Assembly: GCF_002980555.1 (NCBI RefSeq)
Contig: NZ_PVBT01000005.1
Span: forward strand, 124,001 to 188,000
DNA length: 64,000 bases
Reading direction: 5' to 3'
From: Phyllobacterium myrsinacearum
GTDB taxonomy: Bacteria; Pseudomonadota; Alphaproteobacteria; Rhizobiales; Rhizobiaceae
Shown: piece by piece, positions 1-64,000 of the stretch
Layout of the letters: every line of letters starts with the position of its first letter
How positions within the stretch are numbered: the first letter of the stretch is position 1
Notes under the pieces: generated by a model
Databases searched by the model: none
What the model was told of the DNA's origin: nothing
What the model saw: only the letters and a program-made list of their open reading frames with translations
Program-made: the position numbers and the translations under genes

Positions 1-184
1 AATCGGGCCTTGCCGGTGCGGCAGTCTCAACGGGCGCGGGTGCGGGCTTGTCCGCCGGGATGGCATCCTGCGAACCGGCAAGATCGAGCGACTGTTTGGG
101 CAGCTGGGCACAGGCAGCGACGGCTGAAACGCCAAGGAGCGACAGGCCGGTCAGGAATGACCGGCGCGAAACGAGGGATGACAT
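1..184 (-). CDS. Secreted lipoprotein, N-terminal fragment (cut by window edge)
   Basis: The open frame starts at an ATG at 184 and runs off the left edge after 61 codons. The N-terminus MSSLVSRRSFLTGLSLLGVS carries a twin-arginine-like motif (SRRSFL) followed by a hydrophobic stretch and a lipobox-like V-A-A-C near residue 25, then a Pro/Ala-rich linker. It is therefore probably exported, perhaps by Tat, and lipid-anchored. What follows the linker is outside the window. L,D-transpeptidases of this order often look like this at the N-terminus, but nothing here proves that. It reads away from the mgtC operon and has its own candidate promoter. Confidence 0.7.
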   Translation of the reverse strand, partial: MSSLVSRRSFLTGLSLLGVSAVAACAQLPKQSLDLAGSQDAIPADKPAPAPVETAAPARPD

Positions 185-255
185 TCTGTATGCTTTCAAA
201 CGATGGGACAGGCAGGGCGGACAGGCGGTCGTGGACACCGCTTGCCCCATCCTTT

Positions 256-284
256 TAAAACGGATCGCGGCAACTATGTGTCAA
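256..284 (-). promoter_or_regulatory. Candidate sigma-70 promoter for the truncated lipoprotein gene
   Basis: On the minus strand a perfect TTGACA (279-284) is followed after 17 bases by GTTTTA (256-261), about 70 bases ahead of the ATG at 184. The -35 is ideal; the -10 is poor, and TTTTAA one to two bases further on is an alternative. The 185-376 gap shows nothing else convincing. Confidence 0.35.
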
Positions 285-376
285 AAACAAGGCAAACCGT
301 AATGTCTGTGGCGGTGTTGCAATATGATCACAATAAATATCAACCTGTAAACTTACGTGATAAGATAACGGGACGG

Positions 377-1096
377 CTAATCCTTCGTGCTTCCTTCCCA
401 GGTTCCGTGCGAAATGCCGTGCTGCTTTTCCATATGGGCAATCACCGCGTCAATCTCGTCGGGATCAATCGCGGTGCTGACCAGCGTGGCAACGATTTCC
501 ACGGTCTCTTCGTCGCCCTGGTCGGTGATTTCCACATCGCTGACGGGATAATCCGCCTCTTCAAGCCGCTCGACCAGAAGATCGCGCATGGTCGGCATGG
601 CCGCACGGGTCGATATCAGCTTGACCTCATAGGTGGCTTCCGCCGCTTGCTCGCTGATCGGGATGCGGTTGATGACATTGACCAGCGGGCGCAGCAGCGT
701 GTTGCCGGCCAGGACAAACACCGTCAGCAGCGCCGCTTCGGCAAGCATGTCCGTCCCGGCACAGGCACCCACCGCCGCTGAACACCAGAGCGTCGCCGCG
801 GTGTTCAGCCCCCGCACGTTCATCCCCTCCTTCATGATCACGCCCGCGCCGAGAAAGCCGATGCCGGAAACCACATAGGAAATGACCCGGACCGCTTCCG
901 TCGTCCCGGCAATCCGCTGCGCCAGGTCGACGAAGGCCGCCGAACCAATGGCGACAAGCACATTGGTGCGCAGTCCGGCCGTCCGCTGCCTGTACTGGCG
1001 CTCGGCACCGATCAGCGTGCCGAAGATGAAGGCGGCGACGAAGCTGATGGTCGTATCGAGAAAGGGATAGAGATCGAATGTCTGTATGAACTTCAT
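377..1096 (-). CDS. mgtC: MgtC/SapB family inner-membrane protein
   Basis: This 239-aa protein has the MgtC pattern: four to five hydrophobic segments in the first 135 residues, the family signature GAERQ..R..GLRTN at residues 30-45, and GIGFLGAGVIMKEG near 80-93. A soluble ACT-like C-terminal domain follows (about 150-239). MgtC proteins support survival in low magnesium and inside host cells; in Salmonella MgtC affects F1Fo ATP synthase. It is the last gene of a minus-strand cluster with mgtA, separated by 21 bp from the DUF2493 gene, so it is probably induced with mgtA. The start is the first in-frame ATG after the upstream stop; the ribosome site is weak. Confidence 0.9.
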   Translation of the reverse strand: MKFIQTFDLYPFLDTTISFVAAFIFGTLIGAERQYRQRTAGLRTNVLVAIGSAAFVDLAQRIAGTTEAVRVISYVVSGIGFLGAGVIMKEGMNVRGLNTAATLWCSAAVGACAGTDMLAEAALLTVFVLAGNTLLRPLVNVINRIPISEQAAEATYEVKLISTRAAMPTMRDLLVERLEEADYPVSDVEITDQGDEETVEIVATLVSTAIDPDEIDAVIAHMEKQHGISHGTWEGSTKD

Positions 1097-1117
1097 GGGG
1101 TCACCGCGGCTGGCTGG

Positions 1118-1606
1118 TTATGCGAGGCTAGCATTTCTCCGGTTAACAATGATGACAGTTTCTGTCATCGCGAGACGGGCGGCTTGCCCCAGCATGTCGC
1201 CCTCCGGATTGTCGGCACAATAGGCAGCGGAAGAACCCGCCTCACCCTGCGGCAGCCGCCCGGCATAGGCCGTGATCACCGGAATATGCCTGGCATGGGC
1301 CTGCTGCACCAGTTCCTGCAGATGCCTGCCGCCGGGAAAGGCCAGCAGCGCATCGGGACGGCTGTCTTCCAGCATGAAGCGGTTGCGCTTCGTGTCCGCC
1401 TGCTTTCCCAGCAGCGACCAGTTGGCGGGATAGCGGACGATATGGACATCGTTCTGCCGGGCCCAGTCCTCGGCCACCGATCCCAGGGCAGGAAGACCGC
1501 CATGGATGAGAACCGTTACCGGACAGGCCGCATGGATGCGGTTCAGTTCGTCGAGAATGGCTTCGGCGACATCGAAATGCCGTCCGCCGGAAATCAAAAG
1601 GCGCAT
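1118..1606 (-). CDS. DUF2493 (SLOG-superfamily) protein
   Basis: This 162-aa soluble protein begins MRLLISGGRHFD and continues with HGGLPALGSVAEDWA (about 35-49) and AFPGGRHLQELV (about 88-99). This is the YspA/YpsA-like arrangement of a Rossmann-type SLOG nucleotide-binding fold, which has glycine-rich loops and a PGG motif. SLOG proteins are thought to bind nucleotide-derived ligands; no reaction is established for this subfamily. Here it is sandwiched between mgtA and mgtC, so a role linked to magnesium or nucleotide stress is an inference from context only. Confidence 0.75.
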   Translation of the reverse strand: MRLLISGGRHFDVAEAILDELNRIHAACPVTVLIHGGLPALGSVAEDWARQNDVHIVRYPANWSLLGKQADTKRNRFMLEDSRPDALLAFPGGRHLQELVQQAHARHIPVITAYAGRLPQGEAGSSAAYCADNPEGDMLGQAARLAMTETVIIVNRRNASLA

Positions 1607-1645
1607 GATGTGCTCCTTGCAGTCTGTGTTGACATGAGAAATGTG

Positions 1646-1942
1646 CTACCAGCGCGCACGCCGCATGATGCGGATCGCGCTCTGGTTGAGGGACGACGAC
1701 CACTGAATGAGGCGCCAGCTTTGACGGCGATTGAGAACGCGCCAGCGGTGCAGCCGTGTGGCAAGCCGGAACAGCCCCTGCCCCGTCACGGCCAAAAGCC
1801 AGCAGAGCCATCGCAGAAACTGATCCCTTATCCGGGAACGGCGCGGTTCGGGGCGCCGGGATTGACGTTTGGGCGAACCGCCCCACGAACCATGGGGTGT
1901 TGCACCAGGCTGAAACGGCAGCAGAAAAGCGGTCATGACCAT
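1646..1942 (-). CDS. Small Arg/Trp-rich protein in the mgtA-mgtC operon
   Basis: I do not recognise this 98-aa protein. It starts at an ATG (1942) with a strong AGAGGAG seven to eight bases ahead, which argues that it is translated. The N-terminus MVMTAFLLPFQPG is mildly hydrophobic; residues 25-45 are highly basic; a central stretch (FLRWLCWLLAVTGQGLFRLA) is hydrophobic enough for one membrane helix; the C-terminus is again rich in Arg, Trp and Gln. A basic single-span membrane peptide beside a P-type ATPase could be a small modulator, as MgtR is for MgtC in Salmonella, but there is no sequence evidence for that beyond size, charge and position. Confidence 0.5.
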   Translation of the reverse strand: MVMTAFLLPFQPGATPHGSWGGSPKRQSRRPEPRRSRIRDQFLRWLCWLLAVTGQGLFRLATRLHRWRVLNRRQSWRLIQWSSSLNQSAIRIMRRARW

Positions 1943-1990
1943 ATCGGATCTCCTCTGGCATCAAGGATTTGCATAGCGGCATTGGGAGAA

Positions 1991-2018
1991 CAGCGGGCGA
2001 TGATGACATCGCCCGCTG
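1991..2018 (-). terminator. Perfect 12-bp hairpin after mgtA
   Basis: CAGCGGGCGATG at 1991-2002 pairs perfectly with CATCGCCCGCTG at 2007-2018 across a 4-base loop. It begins 10 bp after the mgtA stop. On the minus strand it is followed by TTCTC rather than a full U-run, so it may be a leaky terminator or an mRNA-stabilising hairpin that sets mgtA apart from the three downstream genes. Confidence 0.6.
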
Positions 2019-2027
2019 CATGGCAGC

Positions 2028-4742
2028 TCAGAACCACTGGCCGAAGCGGCGGATGTAGATCGCCTTCATCGTCTGGGCGACGACGCAGTAGCTGAACAGG
2101 GTAGCCACCAGCCAGGGGAAGTAGCTCCAGGGCAGAGGCTGCAGTCCGACCAGCGTGCCGAGCGGCGAGAACGGCACATAGATGCCGAGGCCCATCACCA
2201 GGATCGACATCAGCATGACCGGCAGGGCCGCCGTGCTCTGGATGAAGGGGATCTTCTGCGTGCGCAGCATGTGCACGACCAGCGTCTGCGACAGAAGCCC
2301 CTCGATGAACCAGCCGGACTGGAACAGCGACTGATGTTCGGGCGCATTGGCGGCAAAGACGAACCACATCAGGGCAAAGGTGGTCATGTCGAAGATCGAC
2401 GAAGTCGGTCCGATCCAGAGCATGAAGCGGCCGATGTTCCTCGCATCCCACTTGCGCGGCTTGCTGAGGAATTCCTTGTCCATCCGGTCCCACGGCAATG
2501 CCAGCTGCGAGATATCGTACATCAGGTTCTGGATGAGCAGATGAATCGCCAGCATTGGCAGGAACGGGATGAAGGCGCTGGCCACGAGCACCGAGAACAC
2601 GTTGCCGAAGTTGGAGCTGGCCGTCATGTTCAGGTACTTCATGATGTTGCCGAAGGTCTCGCGACCCTTGATGACGCCCTCTTCGAGCACCATCAGGCTC
2701 TTTTCCAGGAGGATGATATCGGCCGATTCCTTGGCGATGTCGGCACCGCTGTCGACGGAAATGCCCACATCCGCATCGCGCAGTGCCGGAGCATCGTTGA
2801 TCCCGTCGCCGAGGAAGCCGACGGTGTGACCATTGGCCTGCAGGGCCTTGAGCACCCGCGACTTCTGCAGCGGCGTCAGCTTGGCGAAGACGACGCGCTC
2901 TTCAACGAGCAGGCCCAGCGCGCTGTCGTCGAGTTTCTCGATGTCACGGCCAAGCAGCGGTATCCCGGCTTCAAGCCCGACCTCACGGCAGATCTTGAGG
3001 CTGACCACCTCGTTGTCGCCGGTCAGCAGCTTGACCGCGACGCCATGTTCGGCAAGCGCAGCAATCGCCGGTCCTGCGGTTTCCTTGGGCGGGTCGAGGA
3101 AGGTCAGGAAACCCTCGACGATCAGCTCGCTTTCATCCGCAATGCCGTATTGCGCCTTGGTGTCCCCTGCCGGGATTTCCCGGGTGGCGACCACAAGAAC
3201 ACGGAACCCGTCCTCATTGTAGGCGCGGGCGATGGCAACCAGCGCCTTGCGGCTGGTGTCGTCGAGCGCGCGGACATCCTTCCCGTCGCGCATGCGGGTG
3301 GCGATGCCAAGCATTTCCTCCACGGCGCCCTTGCAGACCAGCAGGTGCTCGCCGGCCACGCCTTCGACCACCACCGACAGCCGCCGGCGGATGAAATCGA
3401 ACGGCATCTCGTCGACCTTGCGATAGAAGGCAGCGGTCCGCATGTTGTCGGCCGATGCATCGGTAAAGCGCAGCACGGCCTGGTCCATCAGGTTTTTGAC
3501 ACCGCTTTGGTGATGGCTGTTGAGCCAGGCAAGGCGCAGCACTGTCTCGTCACGCTTGCCGTAGACATCGACATGATGCTCCAGAATGATCTTGTCCTGG
3601 GTCAGCGTGCCTGTCTTGTCCGTGCACAGGATGTCCATGGCACCAAAGTTCTGGATGGCGTTGAGGCGCTTGACCACCACCTTGCGCCGGGCCATGGCGA
3701 CAGCACCCTTGGCCAGGTTGGACGAGACGATCATCGGCAGCATTTCCGGCGTGAGGCCCACGGCAACCGCGAGCGCGAACAGCAGGGCTTCCAGCCAGTC
3801 GCCCTTGACGAAACCGTTGATCAGGAAAACGACCGGCACCATCACCAGCATGAAGCGGATGAGCAGCCAGCTGACGCTGTTGATGCCGCGGTCGAAGGCG
3901 GTCTGGGCGCGCGAACCGACAATGGATTTGGCAAGCGAACCGAAATAGGTGCGCGATCCCGTTGCCACGACGACAGCCGTCGCGGTGCCGCTGACCACAT
4001 TGGTGCCCATGAAGCAGATATTGGGAACATCCAGCATATCGGTCTGATCGGAGGCAATGCCCAGCGCCGACTTCTCGGCAACCGCGCCGAGCGTGTCGTA
4101 TTTTTCGACGGGAATGGCTTCGCCGGTCAGAACAGCCTGGCTGACATAGAGATCGCGCGATTCGATCAGGCGCACGTCGGCCGGGATCATGTCACCGGCG
4201 GACAGGCGCACGACATCGCCCGCCACGAGTTCCCGCATCGGAATTTCGAGCATTTCCGGCGGGGTCGTCGCACGGTTCCGGCGCAGCACGGTCGCCGTGG
4301 TGCGCACCATCGCCTTCAAGGCTTCGGCTGCCTTGCCGGACCGGTATTCCTGCACGAAGCGCATGATGCCGCTGGCCAGGATCATGACGGTGAGGATGAT
4401 CACCTTGGTCGGATCGGGCGCGTCGCCCTTCTGCATGGGCAGCCAGCAATCGGTGAAAGCGCTGATCAGGCCGAGGACGATCAGCACCATGATGAAGGGA
4501 TTCTTGAAAGCCGACATGAACTGGAGCAGCGCATGCGGGCGCCGGTCATGGGCGACCTCGTTTGCCCCGTCCTTGGCCAGGCGTTCCGTTGCATCGCGGA
4601 TCGTCAGGCCATCGCGATGGCTTTTGACGTTGGCGAGGGTGATGTCGATATCGTTCTGGGCTTCACGCACAGCCCGCATGGACAGCTTGCGGCTATCCTT
4701 TTTCTCCGCATTCAACGCGGAATTCTTGAGAATGACGTTCAT
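2028..4742 (-). CDS. mgtA: Magnesium-importing P-type ATPase (type IIIB)
   Basis: This 904-aa protein imports Mg2+ across the inner membrane using ATP. It shows the actuator TGE (about 206-208), the phosphorylation motif DKTGTLT with catalytic Asp at 375, TGDN (574) and the hinge GDGINDAPALRDADVG (645-660). There are paired N-terminal membrane spans and a C-terminal bundle of about six. The GLTPEMLPM sequence in TM4 and the overall length fit the MgtA/MgtB branch. A start at 4742 (MNVILKN) is preferred over an upstream ATG at 4778 because AGGAG lies eight bases ahead of it. It follows a 45-aa leader ORF (stop 46 bp upstream), which suggests translation-coupled control. Confidence 0.95.
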   Translation of the reverse strand: MNVILKNSALNAEKKDSRKLSMRAVREAQNDIDITLANVKSHRDGLTIRDATERLAKDGANEVAHDRRPHALLQFMSAFKNPFIMVLIVLGLISAFTDCWLPMQKGDAPDPTKVIILTVMILASGIMRFVQEYRSGKAAEALKAMVRTTATVLRRNRATTPPEMLEIPMRELVAGDVVRLSAGDMIPADVRLIESRDLYVSQAVLTGEAIPVEKYDTLGAVAEKSALGIASDQTDMLDVPNICFMGTNVVSGTATAVVVATGSRTYFGSLAKSIVGSRAQTAFDRGINSVSWLLIRFMLVMVPVVFLINGFVKGDWLEALLFALAVAVGLTPEMLPMIVSSNLAKGAVAMARRKVVVKRLNAIQNFGAMDILCTDKTGTLTQDKIILEHHVDVYGKRDETVLRLAWLNSHHQSGVKNLMDQAVLRFTDASADNMRTAAFYRKVDEMPFDFIRRRLSVVVEGVAGEHLLVCKGAVEEMLGIATRMRDGKDVRALDDTSRKALVAIARAYNEDGFRVLVVATREIPAGDTKAQYGIADESELIVEGFLTFLDPPKETAGPAIAALAEHGVAVKLLTGDNEVVSLKICREVGLEAGIPLLGRDIEKLDDSALGLLVEERVVFAKLTPLQKSRVLKALQANGHTVGFLGDGINDAPALRDADVGISVDSGADIAKESADIILLEKSLMVLEEGVIKGRETFGNIMKYLNMTASSNFGNVFSVLVASAFIPFLPMLAIHLLIQNLMYDISQLALPWDRMDKEFLSKPRKWDARNIGRFMLWIGPTSSIFDMTTFALMWFVFAANAPEHQSLFQSGWFIEGLLSQTLVVHMLRTQKIPFIQSTAALPVMLMSILVMGLGIYVPFSPLGTLVGLQPLPWSYFPWLVATLFSYCVVAQTMKAIYIRRFGQWF

Positions 4743-4788
4743 TTTCTGGTCTCCTGCCGCTTTGCGCGACAGCGACACCAGCTCACGG

Positions 4789-4926
4789 TCACCTGAAATT
4801 CAGGCGCAACAAGCCGTGCCGAGCCGTCACGTCCACGGTCGGTTTTGGGGAATTTGCTCTTTGGGATCGCCCGCCATGCTTGCCGGTCACCGGCAGCACG
4901 GCGGGCCTACTAGGATAGTCGTCCAT
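4789..4926 (-). CDS. Candidate 45-aa leader peptide upstream of mgtA
   Basis: A short frame starts at an ATG at 4926 with GAAGGAG six bases ahead, one of the best ribosome sites in this operon, and stops 46 bp before mgtA. The peptide begins MDDYPSRPAVLPVTGK: two aspartates at positions 2-3 and prolines at 5, 8 and 12, with more prolines at 27 and 29. In enterobacteria the mgtA leader encodes MgtL, whose acidic and proline-rich N-terminus destabilises translating ribosomes when Mg2+ is low. The resemblance is in composition and place, not in alignable sequence. The peptide ends RLNFR. Function as a Mg2+ or proline sensor is an inference. Confidence 0.5.
   Translation of the reverse strand: MDDYPSRPAVLPVTGKHGGRSQRANSPKPTVDVTARHGLLRLNFR
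4869..4906 (-). promoter_or_regulatory. Hairpin inside the mgtA leader ORF
   Basis: GCCCGCC (4869-4875) pairs with GGCGGGC (4900-4906), and inside it GCCGG (4882-4886) pairs with CCGGC (4890-4894) around a 3-base loop. The stem covers codons 7-19 of the leader peptide, so a ribosome stalled or lost on the first codons would decide whether it forms. It lies about 130 bp upstream of the mgtA start. Confidence 0.45.
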
Positions 4927-4992
4927 GGGATACTCCTTCATGCCGCGCCCCGTAGCCCGATGGCGCATGCGCGGCGTTTGGCAAAACGGCGG

Positions 4993-5262
4993 TCAGATCA
5001 TGCGGCCCGACTGATAGACCGCAAGCACCATCCCGACTTTTTCAACCGGGTCCAAAGCGGGTGCCGGCGGCTCATTGTCGGCACGCCAGCGCATTTCAAG
5101 CCGGCCATTGACCGGATTGACGCGCCAATCCGCCTGCAGATTGGAAAAAAGATGCTGTTTCCGGGGTGCGGCGGAAACGGTGTTCCGTTGCACGGCAAGC
5201 CGCCCGCAGACGCGGTTGGCGAAGGCGCGAACGCCTGGAAGAGTTGCGAACGTGATGTTCAT
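4993..5262 (-). CDS. Conserved-looking 89-aa small protein, first gene of the mgtA operon
   Basis: The ATG at 5262 has AGGTGAG just ahead. The protein is soluble and basic at the N-terminus. Its core, LQADWRVNPVNGRLEMRW at about 44-61, matches a motif pattern (W..dP..GRL...W) that I associate with short uncharacterised rhizobial proteins; this is from memory, not a search. No membrane span, signal or metal motif is evident. Its ribosome site can be occluded by an RNA helix in the leader (5264-5303), so its translation looks regulated. It ends 66 bp before the 45-aa leader ORF of mgtA. No function can be assigned. Confidence 0.6.
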   Translation of the reverse strand: MNITFATLPGVRAFANRVCGRLAVQRNTVSAAPRKQHLFSNLQADWRVNPVNGRLEMRWRADNEPPAPALDPVEKVGMVLAVYQSGRMI

Positions 5263-5263
5263 G

Positions 5264-5370
5264 GCTCACCTCATTGACCGGAAGCGATCCGGCCTGGGTG
5301 AGCGACGGTGGAGCCCTAAGCCCTAACGTTGCTCATCCGGTGTACCGGATCGAGTCCTGCTCGTTAGTTG
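5264..5370 (-). promoter_or_regulatory. Structured leader RNA with mutually exclusive helices
   Basis: On the minus strand GCTCACC (5303-5297) can pair with GGTGAGC (5270-5264), which contains the ribosome site of the 89-aa gene; a small hairpin CCGG-N7-CCGG (5292-5278) sits inside. The same GCTCA (5303-5299) can instead pair with TGAGC (5335-5331) upstream. Further up, CTAACG (5366-5361) pairs with CGTTAG (5328-5323) and encloses ATCCGG-TACA-CCGGAT (5350-5335). Alternative pairing over a Shine-Dalgarno is what a translational riboswitch or attenuator looks like. A 32-codon frame (ATG 5431) ends at the inner hairpin and a 6-codon frame (ATG 5337) overlaps its stop. The rest of 5371-5631 shows only the ribosome site of the next gene. 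Confidence 0.45.
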
Positions 5371-5631
5371 TTTCAAGCGCCCGGCCTCCCGCATCAACGG
5401 CAGTCAGGGCGCAGCTAGATTTGCTGTCCATCGTCTTCTTTGTGATTTGAAAAATGACCTGGGTAACCCAAGCAAAACCGCGATACGCCTGCTTGATGCG
5501 GGTTGTCAACCAGAAAGCTTGGCCATTGCGATTTTTGTCGCATGAAATCGAACGGGGCCGGGACTGCGAACTTTACAGCGCCGGTCAGAAACGTATGCTC
5601 CATCTGCTGAACGCTTTGGGAGGAGCAATCG

Positions 5632-7320
5632 ATGATCAGGGAAAGCTACGTTCACGGTGCAAGCAGCCAGCCGCTGATCGGCGAAACGATCGGCCGGCAT
5701 TTTGACCATATCGCCGGGCGGTTTCCCGACCGCCCCGCCCTTGTGGTCCGCCACCAGAATGTGCGCCTGAGCTATGCCGAACTGAAGCAGCGCGTTGATG
5801 CCGTCGCAGCGGGTTTCATTGCCCTCGGCCTGAAACCCGGTGACCGCATCGGCATCTGGTCGCCCAACAATCTGGAATGGGTGCTGACCCAGTTCGCCAC
5901 GGCCAAGGCCGGGCTCATCCTCGTCAATATCAATCCGGCCTACCGCTCGCACGAGCTTGAATATGCCGTCAACAAGGTCGGCTGCAGCGCGCTCATCCTG
6001 TCGCCAGCGCTCAAAACAAGCAATTACCTCGACATATTGCGCGAGATCGCCCCGGAACTGGAACACTGCGCGCCCGGCAAGCTCCGCTCAATCAAGCTGC
6101 CGGCGCTGCGGACCGTCATTCGCCTGGGCGCAGACAAGACGCCGGGCATGTTCAACTTCGCCGATCTCGAACGGGCCGCGACCCCGGAGGCCATGCAAGA
6201 GCTGCAGGCGCTCGCCGCCCTGCTGCAGTTCGACGATCCGATCAACATCCAGTTCACCAGCGGCACCACCGGCAGCCCCAAGGGCGCGACGCTCACCCAT
6301 CACAATATTCTTAACAACGGCTTCTTCATCGGCGAGGCGATGCGCCTCACCGAAATCGACCGCCTGTGCATCCCGGTGCCCTTCTACCATTGCTTCGGCA
6401 TGGTTCTCGGCAACCTCGCCTGCCTCACCCATGGCGCCTGCATGGTCATACCGGGCGAGGCATTCGATCCGCTCGCGGTCCTGCAGACGGTCGAGGCCGA
6501 AAAATGCACCGGCCTGCATGGCGTGCCGACCATGTTCATTGCCATACTCGGGCATCCCGACTTCAAGACCTTCGACCTCAGCAGCCTGCGTACCGGCATC
6601 ATGGCGGGCTCGCCCTGCCCGATCGAAGTGATGCGGAAAGTCATCCACGATATGCACCAGAGCGAAATCACCATCGCCTACGGCATGACCGAGACCAGTC
6701 CGGTCAGCTTCCAGAGTTCCGCCACCGACCCGCTGGAACGGCGCGTTTCAACCGTCGGGCGCATTCATCCGCATGTTGAGGTCAAGATTATCGATGCGGA
6801 CGGCGCGATTGTCGCGCCGGGCGTGACCGGTGAGCTTTTGACGCGCGGCTACAGTGTCATGCGCGGCTATTGGGGCGACGACGCCAACACCGCGGCCACC
6901 ATCGATGCCGCCCGCTGGATGCATACCGGCGATCTGGCGACCATCGATGCGGAAGGCTATTGCAACATTGTCGGACGCATCAAGGACCTGGTCATCCGCG
7001 GCGGCGAGAACATCTATCCGCGTGAGATCGAAGAGTTTCTCTACACCCATCCCGGTATCGCCGACGTGCAGGTGTTCGGCATCCCGGACGCCAAGTATGG
7101 CGAATGCCTCTGCGCCTGGATCAGGGTGCGTGCTGATTCCACCCTCAGCGAACATGACGTGCTGCAGTTCTGCAAGGGCCGGATCGCCCATTACAAGGTC
7201 CCGGCCCATATCCGCTTCGTCGAAGCCTACCCGATGACCGTGACGGGCAAGATCCAGAAATTCATCATGCGGCAGGCCATGATCGACGAGCTGGGCCTCA
7301 TGGAGGCGAAAACCGCCTGA
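5632..7320 (+). CDS. Acyl-CoA synthetase (AMP-binding, FadD-like)
   Basis: This 562-aa enzyme activates a carboxylic acid to its CoA thioester through an acyl-adenylate. The P-loop motif [11 protein letters not shown] lies near residue 207, YGMTETSP near 347, the HTGD block near 442, and [20 protein letters not shown] near 448-467; the C-terminal [10 protein letters not shown] contains the usual catalytic lysine near 541. Length and motifs fit medium- or long-chain fatty-acyl-CoA ligases; the chain length cannot be read from sequence. GGAGGAG lies nine bases ahead of the ATG. It stands alone between the Mg leader and a convergent efflux operon, so no pathway is suggested by its neighbours. 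Confidence 0.88.
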
Positions 7321-7330
7321 GCGGGGACAC

Positions 7331-10300
7331 TTACTCCGCCGCGTGCGGCGCCGCCGCAGCAGGGCCACGTTTGACAAAGACCTTGCGCCACAGCTGCGCC
7401 GAACCGCGCGACATGTCTTCCATATAGAGGAAGATCACCGGCGTGATGAACAGGGTGAGGATTTGCGAGGCAAACAGGCCGCCGACCACGGCCACGCCAA
7501 GCGGCTGGCGCAATTCGGAGCTGGCGCCCGCACCGATGGCAATCGGCAGGGTTCCCATCACCGCGGCGAGCGTTGTCATCATGATCGGCCGGAACCGCAC
7601 CAGGCAGGCTTCGCGAATGGCGTCGTGCGGCGTGTCTCCCGCCCGCTGCCGGACAAGGGCAAAGTCGACCATCATGATGGCGTTCTTCTTGACGATACCG
7701 ATCAGCATCAGCATGCCGATGATGGCGATCACGCTGAGATCGAACCCGAAGAGTTCGAGCGTCGCCAGCGCCCCGGCCGCTGCCGCAGGCAGGCCCGTCA
7801 GGATGGTCAGCGGATGGATGAAGCTCTCATAGAGGATGCCGAGCACGATATAGATCGTCAGGATCGCCGCACCGATCAGCATTCCCTGATTGGACAGCGC
7901 CTGCTGGAACACCTTTGCCGTGCCGGTAAATGTCGAGGAAATCGAATCCGGCACATTCAGTTCCGCCTTGATCTTGTTGATTTCTTCGACCGCCCGGCCC
8001 AGGGCAATCCCCTGCGGCAGATTGAAGGAGATGGTCACCGCAGGCAACTGGCTCAACTGGCTGACCGCCAGCAGTCCGGCTCGCCGCTCGACATGGGCGA
8101 AGGAAGACAGCGGAATAAGCTTGTTGGTGGTGGTCGAGCGGATCTGCATCTGGTCGAGCTTGTCGGTGGTCCAGGGAATGGAGGGATCGAGCTCGAGGAT
8201 CACCTCGTAGCTGTCGCCGGTGGAAAAGATGGTCGAGGCCTGATTGGTCCCGAAGGCGTAGTAGAGCGAATTGCGCAATTGCGTCGACGAAATGCCGAGC
8301 AGCCGCGCCTTGTCGGCGTCGATCACCAGATTGGCCTGCAGCGCATTGTTCTGCAGGTCGCTGGTCACATCCGCAAAATATTGCCGGTCCTGCTGCAGCG
8401 CCAGCAGGAATTTCTGCGACCACGGATAGAGATCGTCAGCGTTGATGCCCTGCAGCACGAACTGGTACTGCGCGCGCGACGAGGTGCTGCCGATACGCAG
8501 GTTCTGGATGGCGATGGGATAGCTGTTGATACCAGGCACCTTCGCCAGCGACTGGCGCAGGTCCGTCAGCAGCGGATCGAGGGCCATGCGCTGGGATTTC
8601 GGTTTGAGCTCAACGAAGAAACTGCCCTGGTTGAGGCTGGATGAATTGAAGCCGCCGCCGATGGTCGACGCCACATGGGCGACATAGGGTTTGCTCCTCA
8701 GAACATCGGCCACCTGTTTCTGCAGCGCCACCATGGCATCGAACGAAATGTCCTGCCGGGCTTCGGTCGAGATGGAAAGCTGGCCGATATCCTCAGTCGG
8801 CAGAAAACCCTTGTCGATGGACGAGAAGAGATAAAGCGTTGCAATGACCGTCAGCACGAAGACACCGAGCACGACGAGACGGAAGCGCAGGCAGACATCC
8901 AGCATCCACCGGTAGCCGCCAAGCACCGCATCGAAAACCCGTTCCGTCAGCGGCTTGCGGCCTTTTCCATTGTCATGCGGAATGGCCGGCATGTGGCTGC
9001 ACAGCATGGGGGTCAAGGTCAGCGATATCAGCGCCGACGCGACGATTGCCACGGTGACCACAACGGCAAATTCGTTGAAGATGCGCCCGACCACGCCGCC
9101 CATCAGCAGGACGGGGATGAAGACCGCCACGAGCGATGCCGTGATGGACACGATGGTGAAGCCGATCTCCTCGCTGCCCTTGAGCGCCGCCTCGCGTGGC
9201 GGCATGCCCTCCTCGATATGCCGGGATATGTTCTCCAGCATGACGATGGCGTCGTCCACCACCAGTCCCACCGAAAGCGTCAGGCCGAGCAGCGAAATAT
9301 TATCGATGGAAAAGCCGAACACATACATCACCCCCAGTGTGGCGATCAGCGACAGGGGCACGGCGATGGTCGGGATAAGCGTTGCCGCGATCCGCCGCAG
9401 GAACACGAAGATCACCATCACGACCAGCCCGATGATCAGGACAAGCGTGAACTGCACGTCGGACACCGCCTGGCGGATCGACGTGGAGCGGTCGTTGAGC
9501 ACGTTGAGGCTGGTGGACGCGCCAAGCTCATCGGCGAATTTCGGCAGCATGGTGCGCACGCGGTCCACCACGTCGACCGTATTGGCGCCGGGCTGGCGGA
9601 AAACAGCCAGCACCAGCGCCTTCTTGCCGTCATAGCGGCTTTCGGTCTGGGTGTTGGCGACCGAATCGACCACGCGCGCCACATCGCCCAGGCGCACCGG
9701 CTTGCCATTGGGTGACGCGACCAGGATCTGGCGGAACGTGTCGGCATTCTTCGACTGCGTATCGGCCTCGATCGCCATCTGCTGGGTGGGGCTCGTCAGC
9801 GTGCCGACCGGCGCAATCGAATTGTTGTCGGCCACGGCACTCGTCAGTTCATCAATGCCGATGCCGCGGGCCTTCATGGCATTGGGATCGACCTCGATGC
9901 GCACGGCGAACTGCTTGGCGCCGAACACCTGGACCTCGCCGACGCCATCCACCGTCGACAGCGACGGCGAGATGACCTGCTCGGCATAATCGTCGAGCTT
10001 CGACAGCTGCGCCGTATCGCTTTGCAGCGCGATCAGCAGGATCGGCGCGTCGGCAGGATTGGTCTTGCGGTAGCTCGGCGGCGTCGTCATGTTCGCCGGC
10101 AGTTGCCGCAGCGTCCGCGCGATGGCGGCTTCGACGTCGGCGGCGGCCTGGTCGATGTTCCGGTCCAGCTCGAATTCGATGGTGACGCGGGTCTGGCCCT
10201 GCGTGCTGGTGGCGCTGATGGTCGACACGGAGGGTATCGTGGCGAACTGCTTGATCAGCGGCGTTGCCACGGCATTGGCCATGGTATCGGGCGCAGCGCC

Positions 10301-10456
10301 CGGCAACTGGGCGGAAACCGATATGACGGGGAAATCGACCTGCGGCAGCGCGGCAACGGGGAGGAACTGATAGGCAAACAGGCCCGATGCGGCCAGCGCA
10401 ACGGAGAGAAGAATTGTCGCGATGGGCCGGCGGATGAATATGGCCGATATGTTCAT
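7331..10456 (-). CDS. RND multidrug efflux permease (HAE1 family)
   Basis: This 1041-aa inner-membrane pump has the RND plan: a first span after MNISAIFIRRPIATILLS, a large periplasmic loop, six spans, a second large loop and the last spans. TM4 carries the paired aspartates of the proton relay (GLVVDDAIVMLENI, near 405). The N-terminus and the SVAN/TQTESRYDGKK region resemble the MdtB/MdtC/MuxB branch more than AcrB. The gene overlaps the adaptor gene by four bases (ATGA). No outer-membrane factor is encoded nearby, so it probably borrows a TolC-type protein. Likely controlled by the adjacent TetR. Confidence 0.93.
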   Translation of the reverse strand: MNISAIFIRRPIATILLSVALAASGLFAYQFLPVAALPQVDFPVISVSAQLPGAAPDTMANAVATPLIKQFATIPSVSTISATSTQGQTRVTIEFELDRNIDQAAADVEAAIARTLRQLPANMTTPPSYRKTNPADAPILLIALQSDTAQLSKLDDYAEQVISPSLSTVDGVGEVQVFGAKQFAVRIEVDPNAMKARGIGIDELTSAVADNNSIAPVGTLTSPTQQMAIEADTQSKNADTFRQILVASPNGKPVRLGDVARVVDSVANTQTESRYDGKKALVLAVFRQPGANTVDVVDRVRTMLPKFADELGASTSLNVLNDRSTSIRQAVSDVQFTLVLIIGLVVMVIFVFLRRIAATLIPTIAVPLSLIATLGVMYVFGFSIDNISLLGLTLSVGLVVDDAIVMLENISRHIEEGMPPREAALKGSEEIGFTIVSITASLVAVFIPVLLMGGVVGRIFNEFAVVVTVAIVASALISLTLTPMLCSHMPAIPHDNGKGRKPLTERVFDAVLGGYRWMLDVCLRFRLVVLGVFVLTVIATLYLFSSIDKGFLPTEDIGQLSISTEARQDISFDAMVALQKQVADVLRSKPYVAHVASTIGGGFNSSSLNQGSFFVELKPKSQRMALDPLLTDLRQSLAKVPGINSYPIAIQNLRIGSTSSRAQYQFVLQGINADDLYPWSQKFLLALQQDRQYFADVTSDLQNNALQANLVIDADKARLLGISSTQLRNSLYYAFGTNQASTIFSTGDSYEVILELDPSIPWTTDKLDQMQIRSTTTNKLIPLSSFAHVERRAGLLAVSQLSQLPAVTISFNLPQGIALGRAVEEINKIKAELNVPDSISSTFTGTAKVFQQALSNQGMLIGAAILTIYIVLGILYESFIHPLTILTGLPAAAAGALATLELFGFDLSVIAIIGMLMLIGIVKKNAIMMVDFALVRQRAGDTPHDAIREACLVRFRPIMMTTLAAVMGTLPIAIGAGASSELRQPLGVAVVGGLFASQILTLFITPVIFLYMEDMSRGSAQLWRKVFVKRGPAAAAPHAAE

Positions 10457-11697
10457 TGCACCGTGTCCGTCTTGATCGGGTCCGGCACAACAGCATCGGC
10501 AGCCGACAGCGCAGGCGCCGCATTGTCGATATCGGCCACCGTTTCAATGACGCTCGACCCGTCCTGCAGATGCAATTGCCCGTCAATGACCACATGGTCG
10601 CCGGACTTGAGGCCCGCCGTGGTCACGGCGGTATCGCCAACCGTTTCAACCACGGTCACCGCCTGCTTGATCACTTTCTTGTCGGGGCCGACGACAAAGG
10701 CGAATGTCCCGTCATTGCCCTGTTGAATGGCAATCAGCGGTACGGTCACCGCATCCTTGTGCGTGCCGATCTCAACCGTTGCGTTGATATACTGGCCGGG
10801 CCACAGCGCGCCGTCATCATTGGCGACGTCAGCCTTCAGGACAATCGTCCCGGATGCGGTGTCGACGCTGGAATCGACAAAGTTCAGCGGACCCGATGCA
10901 ACCACTTCCTTGCTGCCGGGGACCTTGACCAGCACATCGAGCTGACGTTCCTTCATCGCGTCCCGCACCGTCGGCAGATCGCTTTCCGCCACCGTGAACG
11001 ACACCCGCAGCGGCGCCATGCGCGTGATGGTCAGAAGACCGCCGCCGGTATCCGCAGTGCGCACGAGATTGCCGGCGGATGTATTGACCACGCCGACGCG
11101 GCCATCGATCGGTGCCTTGATGGTCATATAGGACAGCTGCACCTCGTCGGCCTGGATCTGCGCCGTATCCATGGCGATCGAGGCCTTCAACGCATTGACA
11201 GCAGCAAGCGCCTGATAGGCCTGCTGCTGCGTATCGATCTTCCGGCTTGACAGGGCCTGTGCCGCGATCAGGTCCTGGTTGGCGGAATCGAGATTGGCCT
11301 GATCCTTGGCCAGCGCCGCCTTGTCCTTCTCGATCGTCGCTCGGATCGCCCGGTCATCCAGCTGGAAAAGCACGTCTCCGGCCTTGACCATCTGCCCGTC
11401 CTTGACATTGGTCGCCATCACCACGCCGTCGGCCTGCGGCCGGATGACGACCGTGTCGATCGGCTCGATATTGCCGACAACCGTCTTGGTGATGGGCACG
11501 TCTTCAGTCTTGGCCGTGGCGGCAACAATCGATGGAACGGCGGCGGAGCGGCCCTTGCCCGATCCTGCGGCGGGCGCTGTCGCGGCGACCGTCATTGGCC
11601 CCTTGCCGGCCGGCGGTGCATTGAGATGCGGAAAGAGAAAGATGTAGCCGAGTCCGGCCAATACAACGAACGCGATCAAAAGACCCAGACGTTTCAC
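10453..11697 (-). CDS. RND efflux periplasmic adaptor (MdtA/AcrA-like)
   Basis: This 414-aa membrane-fusion protein links the RND pump to an outer-membrane channel. It has one N-terminal span (GLLIAFVVLAGLGYIFLF), a lipoyl half-motif (VVIRPQADGVVMATNVKDGQMVKAGD), a coiled-coil hairpin rich in Asp, Ala and Gln (about 150-205), the second lipoyl half (MTIKAPIDGRVGV) and a beta-barrel. The start is GTG at 11697, with GGAGG nine bases upstream; there is no nearer ATG. It is followed directly by the permease through an ATGA overlap and preceded by tetR on the same strand. Confidence 0.92.
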   Translation of the reverse strand: MKRLGLLIAFVVLAGLGYIFLFPHLNAPPAGKGPMTVAATAPAAGSGKGRSAAVPSIVAATAKTEDVPITKTVVGNIEPIDTVVIRPQADGVVMATNVKDGQMVKAGDVLFQLDDRAIRATIEKDKAALAKDQANLDSANQDLIAAQALSSRKIDTQQQAYQALAAVNALKASIAMDTAQIQADEVQLSYMTIKAPIDGRVGVVNTSAGNLVRTADTGGGLLTITRMAPLRVSFTVAESDLPTVRDAMKERQLDVLVKVPGSKEVVASGPLNFVDSSVDTASGTIVLKADVANDDGALWPGQYINATVEIGTHKDAVTVPLIAIQQGNDGTFAFVVGPDKKVIKQAVTVVETVGDTAVTTAGLKSGDHVVIDGQLHLQDGSSVIETVADIDNAAPALSAADAVVPDPIKTDTVQ

Positions 11698-11780
11698 TGC
11701 ACGCTACCTCCAGGGCACCGCCCATTAGCCAAGCAACTTGTTGGCTATGGACTCTCTCACCTTCCCGGCATCTTGTCGAA

Positions 11781-11794
11781 TGACCATTTTGTCA
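11781..11794. promoter_or_regulatory. Possible second TetR half-site pair upstream of the pump
   Basis: TGAC-N6-GTCA lies about 85 bp ahead of the adaptor start and shares the TGAC/GTCA arms of the perfect palindrome at 12573-12591. Four-base arms occur often by chance, so this is weak. Confidence 0.25.
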
Positions 11795-11857
11795 TGTTTG
11801 CTGCAATGCACACGGCGGCCATCAGGAGGTGCAAGCGCGGGCCGCCACCACAGAATA

Positions 11858-12448
11858 TCATGTCCGCAGCATCAGGGAAAACAAATCAAACAGCGCCGCG
11901 GCTATCGGCGCTGGGTCCTGCAGGCCCCGCTCGATGGCGTCGTCCACGGCGCCATGGAAGCCCTGATACACGACAACGGCGACAAATTCGGGATTGCGGG
12001 CATTCCATGCCCCATCCCTGGCCCCGGCAGCCAGAAGGCCGGCCAGCTGTCCGACAATCGCGTTCTTTTCCGTCCTGTACTGCATCCGCCGCCCGTGCTG
12101 GTGAAAAACCACGTCATGCAGCTCGTATTCGGCCATATAGATCGTCACCCCCGCGACCAGCCATTGGCGCAGCCGCGCCGCATGATCCCCGGCCGGAACC
12201 GTGTCGACAGCGGCGCCGACACGATCGAGAAAACCTTGAGAAAACGCCGCCCGCAGCGCTTCCAGAATCCCGTTCTTCGTGGAGAAGTAGTGGTAGAACG
12301 TCCCCTTCGCCACCTCGGCCCTGGCGGTGATGGCGTCGATTGTCGTCGCCTCTACCCCCTGTTCGATGAACAAACCGGCAGCCGCATCCATCAATTCCTG
12401 GCGCCTGATGTCCGAGGGCTTCGTCCGGGGTCTGATCGTCTTCTTCAT
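11858..12448 (-). CDS. TetR family repressor of efflux genes
   Basis: This 196-aa regulator has an N-terminal helix-turn-helix (ATTIDAITARAEVAKGTFYHYFSTKNGILEAL split over about 35-65) and a variable ligand-binding C-terminal domain. A start at 12448 (MKKTIRPRTK) is chosen because AGGG sits just upstream; an ATG at 12490 is possible but has no clear ribosome site. It lies upstream of the RND adaptor and divergent from the DHA2 transporter, and the gap holds a perfect 19-bp palindrome overlapping likely promoter elements. Autoregulation and control of one or both pumps is the natural reading; the inducer is unknown. Confidence 0.9.
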   Translation of the reverse strand: MKKTIRPRTKPSDIRRQELMDAAAGLFIEQGVEATTIDAITARAEVAKGTFYHYFSTKNGILEALRAAFSQGFLDRVGAAVDTVPAGDHAARLRQWLVAGVTIYMAEYELHDVVFHQHGRRMQYRTEKNAIVGQLAGLLAAGARDGAWNARNPEFVAVVVYQGFHGAVDDAIERGLQDPAPIAAALFDLFSLMLRT

Positions 12449-12572
12449 TCCATCCCTTTGCCGCATCACCACCGGGCAATCAATAGGCACGCTGTTGCCC
12501 GGAACTGAACCTACACTCTTCCAATGTGAAGAAAAAGATATTTTAGAATTATTCTACAATGATTTATGCATA

Positions 12573-12591
12573 TTGACTGACCGTCAGTCAA
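12573..12591. promoter_or_regulatory. Perfect 19-bp palindrome, probable TetR operator
   Basis: TTGACTGACCGTCAGTCAA is a 9+1+9 perfect inverted repeat located between tetR (start 12448) and the DHA2 transporter (start 12633). TTGACT at each end can serve as a -35 hexamer in either direction, so a bound repressor dimer would block both promoters. Confidence 0.75.
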
Positions 12592-12632
12592 TTGATAGGC
12601 AGACACCCTGTATCAAACATGGGTGTCGCATC

Positions 12633-14174
12633 ATGAGAAATTATCGCCGTCTCGCGCTGATCCTGACAATCTACCTTGGAACATTCATCGCAACGCTCGA
12701 TATCAGCATCGTCAACGTTGCCCTTCCGCAGATCCAGACAGACCTGCAAACCAGCATCAGCGGATTGCAATGGGTCGTCGACATCTATGCCCTTTGCCTC
12801 TCCGCGTTCATTCTCTCCGCCGGCCCGATCGGCGACCGCTATGGCCGCAAGCTGTCCTGGCTGATCGGCGTCGGCGTCTTCATCGCCGGATCCGTTATCT
12901 GCGGCATCGCGGAAAACCTGACTGTCCTGTTGGCCGGACGCGCCGTCCAGGGCGTCGCGGGCGCGCTGCTCATTCCCGGCGCGCTTTCCATTCTGGTTCA
13001 TGCCTTTCCCGACAAGCGGGAACGCGCGCATATCATCGGCGGCTGGACCTCCTTCAGCGCCATTTCGCTGGTTGTCGGCCCGATCCTCGGCGGCATCCTC
13101 GTTGAAACGGCAGGCTGGGCCAGCATCTTTTTCATCAATGTTCCGATCGGCCTTTTTGCAATCCTCATCGGCACGTGGGCCATCAACGAAAGCGCCCATC
13201 CGGATCATGCGGCCTTCGACCCGCTCGGACAGATCGCCAGCATGCTGGCCCTCGGCCTGCTGACGTTCGGCCTCATCACCGCCGGCGAGGCAGGCTGGAA
13301 AAGCGGACACACCCTTTTTCCGCTGCTCGGCGCGGCCATCGCCTTTGTATTCTTCCTGGCCGTCGAGCACCGGGTCGAACGGCCTTTGCTGCCGCTTGGC
13401 CTGTTCCGCAACGCCGAGTTCTCGATGATGAACGCCATCGCCTTCATGATCGGCTTTTCGACCTTCAACAATGTGTTCTTCCTCTCCCTGTTCTTCCAGC
13501 GCGCCCAGGGCCTGTCTCCAGCCGAGACGGGATGGCGGATGGCGCCGGAATTTGTCGCCATGGGTGCCGTTTCGATCCTGTCCGGCTATCTCTGTTCGAG
13601 GCTGGGAACGCGGCAGGTCATCGTGACCGGCGGTACGGTCATTGCCGCGTCTCTGCTTCTGATGGGTCTGTTCGCCGGCGGGATATCCTATCTCTACCTG
13701 GCATTCCTGCTGGCCGGGCTCGGCATCGGCATCGGACTGGTCGTCCCCGCCAGCAGCGCGGCGCTGATGGCCTCTGTGCCCGCAGAGCGCTCGGGCATGG
13801 CATCGGCAACCATGAACACGCTGCGCCAAGCGGGCATGACCATCGGCATCGCCCTTCTCGGCTCGATCATGGGCAGCCAGGCGCTCCGCTCACTCACCGC
13901 CCGGCTGGAAGAAACCGGCATCGGCAACGCGGCAGATATCGCCGAAGCCGCGATCATCCGCCACGACCTGACCGGCGGCGGCCTGCCTGGCAACAGCCTT
14001 GGGCAGCTTGCCAACAGGGCGTTTGCCGAGGGCATAGAGCGTGCCATGCTGGTCGCGGGCGCGATTGCCGTGATCGTTACGCTGGCATTTGTGTGGACGC
14101 ACTATGTCAAACAGCCGATCCGCAGTTCCTCGCCCGGACAGGCAGCCGCCGAAACAGATACAATCAGCACTTGA
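12633..14174 (+). CDS. MFS drug exporter, DHA2 (EmrB/QacA) family
   Basis: This 513-aa protein has about 14 hydrophobic spans. It begins MRNYRRLALILTIYLGTFIA and shows the DHA2 motif LDISIVNVALPQI in TM1 and GPIGDRYGRKLSW (motif A) in loop 2-3, with GPILGGIL (motif C) in TM5. It would export hydrophobic compounds by proton antiport. The ATG at 12633 is taken because the frame upstream crosses the promoter and operator. No adaptor protein is adjacent, so it may act alone. It is divergent from tetR and shares the palindromic operator, so derepression by the TetR ligand would raise both pump systems. Confidence 0.9.
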   Translation: MRNYRRLALILTIYLGTFIATLDISIVNVALPQIQTDLQTSISGLQWVVDIYALCLSAFILSAGPIGDRYGRKLSWLIGVGVFIAGSVICGIAENLTVLLAGRAVQGVAGALLIPGALSILVHAFPDKRERAHIIGGWTSFSAISLVVGPILGGILVETAGWASIFFINVPIGLFAILIGTWAINESAHPDHAAFDPLGQIASMLALGLLTFGLITAGEAGWKSGHTLFPLLGAAIAFVFFLAVEHRVERPLLPLGLFRNAEFSMMNAIAFMIGFSTFNNVFFLSLFFQRAQGLSPAETGWRMAPEFVAMGAVSILSGYLCSRLGTRQVIVTGGTVIAASLLLMGLFAGGISYLYLAFLLAGLGIGIGLVVPASSAALMASVPAERSGMASATMNTLRQAGMTIGIALLGSIMGSQALRSLTARLEETGIGNAADIAEAAIIRHDLTGGGLPGNSLGQLANRAFAEGIERAMLVAGAIAVIVTLAFVWTHYVKQPIRSSSPGQAAAETDTIST

Positions 14175-14225
14175 AGCCGACCAAGCAATGCGCGTACTCC
14201 TATCGTCAGAACGAGGGGGACTGCG

Positions 14226-16475
14226 ATGCTGAAACGCCAGAACATTCCATCGGCAATGCGAATGGTCCTGCTCTGTCTTTGCGCGGCGCTTCCCGGGGTT
14301 CTTGCAACAACTGCCGCCGCCCAGGACGCAGCCGGGACGGTCACCGTCATCCTGCAGCGTGGCCAGAGCGAGGCCGATATCAACAACACCCTGCGGGCCG
14401 CCTATGCCAGCGGCCGCAATGTGGTCGTGCGCTGGGATGAACCGGCACCCGCGGCGGCAAAAGCCAAGGCCGCGCCTGCCGCCCAGTCCACTGACACCCC
14501 GCTCGATCAGGCTGAAGTCCTGGCCGAAAACGCACTGGAGTCATTCAGCACCGGTCTTTCCGTCGGGCTCACGGGCATCGGCCACATCGTCGAACTGCCC
14601 TTCATGATGGATAAGGGGCTGCAAAGCCAGGGCGGCGACTGGGGCCAGGTCACCCTCGTCACGCTGGGGGCGCTGCTGGCCGCCGCCGCCGCGGGCTGGA
14701 TCGTCTTCCGGCTCGGCACGGCCCTGATCGTCCGTCCGATCGGCGCGGATGCCGATCTCGTCCATCGCGCCCGCGGATCGCTTGCCCGCACGGTGCGCGA
14801 CATCGCCGGCATCTGCGCTTTCATTGCCACCGGGCATATCGTCATCAACGTCCTGACGGCCAATGCGCCGATGGCCTCGCACCTCACATTGCGGCTGCTG
14901 CATGCCGCCGGGCTGACCCTCGTCTATGCGGCGGTGGGCCGGCTCTTCCTCTCGCCGGGCGATCCCCAGGCAAGGCTGCTGCCCATCAACAATCCGCAAT
15001 GGCACTTCCGCATGCTGGTTGCCTATGGCTTTACCGGGGCCATGGTCGGCCAGCTCGTCCGCCTGTCCCTGGAAAGCGGTGTCAGCCGCGGCGTCACCGA
15101 AGGCTGGTTCCTGATTGCGGCAACAATCCTGACCATTTTGAAGCTCTGGTGGTTCATTGGCGGGCGAAAGGACATCACCGCCGTGTTTGCCGGACCGGCA
15201 CCGCGCATGACCCGGCGGTTGATCGCAAGCGCGCTGCCGGCGTTCCTGTCCCTTGTTGCCATCCTGATCTGGATCGTCGGCTGCATGGCCGCCAGTTCGC
15301 CCCAGCTTTCCCATTGGGGCGAGGCAGCGGGCGCAACCCAGATTATCGTGCTCCTGATCCCGATTATCGCGCTCGGCGTGCATGCACTGATTGCGGCGAT
15401 GCAGGAGCGGCACAAGAATGACGCCCCCCTGCCGCCGCTGGCGCAGGCGTTCATTGCCGCCATCCAGACACTGGCGACCGGGGGTATCTGGCTTCTCGGC
15501 CTCTTCCTCATTGTCCGTCTGTGGACGAGCTATATGGACAGCGCCTATTCCATGGCGCTGTCGCTCATCACCGGCCTGCTCCGGATCAGCGTTGCCGTGG
15601 TCATCGGCTGGGCCATCTGGAGTTTCCTGCGGCACTATTTCACCGCCCTTTCTCCCTCCTCGCGGCCGCTGCTGCCGGGACAGGAGGACACGGACGGACC
15701 GGTGCGCACCGCCGCCGGGCGCCTCTCGACGATCCTGCCACTGGTGCGCGATCTCGCCTTCGGCGCCATCGTTGCGATCACCGCGCTTGTGGTGCTTTCA
15801 TCGCTCGGCATGGATATAGGGCCGCTGCTTGCCGGCTTCGGCGTTCTCGGGCTGGCCATTTCCTTCGGCTCGCAGACCCTGGTGAAGGATGTGGTTTCCG
15901 GCATATTCTTCATTGCCGACGACGCATTCCGCACGGGTGAATATATCGATACCGGCAAGCTCAAGGGCACCGTCGAGCGCATCACGCTGCGCTCCCTCCA
16001 GCTCAGGCACCAGAATGGCCCGGTACACACCATCCCCTTCGGGCAGATCCAGTCGGTGACGAATTACAGCCGGGATTGGAGCACGATCAAATTCGAGCTG
16101 CGTTTTGATCGCGACACCGATCCGGAGAAAATCCGCAAGACCGTCAAGAAGGTCGGCCAGGAGATGCTTGAAGACCCGGATTTCGGCCCGGAATTTCTGG
16201 TTCCGCTGAAGTTTCAGGGCATTCAGGACATCACCGAGAATTCGATGATCGTCCGGCTCAAATTCACCGCCAAACCGGGCAACCCGTCGCTTATCCAGCG
16301 TGAGGCGATGAAGCGGCTGCTTGTGGCTTTCCGCGAAGCCGGTCTGCTGCTGGCATCCAATGCCGTGACCGTGCGCTCGGGCACCAACGACGCGGCCGGT
16401 GCCGGTGCGGCAACCCAGATCGCCCTGGAGAAGGCCGCCGAACTCGCGTCGACGCAGGCGGCCAAGCCGGGCTAG
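14226..16475 (+). CDS. Large MscS-family mechanosensitive channel
   Basis: This 749-aa protein has a signal peptide (cleavage likely after TTAAAQ near 34), a periplasmic segment to about 110, roughly nine predicted spans, and a C-terminal MscS core. The pore helix region LAGFGVLGLAISFGSQTLVKDVVSG lies near 535-560, followed by the beta domain (GTVERITLRSLQLR) and the cytoplasmic vestibule. The size and the extra spans resemble YbiO/YnaI-type channels rather than the small MscS. It would release solutes on hypo-osmotic shock. GAGGGGG lies upstream of the ATG. Its end meets a convergent ABC gene only 2 bp away. Confidence 0.9.
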   Translation: MLKRQNIPSAMRMVLLCLCAALPGVLATTAAAQDAAGTVTVILQRGQSEADINNTLRAAYASGRNVVVRWDEPAPAAAKAKAAPAAQSTDTPLDQAEVLAENALESFSTGLSVGLTGIGHIVELPFMMDKGLQSQGGDWGQVTLVTLGALLAAAAAGWIVFRLGTALIVRPIGADADLVHRARGSLARTVRDIAGICAFIATGHIVINVLTANAPMASHLTLRLLHAAGLTLVYAAVGRLFLSPGDPQARLLPINNPQWHFRMLVAYGFTGAMVGQLVRLSLESGVSRGVTEGWFLIAATILTILKLWWFIGGRKDITAVFAGPAPRMTRRLIASALPAFLSLVAILIWIVGCMAASSPQLSHWGEAAGATQIIVLLIPIIALGVHALIAAMQERHKNDAPLPPLAQAFIAAIQTLATGGIWLLGLFLIVRLWTSYMDSAYSMALSLITGLLRISVAVVIGWAIWSFLRHYFTALSPSSRPLLPGQEDTDGPVRTAAGRLSTILPLVRDLAFGAIVAITALVVLSSLGMDIGPLLAGFGVLGLAISFGSQTLVKDVVSGIFFIADDAFRTGEYIDTGKLKGTVERITLRSLQLRHQNGPVHTIPFGQIQSVTNYSRDWSTIKFELRFDRDTDPEKIRKTVKKVGQEMLEDPDFGPEFLVPLKFQGIQDITENSMIVRLKFTAKPGNPSLIQREAMKRLLVAFREAGLLLASNAVTVRSGTNDAAGAGAATQIALEKAAELASTQAAKPG

Positions 16476-16477
16476 TG

Positions 16478-17260
16478 TCACTCCGGCATGCCGGCAAGTG
16501 CGACGGGCTGGACGATCAATCCCTGCTCCGTTGCCTGGAGATAGGCCTCGACGCCATAGATCCGGCGCATGTGATCGGCCGTCAGCACCTCGGCGGGCCG
16601 GCCGTCGGCAACGATCCGGCCGGCATGGATGAGAACCAGCCGGGTGCACCAGCCTGCGGCGAGGCCAAGATCGTGCAGGGATGCCACCACCGCAGACCCT
16701 TTGCCTGCCAGATCGGCGAGCGATTGCATCAGACCGATCTGATGCGCCGGATCGAGCCCCGCCGCCGGTTCATCCGCAAGCAGGAGCGCCGCGTCCTGCG
16801 CCAGGGCACGGGCAATCAGCACCCGCGCCTGTTCACCGCCGGAAAGCGCGAGAGCCGAACGATGGCGGAGCTGCTGAACATCCATCCGCTGCATCGCCTG
16901 TTCGACCAGCGCCGCATCATGCGCGCTTGGCCGGGAAAATTCGCGGCGGTAGGGCGTGCGGCCGAGCGCGACGAGGTCTTCCACCGGCATGGCCCAGGCG
17001 ATTTCGCGGTCCTGCGGCAGATAGGCGACGTGCCTCGCCCGCTCCCGGTTATTCATCCGCCTCGCCGGTTTTCCGGCAATGCCGATGTCGCCGCTCGACG
17101 GCACCAGGCCAAGAATGCTCCGCAGAAGGGTCGACTTGCCCGCACCGTTCGGACCGATCAGCCCGACAAATTCACCGGCGCGAACGTCGAGCGACACATC
17201 GTGCAGGACGGCTCTGGAACCGAGCGAGGCATGGACATGGGACAGGCTGAGGATCGTCAT
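16478..17260 (-). CDS. ABC importer ATPase, FecE/BtuD type
   Basis: This 260-aa ATPase powers the adjacent FecCD-like permease. Walker A is GPNGAGKST (36-44), the signature is LSGGEQAR (Glu in place of the usual Gln), Walker B is LLLADEPAAGLDP, and the switch His is in ASLHDLGLA. The start at 17260 is chosen because it overlaps the permease stop as ATGA; a longer frame would run into the permease. FecE/BtuD/FhuC proteins serve iron-siderophore, heme or cobalamin uptake. Confidence 0.92.
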   Translation of the reverse strand: MTILSLSHVHASLGSRAVLHDVSLDVRAGEFVGLIGPNGAGKSTLLRSILGLVPSSGDIGIAGKPARRMNNRERARHVAYLPQDREIAWAMPVEDLVALGRTPYRREFSRPSAHDAALVEQAMQRMDVQQLRHRSALALSGGEQARVLIARALAQDAALLLADEPAAGLDPAHQIGLMQSLADLAGKGSAVVASLHDLGLAAGWCTRLVLIHAGRIVADGRPAEVLTADHMRRIYGVEAYLQATEQGLIVQPVALAGMPE

Positions 17261-18252
17261 ATCAGCGTCCTTCGCGTGCGGAACACCAGCCACAGGAAGA
17301 AGGGTGCGCCGATCATGGCCGTCAGGACGCCAAGCTTCAAATCCCTGCCCGGCGCGATCAGACGCACGAGAATATCGGCAGCCATCAGCATCGAGGCGCC
17401 GCCGAGCGCACTCACCGGAAGCAGGCGCGACGGCCGTCCCCCCGCCAGCGGCCGCAGCACATGCGGCACGATGAGGCCGATGAAGCCGATGGCACCGGCA
17501 ACGGCGGTGGCCGCCCCGACCGACGCAGCCGTGCCCAGAATGGCGAAGAACTGCACCCGCCGGATGTTGATGCCCATGCTGGCGGCGGCATCGGGCCCCA
17601 ATGTCAGGGCGTCGAGCGAACGGCCGAGGCTGAACAGCAGCACCCAGCCGGCAAGGATGAACGGGGCGGCAAGCTCAACATGCAGCATGGAGCGGTCCGT
17701 GAGGGATCCCAGCATCCAGTAGACGATCTCCATCGCCGCAAACGGGTTGGGTGACAGGTTCAGCGCCAGCGTGGTCATCGCCCCGGCAAAGCTCGAAACG
17801 GCGACACCGGCGAGAATGACGGTGAGCGTGCCCGCACCACGGCCGGCCAGCGCCTGCACCAGGAAGACGGCGAGAACGGCGCCTGCCAGCGCCATCAGCG
17901 GCAGGGCAAGCGGGAAAACGAGGGATAGGCCCGTATAGATGGCGATCACCGCGCCGAGGGATGCCGACGCACTCACCCCGAGAAGGCCCGGTTCCGCCAG
18001 CGGATTGCGCAGATAGCCCTGCAGCACCGCACCGGAGAGCCCGAGGGTCGCCCCGATCATCAGGCCGAGCAGCGCGCGCGGCAGCCGTATTTCCCGCATG
18101 ACGATGACGATGGCATCGCCCTGTCCCGTCAGCAGGGCGCGAATACTGTCGGACACGCCCAGTGCGGCCGGACCGGCGAGCAGCGACAGCACGAACAGGA
18201 CAAGGGTCAACAGCGCAAGCCCGCACAGCAAAAGACGGTAGCGATCCTTCAT
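17257..18252 (-). CDS. ABC importer permease, FecCD/BtuC type
   Basis: This 331-aa protein has about 10 spans and the family motifs REIRLPRALLGLMIGATLGLSG and NPLAEPGLLGVS in the first half and GFIGLIVPHVLRPL near 250, which binds the ATPase. It forms the homodimeric channel. The start at 18252 (MKDRYRLL) overlaps the binding-protein stop as ATGA. Substrate is not readable; BtuC and siderophore permeases share these motifs. Confidence 0.92.
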   Translation of the reverse strand: MKDRYRLLLCGLALLTLVLFVLSLLAGPAALGVSDSIRALLTGQGDAIVIVMREIRLPRALLGLMIGATLGLSGAVLQGYLRNPLAEPGLLGVSASASLGAVIAIYTGLSLVFPLALPLMALAGAVLAVFLVQALAGRGAGTLTVILAGVAVSSFAGAMTTLALNLSPNPFAAMEIVYWMLGSLTDRSMLHVELAAPFILAGWVLLFSLGRSLDALTLGPDAAASMGINIRRVQFFAILGTAASVGAATAVAGAIGFIGLIVPHVLRPLAGGRPSRLLPVSALGGASMLMAADILVRLIAPGRDLKLGVLTAMIGAPFFLWLVFRTRRTLI

Positions 18253-19109
18253 CTGGGGCCTTCCCGCCGGGCTGCATCCGACAGCAGCTTGACGGCCTCC
18301 ACGGTGAACGGCCCGCCGCATATCCAGTATTTGTCGGGGATATCGATGGGGTTCTTCCCCTGCAGCGCCGCCCGGAACGCCGGATGGAGCTGCGCGTCAT
18401 AGGCAAGGGCGGGCGCCGGATAGGCGTTGTGGGTGGCAATCAGGTCCGGCTTGGCCATCACCAGTTGTTCGAGTGACAGCTTTTGCGTGCCATCGAGGCC
18501 GAGCTTTTCGCCCATATTGACCAGTCCCGCCCGGTTGACCACGTCCCCCGCCAGCGTGTTGCGGCCCGAGGTAATCTGGTTGGCATAATAGAGCGCGACG
18601 GTGGGTGCATCGGCGCTGCGCGCCGGAATATCTGCCAGCGCAGCGTCCATCGCGCCCAGGAGTTCTTCCGCCCTGGCCTGACGGCCGAGCAGGGCGCCCA
18701 TCCGCCGTACATTGGCGCGGATATCGTCGAAGGAGGCTTCCGGCGGGAATTCCTCGACGCGAAATCCCAGCCGCTTGAGAATACCGGCCGTCGCCCGCGT
18801 GGTATAGGTGCTGGTCAGGACAAGGTCCGGCTGCATCAGGAATATCTCTTCCGCCTGACCATGATTGAGCGCAAACGCCCCCGCATCCCCGGCCAGAACC
18901 GATACGGTCGCGTCCCCCGCGAGATAGGACACGGAAACGAGTTGCCCGCCAGACGCCAGCAGCATCGCCAGCTGATCGGTGCACAGGTTCATGGAAACGA
19001 CGCGCGCCGGTGCTTCGGCTGAAGCGGAATCGGCAGCGCCAAGCAGCGCAATGGCGGATGCCAGCCACGCCACACCTGCGCCGACAGCCCATCTGTATCC
19101 CCTGCTCAC
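18249..19109 (-). CDS. Periplasmic binding protein, FecB/BtuF type
   Basis: This protein of about 286 aa begins with a signal peptide (SRGYRWAVGAGVAWLASA...ASA) and continues RVVSMNLCTDQLAMLLA, the typical start of the PF01497 fold, with HGQAEEIFLMQPDLVLTSTY as the first-lobe marker. A GTG start at 19109 is preferred because AGGGGAG lies nine bases ahead; an ATG at 19145 would only lengthen the signal peptide. It is the first gene of a three-gene importer operon. No TonB receptor, cobalamin riboswitch or recognisable Fur/RirA box is adjacent, so iron-siderophore and cobalamin remain equally possible. Confidence 0.85.
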   Translation of the reverse strand: MSRGYRWAVGAGVAWLASAIALLGAADSASAEAPARVVSMNLCTDQLAMLLASGGQLVSVSYLAGDATVSVLAGDAGAFALNHGQAEEIFLMQPDLVLTSTYTTRATAGILKRLGFRVEEFPPEASFDDIRANVRRMGALLGRQARAEELLGAMDAALADIPARSADAPTVALYYANQITSGRNTLAGDVVNRAGLVNMGEKLGLDGTQKLSLEQLVMAKPDLIATHNAYPAPALAYDAQLHPAFRAALQGKNPIDIPDKYWICGGPFTVEAVKLLSDAARREGPR

Positions 19110-19281
19110 GCCCAGAAACTCCCCTGGCAATCGATAGGGCCGCATGCAGCATGCGGCAGCCTTCCTATAGCTGCCATCAATATCGTCCGGCGTATAGTCA
19201 TTCCTGCGGCATATCCATCGTCCCGCCGGTTGACATCCCGTTTTGCGGCTTCCACCATGGCACAGATTCCGGGAGAGAAAA

Positions 19282-20268
19282 TTGGACATTCGCAACATTG
19301 GTAAAACGCCGCTGGCCGTCACTGAAATCGGCTTCGGCGGCGCGGCAATTGGCGGGCTGTATCGTGAATGCACGCGCGAGGCCGCAATGGAAACCCTGCA
19401 GACCGCGTGGGATGCCGGCATACGCTATTTCGACACGGCGCCGTTTTACGGCTTCGGCCTGTCGGAACGCCGCACCGGCGACTTCCTGCGCGACAAGCCG
19501 CGCGACAGCTATGTGCTTTCGACAAAGGTCGGCCGCCTCATGCGCCCGGTGCCGGAGGATCAGGTCCCCGATCATTCCTACGTCGATCCCCTGCCCTTCG
19601 CTGTCGACTATGACTACAGCTATGACGGCATCATGCGGTCCTTCGAGTTCAGCCTGGCGCGCCTCGGCCTGAACCGGATCGACATCCTCTACATCCATGA
19701 TATCGGTGCCTACACCCATGGTGCCGAACAAAACGCCGTCTATATGGACCAGCTGCTCGGCAGCGGCCTGAAGGCGCTGGACGAACTCAAATCGGCCGGG
19801 GCAATCGCCGCCTATGGGCTGGGGGTGAACGAAGTCGAGGTCTGCCTCGATGTGCTGGCCCGGCATCCGCTTGACGGCATTCTTCTCGCCGGGCGCTATT
19901 CCCTGCTCGACCGCGCGGCCGAACGCGGCCTGCTCGACGTCTGCCGGGCGCAAGGGACCTCCCTCATCATTGGCGGCGTGTTCAATTCCGGCATTCTGGC
20001 GACGGGACCGGTGCCCGGCGCGCATTTTGACTATGGCCCGGCATCCCCGGATATTCTCGAGCGCGTCCGTGCCATGCAGGCCATTGCGGAGGCCGAAAAT
20101 GTGCCCCTGGCGGCGGCCGCCATCCAGTTTCCGTTCCGTGAACCGGTCGTGGCGAATGTTTTGATCGGCACCGCCAAGCCGTCGAGCCTGACCCGCAATC
20201 TGGAAATTTTATCCACGAAAGTCCCGGAATCTGTATACACCGACTGCGAACGTTTCGTCCTTCGCTAA
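19282..20268 (+). CDS. Aldo/keto reductase (aldose/pyridoxal dehydrogenase type)
   Basis: This protein of about 328 aa is a single-domain NAD(P)-dependent oxidoreductase. It has the AKR tetrad in context: Asp and Tyr in RYFDTAPFYGFG, Lys in LSTKVGR and His in YIHDIG; GTAKPSSLTRNLEIL near the C-terminus binds the cofactor. The closest families I recognise are L-fucose/D-threo-aldose 1-dehydrogenase and pyridoxal 4-dehydrogenase. The start is probably TTG at 19282, preceded by GGGAGAG; an upstream in-frame ATG at 19243 lacks a ribosome site. It is divergent from the ABC operon and has no pathway partners nearby. Confidence 0.85.
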   Translation: MDIRNIGKTPLAVTEIGFGGAAIGGLYRECTREAAMETLQTAWDAGIRYFDTAPFYGFGLSERRTGDFLRDKPRDSYVLSTKVGRLMRPVPEDQVPDHSYVDPLPFAVDYDYSYDGIMRSFEFSLARLGLNRIDILYIHDIGAYTHGAEQNAVYMDQLLGSGLKALDELKSAGAIAAYGLGVNEVEVCLDVLARHPLDGILLAGRYSLLDRAAERGLLDVCRAQGTSLIIGGVFNSGILATGPVPGAHFDYGPASPDILERVRAMQAIAEAENVPLAAAAIQFPFREPVVANVLIGTAKPSSLTRNLEILSTKVPESVYTDCERFVLR

Positions 20269-20518
20269 ATTCTTCTAAAAGATCGCTCCGGATTAGGATC
20301 GGCATGGGTTTCATCGGGTGGCAGCAAGCGCTAATTTGCTGATCTGCCTTGCAATATCAGCCATTGCATATTCCGCTCATCTGATTACATAAGGGCTCGC
20401 TGACTGCGTTCAGCGCGCCCGGCCAGCGTTTGCGGCGGCCGGAAATCAGGCAATGAATGGAGCAACGCCCGGCTCTCTTTCATGTGTTGACACGAAGTAT
20501 TGAGCGAGAGACCCAGGG

Positions 20519-21373
20519 ATGACTGCATCTTCGTCAGCGACCGTCACGGCGGCACCTATTCATGCAACGGATGACGTTTCGGCACCGGTTGCATTTGCTA
20601 TCCCCGACAATGTGTTCGCGGAAACGGTCACCGAGGTGCGCCACTATACCGATCGCCTGTTCCGTTTCCGTATCACGCGACCCACAAGCTTCCGCTTCCG
20701 TTCCGGCGAATTCGTCATGATCGGCCTGCCCAATGCGGAAAAGCCTGTCTATCGCGCCTATTCCATCGCCAGCCCGTCCTGGGACGAGGAAATCGAATTC
20801 TTCTCGATCAAGGTCGAAAACGGCCCGCTGACCGAACATCTGCAGAAAATCAAGCGCGGCGATACGGTGCTCCTGCGCAAGAAGTCGACGGGAACGCTGG
20901 TTCTCGACGCGCTTCTCCCGGGCAAGCGGCTCTACATGCTGTCGACCGGAACCGGCGTTGCCCCCTTCGCCAGCCTGATCCGCGATCCGGAAACCTATGA
21001 AAAGTTCGAAGAGGTCATCCTGATCCAGACCTGCCGGGATATTGCCGAGCTGAAATACATCACCGAAATGGTCGAGGGCATCAAGGATGACCCGCTGATC
21101 GGCGAATTCGCTGCCGACAGCCTGCGGCTCTACACGACGACCACGCGCGAACCATTCACCCATATGGGCCGCATCACCGACCTGATGCAGAGCGGCAAGC
21201 TGTTCAGCGATCTCGGGCTGCCGCCGCTCGATCCTGAAACCGACCGCGGCATGATCTGCGGTTCGATGCACATGATCCACGACACCAAGGCCATTCTGGA
21301 ATCCTTCGGCCTGGTCGAAGGCGCCAACAACAAACCGGCGACCTATGTGGTCGAGCGGGCTTTCGTCGGCTAA
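20519..21373 (+). CDS. fpr: Ferredoxin/flavodoxin-NADP+ reductase
   Basis: This 284-aa flavoenzyme moves electrons between NADPH and ferredoxin or flavodoxin. The FAD motif RAYSIASP lies near 79-86, FSIKVENGPLTEHL follows, and the NADP region is YMLSTGTGVAPFASLIRDPETYEKF (about 139-163), with ICGSMHMI near 240. It has a 25-residue leader before the core that looks disordered rather than a signal. The bacterial Fpr subclass often supports oxidative stress and iron release. It is monocistronic, with a hairpin terminator after it. The 250-bp gap before it shows no strong promoter or box that I can name. Confidence 0.93.
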   Translation: MTASSSATVTAAPIHATDDVSAPVAFAIPDNVFAETVTEVRHYTDRLFRFRITRPTSFRFRSGEFVMIGLPNAEKPVYRAYSIASPSWDEEIEFFSIKVENGPLTEHLQKIKRGDTVLLRKKSTGTLVLDALLPGKRLYMLSTGTGVAPFASLIRDPETYEKFEEVILIQTCRDIAELKYITEMVEGIKDDPLIGEFAADSLRLYTTTTREPFTHMGRITDLMQSGKLFSDLGLPPLDPETDRGMICGSMHMIHDTKAILESFGLVEGANNKPATYVVERAFVG

Positions 21374-21407
21374 ACCCTTCCACAGACTTTCTCTTTTCAA
21401 ATTGCGT

Positions 21408-21434
21408 GCCCGGCCCCAACAGGCCGGGCATTTT
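21408..21434 (+). terminator. Rho-independent terminator of fpr
   Basis: GCCCGGCC (21408-21415) and GGCCGGGC (21422-21429) form an 8-bp stem with a 6-base loop, followed by ATTTTG. Confidence 0.75.
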
Positions 21435-21490
21435 GCCATGCGGATTTTCTCACTGACTTGTGACACCTTGCCTCTTCTAAAAGATGAGTC

Positions 21491-21527
21491 CACATGCTAT
21501 ATGTGTGAATGTTATAAGCACCCTTAT
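21491..21527. promoter_or_regulatory. Two short inverted repeats ahead of marR
   Basis: CACAT-N5-ATGTG (21491-21505) and ATAAG-N4-CTTAT (21514-21527) lie in an AT-rich patch just before the marR ATG at 21548. MarR proteins bind such palindromes over their own promoters, so autoregulation of marR-emrAB is likely; which repeat is the operator is open. Confidence 0.45.
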
Positions 21528-21547
21528 GAGTTTCAAAACCCCACATC

Positions 21548-22012
21548 ATGGACGACACACCCACTCTTGGCTTTCTGCTGCACGATGTTGCGCGGTTGCT
21601 GCGCAAGCGGTTTGAACAACGGGCCAAATGCCTCGGCCTGACCCGGTCGCAGTGGCAGACGCTGGCTTATCTGTCCAAGAATGAGGGGATTCATCAGGCC
21701 GGACTGGCCGAGATTCTCGAGATCGAGCCGATCACCCTGGTGCGCATCCTCGACAAGCTGCAGGAGCGCAACCTGATCGAGCGGCGCCGGCATCCGACCG
21801 ACCGCCGCATCTGGCTGCTGTTCCTGCGCGATGAAGCGCGGCCGCATCTGGCGGATATGCGCGTCATCGGCGAAGTCACCCGGTCCGAAGCCCTCGAAAA
21901 TGTACCGGCCGAAGACCGCGAACATCTCATCCGCACTCTAACTCTTATGAAGTCCAATTTGATCGATGCCTGTCAGACACCGGTCGATGACAGGAAGACA
22001 CACCATGGCTGA
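21548..22012 (+). CDS. MarR family repressor of the emrAB operon
   Basis: This 154-aa regulator has the winged helix-turn-helix core: LTRSQWQTLAYLSKNEG (about 31-47), QAGLAEILEIEPITLVRILDKL and the wing ERRRHPTDRRIWLLFL. The final codons overlap emrA by eight bases, so it is cotranscribed and translationally coupled with the exporter it presumably represses. A small phenolic or lipophilic inducer is usual in this family but cannot be predicted here. Confidence 0.92.
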   Translation: MDDTPTLGFLLHDVARLLRKRFEQRAKCLGLTRSQWQTLAYLSKNEGIHQAGLAEILEIEPITLVRILDKLQERNLIERRRHPTDRRIWLLFLRDEARPHLADMRVIGEVTRSEALENVPAEDREHLIRTLTLMKSNLIDACQTPVDDRKTHHG

Positions 22013-23225
22013 CGGATCTCCCAACTCCCGCATTCCCGCCAATACCGACGAACCGGCCGCACCGGGGCACGCCGTGCCTGTTCTGGAAAAGACCGGCGCA
22101 CCCGGCGAAGCGCCTGTCGCCGCACGGGTCAACGAACCGGTGCCGCTGCCCGATATCACGCCGCCGAAAACCCGCCGCAACCGCCTGCGCCCCGTGCTCT
22201 TCGCCGCGCTGCCTCTTGCCCTCGTGGTGGGCGGCTATTTCTACGTCACCGGCGGGCAGGTCATGGCCACCGACAACGCCTATGTGCAGGCGGACATGGT
22301 TGGCGTTTCCACCGATATATCCGGGCTGGTCAGTGCCATCGATGTGCATGACAACGAGGTCGTCAAGCAGGGACAGGTTCTGTTCCGCGTCAACCCCGAC
22401 GTCTACCGCATCGCCCTTGAGGGCGCGCAGGCCCAGCTCGGCACCGTTCGCAACCAGATTCTCAACCTGCAGGCGAGCTACAAGCAGACGCTGGCGGAAA
22501 TCGCCCAGGCGGAATCCGACATTCCGTTCTACCAGAAGACCCTGCAGCGCCAGGCGGACCTGACCAATACCGCTGCCGTTTCCAAGGCCACCTATGATCA
22601 GGCCAAGCATGATCTGGATGCGGCGCAGCAGAAGGTCGATGTCGCCAGGGCGCAGGCCGCCACCACGCTCGCCCAATTGGGCAACAATGCCGACCAGCCG
22701 GTCGAGCAGAATCCGTCCTATCTCGCCGCAAAGGCAACCGTCGATAAGGCCCAGCACGATTTTGACGCGACCACCGTGCGCGCACCCTTTGACGGGATCG
22801 TGACCAATGTCAGTTCGCTGCAGGTCGGCGCCTATCTTCAGGCCTCGCAGGCCGGTTTCAGCCTGGTTTCGACAACCCATATGTGGGTCGCCGCCAGCCC
22901 CAAGGAAACCGAGCTGACCTATGTGAAGCCCGGCCAGCCGGTGACCGTCACCGTCGACACCTATCCGGGCGTCGAATGGAAGGGCACGGTTGCCAGCATC
23001 AGCCCGGCCTCCGGCTCGAGCTTCTCGCTGCTGCCCGCACAGAATACAACCGGTAATTGGGTTAAAGTTGTGCAGCGCATCCCCATGCTCGTCAGCATCG
23101 ACGACATGGCGGGCAAGCCGCCCCTGCGCGTCGGCATGAGCGTGACGGCCGAAGTCGATACCGGCCATGCACGCGGCCTGCCGCATTTCGTGCAATCGCT
23201 CCTGGGCAGCAAGGATCATGTCTAG
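22005..23225 (+). CDS. emrA: EmrA-type membrane fusion protein
   Basis: This 406-aa HlyD-family adaptor has a proline-rich cytosolic N-terminus of about 60 residues, one span (VLFAALPLALVVGGYFYV), the lipoyl half TDISGLVSAIDVHDNEVVKQGQ, a long coiled coil (about 130-240) and the second lipoyl half ATTVRAPFDGIVTNV. It couples the inner-membrane DHA2 pump to an outer-membrane factor, which is not encoded here. The ATG at 22005 has AGGAAG seven bases ahead and overlaps the marR stop; emrB in turn overlaps its own stop. Confidence 0.92.
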   Translation: MADGSPNSRIPANTDEPAAPGHAVPVLEKTGAPGEAPVAARVNEPVPLPDITPPKTRRNRLRPVLFAALPLALVVGGYFYVTGGQVMATDNAYVQADMVGVSTDISGLVSAIDVHDNEVVKQGQVLFRVNPDVYRIALEGAQAQLGTVRNQILNLQASYKQTLAEIAQAESDIPFYQKTLQRQADLTNTAAVSKATYDQAKHDLDAAQQKVDVARAQAATTLAQLGNNADQPVEQNPSYLAAKATVDKAQHDFDATTVRAPFDGIVTNVSSLQVGAYLQASQAGFSLVSTTHMWVAASPKETELTYVKPGQPVTVTVDTYPGVEWKGTVASISPASGSSFSLLPAQNTTGNWVKVVQRIPMLVSIDDMAGKPPLRVGMSVTAEVDTGHARGLPHFVQSLLGSKDHV

Positions 23226-24765
23226 CACCGCCGCATTGCCGGGCACCGCGCCGGTTGCCAATCGCGGCGCGATCACGGCCTGTGTCATTCTCGCCGTGAT
23301 CATGCAGGCGCTCGACACGACCATCGCCAATGTGGCGCTGCCCTATATCCAGGGCAGCGTTGCGGCGAGCGCCGACCAGATCAACTGGGTGCTGACCTCC
23401 TATATCGTCGCTGCCGCCATCATGACGCCGCCATCGGGCTTTCTGGCCGCCCGCTTCGGCCGCAAGCGCGTGCTGCTCACTGCCATCGCCGGTTTCGTCG
23501 TGGCGTCGGTGCTGTGCGGCATTGCCCAGTCGCTGCCGCAGATCGTGGCTTTCCGGCTGCTGCAGGGCCTGTTCGGCGCCTCGCTCGTTCCGCTGTCGCA
23601 AGGCATCCTTCTCGACATCTATTCCGTCGAGGAGCGCGGTTCGGCCATGGCGCTGTTCGGCGTTTCCGTCATGGTCGGTCCCGTGCTCGGCCCCGTCATC
23701 GGCGGCTGGCTGACCGACAATATCAGCTGGCGCTGGGTGTTCTACATCAACGTTCCCATCGGCCTTCTCGCCTTCGGCGGCATCGTTGCCTTCGTCACCG
23801 AAACCGGGCGGGAGCTGAAGGCCAAGCTGGACTGGTTCGGCTTCGGCACACTCAGCCTCGCCATCGCCGCCCTCCAGCTTTTTCTCGACCGCGGCGAACA
23901 GCTCGACTGGTTTTCGTCGGGCGAAATCCAGCTGGAAGCGCTGGTCTGCGCCGGCGCCTTCTACCTGTTCCTCAGCCATACCTTCACGGCCGAACGGTCC
24001 TTCGTCAATCCAAGGCTGTTCCTCGACCGGAACTTTGCCGTCAGCATGTTCTTCATCTTCATCGTCGGCGTGACCTATCTCGCCTCGCTTGCCCTGATGA
24101 CGCCCTACCTGCAGACGCTCATGGGTTATCCCGTCACCACGGCGGGTATCGTCATGGGCCCGCGCGGCGTCGGCACGATGGTGTGCATGTTCATCGTCGG
24201 CCGCCTCATCGGCAAGGTCGATACGCGCTTCCTCCTGGTGCTCGGCCTCGGGCTGACCGCCTGGGCCATGTATGACATGACCGGCTGGACGCCTGACGTA
24301 TCGCAGTGGACCATCGTTTCCGTCGGCTTCATCCAGGGTGCGGGCCTCGGCTTCCTGTTCGTGCCGCTGACGACGATTGCCTTTGCCACCCTGCCCGCCA
24401 GCATGCGCGGCGAAGGCACGGGCCTGTACAATCTGTCGCGCAACATCGGTTCCAGCGTCGGCATTTCCATCGTTACGGCGTTGATCACCGAGAATGTGCA
24501 GACCAACCACGCCTCGATCGCCGCCTATGTCACGCCGTTCAACCACGCCTTCAATGCACCTGCCGTGATGCAGCATCTCGACCCGCTGAAGGCGGCGGGC
24601 CGCGCTTCGCTTGACGGCATCATCACCCTGCAGGCCACGATCATCGCCTACATGGATGATTTCAAGCTGCTGATGCTGATGTCGCTGGCGGCTATCCCGC
24701 TGGTGTTCCTGCTGCGCAAGCCGGCACCGAGCGCCGCGCCGCCGGAACATGCGGTGATGGAATGA
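23218..24765 (+). CDS. emrB: EmrB-type drug exporter, DHA2 family MFS
   Basis: This 515-aa, 14-span proton antiporter has LDTTIANVALPYIQGS in TM1, GFLAARFGRKRVLL (motif A) and GPVLGPVIGGWLTDNISWRW (motif C). The start at 23218 lies eight bases inside emrA with AAGGA ahead. Together with EmrA and a TolC-like protein it would span the envelope and remove hydrophobic toxins. It is the second DHA2 exporter in the window; the one at 12633 lacks an adaptor. Confidence 0.93.
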   Translation: MSSTAALPGTAPVANRGAITACVILAVIMQALDTTIANVALPYIQGSVAASADQINWVLTSYIVAAAIMTPPSGFLAARFGRKRVLLTAIAGFVVASVLCGIAQSLPQIVAFRLLQGLFGASLVPLSQGILLDIYSVEERGSAMALFGVSVMVGPVLGPVIGGWLTDNISWRWVFYINVPIGLLAFGGIVAFVTETGRELKAKLDWFGFGTLSLAIAALQLFLDRGEQLDWFSSGEIQLEALVCAGAFYLFLSHTFTAERSFVNPRLFLDRNFAVSMFFIFIVGVTYLASLALMTPYLQTLMGYPVTTAGIVMGPRGVGTMVCMFIVGRLIGKVDTRFLLVLGLGLTAWAMYDMTGWTPDVSQWTIVSVGFIQGAGLGFLFVPLTTIAFATLPASMRGEGTGLYNLSRNIGSSVGISIVTALITENVQTNHASIAAYVTPFNHAFNAPAVMQHLDPLKAAGRASLDGIITLQATIIAYMDDFKLLMLMSLAAIPLVFLLRKPAPSAAPPEHAVME

Positions 24766-24770
24766 AACAA

Positions 24771-24803
24771 GGGCGGGCGGTCCATCGGCCACCCGCCCCT
24801 TTC
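24771..24803 (+). terminator. Hairpin terminator after emrB
   Basis: GGGCGGG (24771-24777) pairs with CCCGCCC (24792-24798); a short inner GG/CC extends it past one mismatch. CTTTC follows. The AAC ahead and the convergent gene 20 bp beyond suggest that it may serve both strands. Confidence 0.6.
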
Positions 24804-24820
24804 ATCACGGTAACCGCGTC

Positions 24821-25837
24821 TTACCGCGCTGGCAGCGCATACATCAGGCCGCCGGCATTCCACAGGGCGTTGATGCCCCGGTCGATCTTCAAGGGGCTGC
24901 CCTTGCCGAGATTGCGGTCGAACATTTCACCGTAATTGCCGGTTGTCGACACGATGTTGTAGATCCAGCGCTTGTCGAGGCCCAGCGGCGCGCCCGTATC
25001 CCCCTCGGCGCCCAGAAAGCGCTTGATCGACGGATTGCCGGAGTCCATCTGCTTGGCGATGCTGTCCCTGGTAATGCCCAGCTCTTCCGCCTCGACCAGC
25101 GAAAACAACGTCCAGCGGACGATGTTGAACCAGCGGTCATCGCCCTGGCGCACCGCCGGTCCCAGCGGTTCCTTGGAAATGATCTCGGGCAATACCATGA
25201 ACCCCTCGGGGTCGGACAGGGTCAGCCTCTGCGCATAGAGTGCGGAGGCATCCGTCGTATAGACGTCGCAGCGGCCATTGTTCAGGGCGACAATGGTTTC
25301 ATCCGGGCGTTCGAACGAGACGATCTCGTAGGTGATGTTGTTCGCCTTGAAATAATCGGCGACGTTGAGTTCGGTTGTCGTGCCGGTCTCGGTGCACAGC
25401 GAGGCGCCGGAGAGTTCCTTTGCGCTCTTCACGCCCAGCGACTTCTTCACCATGAAGCCCTGCCCGTCATAATAGGCGGTGCCAACGAATTTGAGCCCCA
25501 TGGTGGTGTCGCGCGACAAGGTCCATGTGGTCTGGCGCGACAACAGATCGGCTTCGCCGGATTGCAGCGCGGTGAAACGGTCCTTGGTGGAAAGCGGAAT
25601 GAAGTTGACCTTGTCCGGGTCGCCGAAAATCGCCGCTGACACCGCATGGCAGAAATCGACATCGAAGCCGGTCCATTTGCCCGTGCTGTCCGCATTGGAA
25701 AAGCCGAGAACGCCCTGGCTGACGCCGCAATTGACGCGGCCGCGTTCCTTGATCACCGACAGCGTGTCGGCTTTGGCCGGGGTGGCGGTAAAGGCTGCCG
25801 ATGCCAGCAGCAGGGCCAGAAGTGCAGTCCGTTTCAT
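24821..25837 (-). CDS. Orphan AapJ-like amino-acid binding protein
   Basis: This protein of about 338 aa has a signal peptide (MKRTALLALLLASAAFTATPAKA) and the polar amino-acid binding fold: VNCGVSQGVLGFSNADSTGKWTGFDVDFC at about 35-63 is typical of AapJ/general L-amino-acid binding proteins, as is the long length. The start at 25837 has GAGGGAG seven bases ahead. No permease or ATPase genes follow, so it must share an Aap- or Bra-type transporter elsewhere, or act as a sensor. It lies downstream of the 1017-aa fusion on the same strand, 87 bp away, suggesting that it supplies that enzyme with a cationic or hydroxylated amino compound; this is inference. Confidence 0.88.
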   Translation of the reverse strand: MKRTALLALLLASAAFTATPAKADTLSVIKERGRVNCGVSQGVLGFSNADSTGKWTGFDVDFCHAVSAAIFGDPDKVNFIPLSTKDRFTALQSGEADLLSRQTTWTLSRDTTMGLKFVGTAYYDGQGFMVKKSLGVKSAKELSGASLCTETGTTTELNVADYFKANNITYEIVSFERPDETIVALNNGRCDVYTTDASALYAQRLTLSDPEGFMVLPEIISKEPLGPAVRQGDDRWFNIVRWTLFSLVEAEELGITRDSIAKQMDSGNPSIKRFLGAEGDTGAPLGLDKRWIYNIVSTTGNYGEMFDRNLGKGSPLKIDRGINALWNAGGLMYALPAR

Positions 25838-25876
25838 GATGTTCTCCCTCATTGTGATTGAATAAATCTTTCCCGC

Positions 25877-25899
25877 CCGCCGGACACCTTGCCCGGCGG
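25877..25899. other. Hairpin between the fusion gene and the binding-protein gene
   Basis: CCGCCGG (25877-25883) pairs with CCGGCGG (25893-25899) around nine bases. Read on the minus strand it has no U-run, so it may only dampen or protect the transcript between the two genes. Confidence 0.35.
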
Positions 25900-25924
25900 T
25901 TCGTCCTTTTCTTCGGTTTTTAGA

Positions 25925-28900
25925 TCACTGCTTCGCCAGGACGGCCGTGAACGTGTCCTCCAACACGTCGATCAGATAATCCGCATTGGCCCGGCTGAAA
26001 ATCATCGGCGGGCGCAGCTTCAGGATGTTGTCGTGCGGTCCCTCTGTTCCCATCAGGACACCGCGCTCTCTGGCGCCGTTGTTGATGGCGCGGGCAATCT
26101 GTGTGGCAGGCTCCTTGCTCTTGCGGTCCGTCACCAGCTCGATACCGAGAAACAGGCCCTGTCCGCGCACATCGCCAATGACGGCATGGCGGGCCTTCAT
26201 CTCCTCGAAGCGCTGCAGCAGGTAATTGCCTGTCTCCAGCGCATTCTGCCGCAGATTGTCGCGTTCGATCACATCGAGCACCGCAAGGCCCACCGCACAG
26301 GAAACGGGATTGCCGCCGAACGTGTTGAAATATTCCATGCCATTGTTGAAGGAAGCCGCGATCTCGCGCGTCGTCACCACCGCCGCCATGGGATGGCCAT
26401 TGCCGATGGGCTTGCCCATGGTGACGATGTCGGGCACGACGCCTTGCGTCTCGAACGCCCACCAATGGCTGCCGACGCGGCCGAAACCGACCTGCACTTC
26501 ATCCGCCGCGCAGATGCCGCCGGCGGCGCGCACCATCGCGTAGACCTCTTTGAGGTAACCATCCGGCAGGAAAACCTGACCGGCAACGCTCGGAATGGAC
26601 TCGGCAAGGAACAGGCCCGGCGCTTTTCCGGCCTTGCGCATCAACGCGATCTGTTCGGCAACGCTTTGCGCATAGCGGCTGGCAATCTCCGCCTGCGGCC
26701 AGTCGGACGGCGCGCGGTAAGGATCGGGAATGGCGGCCTCATAGACATGCGGCTTGCGGCCCTTGCCGCCCTTGCGCTTGTATTTGTAGGGGCTGAGATC
26801 GATCAGTTCCTGCGTCGTGCCATGATAGGCCCAATCGAGAACAATCGCCTCCTCGCGCCCGGTATGCGCCCGCATCATCCGCAGCATCAGGCTGTTGGCT
26901 TCGCTGCCCGAACAGGCGAAGGTCGCGACCGCGAGATCACCGGGCAGCGTCGCCGTCAGCCGCTCCGCATAGGTGACGATGTTGTCATGGAGATAGCGCG
27001 TATTGGTGTTGAGCAGGCCCGCCTGCCATGACAGAGCCCTCACCACATCCGGATGGGCATGGCCGAGATGGCAGACATTGTTGAAGCAGTCGAGATAGGC
27101 CCGGCCGCGATCGTCGATCAGCCAGACACCCTCGCCGCGCACGAACTTGATCGGCTCCGCATAGGAGATCGACAGATTGGGCAGGAGCGATGTGCGGCGC
27201 GCCGCGACGATAGCCTCCCTGCTGCGCCCCGTCTGCTGGAATGTTTCGCGTGGCAGGGCGATGAAATTGGCCGGGTCCGGGAACAGCTCGCCCCAGACCG
27301 GGAGATAGCACGCTTCGCCGACGCCGAGGATGGCGGTCGCCGACAGGGATGTATCGACCGAAAGCTGCAGATGCAGATGCGGCGCCCAGCCGCCATTTTC
27401 TGCAGGCGCGCCCATTTGGCCGACGAGATCGCCCGCTTGAAGCACATCGCCGGGACGCAGCCGCGTCATGGCCTCATGCGCAAGATGTCCCCACAGCGTT
27501 GCAAAGGGCGGGCAGCCATCCGGCGCGTGCTCAAGCTTGATCAGGCAGCCATAGCCGAGCGGATCGGGCTCGATGACGACTTCTGCGACAGTTGCCGCGA
27601 TGGGGGTGAACAGCTTCGTGCCCGCAGCCATGAAGAGATCGAGACCGAGATGCCGGGTGCGCCGCTCGCCCGCAATGAAACGCGATTCGAACATCGGGCC
27701 GGTGTAGACGGAGCGCTCTTCGCCCCACGGCCCGATGCCGAGCGCAATGCCATTTTCCGCGCAATAGGCATCCCACCACGCGGTTGCCTTATCAGGCTGC
27801 TGCGCGGCGGACCAGACGGTCATGGCATTATCAGGATCGCCATAGGGAACCAGCGCCTTGGCCGCGGTGGCCGGATGCTGCGCGAGAACGGGAGCGAATG
27901 TCCGGTTGTTGCGCTTGATCCAGCCGGCAACCGCCTTGGCCCCCGCCGCTGCATCATATCCGCAGGCATGGCGGAAAATCGCCGTGGCAAAGCCCGGATT
28001 GATCGCATCGAGGCGCCGCAGCAAGGCCCAGGCGGGGGCCTCGCTGATGGCGAGATAGGGATTGTCATCCGTCTTGTCCTTGCGCTGCGCCGACAGTGTG
28101 ACGCTGGTGACAAGCCGCATGGCGATCAGGTCGAACAGCAGGTCCAGCTCCTGTTCCTGCAAGGGATATTCCCCATGGAAACCTGCGGTGATGACGGCTG
28201 CCGCGCCGATGGGATCGTCGAGATCGAGAATGGAATAGGCGCAGGCCACCGCCACTTCCGCGATCAGCACGCTGTGCAGCGCGTCGCCGAAATCGATCAG
28301 GCCGGCAATTTTTCCCGGATTGTCCGGATCGACCAGCACATTCCAGTCATTGGCGTCATTGTGGATGACGGCGGCGCGTAAGCGAGGCAGGCGCGGCGCC
28401 ACCCGCGCCTCGAACCGGTCGAGGAAGCGGCCGAGCAGCGCACGGTCGTCGGCATTGTCGATATATTTCAGGCGCTGGCGCGACAGGCCCGCCGCCCGCA
28501 TGTCCCAGTCGAATGTCCGGAGTGCGCCGGGATGCATGAAGCCCTGCATGGCCCTGTCCAGCCGCCCAAGCATGCCGCCAAGGCTTTGCAGGACCGCCGG
28601 CGTGCGTTCGCGTTCGGCCAGGGGATCGCCGTCCTGCCAGGACACGACGCGGATGCAATGCCGCTCGCCCGATGGGGATTGAACCTGCACCAACACCTGT
28701 CCGTCCAGCGAGCGGCGCAAGCGCGGCACCGGCAGGTCGGAGGCATTGGCTTCCAGATGATGCAGCAGCGCCGTCTGGAAATCGCTCTGATCCTTCGGCT
28801 CACTGGAATTGACCGCCTTGAGTATCCAGATGGAGCCATCGGACGCATCGATCCGGAAATTCTGGTCGCGTTCGCTGGCGAGCGAACTGATCCGGCCCTC

Positions 28901-28978
28901 GATGCCGAAATGCTGCCGGGCAATGGCGAGGGCGTCCGCATTCGAAAATGCCGGTGCCGGATGGGACAGATTGATCAT
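25925..28978 (-). CDS. Three-domain fusion: APH-type kinase, M23 peptidase-like, class III aminotransferase/phospho-lyase
   Basis: This 1017-aa cytosolic protein lacks a signal peptide. Residues 1-350 are an aminoglycoside-phosphotransferase-fold kinase with catalytic H206-N-D208 and N213, and the metal Asp 229 in LIDFGD. Residues about 415-560 are an M23 (LytM) domain with both zinc motifs intact: H443-x3-D447 and H534-L-H536. Residues about 590-1017 are a class III PLP enzyme with D826 and the PLP lysine K856 ([11 protein letters not shown]). Relatives of this last domain are ethanolamine-phosphate and 5-phosphohydroxylysine phospho-lyases, and hydroxylysine kinase has an APH fold. A kinase followed by a phospho-lyase would phosphorylate an amino alcohol and then release phosphate and ammonia. 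The role of the peptidase-like domain in the cytosol is unknown. GGAG precedes the ATG; a divergent Lrp gene lies 122 bp away. Confidence 0.85.
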
Positions 28979-29038
28979 GCATCAGCTCCTTTTCACCAGA
29001 GCTTGGCACGGGCCTCAAAATGGGGCATCCGTTAATCC

Positions 29039-29074
29039 GCCGGTTTGACCGTCAGAAAGACGGCCAGAACCGGC
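29039..29074. promoter_or_regulatory. Nested dyad between the fusion gene and the Lrp gene
   Basis: GCCGGTT (29039-29045) is inverted as AACCGGC (29068-29074), and inside it CCGTC (29049-29053) is inverted as GACGG (29059-29063). The dyad lies 26 bp before the Lrp-family ATG and 60 bp from the divergent fusion gene, a fitting place for the Lrp operator; as RNA it would be a hairpin. Confidence 0.45.
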
Positions 29075-29100
29075 ATTTGGTCGGGGGGACGAAGAGGGCA

Positions 29101-29553
29101 ATGAAGGAACTCGATGAAAAGGACCGGAACATCCTGAGTATCCTGTCGCGGGATGCCAAGATTCCGCTGAAGACGCTTGCCGGAAAGATCGGCCTGTCGC
29201 GCAGCGCAACCAGCGAGCGCATTCTCTTTCTCGAACGGTCGGGCGTCATCCGCGGCTACCGGGCCGATATCGGGCAGTTGAATGAGGGCGCGATCTGCGC
29301 CTTCCTGCTGATCAGCCTGGTGCGCACCCCGGCGCTTGGCGTGCTCGACCGGCTCGCCGCCCATCCGGAAGTCCGGCGCGTTTCCTCGGTCAGCGGCCAG
29401 CTTGACTTGATTGTCGAGGTCGAGGTGCCGACGATGAACCACCTCAACACCATCCGCGATACGGTGGCGCTACTGGAGGAAGTGGATGACGTCACCACAT
29501 CCATCATCCTGCGCCGCGACATCGACCGGATGGGCAGCGACGCGGGCGCGTAA
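29101..29553 (+). CDS. Lrp/AsnC family regulator
   Basis: This 150-aa regulator begins MKELDEKDRNILSILSRDAK, with the helix-turn-helix at about 20-50 (IPLKTLAGKIGLSRSATSERI) and a RAM/ACT-type ligand domain after residue 65 (VSSVSGQLDLIVEVEV). The start at 29101 has GAGGG ahead. It is divergent from the kinase/phospho-lyase fusion and probably senses the amino compound that this locus degrades. Lrp proteins often act as activators of a neighbouring divergent amino-acid catabolic gene. Confidence 0.9.
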   Translation: MKELDEKDRNILSILSRDAKIPLKTLAGKIGLSRSATSERILFLERSGVIRGYRADIGQLNEGAICAFLLISLVRTPALGVLDRLAAHPEVRRVSSVSGQLDLIVEVEVPTMNHLNTIRDTVALLEEVDDVTTSIILRRDIDRMGSDAGA

Positions 29554-29684
29554 CCGCTGCATCAGCCTCACTCTCGGAGGATCGGGCAATCTCTTCGGCC
29601 AAACGGGATACCGGGTTTTGACCGGACCGCGCATACTCCGCCTTGTCCGCAAGTCGATTTGACGAACAAAGACGAGGTATGAAA

Positions 29685-29852
29685 ATGAACATTTACCGGA
29701 ATTATATTGCCTGGCGCAATGCGCGCCGCACCATTGCCGAACTCAACAGCCTGCCGCTGGATCAATTGGCAGACCTCGGCATTGATCCGCTGATCCATGT
29801 GCTTGATATTCCCCTGCGCTCCTATTCGGGCAATCAGCGCGAAAGGAACTGA
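29685..29852 (+). CDS. DUF1127-like micro-protein
   Basis: This 55-aa protein contains [22 protein letters not shown], the YjiS-like DUF1127 signature of an Arg-rich helix followed by L..LP...LADLGI. The ATG at 29685 is preferred over 29679 because GACGAGG is then seven bases ahead. In alphaproteobacteria, DUF1127 proteins have been tied to RNA turnover and to phosphate or carbon stress; which applies here is unknown. Its 3' end overlaps the convergent glycerate kinase gene by 19 bp. Confidence 0.75.
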
Positions 29853-31123
29853 TCCCCGCTGATATAGACAGCGCGGAAATCATTGACATTGGTGCCGGTC
29901 GGGCCCGGCACAAAGAGATCGCCGAGCGCATCGAAGGCCGACCACGCATCATTCAAATTCAACAGGCCGCGCGCGTCCCTCCCAAGACCCGCCAGCCGCG
30001 CGGCGGTGCTGCCATCGGCAAAGGCCCCGGCATTGTCCTCCGAACCATCGATGCCGTCCGTATCGGCGGCCAGCGCCGATATCCCCCCGGCTCCGGCAAT
30101 GTCGAGCGCCAAGGACAGAAGAAATTCGGTGTTGCGCCCGCCCTTGCCGGACCCGCGCACGGTGACCGTGGTCTCTCCCCCGGACAGGAGAATCACCGGC
30201 GCCGTGAACGGCCGGTTTCTGGTCAAAACTTCGCGGGCAAGCGCGGCGTGCACATGCGCCACTTCCCGTGCCTCGCCCTCGATGGCATCCGACAGGATGA
30301 CGGCGTCGACGCCCTGGCGCCGCGCTTCGGCCGCAGCCGCGTCGAGCGAGACCGCTGCGGAGGCGATGATGCGGACCGTGTTCCGGGCAAACCCGGCATC
30401 GCCAGGGCGGGGTGCGCGCGCCGCATCCAGCGACAGATGCCGCAAGGCCGCGGGCGGCAATGCAAGGTTGTACTGGCGCACGATCGCCAATGCATCGTCC
30501 AGCGATGCGTCATCCGGCACGGTCGGCCCCGACGCGACCAGCGCCGGATTGTCGCCGGGAATATCGGATATGACAAGCGTCACAACCCGCGCCGGAAAGG
30601 CGGCGGCGGCCAGCCGCCCGCCCTTGACGGTTGAAAGGTGCTTGCGCACGGTGTTCATCGCGGAAATCGGCGCCCCGGATGCCAGCAATGCCTTGTTAAC
30701 AGCAATCTCGTCGTCGAGTGTCATGCCGTCCGGCGGTGCCGGCAACAGCGCCGAACCGCCGCCCGATATCAGCGCCACGACAAGATCGTCCTCGGTCAGA
30801 CCGGCAACCGCCGCGAACAGTCGCGCCGTGGCCTTCAGTCCCGCCGCATCGGGCACCGGGTGCGCCGCCTCGATGATCTCGATTTGCTCGCACCCCACGC
30901 CGAAACCGTAACGGGTGACCACAACCCCTTGCAGCGGGCCATCCCAGGCCTTCTCAAAAGCCCGCGCCATCTGCGCCGAGCCCTTGCCCGCACCGATGAC
31001 GATGGTCCGGCCCTTGGGCCTTTCCGGCAGGTTGGCGGCAACGGTGCGCTCGGCCTGCGCCGCCGCCACGGCGGCGTCAAACAGGGATTTCAGGAATGCC
31101 CTGGGGGCGGTTTTCAATGTCAT
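29834..31123 (-). CDS. Glycerate 2-kinase (MOFRL family)
   Basis: This 429-aa enzyme phosphorylates D-glycerate to 2-phosphoglycerate, the exit step of the glyoxylate branch encoded here. The N-terminal glycerate-kinase domain has [17 protein letters not shown] (about 41-57) and [19 protein letters not shown]; the C-terminal MOFRL domain has [20 protein letters not shown] and [14 protein letters not shown]. Homologues are named GckA or TtuD (the latter was first called hydroxypyruvate reductase). It is the last gene of the gcl-hyi-glxR-kinase operon, 33 bp after glxR. Confidence 0.92.
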
Positions 31124-31156
31124 TATTGTCCGTCCCCAGACCCTTGTCCGCCGGCC

Positions 31157-32041
31157 TCAGGCGACCGCGTGATTGGCGATGCGCTCCAGCGCCTTGACCA
31201 GTCCGGAGTGGTCGAGACCGCTGTCGCCGTTCGCCGCGCAGCTGTTGAACAATTCCTGCGTCGATGCCGTGTTGGGCAGCGAGACGCCGAGCGATTTGGC
31301 ACTCTGCAAGGCCAGGTTGAGGTCCTTCTGGTGCAGCGAGATGCGGAAGCCCGGTTCGAATGTCCGCTTGATCATCCGCTCGCCATGCAGTTCGAGAATG
31401 CGCGAGGAGGCGAAGCCGCCCATCAGCGCCTCGCGCACCCGCGCCGGATCGGCACCCGCCTTCGACGCCAGCACCAGCGCTTCGGAAATGGCTTCGATGG
31501 TCAGGGCAACGATGATCTGGTTGGCAACCTTGGTCACCTGGCCGTCGCCGCAATCGCCGACAAGCGTGATGTTCTTGCCCATCAGCTTGAACAGCGGCAG
31601 GGCCCGGTCGAAGGCGCTTTGCTCGCCGCCCGCCATAATGCTGAGCGTGGCGTTCCTGGCGCCCACTTCGCCGCCGGACACCGGCGCATCGATATATTCG
31701 CTGCCCGTCTCGCGAACCCTTTTGGCAAACTCCTTCGTCTCGATCGGCGAGATCGAGCTCATGTCGATGACGAGCTTGCCCGGCTTCAAGCCGAAGACCA
31801 CGCCGTTTTCGCCGAAGAGCACGTCCTTGACCTCCGGCGTGTCCGGCAGCATCAGGATGATGATATCCGTCTTTTCCGCCAGAGCTTTCGGGCTTTCAAC
31901 GATCTTCAGGCCGTTCTCGACCAGTTCCGGGCGCGGCTCGATGAAGAATTTCGAGGTGTAGACGTCATGCCCCGCATCCTGCAGGTGACGTGCCATGGGC
32001 GTTCCCATGATGCCCAGTCCGATGAAACCTATGTCAGCCAT
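31157..32041 (-). CDS. glxR: 2-hydroxy-3-oxopropionate (tartronate semialdehyde) reductase
   Basis: This 294-aa beta-hydroxyacid dehydrogenase reduces tartronate semialdehyde to D-glycerate. It has the N-terminal NAD(P) fingerprint GFIGLGIMGTPMARHL (5-20), the substrate motif DAPVSGGEVGA (about 119-129) and the catalytic Lys in VTKVANQI (about 170). Its position between hyi and glycerate kinase specifies the GlxR/GarR role over other family members. The start lies five bases from the hyi stop, with a GAGGA ribosome site. Confidence 0.93.
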   Translation of the reverse strand: MADIGFIGLGIMGTPMARHLQDAGHDVYTSKFFIEPRPELVENGLKIVESPKALAEKTDIIILMLPDTPEVKDVLFGENGVVFGLKPGKLVIDMSSISPIETKEFAKRVRETGSEYIDAPVSGGEVGARNATLSIMAGGEQSAFDRALPLFKLMGKNITLVGDCGDGQVTKVANQIIVALTIEAISEALVLASKAGADPARVREALMGGFASSRILELHGERMIKRTFEPGFRISLHQKDLNLALQSAKSLGVSLPNTASTQELFNSCAANGDSGLDHSGLVKALERIANHAVA

Positions 32042-32045
32042 GTCC

Positions 32046-32861
32046 TCAGCTCCTCATTCTCAAGATGTCGGCGGATTTCTGTGCGTCGGAAAAATCCTTC
32101 AGCCAGCCCAGCCCGCGTTGCGTTTCAGTCTTTGGTTTGTATTCGCAGCCGATCCAGCCGGTGTAACCGGCCTCGTCCAGTGCCTCGAACACGAAGGGAT
32201 AATTGATCTCGCCCGTGCCCGGCTCGTTCCGGCCGGGATTGTCGGCCAGCTGGATATGGGCAATGCGGTCCTTGTGGCGCTGATAGGTCGCCACCAGTTC
32301 GCCGCGCGTGCGCTGCTGGTGATAGAGATCGTACTGGATGAAGAGATTGTCGCTGCCGACCTCGTCGATGATCGATGCGGCCTGTTCCACGGTATTCAGG
32401 TAGAAGCCGGGAATATCATAGGGGTTGATCGGCTCGATCAGCAGGCGGATCTGATGTCTGGCAAGCTCCTGCGCCGCCAGGCGCAGATTATGCACGAAGG
32501 TCGTGCGCAGCACGTCCTGCGCCAGCCCGACCGGCGCAATGCCGGCAAGGCAGTTGATCTGCCTGCACCCCAGCTCGGTGGCATAGTCGATGGCCGTAGC
32601 AACGCCGCGCCGGAATTCATCGATGCGGTCGGGCAGCACCGCAATGCCGCGCTCGCCGCCCGCCCAGTTGCCGGCCGGAAGATTGTGCAGCACCTGCACC
32701 AGCCGGTGTTCGCCAAGTTTCCGTTTGAGAACGGCGGCATCGAACTCATAGGGGAAGAGATATTCCACCGCATCGAAACCCGCCTGGCTGGCCAGTGCAA
32801 AGCGGTCGAGAAACGGAACCTCGTTGAAGAGCATGGTCAGATTGGCTGCAAATTTTGGCAT
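32046..32861 (-). CDS. hyi: Hydroxypyruvate isomerase
   Basis: This 271-aa TIM-barrel protein of the AP-endonuclease-2/xylose-isomerase-like family interconverts hydroxypyruvate and tartronate semialdehyde. Typical blocks are MPKFAANLTMLFNEVPFLDRF at the N-terminus (first 21 residues), LIEPINPYDIPGFYL (about 145-159), QYDLYHQQ and HIQLADNPGRNEPGTGEINY, which hold metal ligands (Glu, Asp, His). GGAGG lies upstream of the ATG. It sits 25 bp after gcl. Confidence 0.93.
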   Translation of the reverse strand: MPKFAANLTMLFNEVPFLDRFALASQAGFDAVEYLFPYEFDAAVLKRKLGEHRLVQVLHNLPAGNWAGGERGIAVLPDRIDEFRRGVATAIDYATELGCRQINCLAGIAPVGLAQDVLRTTFVHNLRLAAQELARHQIRLLIEPINPYDIPGFYLNTVEQAASIIDEVGSDNLFIQYDLYHQQRTRGELVATYQRHKDRIAHIQLADNPGRNEPGTGEINYPFVFEALDEAGYTGWIGCEYKPKTETQRGLGWLKDFSDAQKSADILRMRS

Positions 32862-32886
32862 GGGACCTCCGGAAAGTCAGTGAATG

Positions 32887-34671
<1,785 letters not shown>

Positions 34672-34726
34672 GATCATTCCTCCGTATTTAGTGAGATCAT
34701 AATCCGTTTCATGAATCACACAATGA

Positions 34727-34738
34727 ATTTCTGGAAAT
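34727..34738. promoter_or_regulatory. Candidate IclR operator between gcl and iclR
   Basis: ATTTC-TG-GAAAT is a perfect short inverted repeat in the AT-rich divergent promoter region. GGAAAT-AAAG-ATTTTC (34755-34770) is an imperfect second copy. IclR proteins commonly recognise GGAAAT/ATTTCC-type palindromes. Confidence 0.45.
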
Positions 34739-34837
34739 CATTCTCATGATATGGAAATAAAGATTTTCAATAAAACTGGTAAAATCAACGGCGCCGGATT
34801 ATGCCAATGCATCGTAATGCAAGGGGAAGATGCCAGC

Positions 34838-35668
34838 ATGGCCTCACAGTCGACAGCAGCGAAAGGCAGGCGGGGACGCAAGGCGGGCGAGAATGCCGTG
34901 CCGTCCTCGGTTCAGGTGCTTGACCGCAGCCTCCATCTGCTCAGCATCGTCGCCGACAATGACGGATCGACGCTGACCGACCTTGCCGACCATACCGGAA
35001 TGGCGCCATCGACCGTTCACCGGCTGCTGACATCGCTTGCCAATCACGGCATGCTCGCGCATGACCCGGAATCCGGCGAATGGACGGTCGGCGTGCGAGC
35101 TTTTGAAATCGGCAATGCCTTCCTGCGCTACCGCAAGCTTGGCAGCATCAGCCGGCCATTCCTGAAAAGGCTGATGGACGCGTGCGGGGAGACAGCCAAT
35201 GTCGCCATCGAGGATGAAGGCGATGTGGTCTTCATTTCGCAGATCGAGAGCCATGCGCCGATGCGCGCCTTCTTCCGGCCGGGACGGCGCGGCCCCATCC
35301 ATGCATCGGGCATCGGCAAGGCGATCCTGTCGACCTGGTCGGACACCGATATCGGCCAGATGCTCAGCGGCAAGACGCTGGCGCATTTCACCGCCCACAC
35401 GCTCGATACGCTGCCCGCTCTCCTGAAGGACATCCAGCAGATCCGCGCACGCGGCTGGTCGATCGATGATGAGGAGCACACGCTCGGCATGCGCTGCATC
35501 GCAGCACCCGTCTTCAATGAACACGGGGAAGCCATTGCCGGGATTTCAATTTCAGGCCCGGCCGTGCGCCTGCCCAAGAACAAGCTGGATGTGTTTGGAC
35601 CGGTCATCCACCGGACCGCCGATGAACTGACGCAGGCCATGGGCGGCCGCAAACCGCACGAACTCTAG
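34838..35668 (+). CDS. IclR family regulator of glyoxylate/purine genes
   Basis: This 276-aa regulator has a winged helix (LTDLADHTGMAPSTVHRLLTSLANHGML, about 48-75) and the IclR effector domain (GRRGPIHASGIGKAILS and GWSIDDEEHTLGMRCIAAPVF). It resembles AllR, the allantoin/glyoxylate-responsive repressor. The start at 34838 is chosen because AGGGGA lies ten bases upstream; an ATG at 34751 would add a 29-residue tail overlapping the presumed operator. It is divergent from gcl. Glyoxylate or an allantoin product is the likely effector, by analogy. Confidence 0.88.
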   Translation: MASQSTAAKGRRGRKAGENAVPSSVQVLDRSLHLLSIVADNDGSTLTDLADHTGMAPSTVHRLLTSLANHGMLAHDPESGEWTVGVRAFEIGNAFLRYRKLGSISRPFLKRLMDACGETANVAIEDEGDVVFISQIESHAPMRAFFRPGRRGPIHASGIGKAILSTWSDTDIGQMLSGKTLAHFTAHTLDTLPALLKDIQQIRARGWSIDDEEHTLGMRCIAAPVFNEHGEAIAGISISGPAVRLPKNKLDVFGPVIHRTADELTQAMGGRKPHEL

Positions 35669-35678
35669 CGGGGAAAGC

Positions 35679-35703
35679 AAAAGGGGGCCGCTGGCCCCCT
35701 TTT
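35679..35703. terminator. Bidirectional terminator between iclR and guaD
   Basis: AAAAGGGGGCC and GGCCCCCTTTT form a perfect 11-bp stem around GCT. The A-run and T-run on both sides let it end both convergent transcripts. Confidence 0.9.
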
Positions 35704-35711
35704 CGTCATCC

Positions 35712-37067
35712 TCAGGCGATCTGCAGATCGGCCGCTGACCGGGCGGGGCCCGCCGCCGGATGTTTGTCGAGCCTGCTCTTCATCGGCTTGCCCGCTACAT
35801 AGACCTCGGCCACCGAACGGTCATCCCCCATGGTCTGCAGGATGAACAGCTCTTCGGCGAGCGTCGTTGCCGTGCGCATGCGCAATTCCATCGCCGGCTT
35901 GGCGCGGCTGTCGAGAACCGTGATATCCGCATCGGCACCCGCATGCAGCGATCCGATCCGGTCTTCAAGGCCGAGTGCCCGCGCATTGCCGAGCGTCATC
36001 ATGTAATAGGACGCGAAGGGCGAGAGGCGCTGGCCCTGCACGTGCAGTACCTTGTAGGCTTCGGCCATTGTCTCCAGCATGGAGAAGCTGGTGCCGCCGC
36101 CGACATCCGTCGCCACGGAAAACCGCGCGCCCAGCGTCTGGAACCGGTCGCGGTCGAACAGGCCGCTGCCGAGGAACAGATTGGAGGTCGGGCAGAAGAC
36201 CGCCACGGACCCGGTTTCGGCCAGCACCGCAATTTCCCGGTCGGACAGGTAGATGCAGTGCCCGAGCAGCATCTTTTTGCCCAGAAGATCATAGCCGGCA
36301 TAGATGTCGGTATAATCCTTGGCGGCGGGGTAAAGCGAGGTTGCATAGGCAACCTCGTCGCGGTTTTCCGACAGGTGCGTCTGCACGTAGCATTCGGGAT
36401 GTTCGCGCACGAGAACCCGGCTCATCTCCATCTGCTCGGGGGTCGAGGTGATGGCAAAGCGCGGGCTGATGGCATAGTGCGCCCGGCCCCGGCCGTGCCA
36501 TTTCGCGATCAGCGCCTTGGTCTCGTCGTAACCGGTCTGCGCCGTGTCGCGCAGCCCTTCCGGCGCATTGCGGTCCATCATGACCTTGCCGCCGATCATC
36601 AGCATGTTGCGCTTTTCCGCTGCCGCAAAATAAGCATCGACGCTTTCCGGATGCACCGAGCAATAGGCAACCGCCGAGGTGGTGCCGTTGCGCAGGAGTT
36701 CGTCCATGAAGCGCCCGGCGATGAAATCGGCATGGGCTGAAGACGCGAACTTCTGCTCTTCAACGAAGATGTAGGTATTGAGCCATTCCAGCAGCTGCGC
36801 CCCGTAGGAGGCGATGGCCTGCGTCTGCGGGAAGTGCAGATGCGTGTCGATGAAACCGGGCAGGATCAGATGCGGGCGGTGATCGACGATCTCCGCCTGC
36901 GGCCCCGCCAGAGGCGCAAGCGCCGCATGGTCGCCGACGCGGACAACCCTGCCGTTTTCGATGAGAACGGCACCATCTTCAAAATAGGAATAGGACGCCG
37001 TGTCGTCGATGCTCTTCGGCGCATCGGTGAAGGTCAGCACCCGGCCGCGCAGCAGCAGTTGGCTCAT
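35712..37067 (-). CDS. guaD: Guanine deaminase
   Basis: This 451-aa amidohydrolase converts guanine to xanthine. Zinc motifs are DTHLHFPQ (about 74-81), the conserved His in ISPRFAITSTPEQ and QTHLSEN, GHCIYL and the Asp in ATDVGGGTS. It overlaps the puuD stop by four bases (ATGA), so puuD-guaD is an operon feeding xanthine to xanthine dehydrogenase and the resulting urate to PuuD. A strong terminator follows. Confidence 0.94.
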   Translation of the reverse strand: MSQLLLRGRVLTFTDAPKSIDDTASYSYFEDGAVLIENGRVVRVGDHAALAPLAGPQAEIVDHRPHLILPGFIDTHLHFPQTQAIASYGAQLLEWLNTYIFVEEQKFASSAHADFIAGRFMDELLRNGTTSAVAYCSVHPESVDAYFAAAEKRNMLMIGGKVMMDRNAPEGLRDTAQTGYDETKALIAKWHGRGRAHYAISPRFAITSTPEQMEMSRVLVREHPECYVQTHLSENRDEVAYATSLYPAAKDYTDIYAGYDLLGKKMLLGHCIYLSDREIAVLAETGSVAVFCPTSNLFLGSGLFDRDRFQTLGARFSVATDVGGGTSFSMLETMAEAYKVLHVQGQRLSPFASYYMMTLGNARALGLEDRIGSLHAGADADITVLDSRAKPAMELRMRTATTLAEELFILQTMGDDRSVAEVYVAGKPMKSRLDKHPAAGPARSAADLQIA

Positions 37068-38305
37068 TGGATTGTTCCTCCCTTGACTGTGTTCTCATAC
37101 CATTTGGCCAGCAATTGCCGCTCCTCGCTGGAGATGGCGGTCACGTTGGCCGGCGGCATGGCGTGCGAGCGCCCCGCCTGGAGATAGATCTCGCGGGCAT
37201 GCGCGGCGATCTGGCCATCGGTTTCCAGCATCACGCCCTTGGGCGGGGCGACAAGCCCTTCCCAGCCCGGCTCCTTGGCGTGGCACATGGAGCAGCGGCC
37301 GAGGACCGTATCGCGCACCTTGGGAAATTCCGCCGCGGCGATGAAGGGCTGCTGCACGGCCGATACCTTGTCGGCAGCCGGGCCTCCCGACAGGATCTTC
37401 GGCACCGTCGACAGCCACATGATGACGATGAACAGGATGGCGGTGACAAGCCACGTCCAGGTCGGGTCACCCTTGCGGGCGTGGCGCGTGTTGAACCAGT
37501 GGCGGATGGTGACGCCCATCAGGAACACCAGCGAGGCGATGATCCAGTTGTACTGGGTGCCGAATGCCAGCGGATAATGGTTCGACAGCATCAGGAACAG
37601 CACCGGCAGCGTCAGGTAATTGTTGTGGGTGGAGCGCTGCTTGGCCTGCTTGCCGAGCTTGGGGTCCGGCGTCTTGCCGGCAATGAGGTCCGCAACCACC
37701 TTCTTCTGGTTGGGAATGATGATCATGAACACGTTTGCCGACATGATCGTCGCCGTGAAGGCGCCCAGATGCAGAAAGGCGGCGCGGCCGGTGAACAGCT
37801 GCGTATAGCCCCAGGCCATGCCCACCAGAACGAAATAGAGCAGCACCATCAGCCGCGTATCGTTGCGGCCCAGCGGCGACTTGCAGATCGTGTCATAGAC
37901 CACCCAGCCGCCGAAGATCGAGGCCAGCGAGATCGCGATGGCCACCGGGCGCGACACATCGAGCACATGCGGATCGATCAGGTAGAGGTCGGCGCCGGCA
38001 TAATAGACGATGCACAGCATGGCGAAGCCGGACAGCCATGTCGCATAGGATTCCCATTTGAACCAGGTCAGATGTTCGGGCATCTGCGCCGGGGCGACCA
38101 GATATTTCTGGATGTGGTAGAAACCGCCGCCATGCACCTGCCATTCCTCGCCATGGGCACCGGCGGGAAGGTCCGGACGCTGCCGCAGGCCAAGGTCAAG
38201 CGCCACGAAATAGAATGACGAGCCGATCCACGCAATGCCGGTGATCACGTGCAACCAGCGGACGGCAAAATTCAGCCATTCCCAGGCTATGGCATATTCA
38301 TACAT
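37064..38305 (-). CDS. puuD: Membrane-bound urate oxidase with cytochrome c domain
   Basis: This 413-aa protein oxidises urate to 5-hydroxyisourate in the inner membrane. It has about eight spans with conserved His/Trp (WLHVITGIAWIGSSFYF near 14-30, HNNYLTLPVLFLMLSNHYP) and a C-terminal cytochrome c domain with CSMCH near residue 330, which passes electrons to the respiratory chain instead of making H2O2. This replaces cofactor-free uricase. The start at 38305 (MYEYAIAWEWL) has AAGGGAG ahead. It is divergent from a LysR gene, its probable regulator. Confidence 0.93.
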   Translation of the reverse strand: MYEYAIAWEWLNFAVRWLHVITGIAWIGSSFYFVALDLGLRQRPDLPAGAHGEEWQVHGGGFYHIQKYLVAPAQMPEHLTWFKWESYATWLSGFAMLCIVYYAGADLYLIDPHVLDVSRPVAIAISLASIFGGWVVYDTICKSPLGRNDTRLMVLLYFVLVGMAWGYTQLFTGRAAFLHLGAFTATIMSANVFMIIIPNQKKVVADLIAGKTPDPKLGKQAKQRSTHNNYLTLPVLFLMLSNHYPLAFGTQYNWIIASLVFLMGVTIRHWFNTRHARKGDPTWTWLVTAILFIVIMWLSTVPKILSGGPAADKVSAVQQPFIAAAEFPKVRDTVLGRCSMCHAKEPGWEGLVAPPKGVMLETDGQIAAHAREIYLQAGRSHAMPPANVTAISSEERQLLAKWYENTVKGGTIQ

Positions 38306-38439
38306 GCGGCTCTCCCTTTTATGCGAAAGAGTATGTGCCAAAGCCTGAGCCGCAGGAAAACGCCATAAATCGCCCATCTCTTTCAAAAAAAACTATAAAA
38401 TGCTACAGCATGGAACGGTGTAAGACAGGGGTGGGAACC

Positions 38440-39354
38440 ATGTCATATTTCGATAATCTTCGTGTTTTCGTTCGCGTCGTCGAACTGGGAAACCTTTCTG
38501 CCGCCGGCCGGGACCAGCGGGCGTCCCCGGCTGTCGCCAGCAACCGCATCAAGGAACTGGAGCGCTATCTCGGCGTGCGCCTTTTCAACCGCACCACGCG
38601 CAAGCTGACGCCGACCGAGCATGGCCGCGTCTTCTATGAAGGGGCGGTCAAGATCATTGAGGCCATCAACGAGGCGGAAGCGGCGATTGCCGACCTGTCG
38701 CAAAAGCCGAAGGGTGCCATCCGCATCACCGCGCCGCTCGGCATCGGCCGCCGGCTGATTGCCTCCGGCGTGCCGGAATTCCACGACAAATATCCGGATA
38801 TCGAGGTGCGGCTGCGATTGTCGGACCACAATATCGACATCATGAGCGAGGGCGTCGACGTCGCCTTCAAGCTCGGCATTCTCGAAGATTCCAATCTGCG
38901 CATGCGCGGCATCATGAATTGCGAGCGGGTGATCTGCGCCTCGCCGGACTACCTTGCCAAGCGCGGCATCCCGGCCAGCCCGGACGAACTCATAACCGGG
39001 CATCACGATTGCCTGCTTCTGCGCTATCCCGGCTCCAAGGAATATTACTGGACGCTGCAGACGCCGGAAGGCCCGCGCAAGCTGGAGGTCAGCGGCCCCT
39101 ATGATTCCGACGACGGGGATGTTTTGACCCGCTGGGCGCTCGATGGCCGCGGCATCATCAACAAGCCGCTCTTCGAGGTCAAAAACCATATCAATGACGG
39201 GACATTGCAGCCGATCCTTGAGAATACGCCACCGGTCAGCATCCAGCTTGCGGCGATCTATCCGCACAAGCGGTTCCAGGACCCGAAGGTGCGGCTGATG
39301 ATCGATTTCATGACCGAGCGCTGCCAGCGCCTGATCAGCGCCATGCTCGAATAG
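38440..39354 (+). CDS. LysR family regulator, divergent from puuD-guaD
   Basis: This 304-aa regulator has the N-terminal helix-turn-helix (FVRVVELGNLSAAGRDQRASPAVASNRIKELE split over 9-40) and a substrate-binding-like domain from about 90 (GAIRITAPLGIGRRLI). The start at 38440 follows GGGTGGGA. The gap to puuD (38306-38439) is AT-rich near 38385-38400, where a LysR box and both promoters would fit. A purine intermediate such as urate is a plausible inducer, inferred from position only. Confidence 0.88.
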   Translation: MSYFDNLRVFVRVVELGNLSAAGRDQRASPAVASNRIKELERYLGVRLFNRTTRKLTPTEHGRVFYEGAVKIIEAINEAEAAIADLSQKPKGAIRITAPLGIGRRLIASGVPEFHDKYPDIEVRLRLSDHNIDIMSEGVDVAFKLGILEDSNLRMRGIMNCERVICASPDYLAKRGIPASPDELITGHHDCLLLRYPGSKEYYWTLQTPEGPRKLEVSGPYDSDDGDVLTRWALDGRGIINKPLFEVKNHINDGTLQPILENTPPVSIQLAAIYPHKRFQDPKVRLMIDFMTERCQRLISAMLE

Positions 39355-39357
39355 GCA

Positions 39358-40218
39358 TCAGGCGTGCAGGCGCGCCTTCTGCTTCGGCAGGCGCTCCTCG
39401 CCGGTCCGGTGGTTGAGGGCCGAGGTCATGATCTCGGCCGCGGCCAGCGCCGCAATGACGGACGGGCGCTTGTCCTTGACCGCGGTTCCGCCCACCGGGC
39501 AGACAAGCCCGTCAAAAATGTCCGGGCGGCCGGCTTCCCGCTCCAGCCAGCTGCGGAACGTCGCCTTCTTGGTCTTCGAGCCGATCATGCCGACATAGGC
39601 GGCATCGCCCCGCGCCAGGGCTTCGGCGGTGATGAGAAAATCCAGCGCATGGTCATGGGTGAGGACGACGAAGGCGCTGCCCGCCGGTGCATCGCGCACC
39701 ACCATTTCCGGCATTGCCGTCAGGCAGGTTTCGATGCCGGGGACCCGCGTGGCGGACAGTTCGATCTCGCGCGTGTCGACGAGGACGATGCGCAGCGGCA
39801 CCAGCGACAGGGCCATGGCCAGCGCATCGCCGACATGCCCCGCCCCGAAGATGTAGACATGCGGGCGCTGGGCGATTTCCAGGTCGACCTTTTCCACCAG
39901 CGCCGAACGCAGGGGCCTGTCCACCCGCTTGAAGCCAAGGGCAACCCGCCCGCCGCAGCATTGTCCGATCTCCGGTCCGAGCGGAACGGAAATATCGTCC
40001 GCATCCGCCCCGCCTTCGCTCAGCAGCCGCCGCGCATGGTCGATGGCCATGAATTCAAGCTGGCCGCCGCCGATGGTCCCAAAAATGCAGTCGACCGCAA
40101 CCAGCATCCAGGCGCCCGCTTCGCGCGGCGTCGAGCCGCTGGCGGACTTCACCTCGACCAGCACCACATGTTTGCGCCGGTTGAGAAAGTCCCTGATATC
40201 ATCGCGGTTCGACGGCAT
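39358..40218 (-). CDS. xdhC: Xanthine dehydrogenase accessory protein XdhC
   Basis: This 286-aa chaperone binds and sulfurates the molybdenum cofactor and inserts it into XdhB. It has the N-terminal XdhC/CoxI block (EVKSASGSTPREAGAWMLV), a C-C pair in IGQCCGGR, and a C-terminal Rossmann fold with VYIFGAGHVGDALA (about 120-133) and GSKTKKATFRSWL. It is the last gene of uraH-xdhA-xdhB-xdhC, seven bases after xdhB. Confidence 0.93.
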   Translation of the reverse strand: MPSNRDDIRDFLNRRKHVVLVEVKSASGSTPREAGAWMLVAVDCIFGTIGGGQLEFMAIDHARRLLSEGGADADDISVPLGPEIGQCCGGRVALGFKRVDRPLRSALVEKVDLEIAQRPHVYIFGAGHVGDALAMALSLVPLRIVLVDTREIELSATRVPGIETCLTAMPEMVVRDAPAGSAFVVLTHDHALDFLITAEALARGDAAYVGMIGSKTKKATFRSWLEREAGRPDIFDGLVCPVGGTAVKDKRPSVIAALAAAEIMTSALNHRTGEERLPKQKARLHA

Positions 40219-40225
40219 GGGACGC

Positions 40226-42562
40226 TCACTTCCCGCTTCGCGCAGCGCGCAGCCGCTCGACCGCCATCAGCACGCGTTCCGGCGTCGCCGGGGCATCGAG
40301 GCGCGGCGCGATCCGGTAGCCGGCAACGCTGGCGACAGCCATGGAGATTGCCTCGAGCACGGAGATGGCCAGCATGAACGGCGGCTCGCCGACCGCCTTG
40401 GAGCGGCGGATCGTCTCCTCGCGGTTCACCGACCATGTGGCCAATTCCACGTTGAACTGACGCGGACGGTCCGAGGCGAGCGGGATCTTGTAGGTGGAGG
40501 GCGCATGGGTGCGCAGGCGTCCCTTGGCGTCCCACCAGAGTTCCTCGGTGGTCAGCCACCCCATGCCCTGGACGAAGGCGCCTTCGACCTGGCCGAGATC
40601 GAGCGCCGGATTGAGCGATTTTCCGACGTCATGCAGGATATCCGTCCGGTCCACCTGATACTCGCCGGTCAGCGTATCGATGCTGACTTCCGAAACCGAG
40701 GCGCCATAGGCGAAGTAATAGAACGGCCGGCCCCTGCCTTCGGCGCGGTTCCAGTGGATTTTCGGGGTCTTGTAGAAACCCGCCGCCGACAGCTGCACGC
40801 GGGCGCCATAGGCTGTCCGGATGAAGTCGGCAAACGGGATCAGGCGATTGCCCACCCGGACCGTGTTGGGTTCGAAGAAGACTTCGTTCCTTGCGACGGC
40901 ATAATGTTCGGCGGCGAAATCCACCAGCCGCGCCTTGATCTGCTGTGCCGCATTGGCGGCGGCCATGCCGTTGAGATCGGACCCGGACGAGGCTGCCGTC
41001 GCCGATGTGTTGGGCACCTTCGCCGTGGTCGTCGCGGTCACCTTGACGCGGTCAAGATCGACCTGAAACTCATCGGCCACCACCTGCGCCACCTTGGTGT
41101 AGAGCCCCTGCCCCATTTCCGTGCCGCCATGGTTCAGATGGATCGAGCCGTCGCTGTAGACATGCACCAGCGCGCCCGCCTGGTTGTATTCGGTCTTGGT
41201 GAAGGAGATGCCGAACTTGACCGGCGTCAGCGCGATGCCGCACTTGATGATCCGGCTGCCGCGGTTGAAGGCAAGAACCGCTTCGCGCCGCGCCGCGTAG
41301 TCCGAGGATGCCTCCAGTTCGGCGACGATCTGCGGAATGATATTGTCTTCAACGGTCTGGTGGTAGGGCGTGACGTTCCTGCCGGTGCCGCCGTAGAAAT
41401 TGGCCTTGCGGATTTCCAGCGGGTCCTTCCCCAGCGCATAGGCGATATCCTCGATCATCCGCTCGCCGCCGACCATGCCCTGCGGGCCGCCAAAACCGCG
41501 AAACGCCGTGTTGGACACCGTATTGGTCTTGAGCGGCCGCGAACGCAGGCGGACATTGGGATAGAAATAGCAATTGTCGGCGTGGAACAGCGCCCGGTCG
41601 GTGACCGGTCCTGAGAGATCAGCTGAGAAACCGCAGCGCGCCGAAAACGTTGCGTCCACCGCTGCGATGCGGCCGTCATCGTCAAAGCCGAGTTCATAGG
41701 CCACGTGGAAATCGTGGCGTTTGCCTGTGGCCACCATGTCGTCGTCGCGGTCCGGTCTGATCTTTACCGCCCGCTTGTATTTCTTTGCGGCAACCGCAGC
41801 GACGGCGGCGAAGAGGTTGGCCTGCGTTTCCTTGCCGCCGAAGCCGCCGCCCATGCGCCGCACATTGACCGTGACCGCATTGGCGGGTACGCCGAGAACA
41901 TGGCCGACCATGTGCTGGGTCTCGCTCGGGTGCTGGGTCGAGGAATACACCGTCACCTCGTCATCCTCGCCGGGCATGGCAAAGGCGATGTGGCCCTCGA
42001 GATAGAAATGATCCTGCCCGCCGATGCGCATTTCACCGCTCAGCCGGTTCGTTGCCTTGGCAAGCCCCTCGGCGATATCTCCGCGCTCGAGCTTGAGCGG
42101 ATCGATGACCAGCGGATAGCCGGCTTTTTCGGCGTCGAGCACGTCGATGGCGTGATCGAGATCGCGATATTCCACCTTGACCTTCGCGGCAGCGTTCCGG
42201 GCGATCTGCCGCGTCTCGGCAATGACGGCAAACATGGGCTGGCCATGGAATTCCACCTTACCCACCGCAAAGACCGGATCGTCATGCTTGCCCGCCGGGC
42301 TCACATCATTGTGGCCGGGGATATCATCCGCCGTCAGGACACCGATGACACCCGCACACGCCCTGACCGCTTCGAAATCGATCGACAGGATGTCCGCATG
42401 CGCACGCTGCGACAGGCCGAGATAGGCGTGCAGCGTGTCGGCCGGTTCCGGCATGTCATCGATATATTCGGCGGAACCGGAAACGTGCTTGTGGCCGGAT
42501 TCATGCGGCTGTTGTTCGTGCACCCCGCCCTTGATGCGGGCCATCGGCTGGATCGAATTCAT
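40226..42562 (-). CDS. xdhB: Xanthine dehydrogenase, molybdopterin subunit
   Basis: This 778-aa subunit carries the Moco active site that hydroxylates hypoxanthine and xanthine. Recognisable blocks are SAEYIDDMPEP near the N-terminus, RRMGGGFGGKETQ (about 230-242), FRGFGGPQGM, TAASSGSDLNG and KAVGEPPFMLA near 728-738, whose Glu is the catalytic base in characterised enzymes. AGGAGG lies upstream of the ATG. It is flanked by xdhA and xdhC in the standard order. Confidence 0.95.
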   Translation of the reverse strand: MNSIQPMARIKGGVHEQQPHESGHKHVSGSAEYIDDMPEPADTLHAYLGLSQRAHADILSIDFEAVRACAGVIGVLTADDIPGHNDVSPAGKHDDPVFAVGKVEFHGQPMFAVIAETRQIARNAAAKVKVEYRDLDHAIDVLDAEKAGYPLVIDPLKLERGDIAEGLAKATNRLSGEMRIGGQDHFYLEGHIAFAMPGEDDEVTVYSSTQHPSETQHMVGHVLGVPANAVTVNVRRMGGGFGGKETQANLFAAVAAVAAKKYKRAVKIRPDRDDDMVATGKRHDFHVAYELGFDDDGRIAAVDATFSARCGFSADLSGPVTDRALFHADNCYFYPNVRLRSRPLKTNTVSNTAFRGFGGPQGMVGGERMIEDIAYALGKDPLEIRKANFYGGTGRNVTPYHQTVEDNIIPQIVAELEASSDYAARREAVLAFNRGSRIIKCGIALTPVKFGISFTKTEYNQAGALVHVYSDGSIHLNHGGTEMGQGLYTKVAQVVADEFQVDLDRVKVTATTTAKVPNTSATAASSGSDLNGMAAANAAQQIKARLVDFAAEHYAVARNEVFFEPNTVRVGNRLIPFADFIRTAYGARVQLSAAGFYKTPKIHWNRAEGRGRPFYYFAYGASVSEVSIDTLTGEYQVDRTDILHDVGKSLNPALDLGQVEGAFVQGMGWLTTEELWWDAKGRLRTHAPSTYKIPLASDRPRQFNVELATWSVNREETIRRSKAVGEPPFMLAISVLEAISMAVASVAGYRIAPRLDAPATPERVLMAVERLRAARSGK

Positions 42563-42571
42563 GCTTTCCTC

Positions 42572-44050
42572 CTAGCCCGCAACCGCGGCATAACGGTTCA
42601 GCCGGACGGTCTCTTCGCCCGTCGTCTCCAGATGGAAGCGGCGCAGCAGGTTCCTGGCGGTCAAAAGCCGGTAGTCCGCCGAGGCGCGCCAGTCGGTCAA
42701 CGGCGTGAAATCCACTGTAAAGGCCGCCATGGCCCGCTCGATGGCCGCCTCATCCCACGCGGAACCGGTCAGCGCCGCCTCGACGGCGGCCGCGCGCTTT
42801 GGCGTCCCCGCCATGCCGCCGAAGGCAATCGTGGCGGCCTGTACCTTGCCTTCAGTGTCGAGCAGCACCTTGAACGCGCCGCACACCGATGAAATGTCCT
42901 CGTCGAGCCGTTTCGATATCTTGTAGACGGCGAACAATTCGCCCGGCTTGAGCGCGGGGATGTGGATGGCCTCGACGAATTCTCCGGGCATGCGGTCCTG
43001 TTTGCCATAGTCGATGAAGTATTTTTCCATCGGCACGCTCCGGCGGTTCGGGCCTTTGCGCAGGCGCACGCTTGCGCCGAGCGCAATCAGCGCCGGGGGC
43101 GTGTCGCCGATGGGCGAACCATTGGCGACATTACCGCCGATCGTGCCCATGTTGCGCACCTGCTCGCCGCCGATGCGGTTCCACAGCTCGGACAATTGCG
43201 GGAAATGTTCCGAGATGACCGGATAGGCGTCGGTGTAGCTTACCCCGGCGCCGAGTGTCAGCCCATCATCGTCGGCCGTGATCCGGCGCAGCCCGTCCAG
43301 ATGCGCGGTGAAGATGACGGGACCGATCTCCCGCATGAATTTCGTCACCCACAGCCCGACATCGGTCGAACCGGCAACAATGGTTGCGCCGGGATTGGCA
43401 TCGAGAACAGCGGCGAAGTCATCGGCGTCGGCGGGCAGGATAAAGCGTTGCTTGCCTTCGCCGATATCGACGCGCCTGCCATCCTTCAGCGCCTGCAGCT
43501 GTTCGATGACCCGTGCGCGCTCGGCGACAAGCGGATCATTGCCGGCATTGCGTGCCGACACGCTTTGCGCCGCCCGAATAATCGCGGCATAGCCGGTGCA
43601 GCGGCAGAGATTGCCCTGCAGCGCTTTTTCAATGTCGCGGACCGCCGGGCTCGGATTGTGCATCCACAAACCATAGAGCGACATGACGAAACCGGGCGTG
43701 CAGAAGCCGCACTGGGACGCATGGGTGTCGACCATCGCCTGCTGCACCGGGTGCAGCGTGCCGTCGGCGGCGGCAAGCGCCTCCACCGTGACGACATGGC
43801 AGGCATCGAGCGAGCCGACAAAACGGATGCAGGCATTGACCGATTCATAGGTCAGCTGGCCATGGGTCAGGCGGCCGACCAGGACAGTGCAGGCGCCGCA
43901 ATCGCCTTCGGCGCAGCCTTCTTTCGTGCCGCGCAACCGGCGATCGAGGCGCAGGAAATCGAGCAGCGTCTGGGTTGCCGCCACGTCGGTCAGTTCGACA
44001 AGCCGGTCATTGAGCAGGAAGCGGATGCTGGAGCGGGTCTGGATATCCAT
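42572..44050 (-). CDS. xdhA: Xanthine dehydrogenase, FeS/FAD subunit
   Basis: This 492-aa subunit takes electrons from Moco to NAD+. The N-terminal 2Fe-2S domain has GCAEGDCGACTV (about 44-55); the second cluster domain has CGFCTPGFVMSLYG and NLCRCTGY (about 147-154); the FAD domain follows from about 195, with the motifs VAGSTDVGLWV and TIGGNVANGSPIGDTPP. It lies between uraH and xdhB on one transcript. Confidence 0.95.
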   Translation of the reverse strand: MDIQTRSSIRFLLNDRLVELTDVAATQTLLDFLRLDRRLRGTKEGCAEGDCGACTVLVGRLTHGQLTYESVNACIRFVGSLDACHVVTVEALAAADGTLHPVQQAMVDTHASQCGFCTPGFVMSLYGLWMHNPSPAVRDIEKALQGNLCRCTGYAAIIRAAQSVSARNAGNDPLVAERARVIEQLQALKDGRRVDIGEGKQRFILPADADDFAAVLDANPGATIVAGSTDVGLWVTKFMREIGPVIFTAHLDGLRRITADDDGLTLGAGVSYTDAYPVISEHFPQLSELWNRIGGEQVRNMGTIGGNVANGSPIGDTPPALIALGASVRLRKGPNRRSVPMEKYFIDYGKQDRMPGEFVEAIHIPALKPGELFAVYKISKRLDEDISSVCGAFKVLLDTEGKVQAATIAFGGMAGTPKRAAAVEAALTGSAWDEAAIERAMAAFTVDFTPLTDWRASADYRLLTARNLLRRFHLETTGEETVRLNRYAAVAG

Positions 44051-44056
44051 GGCCGG

Positions 44057-44425
44057 TCAGCTCCCGCGATAGGTTGAATAGGCATAGGGCGCGACGAGCA
44101 GCGGCACGTGGTAGTGCGCGGCCTCGTCACCGATGCCGAAGCGGATCGGCACCACGTCGAGGAACGGCACGGCGCCATCGGTCTGCCCCCCGAGATAGGC
44201 GCCCACATGAAAACGCAGCTCATAGGTGCCGGCACGCATCTCCGCGCCGGCCAGAAGCGGCGCATCGCAGCGCCCGTCCGCATTGGTGCGCGTGCTGCGC
44301 AGCGCCGAGAACTGCTCGCCGTCAAGCCGCAGGAGATCGACCCGCAGGTTGGCGGCAGGTTTGCCGCTGGCGGTATCCAGCACATGCGTCGTCAGACGGC
44401 CTGTCGTTTCGTTCTGAGAACTCAT
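44057..44425 (-). CDS. uraH: 5-hydroxyisourate hydrolase
   Basis: This 122-aa transthyretin-like enzyme hydrolyses 5-hydroxyisourate to OHCU. It has the conserved THVLD with His 14, an Arg in the central strands (VVPIRFGI) and the diagnostic C-terminal tetrapeptide YRGS. The start at 44425 (MSSQNETT) has GGGAGGA ahead. It is the first gene of the xdh operon and is divergent from puuE-uraD across 181 bp that must contain both promoters. Confidence 0.95.
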
Positions 44426-44606
44426 GAGCGTTCCTCCCTCCCAAGGCGGATTTTCCACTTTTGCATCGCCCAGTTTGCCCGGCGCGGCGGCGGCGCAGTA
44501 GGCGGCGCTTCCTTACAGGACTTTCAAAATTTTCTGGGGGAATGCATCCCCGCTTATTTGATTATTCATGGGATCGGACCAGCAGAGTGGAGGACGGATC
44601 GCTGCC

Positions 44607-46025
44607 ATGAAATATCCCAGAGACTTGCATGGATACGGAGAAACCCCGCCGCAGGCCCATTGGCCGGACGGCGCAAAAATCGCTGTCCAGTTCGTTGTGA
44701 ACTATGAGGAAGGCGGCGAAAACTGCGTGCTGCACGGGGACGCCGCATCCGAAGCCTTTCTCTCGGAAATCGTCGGCGCGCAGGCCTGGCCGGGCCAGCG
44801 GCACTGGAACATGGAATCGATCTACGACTATGGCGCGCGGGCCGGATTCTGGCGCCTGCATCGCCTGTTCACCGGCAAGAACGTGCCGGTGACGGTCTAT
44901 GGCGTGGCAACCGCCCTGCAGCGCTCGCCGGCGCAGGTGCGCGCCATGCTGGATGCGGACTGGGAAATCGCCTCGCATGGGCTGAAGTGGATCGAATACA
45001 AGGACTACACCAGGGAGGCGGAGCGCGAGCATATGCGCGAGGCCATCCGCATCCATACCGATATCACCGGCGCGCGGCCGAAAGGCTGGTATACCGGCCG
45101 CTGCTCGGTCAACACGGTGGACCTTGCCGCAGAGGAAGGCGGCTTTGACTATGTCTCGGATTCCTATGCCGACGACCTGCCCTATTGGCACGAGGCCGCA
45201 GGCCGGCAGCAGCTGATCATCCCCTATACGCTGGATGCCAATGACATGCGCTTCGCCACGCCGCAGGGCTTCAATTCCGGCGAGCAGTTCTTCTCTTACC
45301 TCAAGGACAGTTTCGACACGCTCTATGCCGAAGGCGAAGCGGGTTCTCCCAAGATGATGAGCATCGGCCTGCATTGCCGTCTTGCCGGCAGGCCGGGACG
45401 CGCGGCCGCCGTCGCAAGGTTCATCGACTATGTGCAAAGCCACAGCCATGTCTGGCTGGCGCGGCGCATCGACATTGCCCGGCACTGGGCAAATACCCAT
45501 CCGCACCGGTCAGCCGAACCGCGTCCGTCGGCACTGACGGAAGCGGCGTTCGTTGCGCGCTTTGGCGGTGTCTTCGAACATTCCGAGTGGATTGCGCAGC
45601 GCGCCTTTGCGTCGGAGTTTTCCCATGCGCACGACACGGCACCGGGGCTGCATGCCCTGCTGACCACAGTCTTCCGCAGCGCGTCGCCGGAGGAGCGGCT
45701 TGCCGTCCTCAAGGCCCACCCGGATCTCGCCGGGAAACTGGCACAGGCCAAGCGCCTGACGGAAAGCTCCACGCAAGAACAGGCATCCGCCGGTCTCGAT
45801 GCGCTGACCGACGCGGAACGCGCGCAATTCGAAGCGCTCAACGGCCTCTACGTCGAAACCTTCGGCTTTCCCTTCATCATCGCGGTCAAGGATCACAGCA
45901 AGGATGGCATCCTCGAAGCCTTCAGGACGCGCGTCAAGAACGACCGGGAAACCGAGTTCAATACCGCCTGCCGGCAGGTGGAACGGATCGCGTTTCTCCG
46001 GCTGCAGGGCATGCTGCCAAACTGA
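44607..46025 (+). CDS. puuE: Fusion of PuuE allantoinase and OHCU decarboxylase
   Basis: This 472-aa bifunctional protein has residues 1-300 in the polysaccharide-deacetylase-like PuuE fold (WPDGAKIAVQFVVNYEEGGE, GYGETPP, SHGLKW, GWYTGRCS), the metal-independent allantoinase. Residues about 310-472 form the UraD fold, with the catalytic HPDLAGKLA and FEALNGLYVETFGFPFIIAVK. UraD makes S-allantoin from OHCU and PuuE opens it to allantoate, so two consecutive steps are joined. The start at 44607 follows GGAGG at 12 bases; an ATG at 44568 would add 13 residues. It leads the operon with alc and allA. Confidence 0.93.
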   Translation: MKYPRDLHGYGETPPQAHWPDGAKIAVQFVVNYEEGGENCVLHGDAASEAFLSEIVGAQAWPGQRHWNMESIYDYGARAGFWRLHRLFTGKNVPVTVYGVATALQRSPAQVRAMLDADWEIASHGLKWIEYKDYTREAEREHMREAIRIHTDITGARPKGWYTGRCSVNTVDLAAEEGGFDYVSDSYADDLPYWHEAAGRQQLIIPYTLDANDMRFATPQGFNSGEQFFSYLKDSFDTLYAEGEAGSPKMMSIGLHCRLAGRPGRAAAVARFIDYVQSHSHVWLARRIDIARHWANTHPHRSAEPRPSALTEAAFVARFGGVFEHSEWIAQRAFASEFSHAHDTAPGLHALLTTVFRSASPEERLAVLKAHPDLAGKLAQAKRLTESSTQEQASAGLDALTDAERAQFEALNGLYVETFGFPFIIAVKDHSKDGILEAFRTRVKNDRETEFNTACRQVERIAFLRLQGMLPN

Positions 46026-46035
46026 AGGGGTGCGC

Positions 46036-47067
46036 ATGCCGGATTGCGTGGATCATCTGCCCGCCTTTGCCCGCGACGGCATCAACCTTGCCTCCGCGGG
46101 GCTCGGCGCCAAGCCGCTGTTTGCCACCGATGAGTTCTTCGCTCCGCTCGAACGCATGCTCAGCGACAGCCCGGCCGTTTTCATCCCGGAAAAATACGAC
46201 GACCATGGCAAGTGGATGGACGGCTGGGAAACGCGGCGGCGGCGCGGCAGCGGTCATGACCACGCGGTCGTGCAGCTCGCCGCACCGGGCACCATCCGCG
46301 GCTTCGACGTCGATACCGCCCATTTCACCGGCAACTATCCGCCGGCCTGCCGCATCGAGGCAACGCTTTCGCCGCACGAGCCCAACGCCGCGACCCGGTG
46401 GACGGAAGTGCTGGCGTTGAGCCCGCTCGGTCCCGGCGCCCGGCATTTCTTTGCCTGCACGTCGGACGCCGTGTGGAGCCATGTGCGGCTCCACATCCAT
46501 CCCGATGGCGGCGTGGCGCGGCTGCGCGTCTACGGCCAGCCGTCCCTTGGCACCCATGGCGCCGACGGCAGCAGCATCGATCTGGCGGCCTCGCTGTTCG
46601 GCGGCCGCGTGGTCGCCATGTCCAACGCCCATTACGGCCATCAGCGCCTGCTGGCGCCGGGCCGCGGTGTCAATATGGGCGACGGCTGGGAAACGCGCCG
46701 CCGCCGGGAACCGGGGCACGACTGGATCATCATCCGCCTTGCCGCGCGCGGGACCATCGAAAGCGCTGTTGTCGACACCGCGCATTTCAAGGGCAATTTT
46801 CCCGACGCCTGCTCCATTCAGGCGGCAGACCTTGGAGACAGCAGCGGGGGTCTCGACCCGCTGGTGGTTCCCTCCTCCATGTTCTGGGATGAAATCCTGC
46901 CGCCGCAAAAACTGTCGGCCGATGCGATCCACGAATTTGGCGCCGGTCAGATCCGGCAGGCGGGCGCTGTCACCCATGCCCGCTTCAACATCTATCCCGA
47001 CGGCGGGGTGAGCCGTCTGCGCCTTTTCGGCAAGATCGGGAGCAAAGAACCATGCGCGACATTCTGA
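46036..47067 (+). CDS. alc: Allantoicase
   Basis: This 343-aa enzyme cleaves allantoate to ureidoglycolate and urea. It consists of two tandem repeats of one jelly-roll domain: GWETRRRR followed by DTAHFTGNYP in the first and GWETRRRR with DTAHFKGNFP in the second, plus HIHPDGGVARLRVYG and NIYPDGGVSRLRLFG. The start at 46036 has GAAGGGG ahead, 10 bp after puuE-uraD. It overlaps allA by 16 bp. Confidence 0.95.
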   Translation: MPDCVDHLPAFARDGINLASAGLGAKPLFATDEFFAPLERMLSDSPAVFIPEKYDDHGKWMDGWETRRRRGSGHDHAVVQLAAPGTIRGFDVDTAHFTGNYPPACRIEATLSPHEPNAATRWTEVLALSPLGPGARHFFACTSDAVWSHVRLHIHPDGGVARLRVYGQPSLGTHGADGSSIDLAASLFGGRVVAMSNAHYGHQRLLAPGRGVNMGDGWETRRRREPGHDWIIIRLAARGTIESAVVDTAHFKGNFPDACSIQAADLGDSSGGLDPLVVPSSMFWDEILPPQKLSADAIHEFGAGQIRQAGAVTHARFNIYPDGGVSRLRLFGKIGSKEPCATF

Positions 47068-47537
47068 TACAACCGCTTTCCCGCGACGCATTTCGGCCCT
47101 TCGGCGATGTGATCGAGGTGGAGGGATCGTCCAGCTTTCCCATCAATCACGGCATGTGCACGCGGTATCACGATCTGGCGAAGGTGGAGACAACCGGGGA
47201 AAACCCGCGCGTGCTGATCAGCCTGCTGCGCGGCAAGCCCTACGACCTGCCGCTGACGCTCGCCATGGTGGAGCGACATCCCCTCGGCAGCCAGGCCTTC
47301 ATGCCGCTGTCCGCTCACCCGTTCCTCGTCGTGGTCGCGCATGACCGGCCCGGCGGGGCGGGCGATCCCATCGCCTTCCTGACGGCACCGGGACAGGGCG
47401 TGAATATCCATCGCAACATCTGGCATGGCATTCTCACCCCGCTCGGCGGCACCTCGGATTTCGTGGTCGTGGATCGCGGCGGCGACGGCAACAATCTCGA
47501 GGAATATTTTTATCCCGAACCGTTCATCGTCCGCTGA
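47052..47537 (+). CDS. allA: Ureidoglycolate lyase
   Basis: This 161-aa cupin-like enzyme splits ureidoglycolate into glyoxylate and urea. It has the family blocks FRPFGDVIEVEG (about 16-27), VERHPLGSQAFMPL (about 74-87) and NIHRNIWHGILTPL (about 117-130). The start lies inside the end of alc, indicating translational coupling. Its product glyoxylate is the substrate of Gcl encoded 13 kb away on the other strand; no urease genes are in the window to use the urea. Confidence 0.94.
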   Translation: MRDILIQPLSRDAFRPFGDVIEVEGSSSFPINHGMCTRYHDLAKVETTGENPRVLISLLRGKPYDLPLTLAMVERHPLGSQAFMPLSAHPFLVVVAHDRPGGAGDPIAFLTAPGQGVNIHRNIWHGILTPLGGTSDFVVVDRGGDGNNLEEYFYPEPFIVR

Positions 47538-47558
47538 GCGCGGCCGGCGGCCAAAACA

Positions 47559-47590
47559 GACGAGGCGGGGCGCAAATGCCCCGCCTCGTC
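47559..47590. terminator. Perfect 13-bp hairpin between allA and the deaminase
   Basis: GACGAGGCGGGGC (47559-47571) and GCCCCGCCTCGTC (47578-47590) form a full stem with a 6-base loop between convergent genes. There is no U-run, but the placement and strength suggest termination of both transcripts. Confidence 0.65.
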
Positions 47591-47612
47591 AGCATATCGA
47601 TGGATCAGCACC

Positions 47613-48218
47613 CTAGTTCAGCGGGATGGAATTCCCGCCCTTGCCGGACTGATACTGGTTCGACAGATCCGCATATTTCTTGGCGATCCGCGCGGCCCGG
47701 GCATGCAGCCTGCCCCGGTCCGGTTCCGGCAGCGCCGCGATCAGGGCATGGATGGCATAACTCTTCCAGAAGGCATTCTCGGCATTGTAGCCGCCGGGCT
47801 CCAGCGTGAAGACTTCCTTGAGAATCTTCAGATCATGCGGGATGGCGAAGGCATCGCGGGAATCCTCGTGGCTGAAGAAATAGTAGAAATTGTCGAACCC
47901 GGCCCAGGTGATGGCCGAAAGGCACATCGAGCAGGGTTCGTGCGTCGACAGGAAGATCAGCTCCCTGGGGTCCGGGCGCTTGTCTTCGTTCACTTCGTAG
48001 AAGCGTTTCAGCGTATGCACCTCGCCGTGCCAGAGCGGGTTTTCCGTCTCGTTGTTCGTCTCCGCCAGAACCAGCGACAGATCCGACTTGCGCAGCAGGG
48101 CGGCGCCGAAAATCTTGTTGCCTGCCGCCACACCCTTTTCCGTCATCGGAATGATGTGATGTTCCATCGCGTCGAGCAACGCATCGATCGTCGCGGTTGT
48201 TGGTGTTTCCACAGTCAT
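47613..48218 (-). CDS. CDA-fold nucleobase deaminase
   Basis: This 201-aa protein has the zinc site of the cytidine/deoxycytidylate deaminase fold: H64-G-E66 and PC96SMC99. Its length and the motif WHGEVHTLKRF differ from TadA and fit purine/pterin-type deaminases. Being directly downstream of a guanine/hypoxanthine-type permease and inside a purine locus, it may deaminate a purine such as guanine, adenine or an analogue; GuaD of the amidohydrolase type is already present, so the substrate could be different. AAGGA precedes the ATG. Confidence 0.8.
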   Translation of the reverse strand: MTVETPTTATIDALLDAMEHHIIPMTEKGVAAGNKIFGAALLRKSDLSLVLAETNNETENPLWHGEVHTLKRFYEVNEDKRPDPRELIFLSTHEPCSMCLSAITWAGFDNFYYFFSHEDSRDAFAIPHDLKILKEVFTLEPGGYNAENAFWKSYAIHALIAALPEPDRGRLHARAARIAKKYADLSNQYQSGKGGNSIPLN

Positions 48219-48252
48219 TGACGTGTCCTTCGCTTAGGCCCGCAGGCAGCTT

Positions 48253-48279
48253 GGCCCGGATACGGCATGTATCCGGGCC
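48253..48279 (-). other. 11-bp intercistronic hairpin between permease and deaminase
   Basis: GGCCCGGATAC (48253-48263) pairs perfectly with GTATCCGGGCC (48269-48279). It lies six bases after the permease stop and lacks a U-run on the minus strand, so partial termination or stabilisation of the permease message is likely. Confidence 0.5.
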
Positions 48280-48285
48280 GCTGTT

Positions 48286-49578
48286 TTACACGGGGAACAG
48301 GGTGTAACGGATGACAAACAGGATCGCCACGAGCCAGGTTGCCAGATGCACGTCCTTGACCCGGCCGGTGCATGTCTTCAGCACGACATAGCTGATGAAG
48401 CCGAAGGCAAGACCGTTGGCGATCGAATAGGTGAACGGGATCATCAGCGCGGTCAGTGCCGCCGGGGTGGCCTCGGTCACATCGCCCCATTCGATATCGG
48501 TGAGTTCACGCATCATCAGACCGGCGACGTAGAGCAGGGCCGGTGCGGTGGCGTAGCCGGGAACGGACCCTGCCAGCGGCGCGATGAACAGGGCCGCCAG
48601 GAACAGGACGGCAATGGTCAGCGCCGTCAATCCGGTCCGCCCGCCGGCCTGAACGCCCGATGCGCTTTCGACATAGGCGGTGGTGCTGCTGGTGCCGAGC
48701 AGCGAGCCGGCCACGATGGCCGTGCTGTCGGCAAACAGCGCGCGTCCGAGACGGTTGGGTTTCCCCTCCTCGATCAGGCCGGCGCGCTTGCTCACGCCAA
48801 TCAGCGTACCGGTGGCATCGAACACCTCGACCAGCACGAACACCAGGATCACCTGCAGCAGGCCCGTATGCAGCGCGCCCATGATATCAAGTTGCAGGAA
48901 TGTCGGCGCGAGGCTTGGCGGCGCTGAGAACACACCCTTGAACTCGCTGGCGCCCACGGCCATCGACAGGACGGTGACCACGAGAATGCCGATGAGGATC
49001 GCGCCGCGCACCTTCAGGGCATCGAGCGCCGCGATGATGAAGAAGCCCAGCATGGCGAACAGGGCGGGCGTGCTGCCCAGATGGCCCAGCCCGATGAAGG
49101 TCGCAGGATTGGCGACGATGATCCCGGAATTCTTCAGCGCGATGAAGGCGAGGAAGAGGCCGATGCCCGCCGCAATGGAACTGCGCAGCGATTTGGGAAT
49201 GCCGGCGACAAGCCAGCTGCGCACGCCCGTAACGGTGAGCAGGATGAAAATACATCCGGAAATGAAAACGGCACCCAGCGCCTGCTGCCAGGTGAAGCCC
49301 ATCGCCGCCACGACCGTGAAGGCGAAGAAGGCATTGAGGCCCATGCCCGGCGCCATGCCGATGGGCCAGTTGGCGACAAGCGCCATGACCAGCGAACCGA
49401 CCGCCGCGGCGATGCAGGTTGCGACAAAGATGGCATTGCGGTCCATCCCCGTGGACGACAAAATCTCCGGGTTGACGAAGATGATGTACGACATCGTCAG
49501 GAATGTCGTCAGTCCCGCGAGCATTTCGATGCGCGCGGATGTGTTGTGTTCTCGTAGCTTGAAAAGCTTTTCGAGCAT
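48286..49578 (-). CDS. NCS2/AzgA-type purine permease (GhxP/PbuG-like)
   Basis: This 430-aa, 12 to 14-span transporter imports guanine, hypoxanthine or adenine with protons. AzgA markers are AGLTTFLTMSYIIFVNPEIL (23-42), MGLNAFFAF, FVLVEVFDATGTLIGV and SSTTAYVESASGVQAGGRTG. GGGGGAGG lies ahead of the ATG. It is cotranscribed with the CDA-fold deaminase and has a long 5' region with alternative RNA pairings. Confidence 0.93.
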   Translation of the reverse strand: MLEKLFKLREHNTSARIEMLAGLTTFLTMSYIIFVNPEILSSTGMDRNAIFVATCIAAAVGSLVMALVANWPIGMAPGMGLNAFFAFTVVAAMGFTWQQALGAVFISGCIFILLTVTGVRSWLVAGIPKSLRSSIAAGIGLFLAFIALKNSGIIVANPATFIGLGHLGSTPALFAMLGFFIIAALDALKVRGAILIGILVVTVLSMAVGASEFKGVFSAPPSLAPTFLQLDIMGALHTGLLQVILVFVLVEVFDATGTLIGVSKRAGLIEEGKPNRLGRALFADSTAIVAGSLLGTSSTTAYVESASGVQAGGRTGLTALTIAVLFLAALFIAPLAGSVPGYATAPALLYVAGLMMRELTDIEWGDVTEATPAALTALMIPFTYSIANGLAFGFISYVVLKTCTGRVKDVHLATWLVAILFVIRYTLFPV

Positions 49579-49588
49579 GATTCCTCCC

Positions 49589-49639
49589 CCTGGCTCTCGC
49601 CGAGTCTCCGGTTGCTGCGTGACCCCCAGGATTGGCGAG
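49589..49639 (-). promoter_or_regulatory. Possible leader structure of the purine permease
   Basis: On the minus strand CTCGCC (49639-49634) pairs with GGCGAG (49601-49596). Alternatively CCTGG (49630-49626) can pair with CCAGG (49593-49589), which touches the ribosome site AGGGGGAGG. The choice of pairing could change access to the start. It does not match the classical purine riboswitch. The rest of the 345-bp gap (49640-49923) contains an AT-rich patch near 49800-49820 where a promoter could lie and nothing else that I recognise. Confidence 0.3.
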
Positions 49640-49923
49640 TCGCATGGCTGCCTGTTTTGAGTTTTCGAACGTCTTCAATCAAGAGAAAACTGACGCATGC
49701 TCCTCCACGGCCAGCCTCTCCTCAGTGCTTCCACTGCGGGCTGATAGTGCGTCTTCCGGCGCGGCGATGCTAGGCCATGATTTCCGCAGACATGAGCGAA
49801 ACAGCTTCAATATTTTATTGATGCCAGCTCAGTTTCGGATGGGAAAAGAGGCAGATAGCGGCGGCGGCTATCCCTCTCATTCATAGAAACATTTGCCGCA
49901 TCCCGCAAGCGTCCTGCGTTGAC

Positions 49924-51180
49924 TTAACTCAACCACAGACTGGACAGTGGCATTGCATGCAACTTTTCGCCGAAGGGCGTGATCCGGTCATGATCGTGCA
50001 GCACGATGCCATGAACGAAGCGGTCGCCGGCCGCCTCCTGCAGCTGGCGCAGCCCGCGCAGATCCTGCTGGCGCACGGTGGCCGCCGCCTTGACCTCAAT
50101 GCCGATGACCCGCCCGCGCCTGTCTTCGATGACCAGATCAACCTCATCCTGATCCTTGGTGCGGTAATGCGAAAAGGTCAGGCGGCGCTCGGACCAGGCC
50201 GCCAGCTTGAAGATTTCCGACACGACAAAGCTTTCAAGAACCGGGCCGAACCGGGAACGGTCGCTGAGCACGTCGTCGGCATCGGTGTCGCGCAGGGCTC
50301 CGAGCAGGCCCGTATCGAGAAAATGCAGCTTGGGTGTCTTGATCAGCCGGGTCAGCCGGTTGGTGGACCAGGGCGGCACGGTGCGCACCAGGAACAGACG
50401 CTCGAGAATGGCGACGTATTTCTGCGCCGTCACGCTGGAAAGGCCGAGCGCCGCGCCGAAACTGGAATGGTTGGTCAGTTGGCCCGCATGTTCGGCCAGC
50501 ACATCGAGGAGCCGCGGCAGGCGGTCGAGTTGGTCGATATTGGCGATGTCCCGCACGTCCCGGTCAAGAATGAGCGAAACATAATCCTCCAGCCAGGCCT
50601 TGCGGCGCGCCGGCTGCGACCGGCGCACCACTTCCGGATAGCCGCCGCGCAGCACGATATCGCTCAAAGCTTTGCCGGTGACGGGTTCGGACGTCAGCCG
50701 CAGGTCATCCCCGGCAAACAGGCGGTCGAGAAAGTCACCCGGCGTTCCCGCCAGCTCGCATTGGGCAAACGGCAGCAGCGGAATGACCGCCATGCGTCCC
50801 GCGAGGGAGTCGGCGATGGCCGGAACCGTGGCAAGATTGGCCGATCCCGTCAGCAGGAAGCGCCCCGGCTCCTGATCCGTGTCGACGCTCTCCTTGATCG
50901 CCAGCATCAGTTCCGGCGCGCGTTGCACCTCGTCGATCACGGCCCGTTTCAGCCCGCGAATGAAGCCGACCGGATCGGCGCGGGCCGCCTGCAGGGTCGC
51001 GGCGTCGTCCAGGGTCAGATAGGGCCTGTCAGCCCGGGCGAACTGGCGGGCGAGCGTCGTCTTGCCCGCCTGGCGCGGACCGGCGATCAGCACCACCCGC
51101 GTGTCCGACAGGGCGGTTTCAACGTGCGGCCCGACACGTCTTTCGATCAGGCCATGCTTTTCAGGCAGGGAATCACTCAT
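49924..51180 (-). CDS. AAA ATPase with DUF4143 domain
   Basis: This 418-aa protein has Walker A GPRQAGKTT (34-42), Walker B RAVIDEVQRAP (about 79-89), the sensor LLTGSANL (about 109-116), and a C-terminal DUF4143 domain with a restriction-endonuclease-like core (DEVDLVIEDRRGRVIGIEVKAA, about 338-359; D-x-n-E-V-K). Such ATPases are widespread, often horizontally moved and functionally obscure; the D...EVK motif suggests nucleic-acid processing. AGGAA precedes the ATG. It stands alone behind two inverted repeats, unrelated to its purine and cell-wall neighbours. Confidence 0.85.
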   Translation of the reverse strand: MSDSLPEKHGLIERRVGPHVETALSDTRVVLIAGPRQAGKTTLARQFARADRPYLTLDDAATLQAARADPVGFIRGLKRAVIDEVQRAPELMLAIKESVDTDQEPGRFLLTGSANLATVPAIADSLAGRMAVIPLLPFAQCELAGTPGDFLDRLFAGDDLRLTSEPVTGKALSDIVLRGGYPEVVRRSQPARRKAWLEDYVSLILDRDVRDIANIDQLDRLPRLLDVLAEHAGQLTNHSSFGAALGLSSVTAQKYVAILERLFLVRTVPPWSTNRLTRLIKTPKLHFLDTGLLGALRDTDADDVLSDRSRFGPVLESFVVSEIFKLAAWSERRLTFSHYRTKDQDEVDLVIEDRRGRVIGIEVKAAATVRQQDLRGLRQLQEAAGDRFVHGIVLHDHDRITPFGEKLHAMPLSSLWLS

Positions 51181-51191
51181 GCGTCCATTCC

Positions 51192-51233
51192 TAAATCATT
51201 TACCGTCTGATTTAAAGCGAATAGACGTCTATT
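51192..51233. promoter_or_regulatory. Two perfect inverted repeats upstream of the AAA/DUF4143 gene
   Basis: TAAATCA-N9-TGATTTA (51192-51214) starts 11 bp before the ATPase ATG, and AATAGACGTCTATT (51220-51233) is a perfect 14-bp palindrome beside it, between this gene and the end of the carboxypeptidase gene. The AT-rich patch contrasts with its GC-rich surroundings and should hold the promoter and an operator. Confidence 0.55.
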
Positions 51234-51239
51234 TTAAAA

Positions 51240-52427
51240 TTACGTGCGCGAAGCAATACAGGCGAACGCCCGGCGCTTCAGCGCGGAACAGGCCGCGCCT
51301 GCCGCCTTCGCATCACGGAAACCGCCAAACCGCACGCGAAAGAGCTTGGCTGCGGGTTCAATATAGCCCTTGGCTTCTGGCAAAATGGACCGGACCAGTC
51401 TATCCGCCTTGCCAAGCAGGCGTTTGGCATCGGCGCGCGTGTCCACGGCACCGATCTGGATATTCCATTCCCCGCTTGTCTGCAAAGGCTGCAGCCCGCC
51501 ATCGCCCTGCTCGATATCAGATTCATCGATCAGCCCGGCAATACTGGGTTTGCGTTGCGGTTCGGCTCTGGCGACAAGATTGCTGCCGCGCCTGGCGCCA
51601 TCGCTTGCCAGGGGCATATATTGCGTCAGCAGCTGTGCCATGCGGTCATCGCGCGCGCGTCCGGTTTTGCCGCCGAGGACAACGCCGACAATATGCCTGT
51701 TGTTGTCGGAGAACGAAGAGACTAGATTGAAACCGGCCGCATCGGTATAGCCGGTCTTGATGCCATCGACCCCGGCATAGCGGTACATCAGGTTGTTGTG
51801 GCCGTTGATCTGCCTGCCGCGGAACACGAAAGAGCGCTGGGAGAAGAGAGGGTATTCCCGCGGAAAATCCCGCATGACGGCCACGCCGAGCGTTGCCATG
51901 TCCCGCGCCGTCGTCACCTGCCCCTTCTCCGTCAGGCCGGAGGCATTGCGGAAGACGGTGTTCCTGAGACCAAGCTGGCGCGCGCGCTGCGTCATCTGCC
52001 GGGCAAAAGCCGCTTCCGAACCGGCGAGATGCTCGCCCATGGCCGAGGCCGCATCATTGGCGGAGAGGATGATCATGGCGTTGACGGCTTCACGCACGCT
52101 GAGCGTATCGCCGCCGCGCATCCACAGCTTCGCCGGAATCTTGCGGGCGGCATTGGCCGACATGACGATCCGGTCATCCCATTTGAGCTTGCCCTTCCGG
52201 ATCGCCTCGAAGGTCAGATAAAGCGTCATCATCTTGGCCAGAGAGGCCGGTCCGTGCGGGGCATAGCCGTTGCCCTCGCCCAGGACCTTGCCGGTCGGCA
52301 CGTCAAGCACCAGCCAGGGCTGGTCCGCCGCCTGCGCAACGCCCGCCAGACCGGTGGCAAGCGCACAGGCCAGCGCAAGCGTTCTGGCGTGGCACAACAG
52401 GCTTTGACGAGCGAAACCGAGCAGCAT
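51240..52427 (-). CDS. D-alanyl-D-alanine carboxypeptidase with SPOR domain
   Basis: This 395-aa penicillin-binding protein (peptidase S11) trims pentapeptide stems in the periplasm. A signal peptide ends near AQA (33); the catalytic motifs are S62-L-A-K65, S122-A-N124 and K223-T-G225. A linker (about 285-320) leads to a C-terminal SPOR domain (EWNIQIGAVDTRADAKRLL onward), which binds denuded glycan and would target it to division sites. GGAG precedes the ATG. It is monocistronic. Confidence 0.93.
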   Translation of the reverse strand: MLLGFARQSLLCHARTLALACALATGLAGVAQAADQPWLVLDVPTGKVLGEGNGYAPHGPASLAKMMTLYLTFEAIRKGKLKWDDRIVMSANAARKIPAKLWMRGGDTLSVREAVNAMIILSANDAASAMGEHLAGSEAAFARQMTQRARQLGLRNTVFRNASGLTEKGQVTTARDMATLGVAVMRDFPREYPLFSQRSFVFRGRQINGHNNLMYRYAGVDGIKTGYTDAAGFNLVSSFSDNNRHIVGVVLGGKTGRARDDRMAQLLTQYMPLASDGARRGSNLVARAEPQRKPSIAGLIDESDIEQGDGGLQPLQTSGEWNIQIGAVDTRADAKRLLGKADRLVRSILPEAKGYIEPAAKLFRVRFGGFRDAKAAGAACSALKRRAFACIASRT

Positions 52428-52621
52428 TCCGGCATCTCCATGCGAAAGGGGGCGAAGGGCATAATTCAGCGGACAGGGCGCCGGTTGAGACTACCGAGGC
52501 TGAGGTTGATAAGGTGTAAACAATCATGGTGAACGGCGCGATCTTCACCGCTGATTGAGCAGAAATTGCGGCAGGCCATTCCGCCCCGTCCACGGCGCAC
52601 GGGGCACCGAGGTTCATCGAA

Positions 52622-52666
52622 TTGTCATTGGCCTGAAACGCAGCTGTCACAGACCAAGCCTATGAA
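52622..52666 (+). promoter_or_regulatory. PHO box and -10 of the phosphodiesterase-ABC operon
   Basis: Three 7-base units at 11-base spacing, TTGTCAT (52622-52628), CTGAAAC (52633-52639) and CTGTCAC (52644-52650), match the PhoB consensus CTGTCAT with four-base spacers; the middle unit is degenerate. TATGAA (52661-52666) follows ten bases later, the position of the -10 in PhoB-activated promoters, which lack a -35. The rest of the 324-bp gap (52428-52751) shows nothing else. Confidence 0.65.
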
Positions 52667-52751
52667 GACCCCGCGCCGGGGCCGGCCGGAATCGGCTTGC
52701 CTGCGGCACGCCATGCGCCCCTCATTGTTCGATTTTGAAGAGAGATATCCT

Positions 52752-53588
52752 GTGCGGATCATCCAGATTACCGACACTCACCTCAGCCCTTCCAAGGTCC
52801 ATTTCAACGCCAATTGGTCACCCCTGGCCCAATGGGTCGCGGAGCAGAAACCGGATCTGGTGGTGCATACGGGCGATCTGTCCATCGACGGCGCGGATAT
52901 CGAGGATGACCTGGCCTTCTGCGCCGGATTGCTGAACGCGCTCCCCGTCAAGGTCCTCAGCCTGCCCGGCAACCACGACATCGGCCACATGCCCGGCAGC
53001 CCGCAGCCGGTCAACGCCACGCGCATCGACCGCTGGCGCGAAATGATCGGACCGGACCGCTGGATTCACGACATGGACGGCTGGCGCCTGGTCGGCCTCA
53101 ACAGCCTGATCCTCGGCAATGACAGCCTCGAAGAGGAACAACAGTTCGACTGGCTGGAGGACGCGCTCGCCGAGGCGCAGAACCGCCGCATCGCGCTCTT
53201 CGCCCATAAGCCCTTGTTTGTCGACGCCGCCGACGAGGGCGAAACCGGTTACTGGAGCGTTCGCCCCGCACCGCGCAAGCGGCTGCTCGACCTGATCGCG
53301 GAATATGATGTGGCCCTGCATGCCAGCGGGCACCTGCACCGCGCCTGGCAGGGCATGCACAATGACACCAGTCTCGTCTGGGCTCCGGCTTCGTCGTTCA
53401 TCGTCGGGGACCTGGAGCGCGACATGCCCGGCCAGCGCATTCTCGGTGCGGCGGTCCATACGCTGACCGATACGGCAGAAACGGAAATCGTCGAGATCGG
53501 CAGCCTCTCCCGCTTCGTCCTCGACGATGTCATCGAGGAGGTCTATCCGCGTGCACGCATAGCGCAGGCACCGGAGACGGCCGCATGA
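52752..53588 (+). CDS. Class III metallophosphoesterase (CpdA/GpdQ-like)
   Basis: This protein of about 278 aa has all metal motifs of cyclic-nucleotide/glycerophosphodiester phosphodiesterases: D8-T-H10 in ITDTHLS, GDLSIDGAD, GNHD, HKPLF and GHLHRAW. It lacks a signal peptide, so it acts in the cytosol. The start is probably GTG at 52752, just before RIIQITDTH; an ATG at 52713 lacks a ribosome site. It overlaps the ABC ATPase gene as ATGA. Behind a PHO box and cotranscribed with an Ugp-like importer, it likely cleaves an imported phosphodiester to release phosphate; cAMP hydrolysis is the alternative. Confidence 0.85.
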   Translation: MRIIQITDTHLSPSKVHFNANWSPLAQWVAEQKPDLVVHTGDLSIDGADIEDDLAFCAGLLNALPVKVLSLPGNHDIGHMPGSPQPVNATRIDRWREMIGPDRWIHDMDGWRLVGLNSLILGNDSLEEEQQFDWLEDALAEAQNRRIALFAHKPLFVDAADEGETGYWSVRPAPRKRLLDLIAEYDVALHASGHLHRAWQGMHNDTSLVWAPASSFIVGDLERDMPGQRILGAAVHTLTDTAETEIVEIGSLSRFVLDDVIEEVYPRARIAQAPETAA

Positions 53589-54739
53589 GCGCGTTCGCCC
53601 TCAGGAATATCTCGAAATCCTACGGCACCAACAGCATCCTGAACGATGTCAGCATTGAAGCGGAAGACGGCGAGTTCATAGCCCTCGTCGGCCCATCGGG
53701 CTGCGGCAAGAGCACCTTGCTGCGCATCGCCGCCGGTCTTGACCACGGCGATGCCGGCAGCATCTGGATGGGCGGGCGCGAAATCACCGCGGAGCATCCG
53801 GCCGACCGCAATGTGGCGATGGTGTTCCAGTCCTATGCGCTCTATCCGCACCTGACCGCCGAACAGAACATTGCCGTGCCTCTGGCCATGCGCACGCTTT
53901 CCACCCTGCAGCGCATGCCCTTGCTCGGCCGCTTCGTCGCGGGCAGAAGCACCGCGCAGGCGGCAATCAAGCAGCAGGTTCTGGCCACGGCAACCAGCCT
54001 GAAGATCGACCATCTGCTTGACCGCAAGCCGGGACAGATGTCCGGCGGCCAGCGCCAGCGCGTGGCGCTCGCCCGCGCACTCGTGCGCCAGCCCGGCGTG
54101 TTCCTGATGGACGAGCCGCTTTCCAATCTCGACGCCAATCTGCGCGTGCATACCCGTGCGGAGATCGTTGACCTGCACCGGCGCACCGGCGTGCCGACCA
54201 TCTACGTCACGCACGACCAGTCCGAAGCCCTCAGCATGGCCGACCGGGTTGCCGTCATGATGGGCGGCAAGGTGCTGCAGTTCGCCTCGCCCGCCGACAT
54301 CTATGACGATCCGCGCCATGTCGAGGTGGCAAAGTTCGTCGGCAGCCCGCGCATCAACATCATCGACGCCGTCACCGCCGACAATGGCGCGGTGTTTTTC
54401 AGCGGCAAGGCCGTCGTTGACGGCGTCACCGGTCCGGCCGGCACCCCGGTCCAGCTCGGCATCCGGCCGGAGCGCATCAGGCTGAGACCGCAGGGCGCCA
54501 AGGGCATTGCCGCCATCGTCACCCGGCTGGAATTCCTCGGCTCGGAAGTGCTGGTGACAACACAGGCCGACGGCGCCGGGGACGGCATTGTCATCAAGGC
54601 CGCCCCGGCCGATGTCTCCCATCTGGGTGCGGGATCGCCCGTTGCGCTTCAGATCGATGCGGATGCCTGCCTCGTCTTCGGGCAGGACGGGCTGCGCGTG
54701 CCGCTGCGGGCAACGGCAAGGATTGCCGTCGATGCATGA
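53585..54739 (+). CDS. ABC importer ATPase, UgpC/MalK type
   Basis: This 384-aa ATPase has Walker A GPSGCGKST (36-44), signature MSGGQRQRVA near 152, Walker B GVFLMDEPLSNLDANLR and a C-terminal TOBE/OB regulatory domain from about 240 (VGSPRINIID, LGIRPERIRL), as in UgpC and MsmX. An extra stretch of about 35 residues between the Q-loop and the signature (MRTLSTLQRMPLLGRFVAG) is longer than usual. It overlaps the first permease gene by eight bases. Confidence 0.92.
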   Translation: MSAFALRNISKSYGTNSILNDVSIEAEDGEFIALVGPSGCGKSTLLRIAAGLDHGDAGSIWMGGREITAEHPADRNVAMVFQSYALYPHLTAEQNIAVPLAMRTLSTLQRMPLLGRFVAGRSTAQAAIKQQVLATATSLKIDHLLDRKPGQMSGGQRQRVALARALVRQPGVFLMDEPLSNLDANLRVHTRAEIVDLHRRTGVPTIYVTHDQSEALSMADRVAVMMGGKVLQFASPADIYDDPRHVEVAKFVGSPRINIIDAVTADNGAVFFSGKAVVDGVTGPAGTPVQLGIRPERIRLRPQGAKGIAAIVTRLEFLGSEVLVTTQADGAGDGIVIKAAPADVSHLGAGSPVALQIDADACLVFGQDGLRVPLRATARIAVDA

Positions 54740-55676
54740 GACCGCAATAGCGAACCTTCTTCCCGCGGATCGGACCACCGCCCGGCAGGCAGCCATCCGC
54801 GCCGCCAAACGCGAGGAGCGCGTGGCCTGGCAGCTGGCTGCACCGGCGATCCTGCTCATCATCGTCCTGATCCTGCTGCCGACGCTGGCCGTCTTCGTCT
54901 TCAGCCTGACCAATTACGAGCTCGGCTATGACGACTTCCAGTTCATCGGCCTCGACAATTATATCGAGCTCTTCGGCGACCGGACGTTCCTCATCTCGCT
55001 GAAGAACACCGCCGTCTACACCGCCATCGTCACACCCTTTTCCGTCTTCATCGGCCTTGGCGTAGCCCTGCTGATCGAGAGCGAGACGCGCGGGCGCGCC
55101 TTCTTCCGCACCGTGTACTTCCTGCCCGTCGCCTCGCTGCTGGTGGCCATGGCAACGGTGTTCCAGTACCTGCTGCACCCGACCATCGGCCCGGTCAACG
55201 CCATGCTGTCGATGCTGGGCATTGCCGGTCCCAACTGGCTGGGCAGCAGCAGCACCGTGCTGACCAGCCTGGCGATCATCGGCATCTGGCAGTCGGTCGG
55301 CTTCAACATGGTGCTGTTTCTCGCTGGCCTCACCGCCATCCCGCGCGAACTCTATGCCGCGGCGGAAGTGGACGGCGCCAAGGGCAGCTGGGAGCGCTTC
55401 CGCCTCGTCACCTGGCCGATGCTCGGACCGACGACCCTCTTCGTGACAACCATCAGCGTGATCAATGCGGTGAAGGTGTTCGAGACGGTCAAGACGCTGA
55501 CCGAAGGCGGCCCGAACAAGGCTTCGGAAGTGCTTCTGTGGACCATCTATCAGGAAGGCTTCGTCTATCTGCGCGTCGGCTATGCCTCGGCCATGACCGT
55601 CATCTTCCTCGCCTTCCTCATCGTGCTGATGCTCGTCCAATACCGGGTTCTCGACAGACGGGTGCACTACACATGA
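54732..55676 (+). CDS. ABC permease, UgpA/MalF type
   Basis: This 314-aa protein has six spans. The first follows a charged cytosolic N-terminus; the EAA loop is ELYAAAEVDGAKGSWERFRLVTWPMLGP (about 217-244). FDNFTNYEL-like sequence (FSLTNYELGY) after TM1 is typical of sugar and glycerol-3-phosphate transporters. The ATG at 54732 overlaps the ATPase stop, and the stop overlaps the next permease as ATGA. Confidence 0.92.
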   Translation: MHETAIANLLPADRTTARQAAIRAAKREERVAWQLAAPAILLIIVLILLPTLAVFVFSLTNYELGYDDFQFIGLDNYIELFGDRTFLISLKNTAVYTAIVTPFSVFIGLGVALLIESETRGRAFFRTVYFLPVASLLVAMATVFQYLLHPTIGPVNAMLSMLGIAGPNWLGSSSTVLTSLAIIGIWQSVGFNMVLFLAGLTAIPRELYAAAEVDGAKGSWERFRLVTWPMLGPTTLFVTTISVINAVKVFETVKTLTEGGPNKASEVLLWTIYQEGFVYLRVGYASAMTVIFLAFLIVLMLVQYRVLDRRVHYT

Positions 55677-56509
55677 GAAACACCGCCTTCTTCTCCATGC
55701 GCAACCTGCGTCTCGCCATGCTTTCGGCCGGAGCACTCGTTTTCCTTGCGCCCTATATCTGGATGATTTCCACCGCGGCGAAATCCCGCGAGGAAATCTT
55801 TTCCTCCTCGCTCACCCTTTTGCCGCAGCACTGGGCGCTGTGGGAAAACCTTGCCAAGGCGCTGACGCGGGTGCCGATGGGCCAGCTCCTGTGGAACGGG
55901 CTTGTCGTCTGCGGCCTGATCTTCTTCTTCCAGGTGGTCATCGCCATTCCCTGCGCCTATGCCATGGCCAAGCTGAAATTCCGCGCCGCCCGCACGATGA
56001 TGACGCTTGTCATGCTCGGGCTGCTCATCCCCATCCATGCCACCGCCCTGCCCATCTATGTCGCCCTGAACAAGGCCGGCATGCTCAACAGCTATTTTGC
56101 CCTGTCCGCGCCGTTTTTCATCTCGGTCTTCGGCATCTTCCTGTTCCTGCAGTTCTTCCGCGCCATGCCGGACGATCTGATTGCGGCCGCCCGGCTCGAT
56201 GGCATGTCGGAGCTTGCCATTGTCAACCGGGTGATCGTTCCCAATGCCTGGCCTGCGGTCACCGCCTTCGCCATCTTCTCGGTGGTCGCGCACTGGAACG
56301 ACCTGTTCTGGCCGCTCATCGTCATCACCGGCAGCGAACGGGCGACACCGCCGTTGGGCCTCCTGTTCTTCCGCGCCGCTGAAGCCGGCGACGATTACGG
56401 CGCGCTGATGGCCGCAACCCTCATCATCACCCTGCCGCTCGTTGCAGCCTTCCTGCTGGCGCAGCGGCGTTTCATCGAAGGCATCACCCTCACCGGCCTC
56501 AAAGGCTGA
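55673..56509 (+). CDS. ABC permease, UgpE/MalG type
   Basis: This 278-aa protein has six spans and an EAA loop AARLDGMSELAIVNRVIVPNAWPA (about 182-205). It pairs with the UgpA-like subunit. The start at 55673 (MRNTAFFS) overlaps the upstream stop as ATGA. The C-terminal IEGITLTGLKG is the usual end of MalG-type permeases. Confidence 0.92.
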   Translation: MRNTAFFSMRNLRLAMLSAGALVFLAPYIWMISTAAKSREEIFSSSLTLLPQHWALWENLAKALTRVPMGQLLWNGLVVCGLIFFFQVVIAIPCAYAMAKLKFRAARTMMTLVMLGLLIPIHATALPIYVALNKAGMLNSYFALSAPFFISVFGIFLFLQFFRAMPDDLIAAARLDGMSELAIVNRVIVPNAWPAVTAFAIFSVVAHWNDLFWPLIVITGSERATPPLGLLFFRAAEAGDDYGALMAATLIITLPLVAAFLLAQRRFIEGITLTGLKG

Positions 56510-56534
56510 CCGTTCCCAAGACCAGGAGATAACC

Positions 56535-57800
56535 ATGAGCTTCTTCCGAAAGACGATTGCGGCAGCCGCGATCGCCACCGCGTTCAGCGTTCCCGCTTTG
56601 GCGGAAACCACCCTCAACGTGCATTATCCGATGCCCGGTTTCTTCAAGGACGTGATGGATGTCATCTCCAAGAAGTTCATGGAAGAAAACCCCGATATCA
56701 AGATCAGCTTCGTCAGCCCCTCGGCCACCTATGAGGAAGGCATCCAGACGATCCTGCGGCAGGCGGGTACCGCCGAAATGCCCGATATCACCTTCATCGG
56801 CCTCAACCGCCTGCGCATGATTGCCGAGCGCGGCGTCAATGTCGACATGAAGCCGCTGATCGCCAAGGAGCCCGACATGGCGGCCCAGGGCTTCAGCGAC
56901 AACATCCTTCGCCTCGCTCAGGTCGGCGAGCAGCAGGTTGGCCTTGCCTTCGCCACCTCCAACCCGATCATGTACTACAATGCCGACCTGATCCGGCAGG
57001 CGGGCGGCAATCCCGACCAGCCGCCAAAGACCTGGGACGAGGTCATCACCCTCGGTGCCAAGGTCAAGGCGCTCGGCAACGGCAATGAAGGCATCGACTT
57101 CCGCTGGCAGGGCGACGACTGGATGTTCTCGGCCCTGCTGTTCGGCGCGGGCGGCACCATGCTTTCCCCGGATGAAAAGAAAGTCGCCTTCAACGGCCCG
57201 GAAGGCATCGCTGCCTTCAATCTCGTCAGCCGCCTCGTCAAGGAGGGCGGCATGCCTGTCCTGACCAAGCAGGCGGGCGAACAGGCCTTCGTTGCCGGCA
57301 AGGTTGGTCTTTCCTTCCAGACGACCGGCGCGCTGCGCAACACGATCAAGAATGTCGGCACGAAATTCGACCTGCGCACCGGACCGCTGCCGCTGCTCAA
57401 TCCGGAAAAGGGTCATCTGCCGACGGGCGGCAACGCCGTCGTCATCCTGACCAAGGACGCCGCCAAGCAGCAGGCCGCATGGAAATTCGCCAAGTTCGCC
57501 GCCGGTCCCTACGGCGCTTCGGTCGTGGTTCCCGGCACCGGCTATGTGCCGAACAATGAACTTGCGGCCAAGTCGCCGGAGTATCTTGCGGATTTCTACA
57601 AGCAGAACCCGCTGTTCCAGGCCGGGCTCAACCAGATGAACCGCATGATCCCCTGGTACGCCTTCCCCGGCACGAATGGTGTCAAGGTGACCCAGACCAT
57701 CGTCGACAACCTGTCGCGTGTCGTCGAACAGTCGGCCACACCGCAGGAAGCCTTGAACAACGCCGCCGACGAGGTCCAGAAGCTTCTGCCACGCCGCTGA
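56535..57800 (+). CDS. ABC substrate-binding protein, UgpB type
   Basis: This 421-aa periplasmic protein has a signal peptide MSFFRKTIAAAAIATAFSVP ending near ALA (24), then LNVHYPMPGFFKDVMDVISK and the family-1 solute-binding fold with PDITFIGLNRLRMIAERG and WYAFPGTNGVK. The start at 56535 has AGGAG ahead. The fold covers sugars, polyols, glycerol-3-phosphate and glycerophosphodiesters; the PHO box and the phosphodiesterase gene favour a phosphorus-containing ligand. It is the last gene of the five-gene operon and is followed by a terminator. Confidence 0.9.
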   Translation: MSFFRKTIAAAAIATAFSVPALAETTLNVHYPMPGFFKDVMDVISKKFMEENPDIKISFVSPSATYEEGIQTILRQAGTAEMPDITFIGLNRLRMIAERGVNVDMKPLIAKEPDMAAQGFSDNILRLAQVGEQQVGLAFATSNPIMYYNADLIRQAGGNPDQPPKTWDEVITLGAKVKALGNGNEGIDFRWQGDDWMFSALLFGAGGTMLSPDEKKVAFNGPEGIAAFNLVSRLVKEGGMPVLTKQAGEQAFVAGKVGLSFQTTGALRNTIKNVGTKFDLRTGPLPLLNPEKGHLPTGGNAVVILTKDAAKQQAAWKFAKFAAGPYGASVVVPGTGYVPNNELAAKSPEYLADFYKQNPLFQAGLNQMNRMIPWYAFPGTNGVKVTQTIVDNLSRVVEQSATPQEALNNAADEVQKLLPRR

Positions 57801-57815
57801 GGCTGACGCGATCAA

Positions 57816-57853
57816 GGACAGGCGCCCCGCCAAACCCGCCGGGGCGCCCGTCC
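57816..57853 (+). terminator. Terminator hairpin of the ABC operon
   Basis: GGCGCCCCG (57821-57829) pairs with CGGGGCGCC (57840-57848), extended by GGAC/GTCC past one mismatch. The U-tract is weak. Confidence 0.6.
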
Positions 57854-57866
57854 GCATCTGTCATAT

Positions 57867-57895
57867 TTGACACCTTGGTATAACGGTTTTGCAAT
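57867..57895 (+). promoter_or_regulatory. Sigma-70-like promoter of the PilZ gene
   Basis: TTGACA (57867-57872) and TGCAAT (57890-57895) are spaced by exactly 17 bases, right after the ABC-operon terminator. Transcription would start near 57902. Confidence 0.5.
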
Positions 57896-57995
57896 GGTTT
57901 GAGGCTATGACCATCAGGGACAACCACCGGCTTGAAATATGTATCCCGGATACGTACTCGCGCCGGATCATCAATCCTTGCTGGACCCATCATCG

Positions 57996-58337
57996 ATGCC
58001 ACCAACCGAATCCGGCCACAAGACGGAAAAGCGTATTGAGGAACGCAAGCGCACACGCCTGCGCTCAGGAAAGCTTGCAACGCTTGAAGGCCAGTTTCTG
58101 ACCGAGTGCCACTTTCACAACATTGCCGGCGGCGGCGCCCGCATCCGCACCGTGGGGCCCTGCGCCATTCCCAACCGCTTCTGGCTGTTCGACGACCAGT
58201 ATCGCGGGGCGCTGATGACCGAGATTGTCTGGCACCGGGATGGCGACTACGGCGTGCGCTTCATCGAGGATGCGCATGTGACGCCGCTGAGCGACGCGGT
58301 CCTCAGCGCCCTTGCCGGAAAATACTATTCTCTCTGA
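57996..58337 (+). CDS. PilZ-domain protein next to the flagellar operon
   Basis: This protein of about 113 aa has the c-di-GMP motif R17-x3-R21 in RKRTRLR, and then H-N42-I-A44-G-G-G47, where the usual D/N-x-S-x-x-G has Ala in place of Ser. Strands FWLFDDQYRGALMTEIVWHRDGDYGVRF fit a PilZ barrel. c-di-GMP binding is therefore likely but perhaps weakened. The start is uncertain: 57996 and 57939 are both in frame and neither has a clear ribosome site. It converges on the flagellar export operon, so a motility role is reasonable. Confidence 0.75.
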   Translation: MPPTESGHKTEKRIEERKRTRLRSGKLATLEGQFLTECHFHNIAGGGARIRTVGPCAIPNRFWLFDDQYRGALMTEIVWHRDGDYGVRFIEDAHVTPLSDAVLSALAGKYYSL

Positions 58338-58343
58338 AATGGC

Positions 58344-58829
58344 CTATGGCGCCGCTGGCGCCTGCCGCGACAGGCCCTTGGTGTTCTGGTCGCGGATTTC
58401 CTTGGCGGTGATGTAGTTGAACTGCTCGACCAGGAGATCGCGCACCAGCGGTTCGGGGAATTTGGCGTTGACCCCGTCAATGACCGATTGCTTGACGCTG
58501 GCAAACTCAACCTTCTGCACGTCTTTCACATCGGAAAAGTGGCCGTAGAACTGGCGGAAGATCTCGTCATTGATGAATGGCGCAACCGGCACGGTGACCA
58601 TTGCCTTGACGCGGCTGTCGAGCGTGTAGCCGAGCTGCACCACGATATAGCCCTCCACCGCCCCGTCCAGAATGATCGGGACGCTGAAACTATCGGTCTT
58701 GCCGAAATCGAGCACATCCTTGCTCTGCGAGGAAACGGCTGCGGTCGCCGAATTCTGCCACACGGCAAAATACAGCGATCCCAGCGCCACGCCGCAGATC
58801 CAGAGGCCGATCAGGACGATACGGATCAT
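58344..58829 (-). CDS. Single-span membrane protein ending the flagellar operon
   Basis: This 161-aa protein starts with one membrane helix (IVLIGLWICGVALGSLYFAVW) and has a periplasmic region without known motifs; the C-terminal half (LLVEQFNYITAKEIRDQ) is helical. Its start overlaps the FlgN-like gene as ATGA, so it belongs to the flagellar transcript. The single span plus periplasmic domain recalls FliL, but no alignment is evident. I do not recognise it further. Confidence 0.7.
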   Translation of the reverse strand: MIRIVLIGLWICGVALGSLYFAVWQNSATAAVSSQSKDVLDFGKTDSFSVPIILDGAVEGYIVVQLGYTLDSRVKAMVTVPVAPFINDEIFRQFYGHFSDVKDVQKVEFASVKQSVIDGVNAKFPEPLVRDLLVEQFNYITAKEIRDQNTKGLSRQAPAAP

Positions 58830-59263
58830 GCGCCCTGCCCGTTCCTCAACTGCTGGGCGGTATAGGTGCCGTCGGCTTCCTGCGTTTCCAGCGCATCGCG
58901 GATCAGGCCGGTCAGCTCGGTCACGGCCCGCAGATGCAGTTTGATGGCGTCACAATTGCGGTCCAGCTTCTGCTTCAAGGCATCCAGCACCGGCTGCAGC
59001 GATTTCAGCGCCGGTACCCCGGCGGTTTTCGCGGCCTTGTTCATCGCCTTGTTGAAATCCCGCAGGCCGCGGCTCTTGTGCGCGTTGATTTCGGCGAGAT
59101 CGATGGTCTCCCCGTCGAGCAGCAGGTTGGTTTCGCGCTCGACGACCTCTTCAAGGCGCTTGATGGCGAAGAGGACAGGCTCAAGCGCCGGTTCGATCTC
59201 GGGTACAAGGGGAGCGTGTTCGATCACGGTGCCGTTCTCTTCATTATCGTTGATTATATCCAT
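58826..59263 (-). CDS. Helical FlgN-like flagellar protein
   Basis: This 145-aa acidic protein is almost wholly alpha-helical with heptads (IKRLEEVVERETNLLLDGETI, LDALKQKLDRNCDAIKLHLRAVTEL). The order of a long N-terminal helix with ERET..L..gd and a C-terminal N...I..hl..v..l matches FlgN-type chaperones of hook-associated proteins. The ATG at 59263 is chosen because GGAGG lies eight bases ahead; 59269 would be too close. Its stop overlaps the next start. Confidence 0.6.
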   Translation of the reverse strand: MDIINDNEENGTVIEHAPLVPEIEPALEPVLFAIKRLEEVVERETNLLLDGETIDLAEINAHKSRGLRDFNKAMNKAAKTAGVPALKSLQPVLDALKQKLDRNCDAIKLHLRAVTELTGLIRDALETQEADGTYTAQQLRNGQGA

Positions 59264-59289
59264 ATTCATTTCCTCCAATCTTGCCGGCA

Positions 59290-59850
59290 TCAGCCCCGTT
59301 TGATCGCGTCAAGAGGTTTCGTCGTCTTCAATTGCTTGTGAATGAGTTGCCGTTCGATCTGGTACAAAATGACATTCGGGTCCGGGCTCTGATCGCCCGG
59401 GATTGCAGGCGCGGCGCTCGCCGCCGCGGTCTTCGCCTTGTTGGCGCTTTGCTGTTCGAGCATCCGCGCCACGCCGATGCCGCCGGCATCGGCCATCTGC
59501 TTGGCCACAGCCTCTGCCATCATCGATTTCCAGTAATCACCGGCAATGCCCTTGCCGAACACGGCCTGGTTGTCACCGGTAAACATGGATTCGACAAAGG
59601 ATTGCAGCATGAATGACTCGAATTTCTTGTAGGCGGGGTTCGGCGCGCCCGGCGCGCTGGTGCTCCCGATGGAAACCGTCGGTGTCCCGGCCTGCTGGAT
59701 GGATGCAAATGTCTCGCGCGACAGCCGTGTCTGGGCTTCGACGCGCGCCGCGGCAAGGCTGCGCAGCTTCTCGACCGACGCCTGCAGGGTTGCCGGATCG
59801 GCCGCATTGGCAACATCCAGCACCAGATCGGAAGGTGGATTAATGGCCAT
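59290..59850 (-). CDS. Rod-binding (FlgJ N-domain) protein
   Basis: This 186-aa protein contains FESFMLQSFVESMFTG followed by GDYWKSMMAEAVAKQMADAGGIG (about 75-127), the rod-capping pattern of the FlgJ N-terminal domain. It lacks the muramidase domain of enterobacterial FlgJ, as is usual in alphaproteobacteria, which use a separate lytic enzyme. It sits in the flagellar export operon 49 bp downstream of the coiled-coil gene. Confidence 0.8.
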   Translation of the reverse strand: MAINPPSDLVLDVANAADPATLQASVEKLRSLAAARVEAQTRLSRETFASIQQAGTPTVSIGSTSAPGAPNPAYKKFESFMLQSFVESMFTGDNQAVFGKGIAGDYWKSMMAEAVAKQMADAGGIGVARMLEQQSANKAKTAAASAAPAIPGDQSPDPNVILYQIERQLIHKQLKTTKPLDAIKRG

Positions 59851-59899
59851 CGGTCACTGTCCCATCGTGTTTCATGCTTCGTACCTTAGCGCGCCAAAC

Positions 59900-60310
59900 T
59901 TACGGGAGGCTTGTGCCGCCAACGATTGTATGGATGACATATTCCTCGATTTCCTCGGCGGACGCGGCCCGTTCCATCTCCTGTTCCAGCTGGCGCAGGC
60001 GACCGCGCAGGATGTCGATGGTGCGCGATACCGCCAAAAGGTCGCGTTTTTCCCGCACCATCCGCTCGGACAGGCCTGCCTGCTTCGCCTTGTTGGTTTC
60101 CAGCCGCTTCATGATGAGATCGGCCGGGACGATCCCCGCGCCATTCTCGAAGCGGTCATTCTGCATCCTGAACAGCGCCGCATTCTCTTCCGTGATGGCA
60201 CCGAACTGCGCATTCAGCCGCGACAGCTCCATCTCGTGCCGGGCCTTGGCCAGCACCTGCAGTTTGATCATTCCCCGCAGGGATTGGCGTGAACCGGGCT
60301 TGATGCTCAT
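59900..60310 (-). CDS. Coiled-coil flagellar protein, FliJ-like candidate
   Basis: This 136-aa basic protein is predicted to be one long helical hairpin (MIKLQVLAKARHEMELSRL and DILRGRLRQLEQEMERAASAEE), which is what FliJ, the central stalk of the export ATPase, looks like. There is no sequence motif to confirm this. The start lies one base from the fliR stop. An alternative is a lineage-specific flagellar assembly protein. Confidence 0.55.
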   Translation of the reverse strand: MSIKPGSRQSLRGMIKLQVLAKARHEMELSRLNAQFGAITEENAALFRMQNDRFENGAGIVPADLIMKRLETNKAKQAGLSERMVREKRDLLAVSRTIDILRGRLRQLEQEMERAASAEEIEEYVIHTIVGGTSLP

Positions 60311-60311
60311 G

Positions 60312-61070
60312 TCAGAAGTTCCGCAGATAGGTGCCGGCCTCGCTGGTGAAGAAGCGCAGGAGATCCGGCATGCTGAAGTAGAGAAGCATCATGCCTCCGG
60401 CGAGAACGAAGGGCATGGAGATGAAGTAGACGGGAATGGTCGGCGTCAGCTTATTGATCAGCCCGACCGCAATATTCACCACGACGGCGAAGACAATGAA
60501 GGGCGCGGCGATGCGGATGGTGCTGAAGAAGGCCTTGGACAGCGTATCGGTGAGATTGACCATGGCGGTCGCCGGCTGGAAAACCCCATCCACCGGAATG
60601 GCCGAATAGGATGAAAGCAAAGCGCGCAGCACTTCCAGATGCAGGTCCATCACGAAGAACATCAGCAATGCCGACAAGGTGACGATGGTGGCGACGGCCG
60701 CCTGCGCTTCCTCCGATTCGATGCCCGCCCCCGGCGCGCCGGAATAGCCCGTCGCCATGGCGATGGTATTGGCCATGAACTGCAGGGCCCAGAAATACAT
60801 GCGCGCCAGAATGCCGATCAGCGCGCCCACGATGGCTTCGATGACGATGATGCGCATCAGGACGAGCGGCGCGGCATTGGCCACCGGCGCCATCTGCTTG
60901 AACACCAGCGGCACCACCATGAGCGAACAGGCCAGGGCGAGGAAGAGCCGTATCTGCAGCGGAATGCGCGGGCTGGAAATGCCCGGCATCACCAGAAGGC
61001 ACGAACCGACGCGGGCGAACACCAGAAAGGCGGCGATCACCATGTCGCTGAGCGCCAGGTTCTGCAGCAT
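60312..61070 (-). CDS. fliR: Flagellar export gate protein FliR
   Basis: This 252-aa protein has about six spans and is part of the FliPQR export gate. Markers are FLVFARVGSCLLVMPG (16-31), PLQIRLFLALACSLMV and the C-terminal GLINKLTPTIPVYFISMPFVLAGGM. It starts 11 bp after flhA and belongs to the same operon. Confidence 0.94.
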   Translation of the reverse strand: MLQNLALSDMVIAAFLVFARVGSCLLVMPGISSPRIPLQIRLFLALACSLMVVPLVFKQMAPVANAAPLVLMRIIVIEAIVGALIGILARMYFWALQFMANTIAMATGYSGAPGAGIESEEAQAAVATIVTLSALLMFFVMDLHLEVLRALLSSYSAIPVDGVFQPATAMVNLTDTLSKAFFSTIRIAAPFIVFAVVVNIAVGLINKLTPTIPVYFISMPFVLAGGMMLLYFSMPDLLRFFTSEAGTYLRNF

Positions 61071-61081
61071 GGGTCAGGGCC

Positions 61082-63172
61082 TCACGAGATCGTGCCGAGC
61101 GAACGCACTTCGACGCCACGGGCAATCTCGACATGGGACAGCACGGACAGCGTGGCGAACAGCCGCTCGATGATCATGCGGATATAGGGCCGTGCCTCCG
61201 GCGAGGCGACGAGCACGAAGCGCTCGCCCGCGTCCAGATGCTTGCGGATCGCGGTGCTGGCCTCGGTGCCGAACTGCTCGAGCAGGCGCGGGTCGATGTC
61301 GAACTCGACGATTTCACCCTTGGCATCGCGCTTCAGGCTCTGGTGGAACACCATGTCCCAGCGGTTGCCGAGGCGCAGCACGCTGAGCACGCCATTGTCC
61401 GCCAGATCGCCGCAGATCTGCTGCGACATGCGCATGCGCACATGCTCGACGATCATTTCCGCACGGCGGATATGCGGCGCGACCTCCGCGATGGCTTCCA
61501 GGATCAGGTTGAGATTGCGGATCGACACCCGTTCCGACAGCAGCAGCTTGAGCACGGCCTGCAGGCCGGAATAGGACAGATGCACGGGGCAGATATCGTC
61601 GAGCAGCTTGCGGTATTCCGGGCCGAGCCGGTCGAGAAGGGCCCGCATGTCCTTGTAGGACAGCAGCTGCGCCAGGTTGTTGCGGACGATCTCGCTCAGG
61701 TGGGTCAGCAGCACCGAGAGATTGTCGACGGTCATGTAGTTGTCGCGCTTCAGGTCGGCGGCAAAGGTTTCCGGCACCGAATAGGCCTTCATGCCGAAGG
61801 CGGGCTCGCGCACCTCTTCACCCGGAATTTCCGGAATGGGCCGGTCGCCGGGGATCACCAGGATTTCACCGACCCGCAGCTCCTGCGAGACCACAACCGT
61901 GCCGTGGATCTTGATGCGATAGACCTTCGGCGGGATGAGGAAATCATCGGTCACCTTGATCTCGGGAACCACGAAACCGTATTCGGTGGCGAATTTCTTG
62001 CGCATCTTGTTGACACGGTGCGCCAGCTCCAGCTGCGAGGCCATCAGGCGGGTCGACAGCTGCTTGCCGAGGCACAGCTCGATCTGTGCGGTTTCCAGCG
62101 AGGCGCGGACCGAGTTGCGGTCCTCGTCCTCGGCCTCCTTCTTGCGGGCGTTCTGTTCAGCCACGGCTGCTGCCGCCACCCGGGCGATCTTGCGCGGAAC
62201 GGCAATGCCGATGGCGACAAGACCAAGGGCGAGAATAAAGAACGGGAATGCTGGCAGTCCCGGCAGGACACCCAAAACGAACAGCAGGAGCGCAGCGACG
62301 AACAGGGCCTTGGGATAGGCGCCGAGCTGGCCGAAGACGGCCTTGTCGGTGGAGCCGCGCGTGCCGCCCTTGGACACGAGCAGGCCAGCCGCCAGCGAGA
62401 CGATCAGCGCCGGAATCTGCGTGACCAGACCGTCGCCGACCGACAGTTTGGTGAAGACGTCGGCCGCCTGGCTGACTTCCATGCCATGGCGGGTGACGCC
62501 GATGATGATGCCGCCGAAAATATTCACGGCGGTGATGATGAGGCCGGCAATGGCGTCGCCGCGCACGAATTTCGACGCACCGTCCATCGAACCGAAGAAC
62601 GCGCTCTCCTCTTCCAGCTCGCGGCGGCGGTGCTGCGCTTCCTTTTCGTCGATCAGGCCGGAGGAAAGATCCGCATCGATCGCCATCTGCTTGCCGGGAA
62701 TGGCATCGAGCGTGAAGCGCGCGCCGACCTCCGCGATGCGCGTGGCACCCTTGGTGATGACGAGAAAATTGACGATGATCAGGATGGCAAAGACCACGAG
62801 ACCGATGACGAAGTCGCCGCCCATGACGAACTGGGAGAAACCGTGGATCACCTGCCCCGCGGCGGCATAGCCTTCATCGCCATGGGTGAGGATGACGCGG
62901 GTTGTCGCGATGTTGAGCGACAGGCGCATCATGGTGGCAATCAGCAGCACCGTCGGAAATGCCGAGAAATCGAGCGGGCGCTGAATCCACAGGGACACCA
63001 TGAGAATGAGAACCGAGAGCGCAATGGAAAAGGCAAGGCCGATATCGAGCACCATCGGCGAGACGGGCAGAAAGAGCACGGTCAGAATGATGACGATGCC
63101 AAGCGCCAAACCGACGTCGCTGCCGGTCAGATAGCCCTTGTCGCCCAGTTTCTTTACGGCAGCCTGTTGCAC
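61082..63172 (-). CDS. flhA: Flagellar export protein FlhA
   Basis: This 696-aa protein is the ion-channel and docking platform of the flagellar export apparatus. The N-terminal half has about eight spans; the FHIPEP-region hallmark [26 protein letters not shown] lies near 143-168, followed by GAMDGA-like [19 protein letters not shown]. The C-terminal half is the cytoplasmic domain that binds chaperones. The start is GTG at 63172, with AGGAG seven bases ahead. It is separated from fliQ by an unusual 419-bp gap. Confidence 0.95.
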
Positions 63173-63289
63173 AGCATTCTCCTATGATCGCTGCAAGCAT
63201 AGGGAGCGAAGCTTACGCGAAGCCAAAGCGGCCGCGCTGGCTGGTTGCCACGCCCGCTTCTGCGTCTGGCTGTTGAAAGAGGAGAATGA

Positions 63290-63501
63290 CGGGCGGTCCT
63301 TGGAACGCGGGTCTTGGGTTATGCTGTATGCGATGCTTGCGATCCAAGGACCACCCGCTCCGGCGGTTTTGAGGTTTTACCCAATGGGCCAGCATTGAGC
63401 CAAACCTCCCCGGCCGCACAGGTTTTCTTCCCCGTGAGGCCGAAGCGCCGGTCCTTTCCCGACTTTCGAAAGTTTCCGGAAGCATTCCCGCCGGAAAGGA
63501 C
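63290..63501. repeat. Cluster of three nested palindromes between fliQ and flhA
   Basis: First unit: 19-base arms at 63290-63308 and 63339-63357 match at 17 of 19 positions (core GGTCCTTGGA/TCCAAGGACC) with a 30-base loop. Second unit: GAGGTTT (63371-63377) with AAACCTC (63402-63408), enclosing CAATG/CATTG with symmetric 4-base internal loops. Third unit: GTCCTTTCC (63451-63459) with GGAAAGGAC (63493-63501), enclosing the perfect palindrome ACTTTCGAAAGT (63462-63473). The three units fill half of the 419-bp gap (63173-63591). They look like a mosaic of palindromic units of the kind dispersed in rhizobial genomes. I see no convincing gene; 63213-63503 is open on the minus strand but is made of the repeats. 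Confidence 0.65.
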
Positions 63502-63591
63502 ACGAGAAAGATAACTTGGGTTGGGAGAACGTGGATAAGTTGGCGTGGTTTTTATTTGGGTGGAAAAATTACAGTGCGCGGTTCGACAGGC

Positions 63592-63858
63592 TCAAAAGCC
63601 CTTTTCGATCCGCGAATAGGTGAGCAGGGTCAGCGTGTTGATCTGCGAGCCGACGAAGGGAGCCGTCAGCGCCAGCACGGCGAGAATGACGATGATCTTC
63701 GGAACGAAGGTCAGCGTGACTTCCTGGATTTGGGTCAGGGCCTGGAACAGGGCGATGATGACGCCTGCCAGCATGGCGGCGCCCACGGCCGGGCCAGCGG
63801 CGACAATCACCGTCCAGATCGCCTGGTTGACGATGTCGAGCGCATCGGCCTCATTCAT
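63592..63858 (-). CDS. fliQ: Flagellar export gate protein FliQ
   Basis: This 88-aa protein has two spans and the FliQ pattern MNEADALDIVNQAIWTVIVAAGP...ALTQIQEVTLTFVPKI, where Q-I-Q-E is the family hallmark. It starts 16 bp after flgD, and the repeat-filled gap separates it from flhA. The ribosome site is weak, so coupling to flgD is likely. Confidence 0.95.
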   Translation of the reverse strand: MNEADALDIVNQAIWTVIVAAGPAVGAAMLAGVIIALFQALTQIQEVTLTFVPKIIVILAVLALTAPFVGSQINTLTLLTYSRIEKGF

Positions 63859-63874
63859 AGTCGGCGGCGGGCGG

Positions 63875-64000
63875 TCAACTGATGACGATGCCGGCGGTGA
63901 TCGGCAGTTCCGCCCCGCCCTTGAGCTTGGCGATCATGCCGTCGCTGTAAATCTTGACCGATTCCACCACGCCGGTGACCTTGCCGTCGGCGCTGGTGAC
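63875..64000 (-). CDS. flgD: Flagellar hook-capping protein FlgD, C-terminal fragment
   Basis: Only the last 41 codons are in the window. The fragment VTSADGKVTGVVESVKIYSD followed by GMIAKLKGGAELPITAGIVI is the ending of rhizobial FlgD, which caps the growing hook. It is the upstream partner of fliQ and places the beginning of the operon beyond the right edge. Confidence 0.85.
   Translation of the reverse strand, partial: VTSADGKVTGVVESVKIYSDGMIAKLKGGAELPITAGIVIS

What the first reader, a model, noticed from the sequence alone, without database searches (positions are those of the whole stretch)
25925..28978. Three-domain fusion of small-molecule kinase, M23 peptidase-like domain and phospho-lyase-type aminotransferase
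All catalytic residues of the three domains appear intact (HND/D229; H443, D447, H534, H536; D826, K856). A kinase plus a PLP phospho-lyase makes chemical sense for amino-alcohol or hydroxylysine breakdown, but an intact zinc peptidase domain in a cytosolic enzyme does not. It could be a zinc-binding scaffold, a substrate-releasing peptidase (e.g. for cell-wall or collagen-like peptides), or a repurposed carbohydrate/lipoyl-like module.
Basis: partly seen in the sequence, partly recalled or inferred. Interest (0 to 1): 0.7.

Follow-up and report, generated by a model that had tools for sequence, protein, structure and literature searches.

The report
Hydroxylysine-degrading enzyme with built-in peptidase
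A single bacterial protein joins a kinase, a zinc-peptidase-like domain and a phosphate-removing lyase; the genes that travel with some of its relatives suggest that it breaks down hydroxylysine, the sugar-carrying amino acid of collagen, although no activity has been measured.

Summary
Window 25925-28978 (-) encodes one 1017-aa protein without a signal peptide: APH kinase, M23 zinc-peptidase domain, and a class-III PLP domain closest to ethanolamine-phosphate phospho-lyase. The architecture is catalogued without a function (PRK06148). Found here: (1) the M23 site is all-or-none. Of 121 distinct kinase-lyase fusions with a middle domain, 110 keep all five metal/catalytic residues; 11 (PRK06149 type) keep at most one, though the fold persists. 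(2) The M23 module also occurs alone and as M23-lyase, nested within the fusion clade. (3) Some relatives (Sinorhizobium, Ensifer, Mesorhizobium, Rhodobacterales-type) sit with an amino-acid ABC importer, a LacI regulator, a GH1/GH42 glycosidase and often an alpha-glucosidase-like enzyme. This set fits alpha-Glc-beta-Gal-hydroxylysine of collagen better than ethanolamine. Best reading: hydroxylysine kinase plus phospho-lyase, with an M23 domain that frees hydroxylysine from small peptides. Kinase/lyase chemistry is well supported, hydroxylysine moderately, M23 activity is inference. The window's own genome lacks these glycosidases.

The parts
25925..28978 (-). Three-domain protein (kinase, M23, phospho-lyase), 1017 aa, PRK06148 type
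28214..28882 (-). APH-type small-molecule kinase domain, residues 33-255; K54, H206-N207-D208, N213, D229
27209..27958 (-). Middle module, residues 341-590 (helical linker plus M23 fold); related modules are found alone elsewhere
27353..27655 (-). Peptidase_M23 core, residues 442-542; H443, D447, H498, H534, H536
25952..27151 (-). Aminotran_3 fold, phospho-lyase type, residues 610-1009; D826, K856
24821..25852 (-). Periplasmic amino-acid-binding protein (SBP_bac_3; best NCBIfam lysine/arginine/ornithine type, below its cut-off), downstream on the same strand; a homologue is directly downstream in many relatives
25853..25924 (-). Intergenic stem-loop between the enzyme and the binding-protein gene (-22.7 kcal/mol, z -2.8)
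29020..29553 (+). Lrp/AsnC-type regulator, divergent; a homologue lies beside the enzyme in many relatives

Best explanation
The protein is a cytosolic catabolic enzyme for 5-hydroxylysine. The binding protein next door and an ABC importer bring in hydroxylysine or a small hydroxylysine-containing compound. The M23 domain, an active zinc hydrolase, frees hydroxylysine from a short peptide such as hydroxylysyl-glycine (M23 enzymes are known for glycine bonds; recalled, not from a call). The kinase phosphorylates the 5-hydroxyl. The PLP domain eliminates phosphate and ammonia and gives allysine (2-aminoadipate semialdehyde), which enters lysine catabolism. In relatives with sugar-removing genes, the same enzyme works after a beta-galactosidase-type enzyme and an alpha-glucosidase have stripped the glucosyl-galactosyl unit of collagen hydroxylysine. 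Shown by sequence: the domains, intact sites, conservation, gene association. Inferred: substrate, order of steps, M23 activity. My separate estimates: kinase plus phospho-lyase on a phosphorylated amino alcohol or amino acid 0.85; hydroxylysine rather than ethanolamine 0.55; M23 domain catalytically active 0.6.
Against: No activity of any domain has been measured. The window's own genome has no match to the GH1 or the alpha-glucosidase used as queries, so there the substrate would have to be free hydroxylysine or a peptide. Glycosidases accompany only a minority of three-domain genes, in few independent lineages, so the p-values overstate the case. The Rhodobacterales-type binding protein had no match at E 1e-65 in 372 genomes of the class. 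S. terangae carries the alpha-glucosidase, GH42 and sugar binding protein with no three-domain gene within about 13 kb (L282), so in Sinorhizobium the sugar part may be a mere neighbour. Another lyase of the same family lies beside an ethanolamine permease (L216, above the curated cut-off; weaker permease matches in L043 and L277), so ethanolamine is a likely substrate in the wider family. No hydroxylysine kinase or phosphohydroxylysine lyase sequence was available to compare with. A downstream allysine dehydrogenase was not searched for.
Confidence: 0.45

Rival explanations
1. Ethanolamine (or 1-amino-2-propanol) is the substrate: kinase then phospho-lyase give acetaldehyde, ammonia and phosphate, as in the classical aminoalcohol kinase/phospho-lyase route (recalled). 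The M23 domain then has an unrelated or regulatory role.
For: Closest solved relative is human ethanolamine-phosphate phospho-lyase. Related lyases elsewhere lie beside an ethanolamine permease (L216) or a betaine-aldehyde-dehydrogenase-like gene (L053).
Against: Those lyases are outside the three-domain clade. The importer genes annotated beside three-domain genes are polar-amino-acid ABC systems or, in L145, a branched-chain-type ABC system, not ethanolamine permeases. A beta-galactosidase plus alpha-glucosidase beside an ethanolamine enzyme has no obvious use. In two Gemmatimonadetes MAGs a diaminopimelate-epimerase-family gene overlaps the start of the three-domain gene, which suggests a substrate with an alpha-carbon.
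Confidence: 0.25
2. The middle domain is a structural zinc-binding scaffold or allosteric sensor that holds kinase and lyase together and cleaves nothing.
For: M23 enzymes are normally secreted (recalled) and this protein has no signal peptide (sequence). In the PRK06149 sister family the fold persists without the metal site (profile of six members, hhalign probability 98.7, E 1.9e-16), so the fold alone has some use. Kinase and lyase also occur as a plain two-domain fusion or as separate genes.
Against: Not only the metal ligands but also H498 and H534, the catalytic histidines by analogy with known M23 enzymes (recalled), are kept in all 110. The module occurs alone in 4 loci, where there is nothing to hold together, three of them with an amidase and a peptide-type binding protein.
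Confidence: 0.25
3. The M23 domain is a deacylase rather than a peptidase: it removes an N-acyl or other amide group from the amino alcohol before phosphorylation. Unrelated hydrolases do the same job in other lineages.
For: Kinase-lyase pairs without M23 sometimes have another hydrolase gene next to them: ArgE/DapE-type M20 (L200, L201, L247; one genus), histone-deacetylase family (L202), a further M20 gene behind the lyase (L249), and a metallo-beta-lactamase-fold gene before the lyase (L214); ATGA overlaps were read in L201, L202 and L214.
Against: Only 6 of 72 lyase loci show this. Of 102 operon neighbours, 59 were scanned and most fell into unrelated families; I made no chance estimate.
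Confidence: 0.2
4. The substrate comes from peptidoglycan or a diaminopimelate-like amino acid, which would explain an M23 domain directly.
For: M23 is a cell-wall hydrolase family (recalled); the diaminopimelate-epimerase-family neighbour in two Gemmatimonadetes MAGs (75% identical to each other).
Against: That neighbour may simply be the housekeeping dapF gene, and L158 also holds glycosyltransferase genes. Only some neighbours of three-domain genes were annotated; among those no other cell-wall gene turned up.
Confidence: 0.08

Closest known systems
NCBIfam PRK06148 (NF004799), 'hypothetical protein'
   Same: Full-length match, 1613.9 bits against a cut-off of 1128; same three domains
   Different: Nothing; this protein is a member. 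The family has no function assigned in that library
NCBIfam PRK06149 (NF004800), 'aminotransferase'
   Same: Same order of kinase, M23-like fold, lyase; 669.7 bits
   Different: Below its cut-off of 973 bits; its middle domain has lost the M23 site
Human ethanolamine-phosphate phospho-lyase (ETNPPL, PDB 6tor) and the Arthrobacter phospholyase (PDB 5g4i)
   Same: Fold, catalytic Lys and Asp, 48-49% and 38-41% identity over the lyase domain
   Different: Stand-alone lyases; no kinase or M23 domain; substrate of the bacterial fusion not known
Mammalian hydroxylysine kinase plus 5-phosphohydroxylysine phospho-lyase (Veiga-da-Cunha et al. 2012; paper not held; known to me by recall and from a reference list)
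   Same: Same two-step chemistry proposed
   Different: Two separate proteins, no peptidase domain (recalled)
M23 peptidases (PDB 2hsi, lysostaphin, LytM)
   Same: HxxxD and HxH motif, weak sequence similarity (E 2.5e-4 to 0.034)
   Different: Those are secreted cell-wall enzymes (recalled); this domain is inside a cytosolic metabolic enzyme

Membership tests
PRK06148 (NF004799) | Full-length score above the curated cut-off | tested here: met
   1613.9 bits against 1128, profile positions 1-1013 of 1015
PRK06149 (NF004800) | Score above the curated cut-off | tested here: not met
   669.7 bits against 973
Phospho-lyase branch of class-III aminotransferases | Sequence closer to characterised phospho-lyases than to transaminases | tested here: met
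   E 2e-135 and 1.8e-101 for the two phospho-lyases, 1.8e-59 for the next enzyme; structure ranks 1 and 2
Phospho-lyase branch of class-III aminotransferases | PLP lysine and aspartate present | tested here: met
   K856 and D826 in 101 of 101
Phospho-lyase branch of class-III aminotransferases | Release of phosphate and ammonia from an O-phospho amino compound | not testable with these tools
   needs an assay
Hydroxylysine kinase | APH fold with kinase catalytic residues | tested here: met
   PF01636 E 9.5e-27; K54, D208, D229 in 101 of 101
Hydroxylysine kinase | Activity on 5-hydroxylysine, or closest relation to a proven hydroxylysine kinase | not testable with these tools
   no such sequence was at hand; no assay
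Peptidase family M23 | Profile score above gathering cut-off | tested here: met
   38.7 bits against 28.7
Peptidase family M23 | Metal and catalytic residues HxxxD, H, HxH | tested here: met
   H443, D447, H498, H534, H536 present in the window protein and in 26 of 26 homologues outside the pattern scan
Peptidase family M23 | M23 fold in the structure model | tested here: inconclusive
   the lists were filled by class-III PLP enzymes; a separate model of the module could not be run, machine busy
Peptidase family M23 | Peptide-bond hydrolysis | not testable with these tools
   needs an assay

The most novel reading that the evidence does not exclude
A bacterial pathway for the glycosylated hydroxylysine of collagen: an amino-acid-type ABC importer takes up glucosyl-galactosyl-hydroxylysine (or its peptide), cytosolic alpha-glucosidase and GH1/GH42 enzymes remove the sugars, and one protein finishes the job with peptidase, hydroxylysine kinase and phospho-lyase domains. 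The M23 domain would be an M23 enzyme with a metabolic, intracellular role, which I do not know from elsewhere (not searched for as such).
Probability: 0.35. Interest if true: 0.75.

Novelty: new variant of a known kind. Interest (0 to 1): 0.55.

Why it matters
The three-domain gene is widespread but patchy: 23 of 297 genomes of the order, 7 of 21 same-genus genomes including the own one, and top named loci from Rhizobiales, Rhodobacterales-type, Pseudomonas, Paraburkholderia, Gemmatimonadetes and Bacteroidetes records. In the records seen it is called an aminotransferase-fold enzyme or a hypothetical protein. If the reading holds, it names a bacterial route for hydroxylysine and its collagen glycosides, and it puts an M23 peptidase, known to me as a cell-wall tool (recalled), into small-molecule metabolism. 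The decayed PRK06149 family and the stand-alone M23 module give natural controls for what the M23 site does. The model rhizobium S. meliloti 1021 carries such a cluster on pSymB, so the idea can be tested in a laboratory strain.

Tried and rejected
Lipoyl/biotinyl-like carrier reading of the middle domain: set aside because the M23 residues are intact and the M23 profile matches; a judgement, not a separate test. Viral origin: one scan of viral contigs with the protein found no relative. Metal hydrolase neighbours of kinase-lyase pairs as a general rule: seen in 6 of 72 loci, so kept only as a rival. Rooting of the lyase tree: with an outgroup the decayed forms branch first and the three-domain clade next; an earlier run without outgroup and with wrongly framed sequences differed; I draw no conclusion on which architecture came first. 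The Rhodobacterales-type binding protein had no match at E 1e-65 in 372 genomes of the class, so that association rests on the few loci in hand. Structure search with the full model: the 50 rows shown in each list are class-III PLP enzymes, so it says nothing on kinase or M23. Literature: ten searches in the open-licence library; in the listings seen (several cut to the best 12-25 of up to 223) no paper dealt with this fusion or with bacterial use of hydroxylysine glycosides. Most subscription papers are not in that library. In one search one paper mentions PRK06148 (a Mycoplasma secretome paper; listing only seen).

Limits of counts: 75 loci were given and 3 held no lyase (L219, L232, L270), leaving 72. 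One search removed duplicates by the last 300 residues (152 to 128); two of its 7 frames without a middle domain are short or odd (L016, L021). L091 is not in the count although it carries the glycosidase module. Loci that hold both a three-domain gene and a PRK06149-type gene were counted once, which used only loci of 9 kb or more. The order samples are both 297 genomes drawn the same way; I take them as the same sample from the shared handles, not from a statement of the tool. Neighbour counts are floors: many loci had short flanks, and overlapping antisense ORFs displaced genes.

Full report
What is there. The minus-strand ORF 25925-28978 encodes 1017 aa. Pfam finds an APH kinase (33-255), a Peptidase_M23 domain (442-542) and a class-III aminotransferase fold (610-1009). 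The N-terminus shows no signal peptide (read by eye), so all three domains should be cytosolic. Named relatives 85-88% identical lie on two Phyllobacterium plasmids, so the window is most likely from Phyllobacterium (inference). The own genome has one full-length copy. The protein matches NCBIfam PRK06148, a family without a function, over its whole length at 1613.9 bits.

Neighbourhood in the window. Downstream on the same strand is a periplasmic amino-acid-binding protein (24821-25852), after a 72-base gap that folds into a strong stem-loop (-22.7 kcal/mol). Upstream and divergent is an Lrp/AsnC regulator (29020-29553). Over 106 loci, an Lrp/AsnC-type cluster is present in 39, the binding-protein cluster in 28 (24 of its 29 members directly downstream), and a polar-amino-acid ABC permease cluster in 21; these are floors. 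For the binding proteins scanned the best NCBIfam names are the lysine/arginine/ornithine and cystine types, below their cut-offs.

The M23 domain is conserved like an enzyme. In 101 aligned proteins the five metal and catalytic residues are identical, also in the 26 not found by the pattern scan. Over 128 distinct kinase-lyase fusions, 110 have all five residues, 11 have at most one, and 7 have no middle domain. The 11 are of the PRK06149 type; a profile of six of them matches the M23 module profile (probability 98.7, E 1.9e-16), so their middle part is a decayed M23 fold. The site is kept whole or lost whole. M23 identity to the window exceeds kinase identity in 13 of 14 relatives compared.

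The M23 module can live without its partners. In 297 genomes of the order, 23 had a strong match to the module (E 1e-24 or better; the next is 1e-7), all in ORFs of 1000-1076 aa. But stand-alone modules of about 300-380 aa occur in L042, L159, L162 and L199, and M23-lyase fusions without the kinase in three genomes of one genus (L198, L258, L259). In the M23 tree the first three group inside the three-domain forms (support 0.98) and L199 groups near the M23-lyase forms; in the lyase tree the M23-lyase forms lie inside the three-domain clade. L042, L159 and L162 share a same-strand cluster with an amidase and a family-5 (oligopeptide-type) binding protein; in L162 the amidase is in two frames and in L159 both lie in one open frame. 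A domain that survives without its partners, with its catalytic residues, is best read as a working hydrolase.

Substrate clue. Several three-domain genes sit with sugar-removing enzymes. In L160 the frame is followed, with an ATGA overlap, by a GH42 beta-galactosidase; in L165 an MGH1-like glycosidase precedes it with an ATGA overlap; in L163-L165 a binding protein, a GH1 enzyme, a LacI regulator and a permease follow. Plasmid p_2 of S. meliloti RCAM1115 (annotated), pSymB of S. meliloti 1021 and two Ensifer plasmids have LacI, amino-acid binding protein and permease, the three-domain gene, a sugar binding protein, an MGH1-like 'amylo-alpha-1,6-glucosidase' (domain), LacI and GH42 in one stretch. 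Mesorhizobium (L091, L093) and the unnamed G104 and G171 have the three-domain gene of the window's own branch (68-82% per domain) followed by LacI, binding protein, permease and GH1. Thus the same set joins two different branches of the enzyme. In a survey of loci of 9 kb or more, glycosidases were found in 6 of 81 three-domain loci and in 0 of 84 others (10 decayed, 64 split or lyase-only, 3 two-domain, 3 M23-lyase, 4 M23). The binding protein of the set occurs in 6 of 297 order genomes; 5 of the 6 have the LacI-binding protein-permease-GH1 set, and all 5 have a three-domain gene, linked in 2 and elsewhere in the genome in 3; the sixth has no GH1 in the stretch and no three-domain match. The three-domain gene is in 23 of the 297, so 5 of 5 by chance has p about 2e-6, but the five genomes are two genera only.

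Interpretation. An amino-acid importer, a beta-galactosidase-type enzyme, an alpha-glucosidase-like enzyme and an amino-alcohol kinase/lyase together match one well-known natural compound, the Glc-alpha-1,2-Gal unit on 5-hydroxylysine of collagen (PMC8626586 and PMC11012932, passages seen). Removing the sugars bares exactly the hydroxyl that the kinase would phosphorylate. The M23 step is then most simply the release of hydroxylysine from small collagen peptides, where it is followed by glycine (general knowledge). In the window's genome these glycosidases were not found, so there the enzyme would serve free or peptide-bound hydroxylysine.

Against it. The glycosidase set is a minority association in few lineages; S. 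terangae has the sugar part without the enzyme nearby; a search of 372 genomes of the class with the Rhodobacterales-type binding protein found none; a lyase elsewhere in the family goes with an ethanolamine permease; and nothing has been assayed. A different reading of the M23 step, deacylation, is hinted at by unrelated hydrolase genes next to kinase or lyase genes in 6 of 72 loci.

Verdict. I call it a new variant of a known kind.

Noticed in passing
L038 12253-15183, L048 7128-10043, L208-L211: PRK06149-type proteins contain a decayed M23 fold that Pfam does not detect (L038 and L048 scanned); the NCBIfam name 'aminotransferase' hides kinase and pseudo-peptidase domains.
   Followed up: yes
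L042 8295-9212, L159 8746-9693, L162 8557-9690: Stand-alone M23 module in a similar cluster with an amidase and an oligopeptide-type binding protein; function unknown.
   Followed up: partly
L157 5214-6089 and L158 7070-7939: A diaminopimelate-epimerase-family gene overlaps the start of the three-domain gene by ATGA in two Gemmatimonadetes MAGs (75% identical to each other; Pfam run on L158 only).
   Followed up: partly
L198 6779-10295: M23-lyase fusion without kinase, followed by an unassigned gene and an FkbM-type methyltransferase gene; no kinase of this family found within the 18-kb stretch.
   Followed up: no
L250 6226-8999: A lyase gene of this family followed directly by a glutamine-synthetase-family gene, perhaps a gamma-glutamylation route for the same amines.
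   Followed up: no
window 25853-25924: Strong intergenic stem-loop between the enzyme and binding-protein genes without a clear T-run; perhaps an mRNA-stabilising or attenuating element.
   Followed up: partly
window 29834-37067: Glyoxylate route beside the region: glycerate kinase-type gene, tartronate semialdehyde reductase, hydroxypyruvate isomerase, glyoxylate carboligase, an IclR-type regulator close to BhcR, and guanine deaminase.
   Followed up: no
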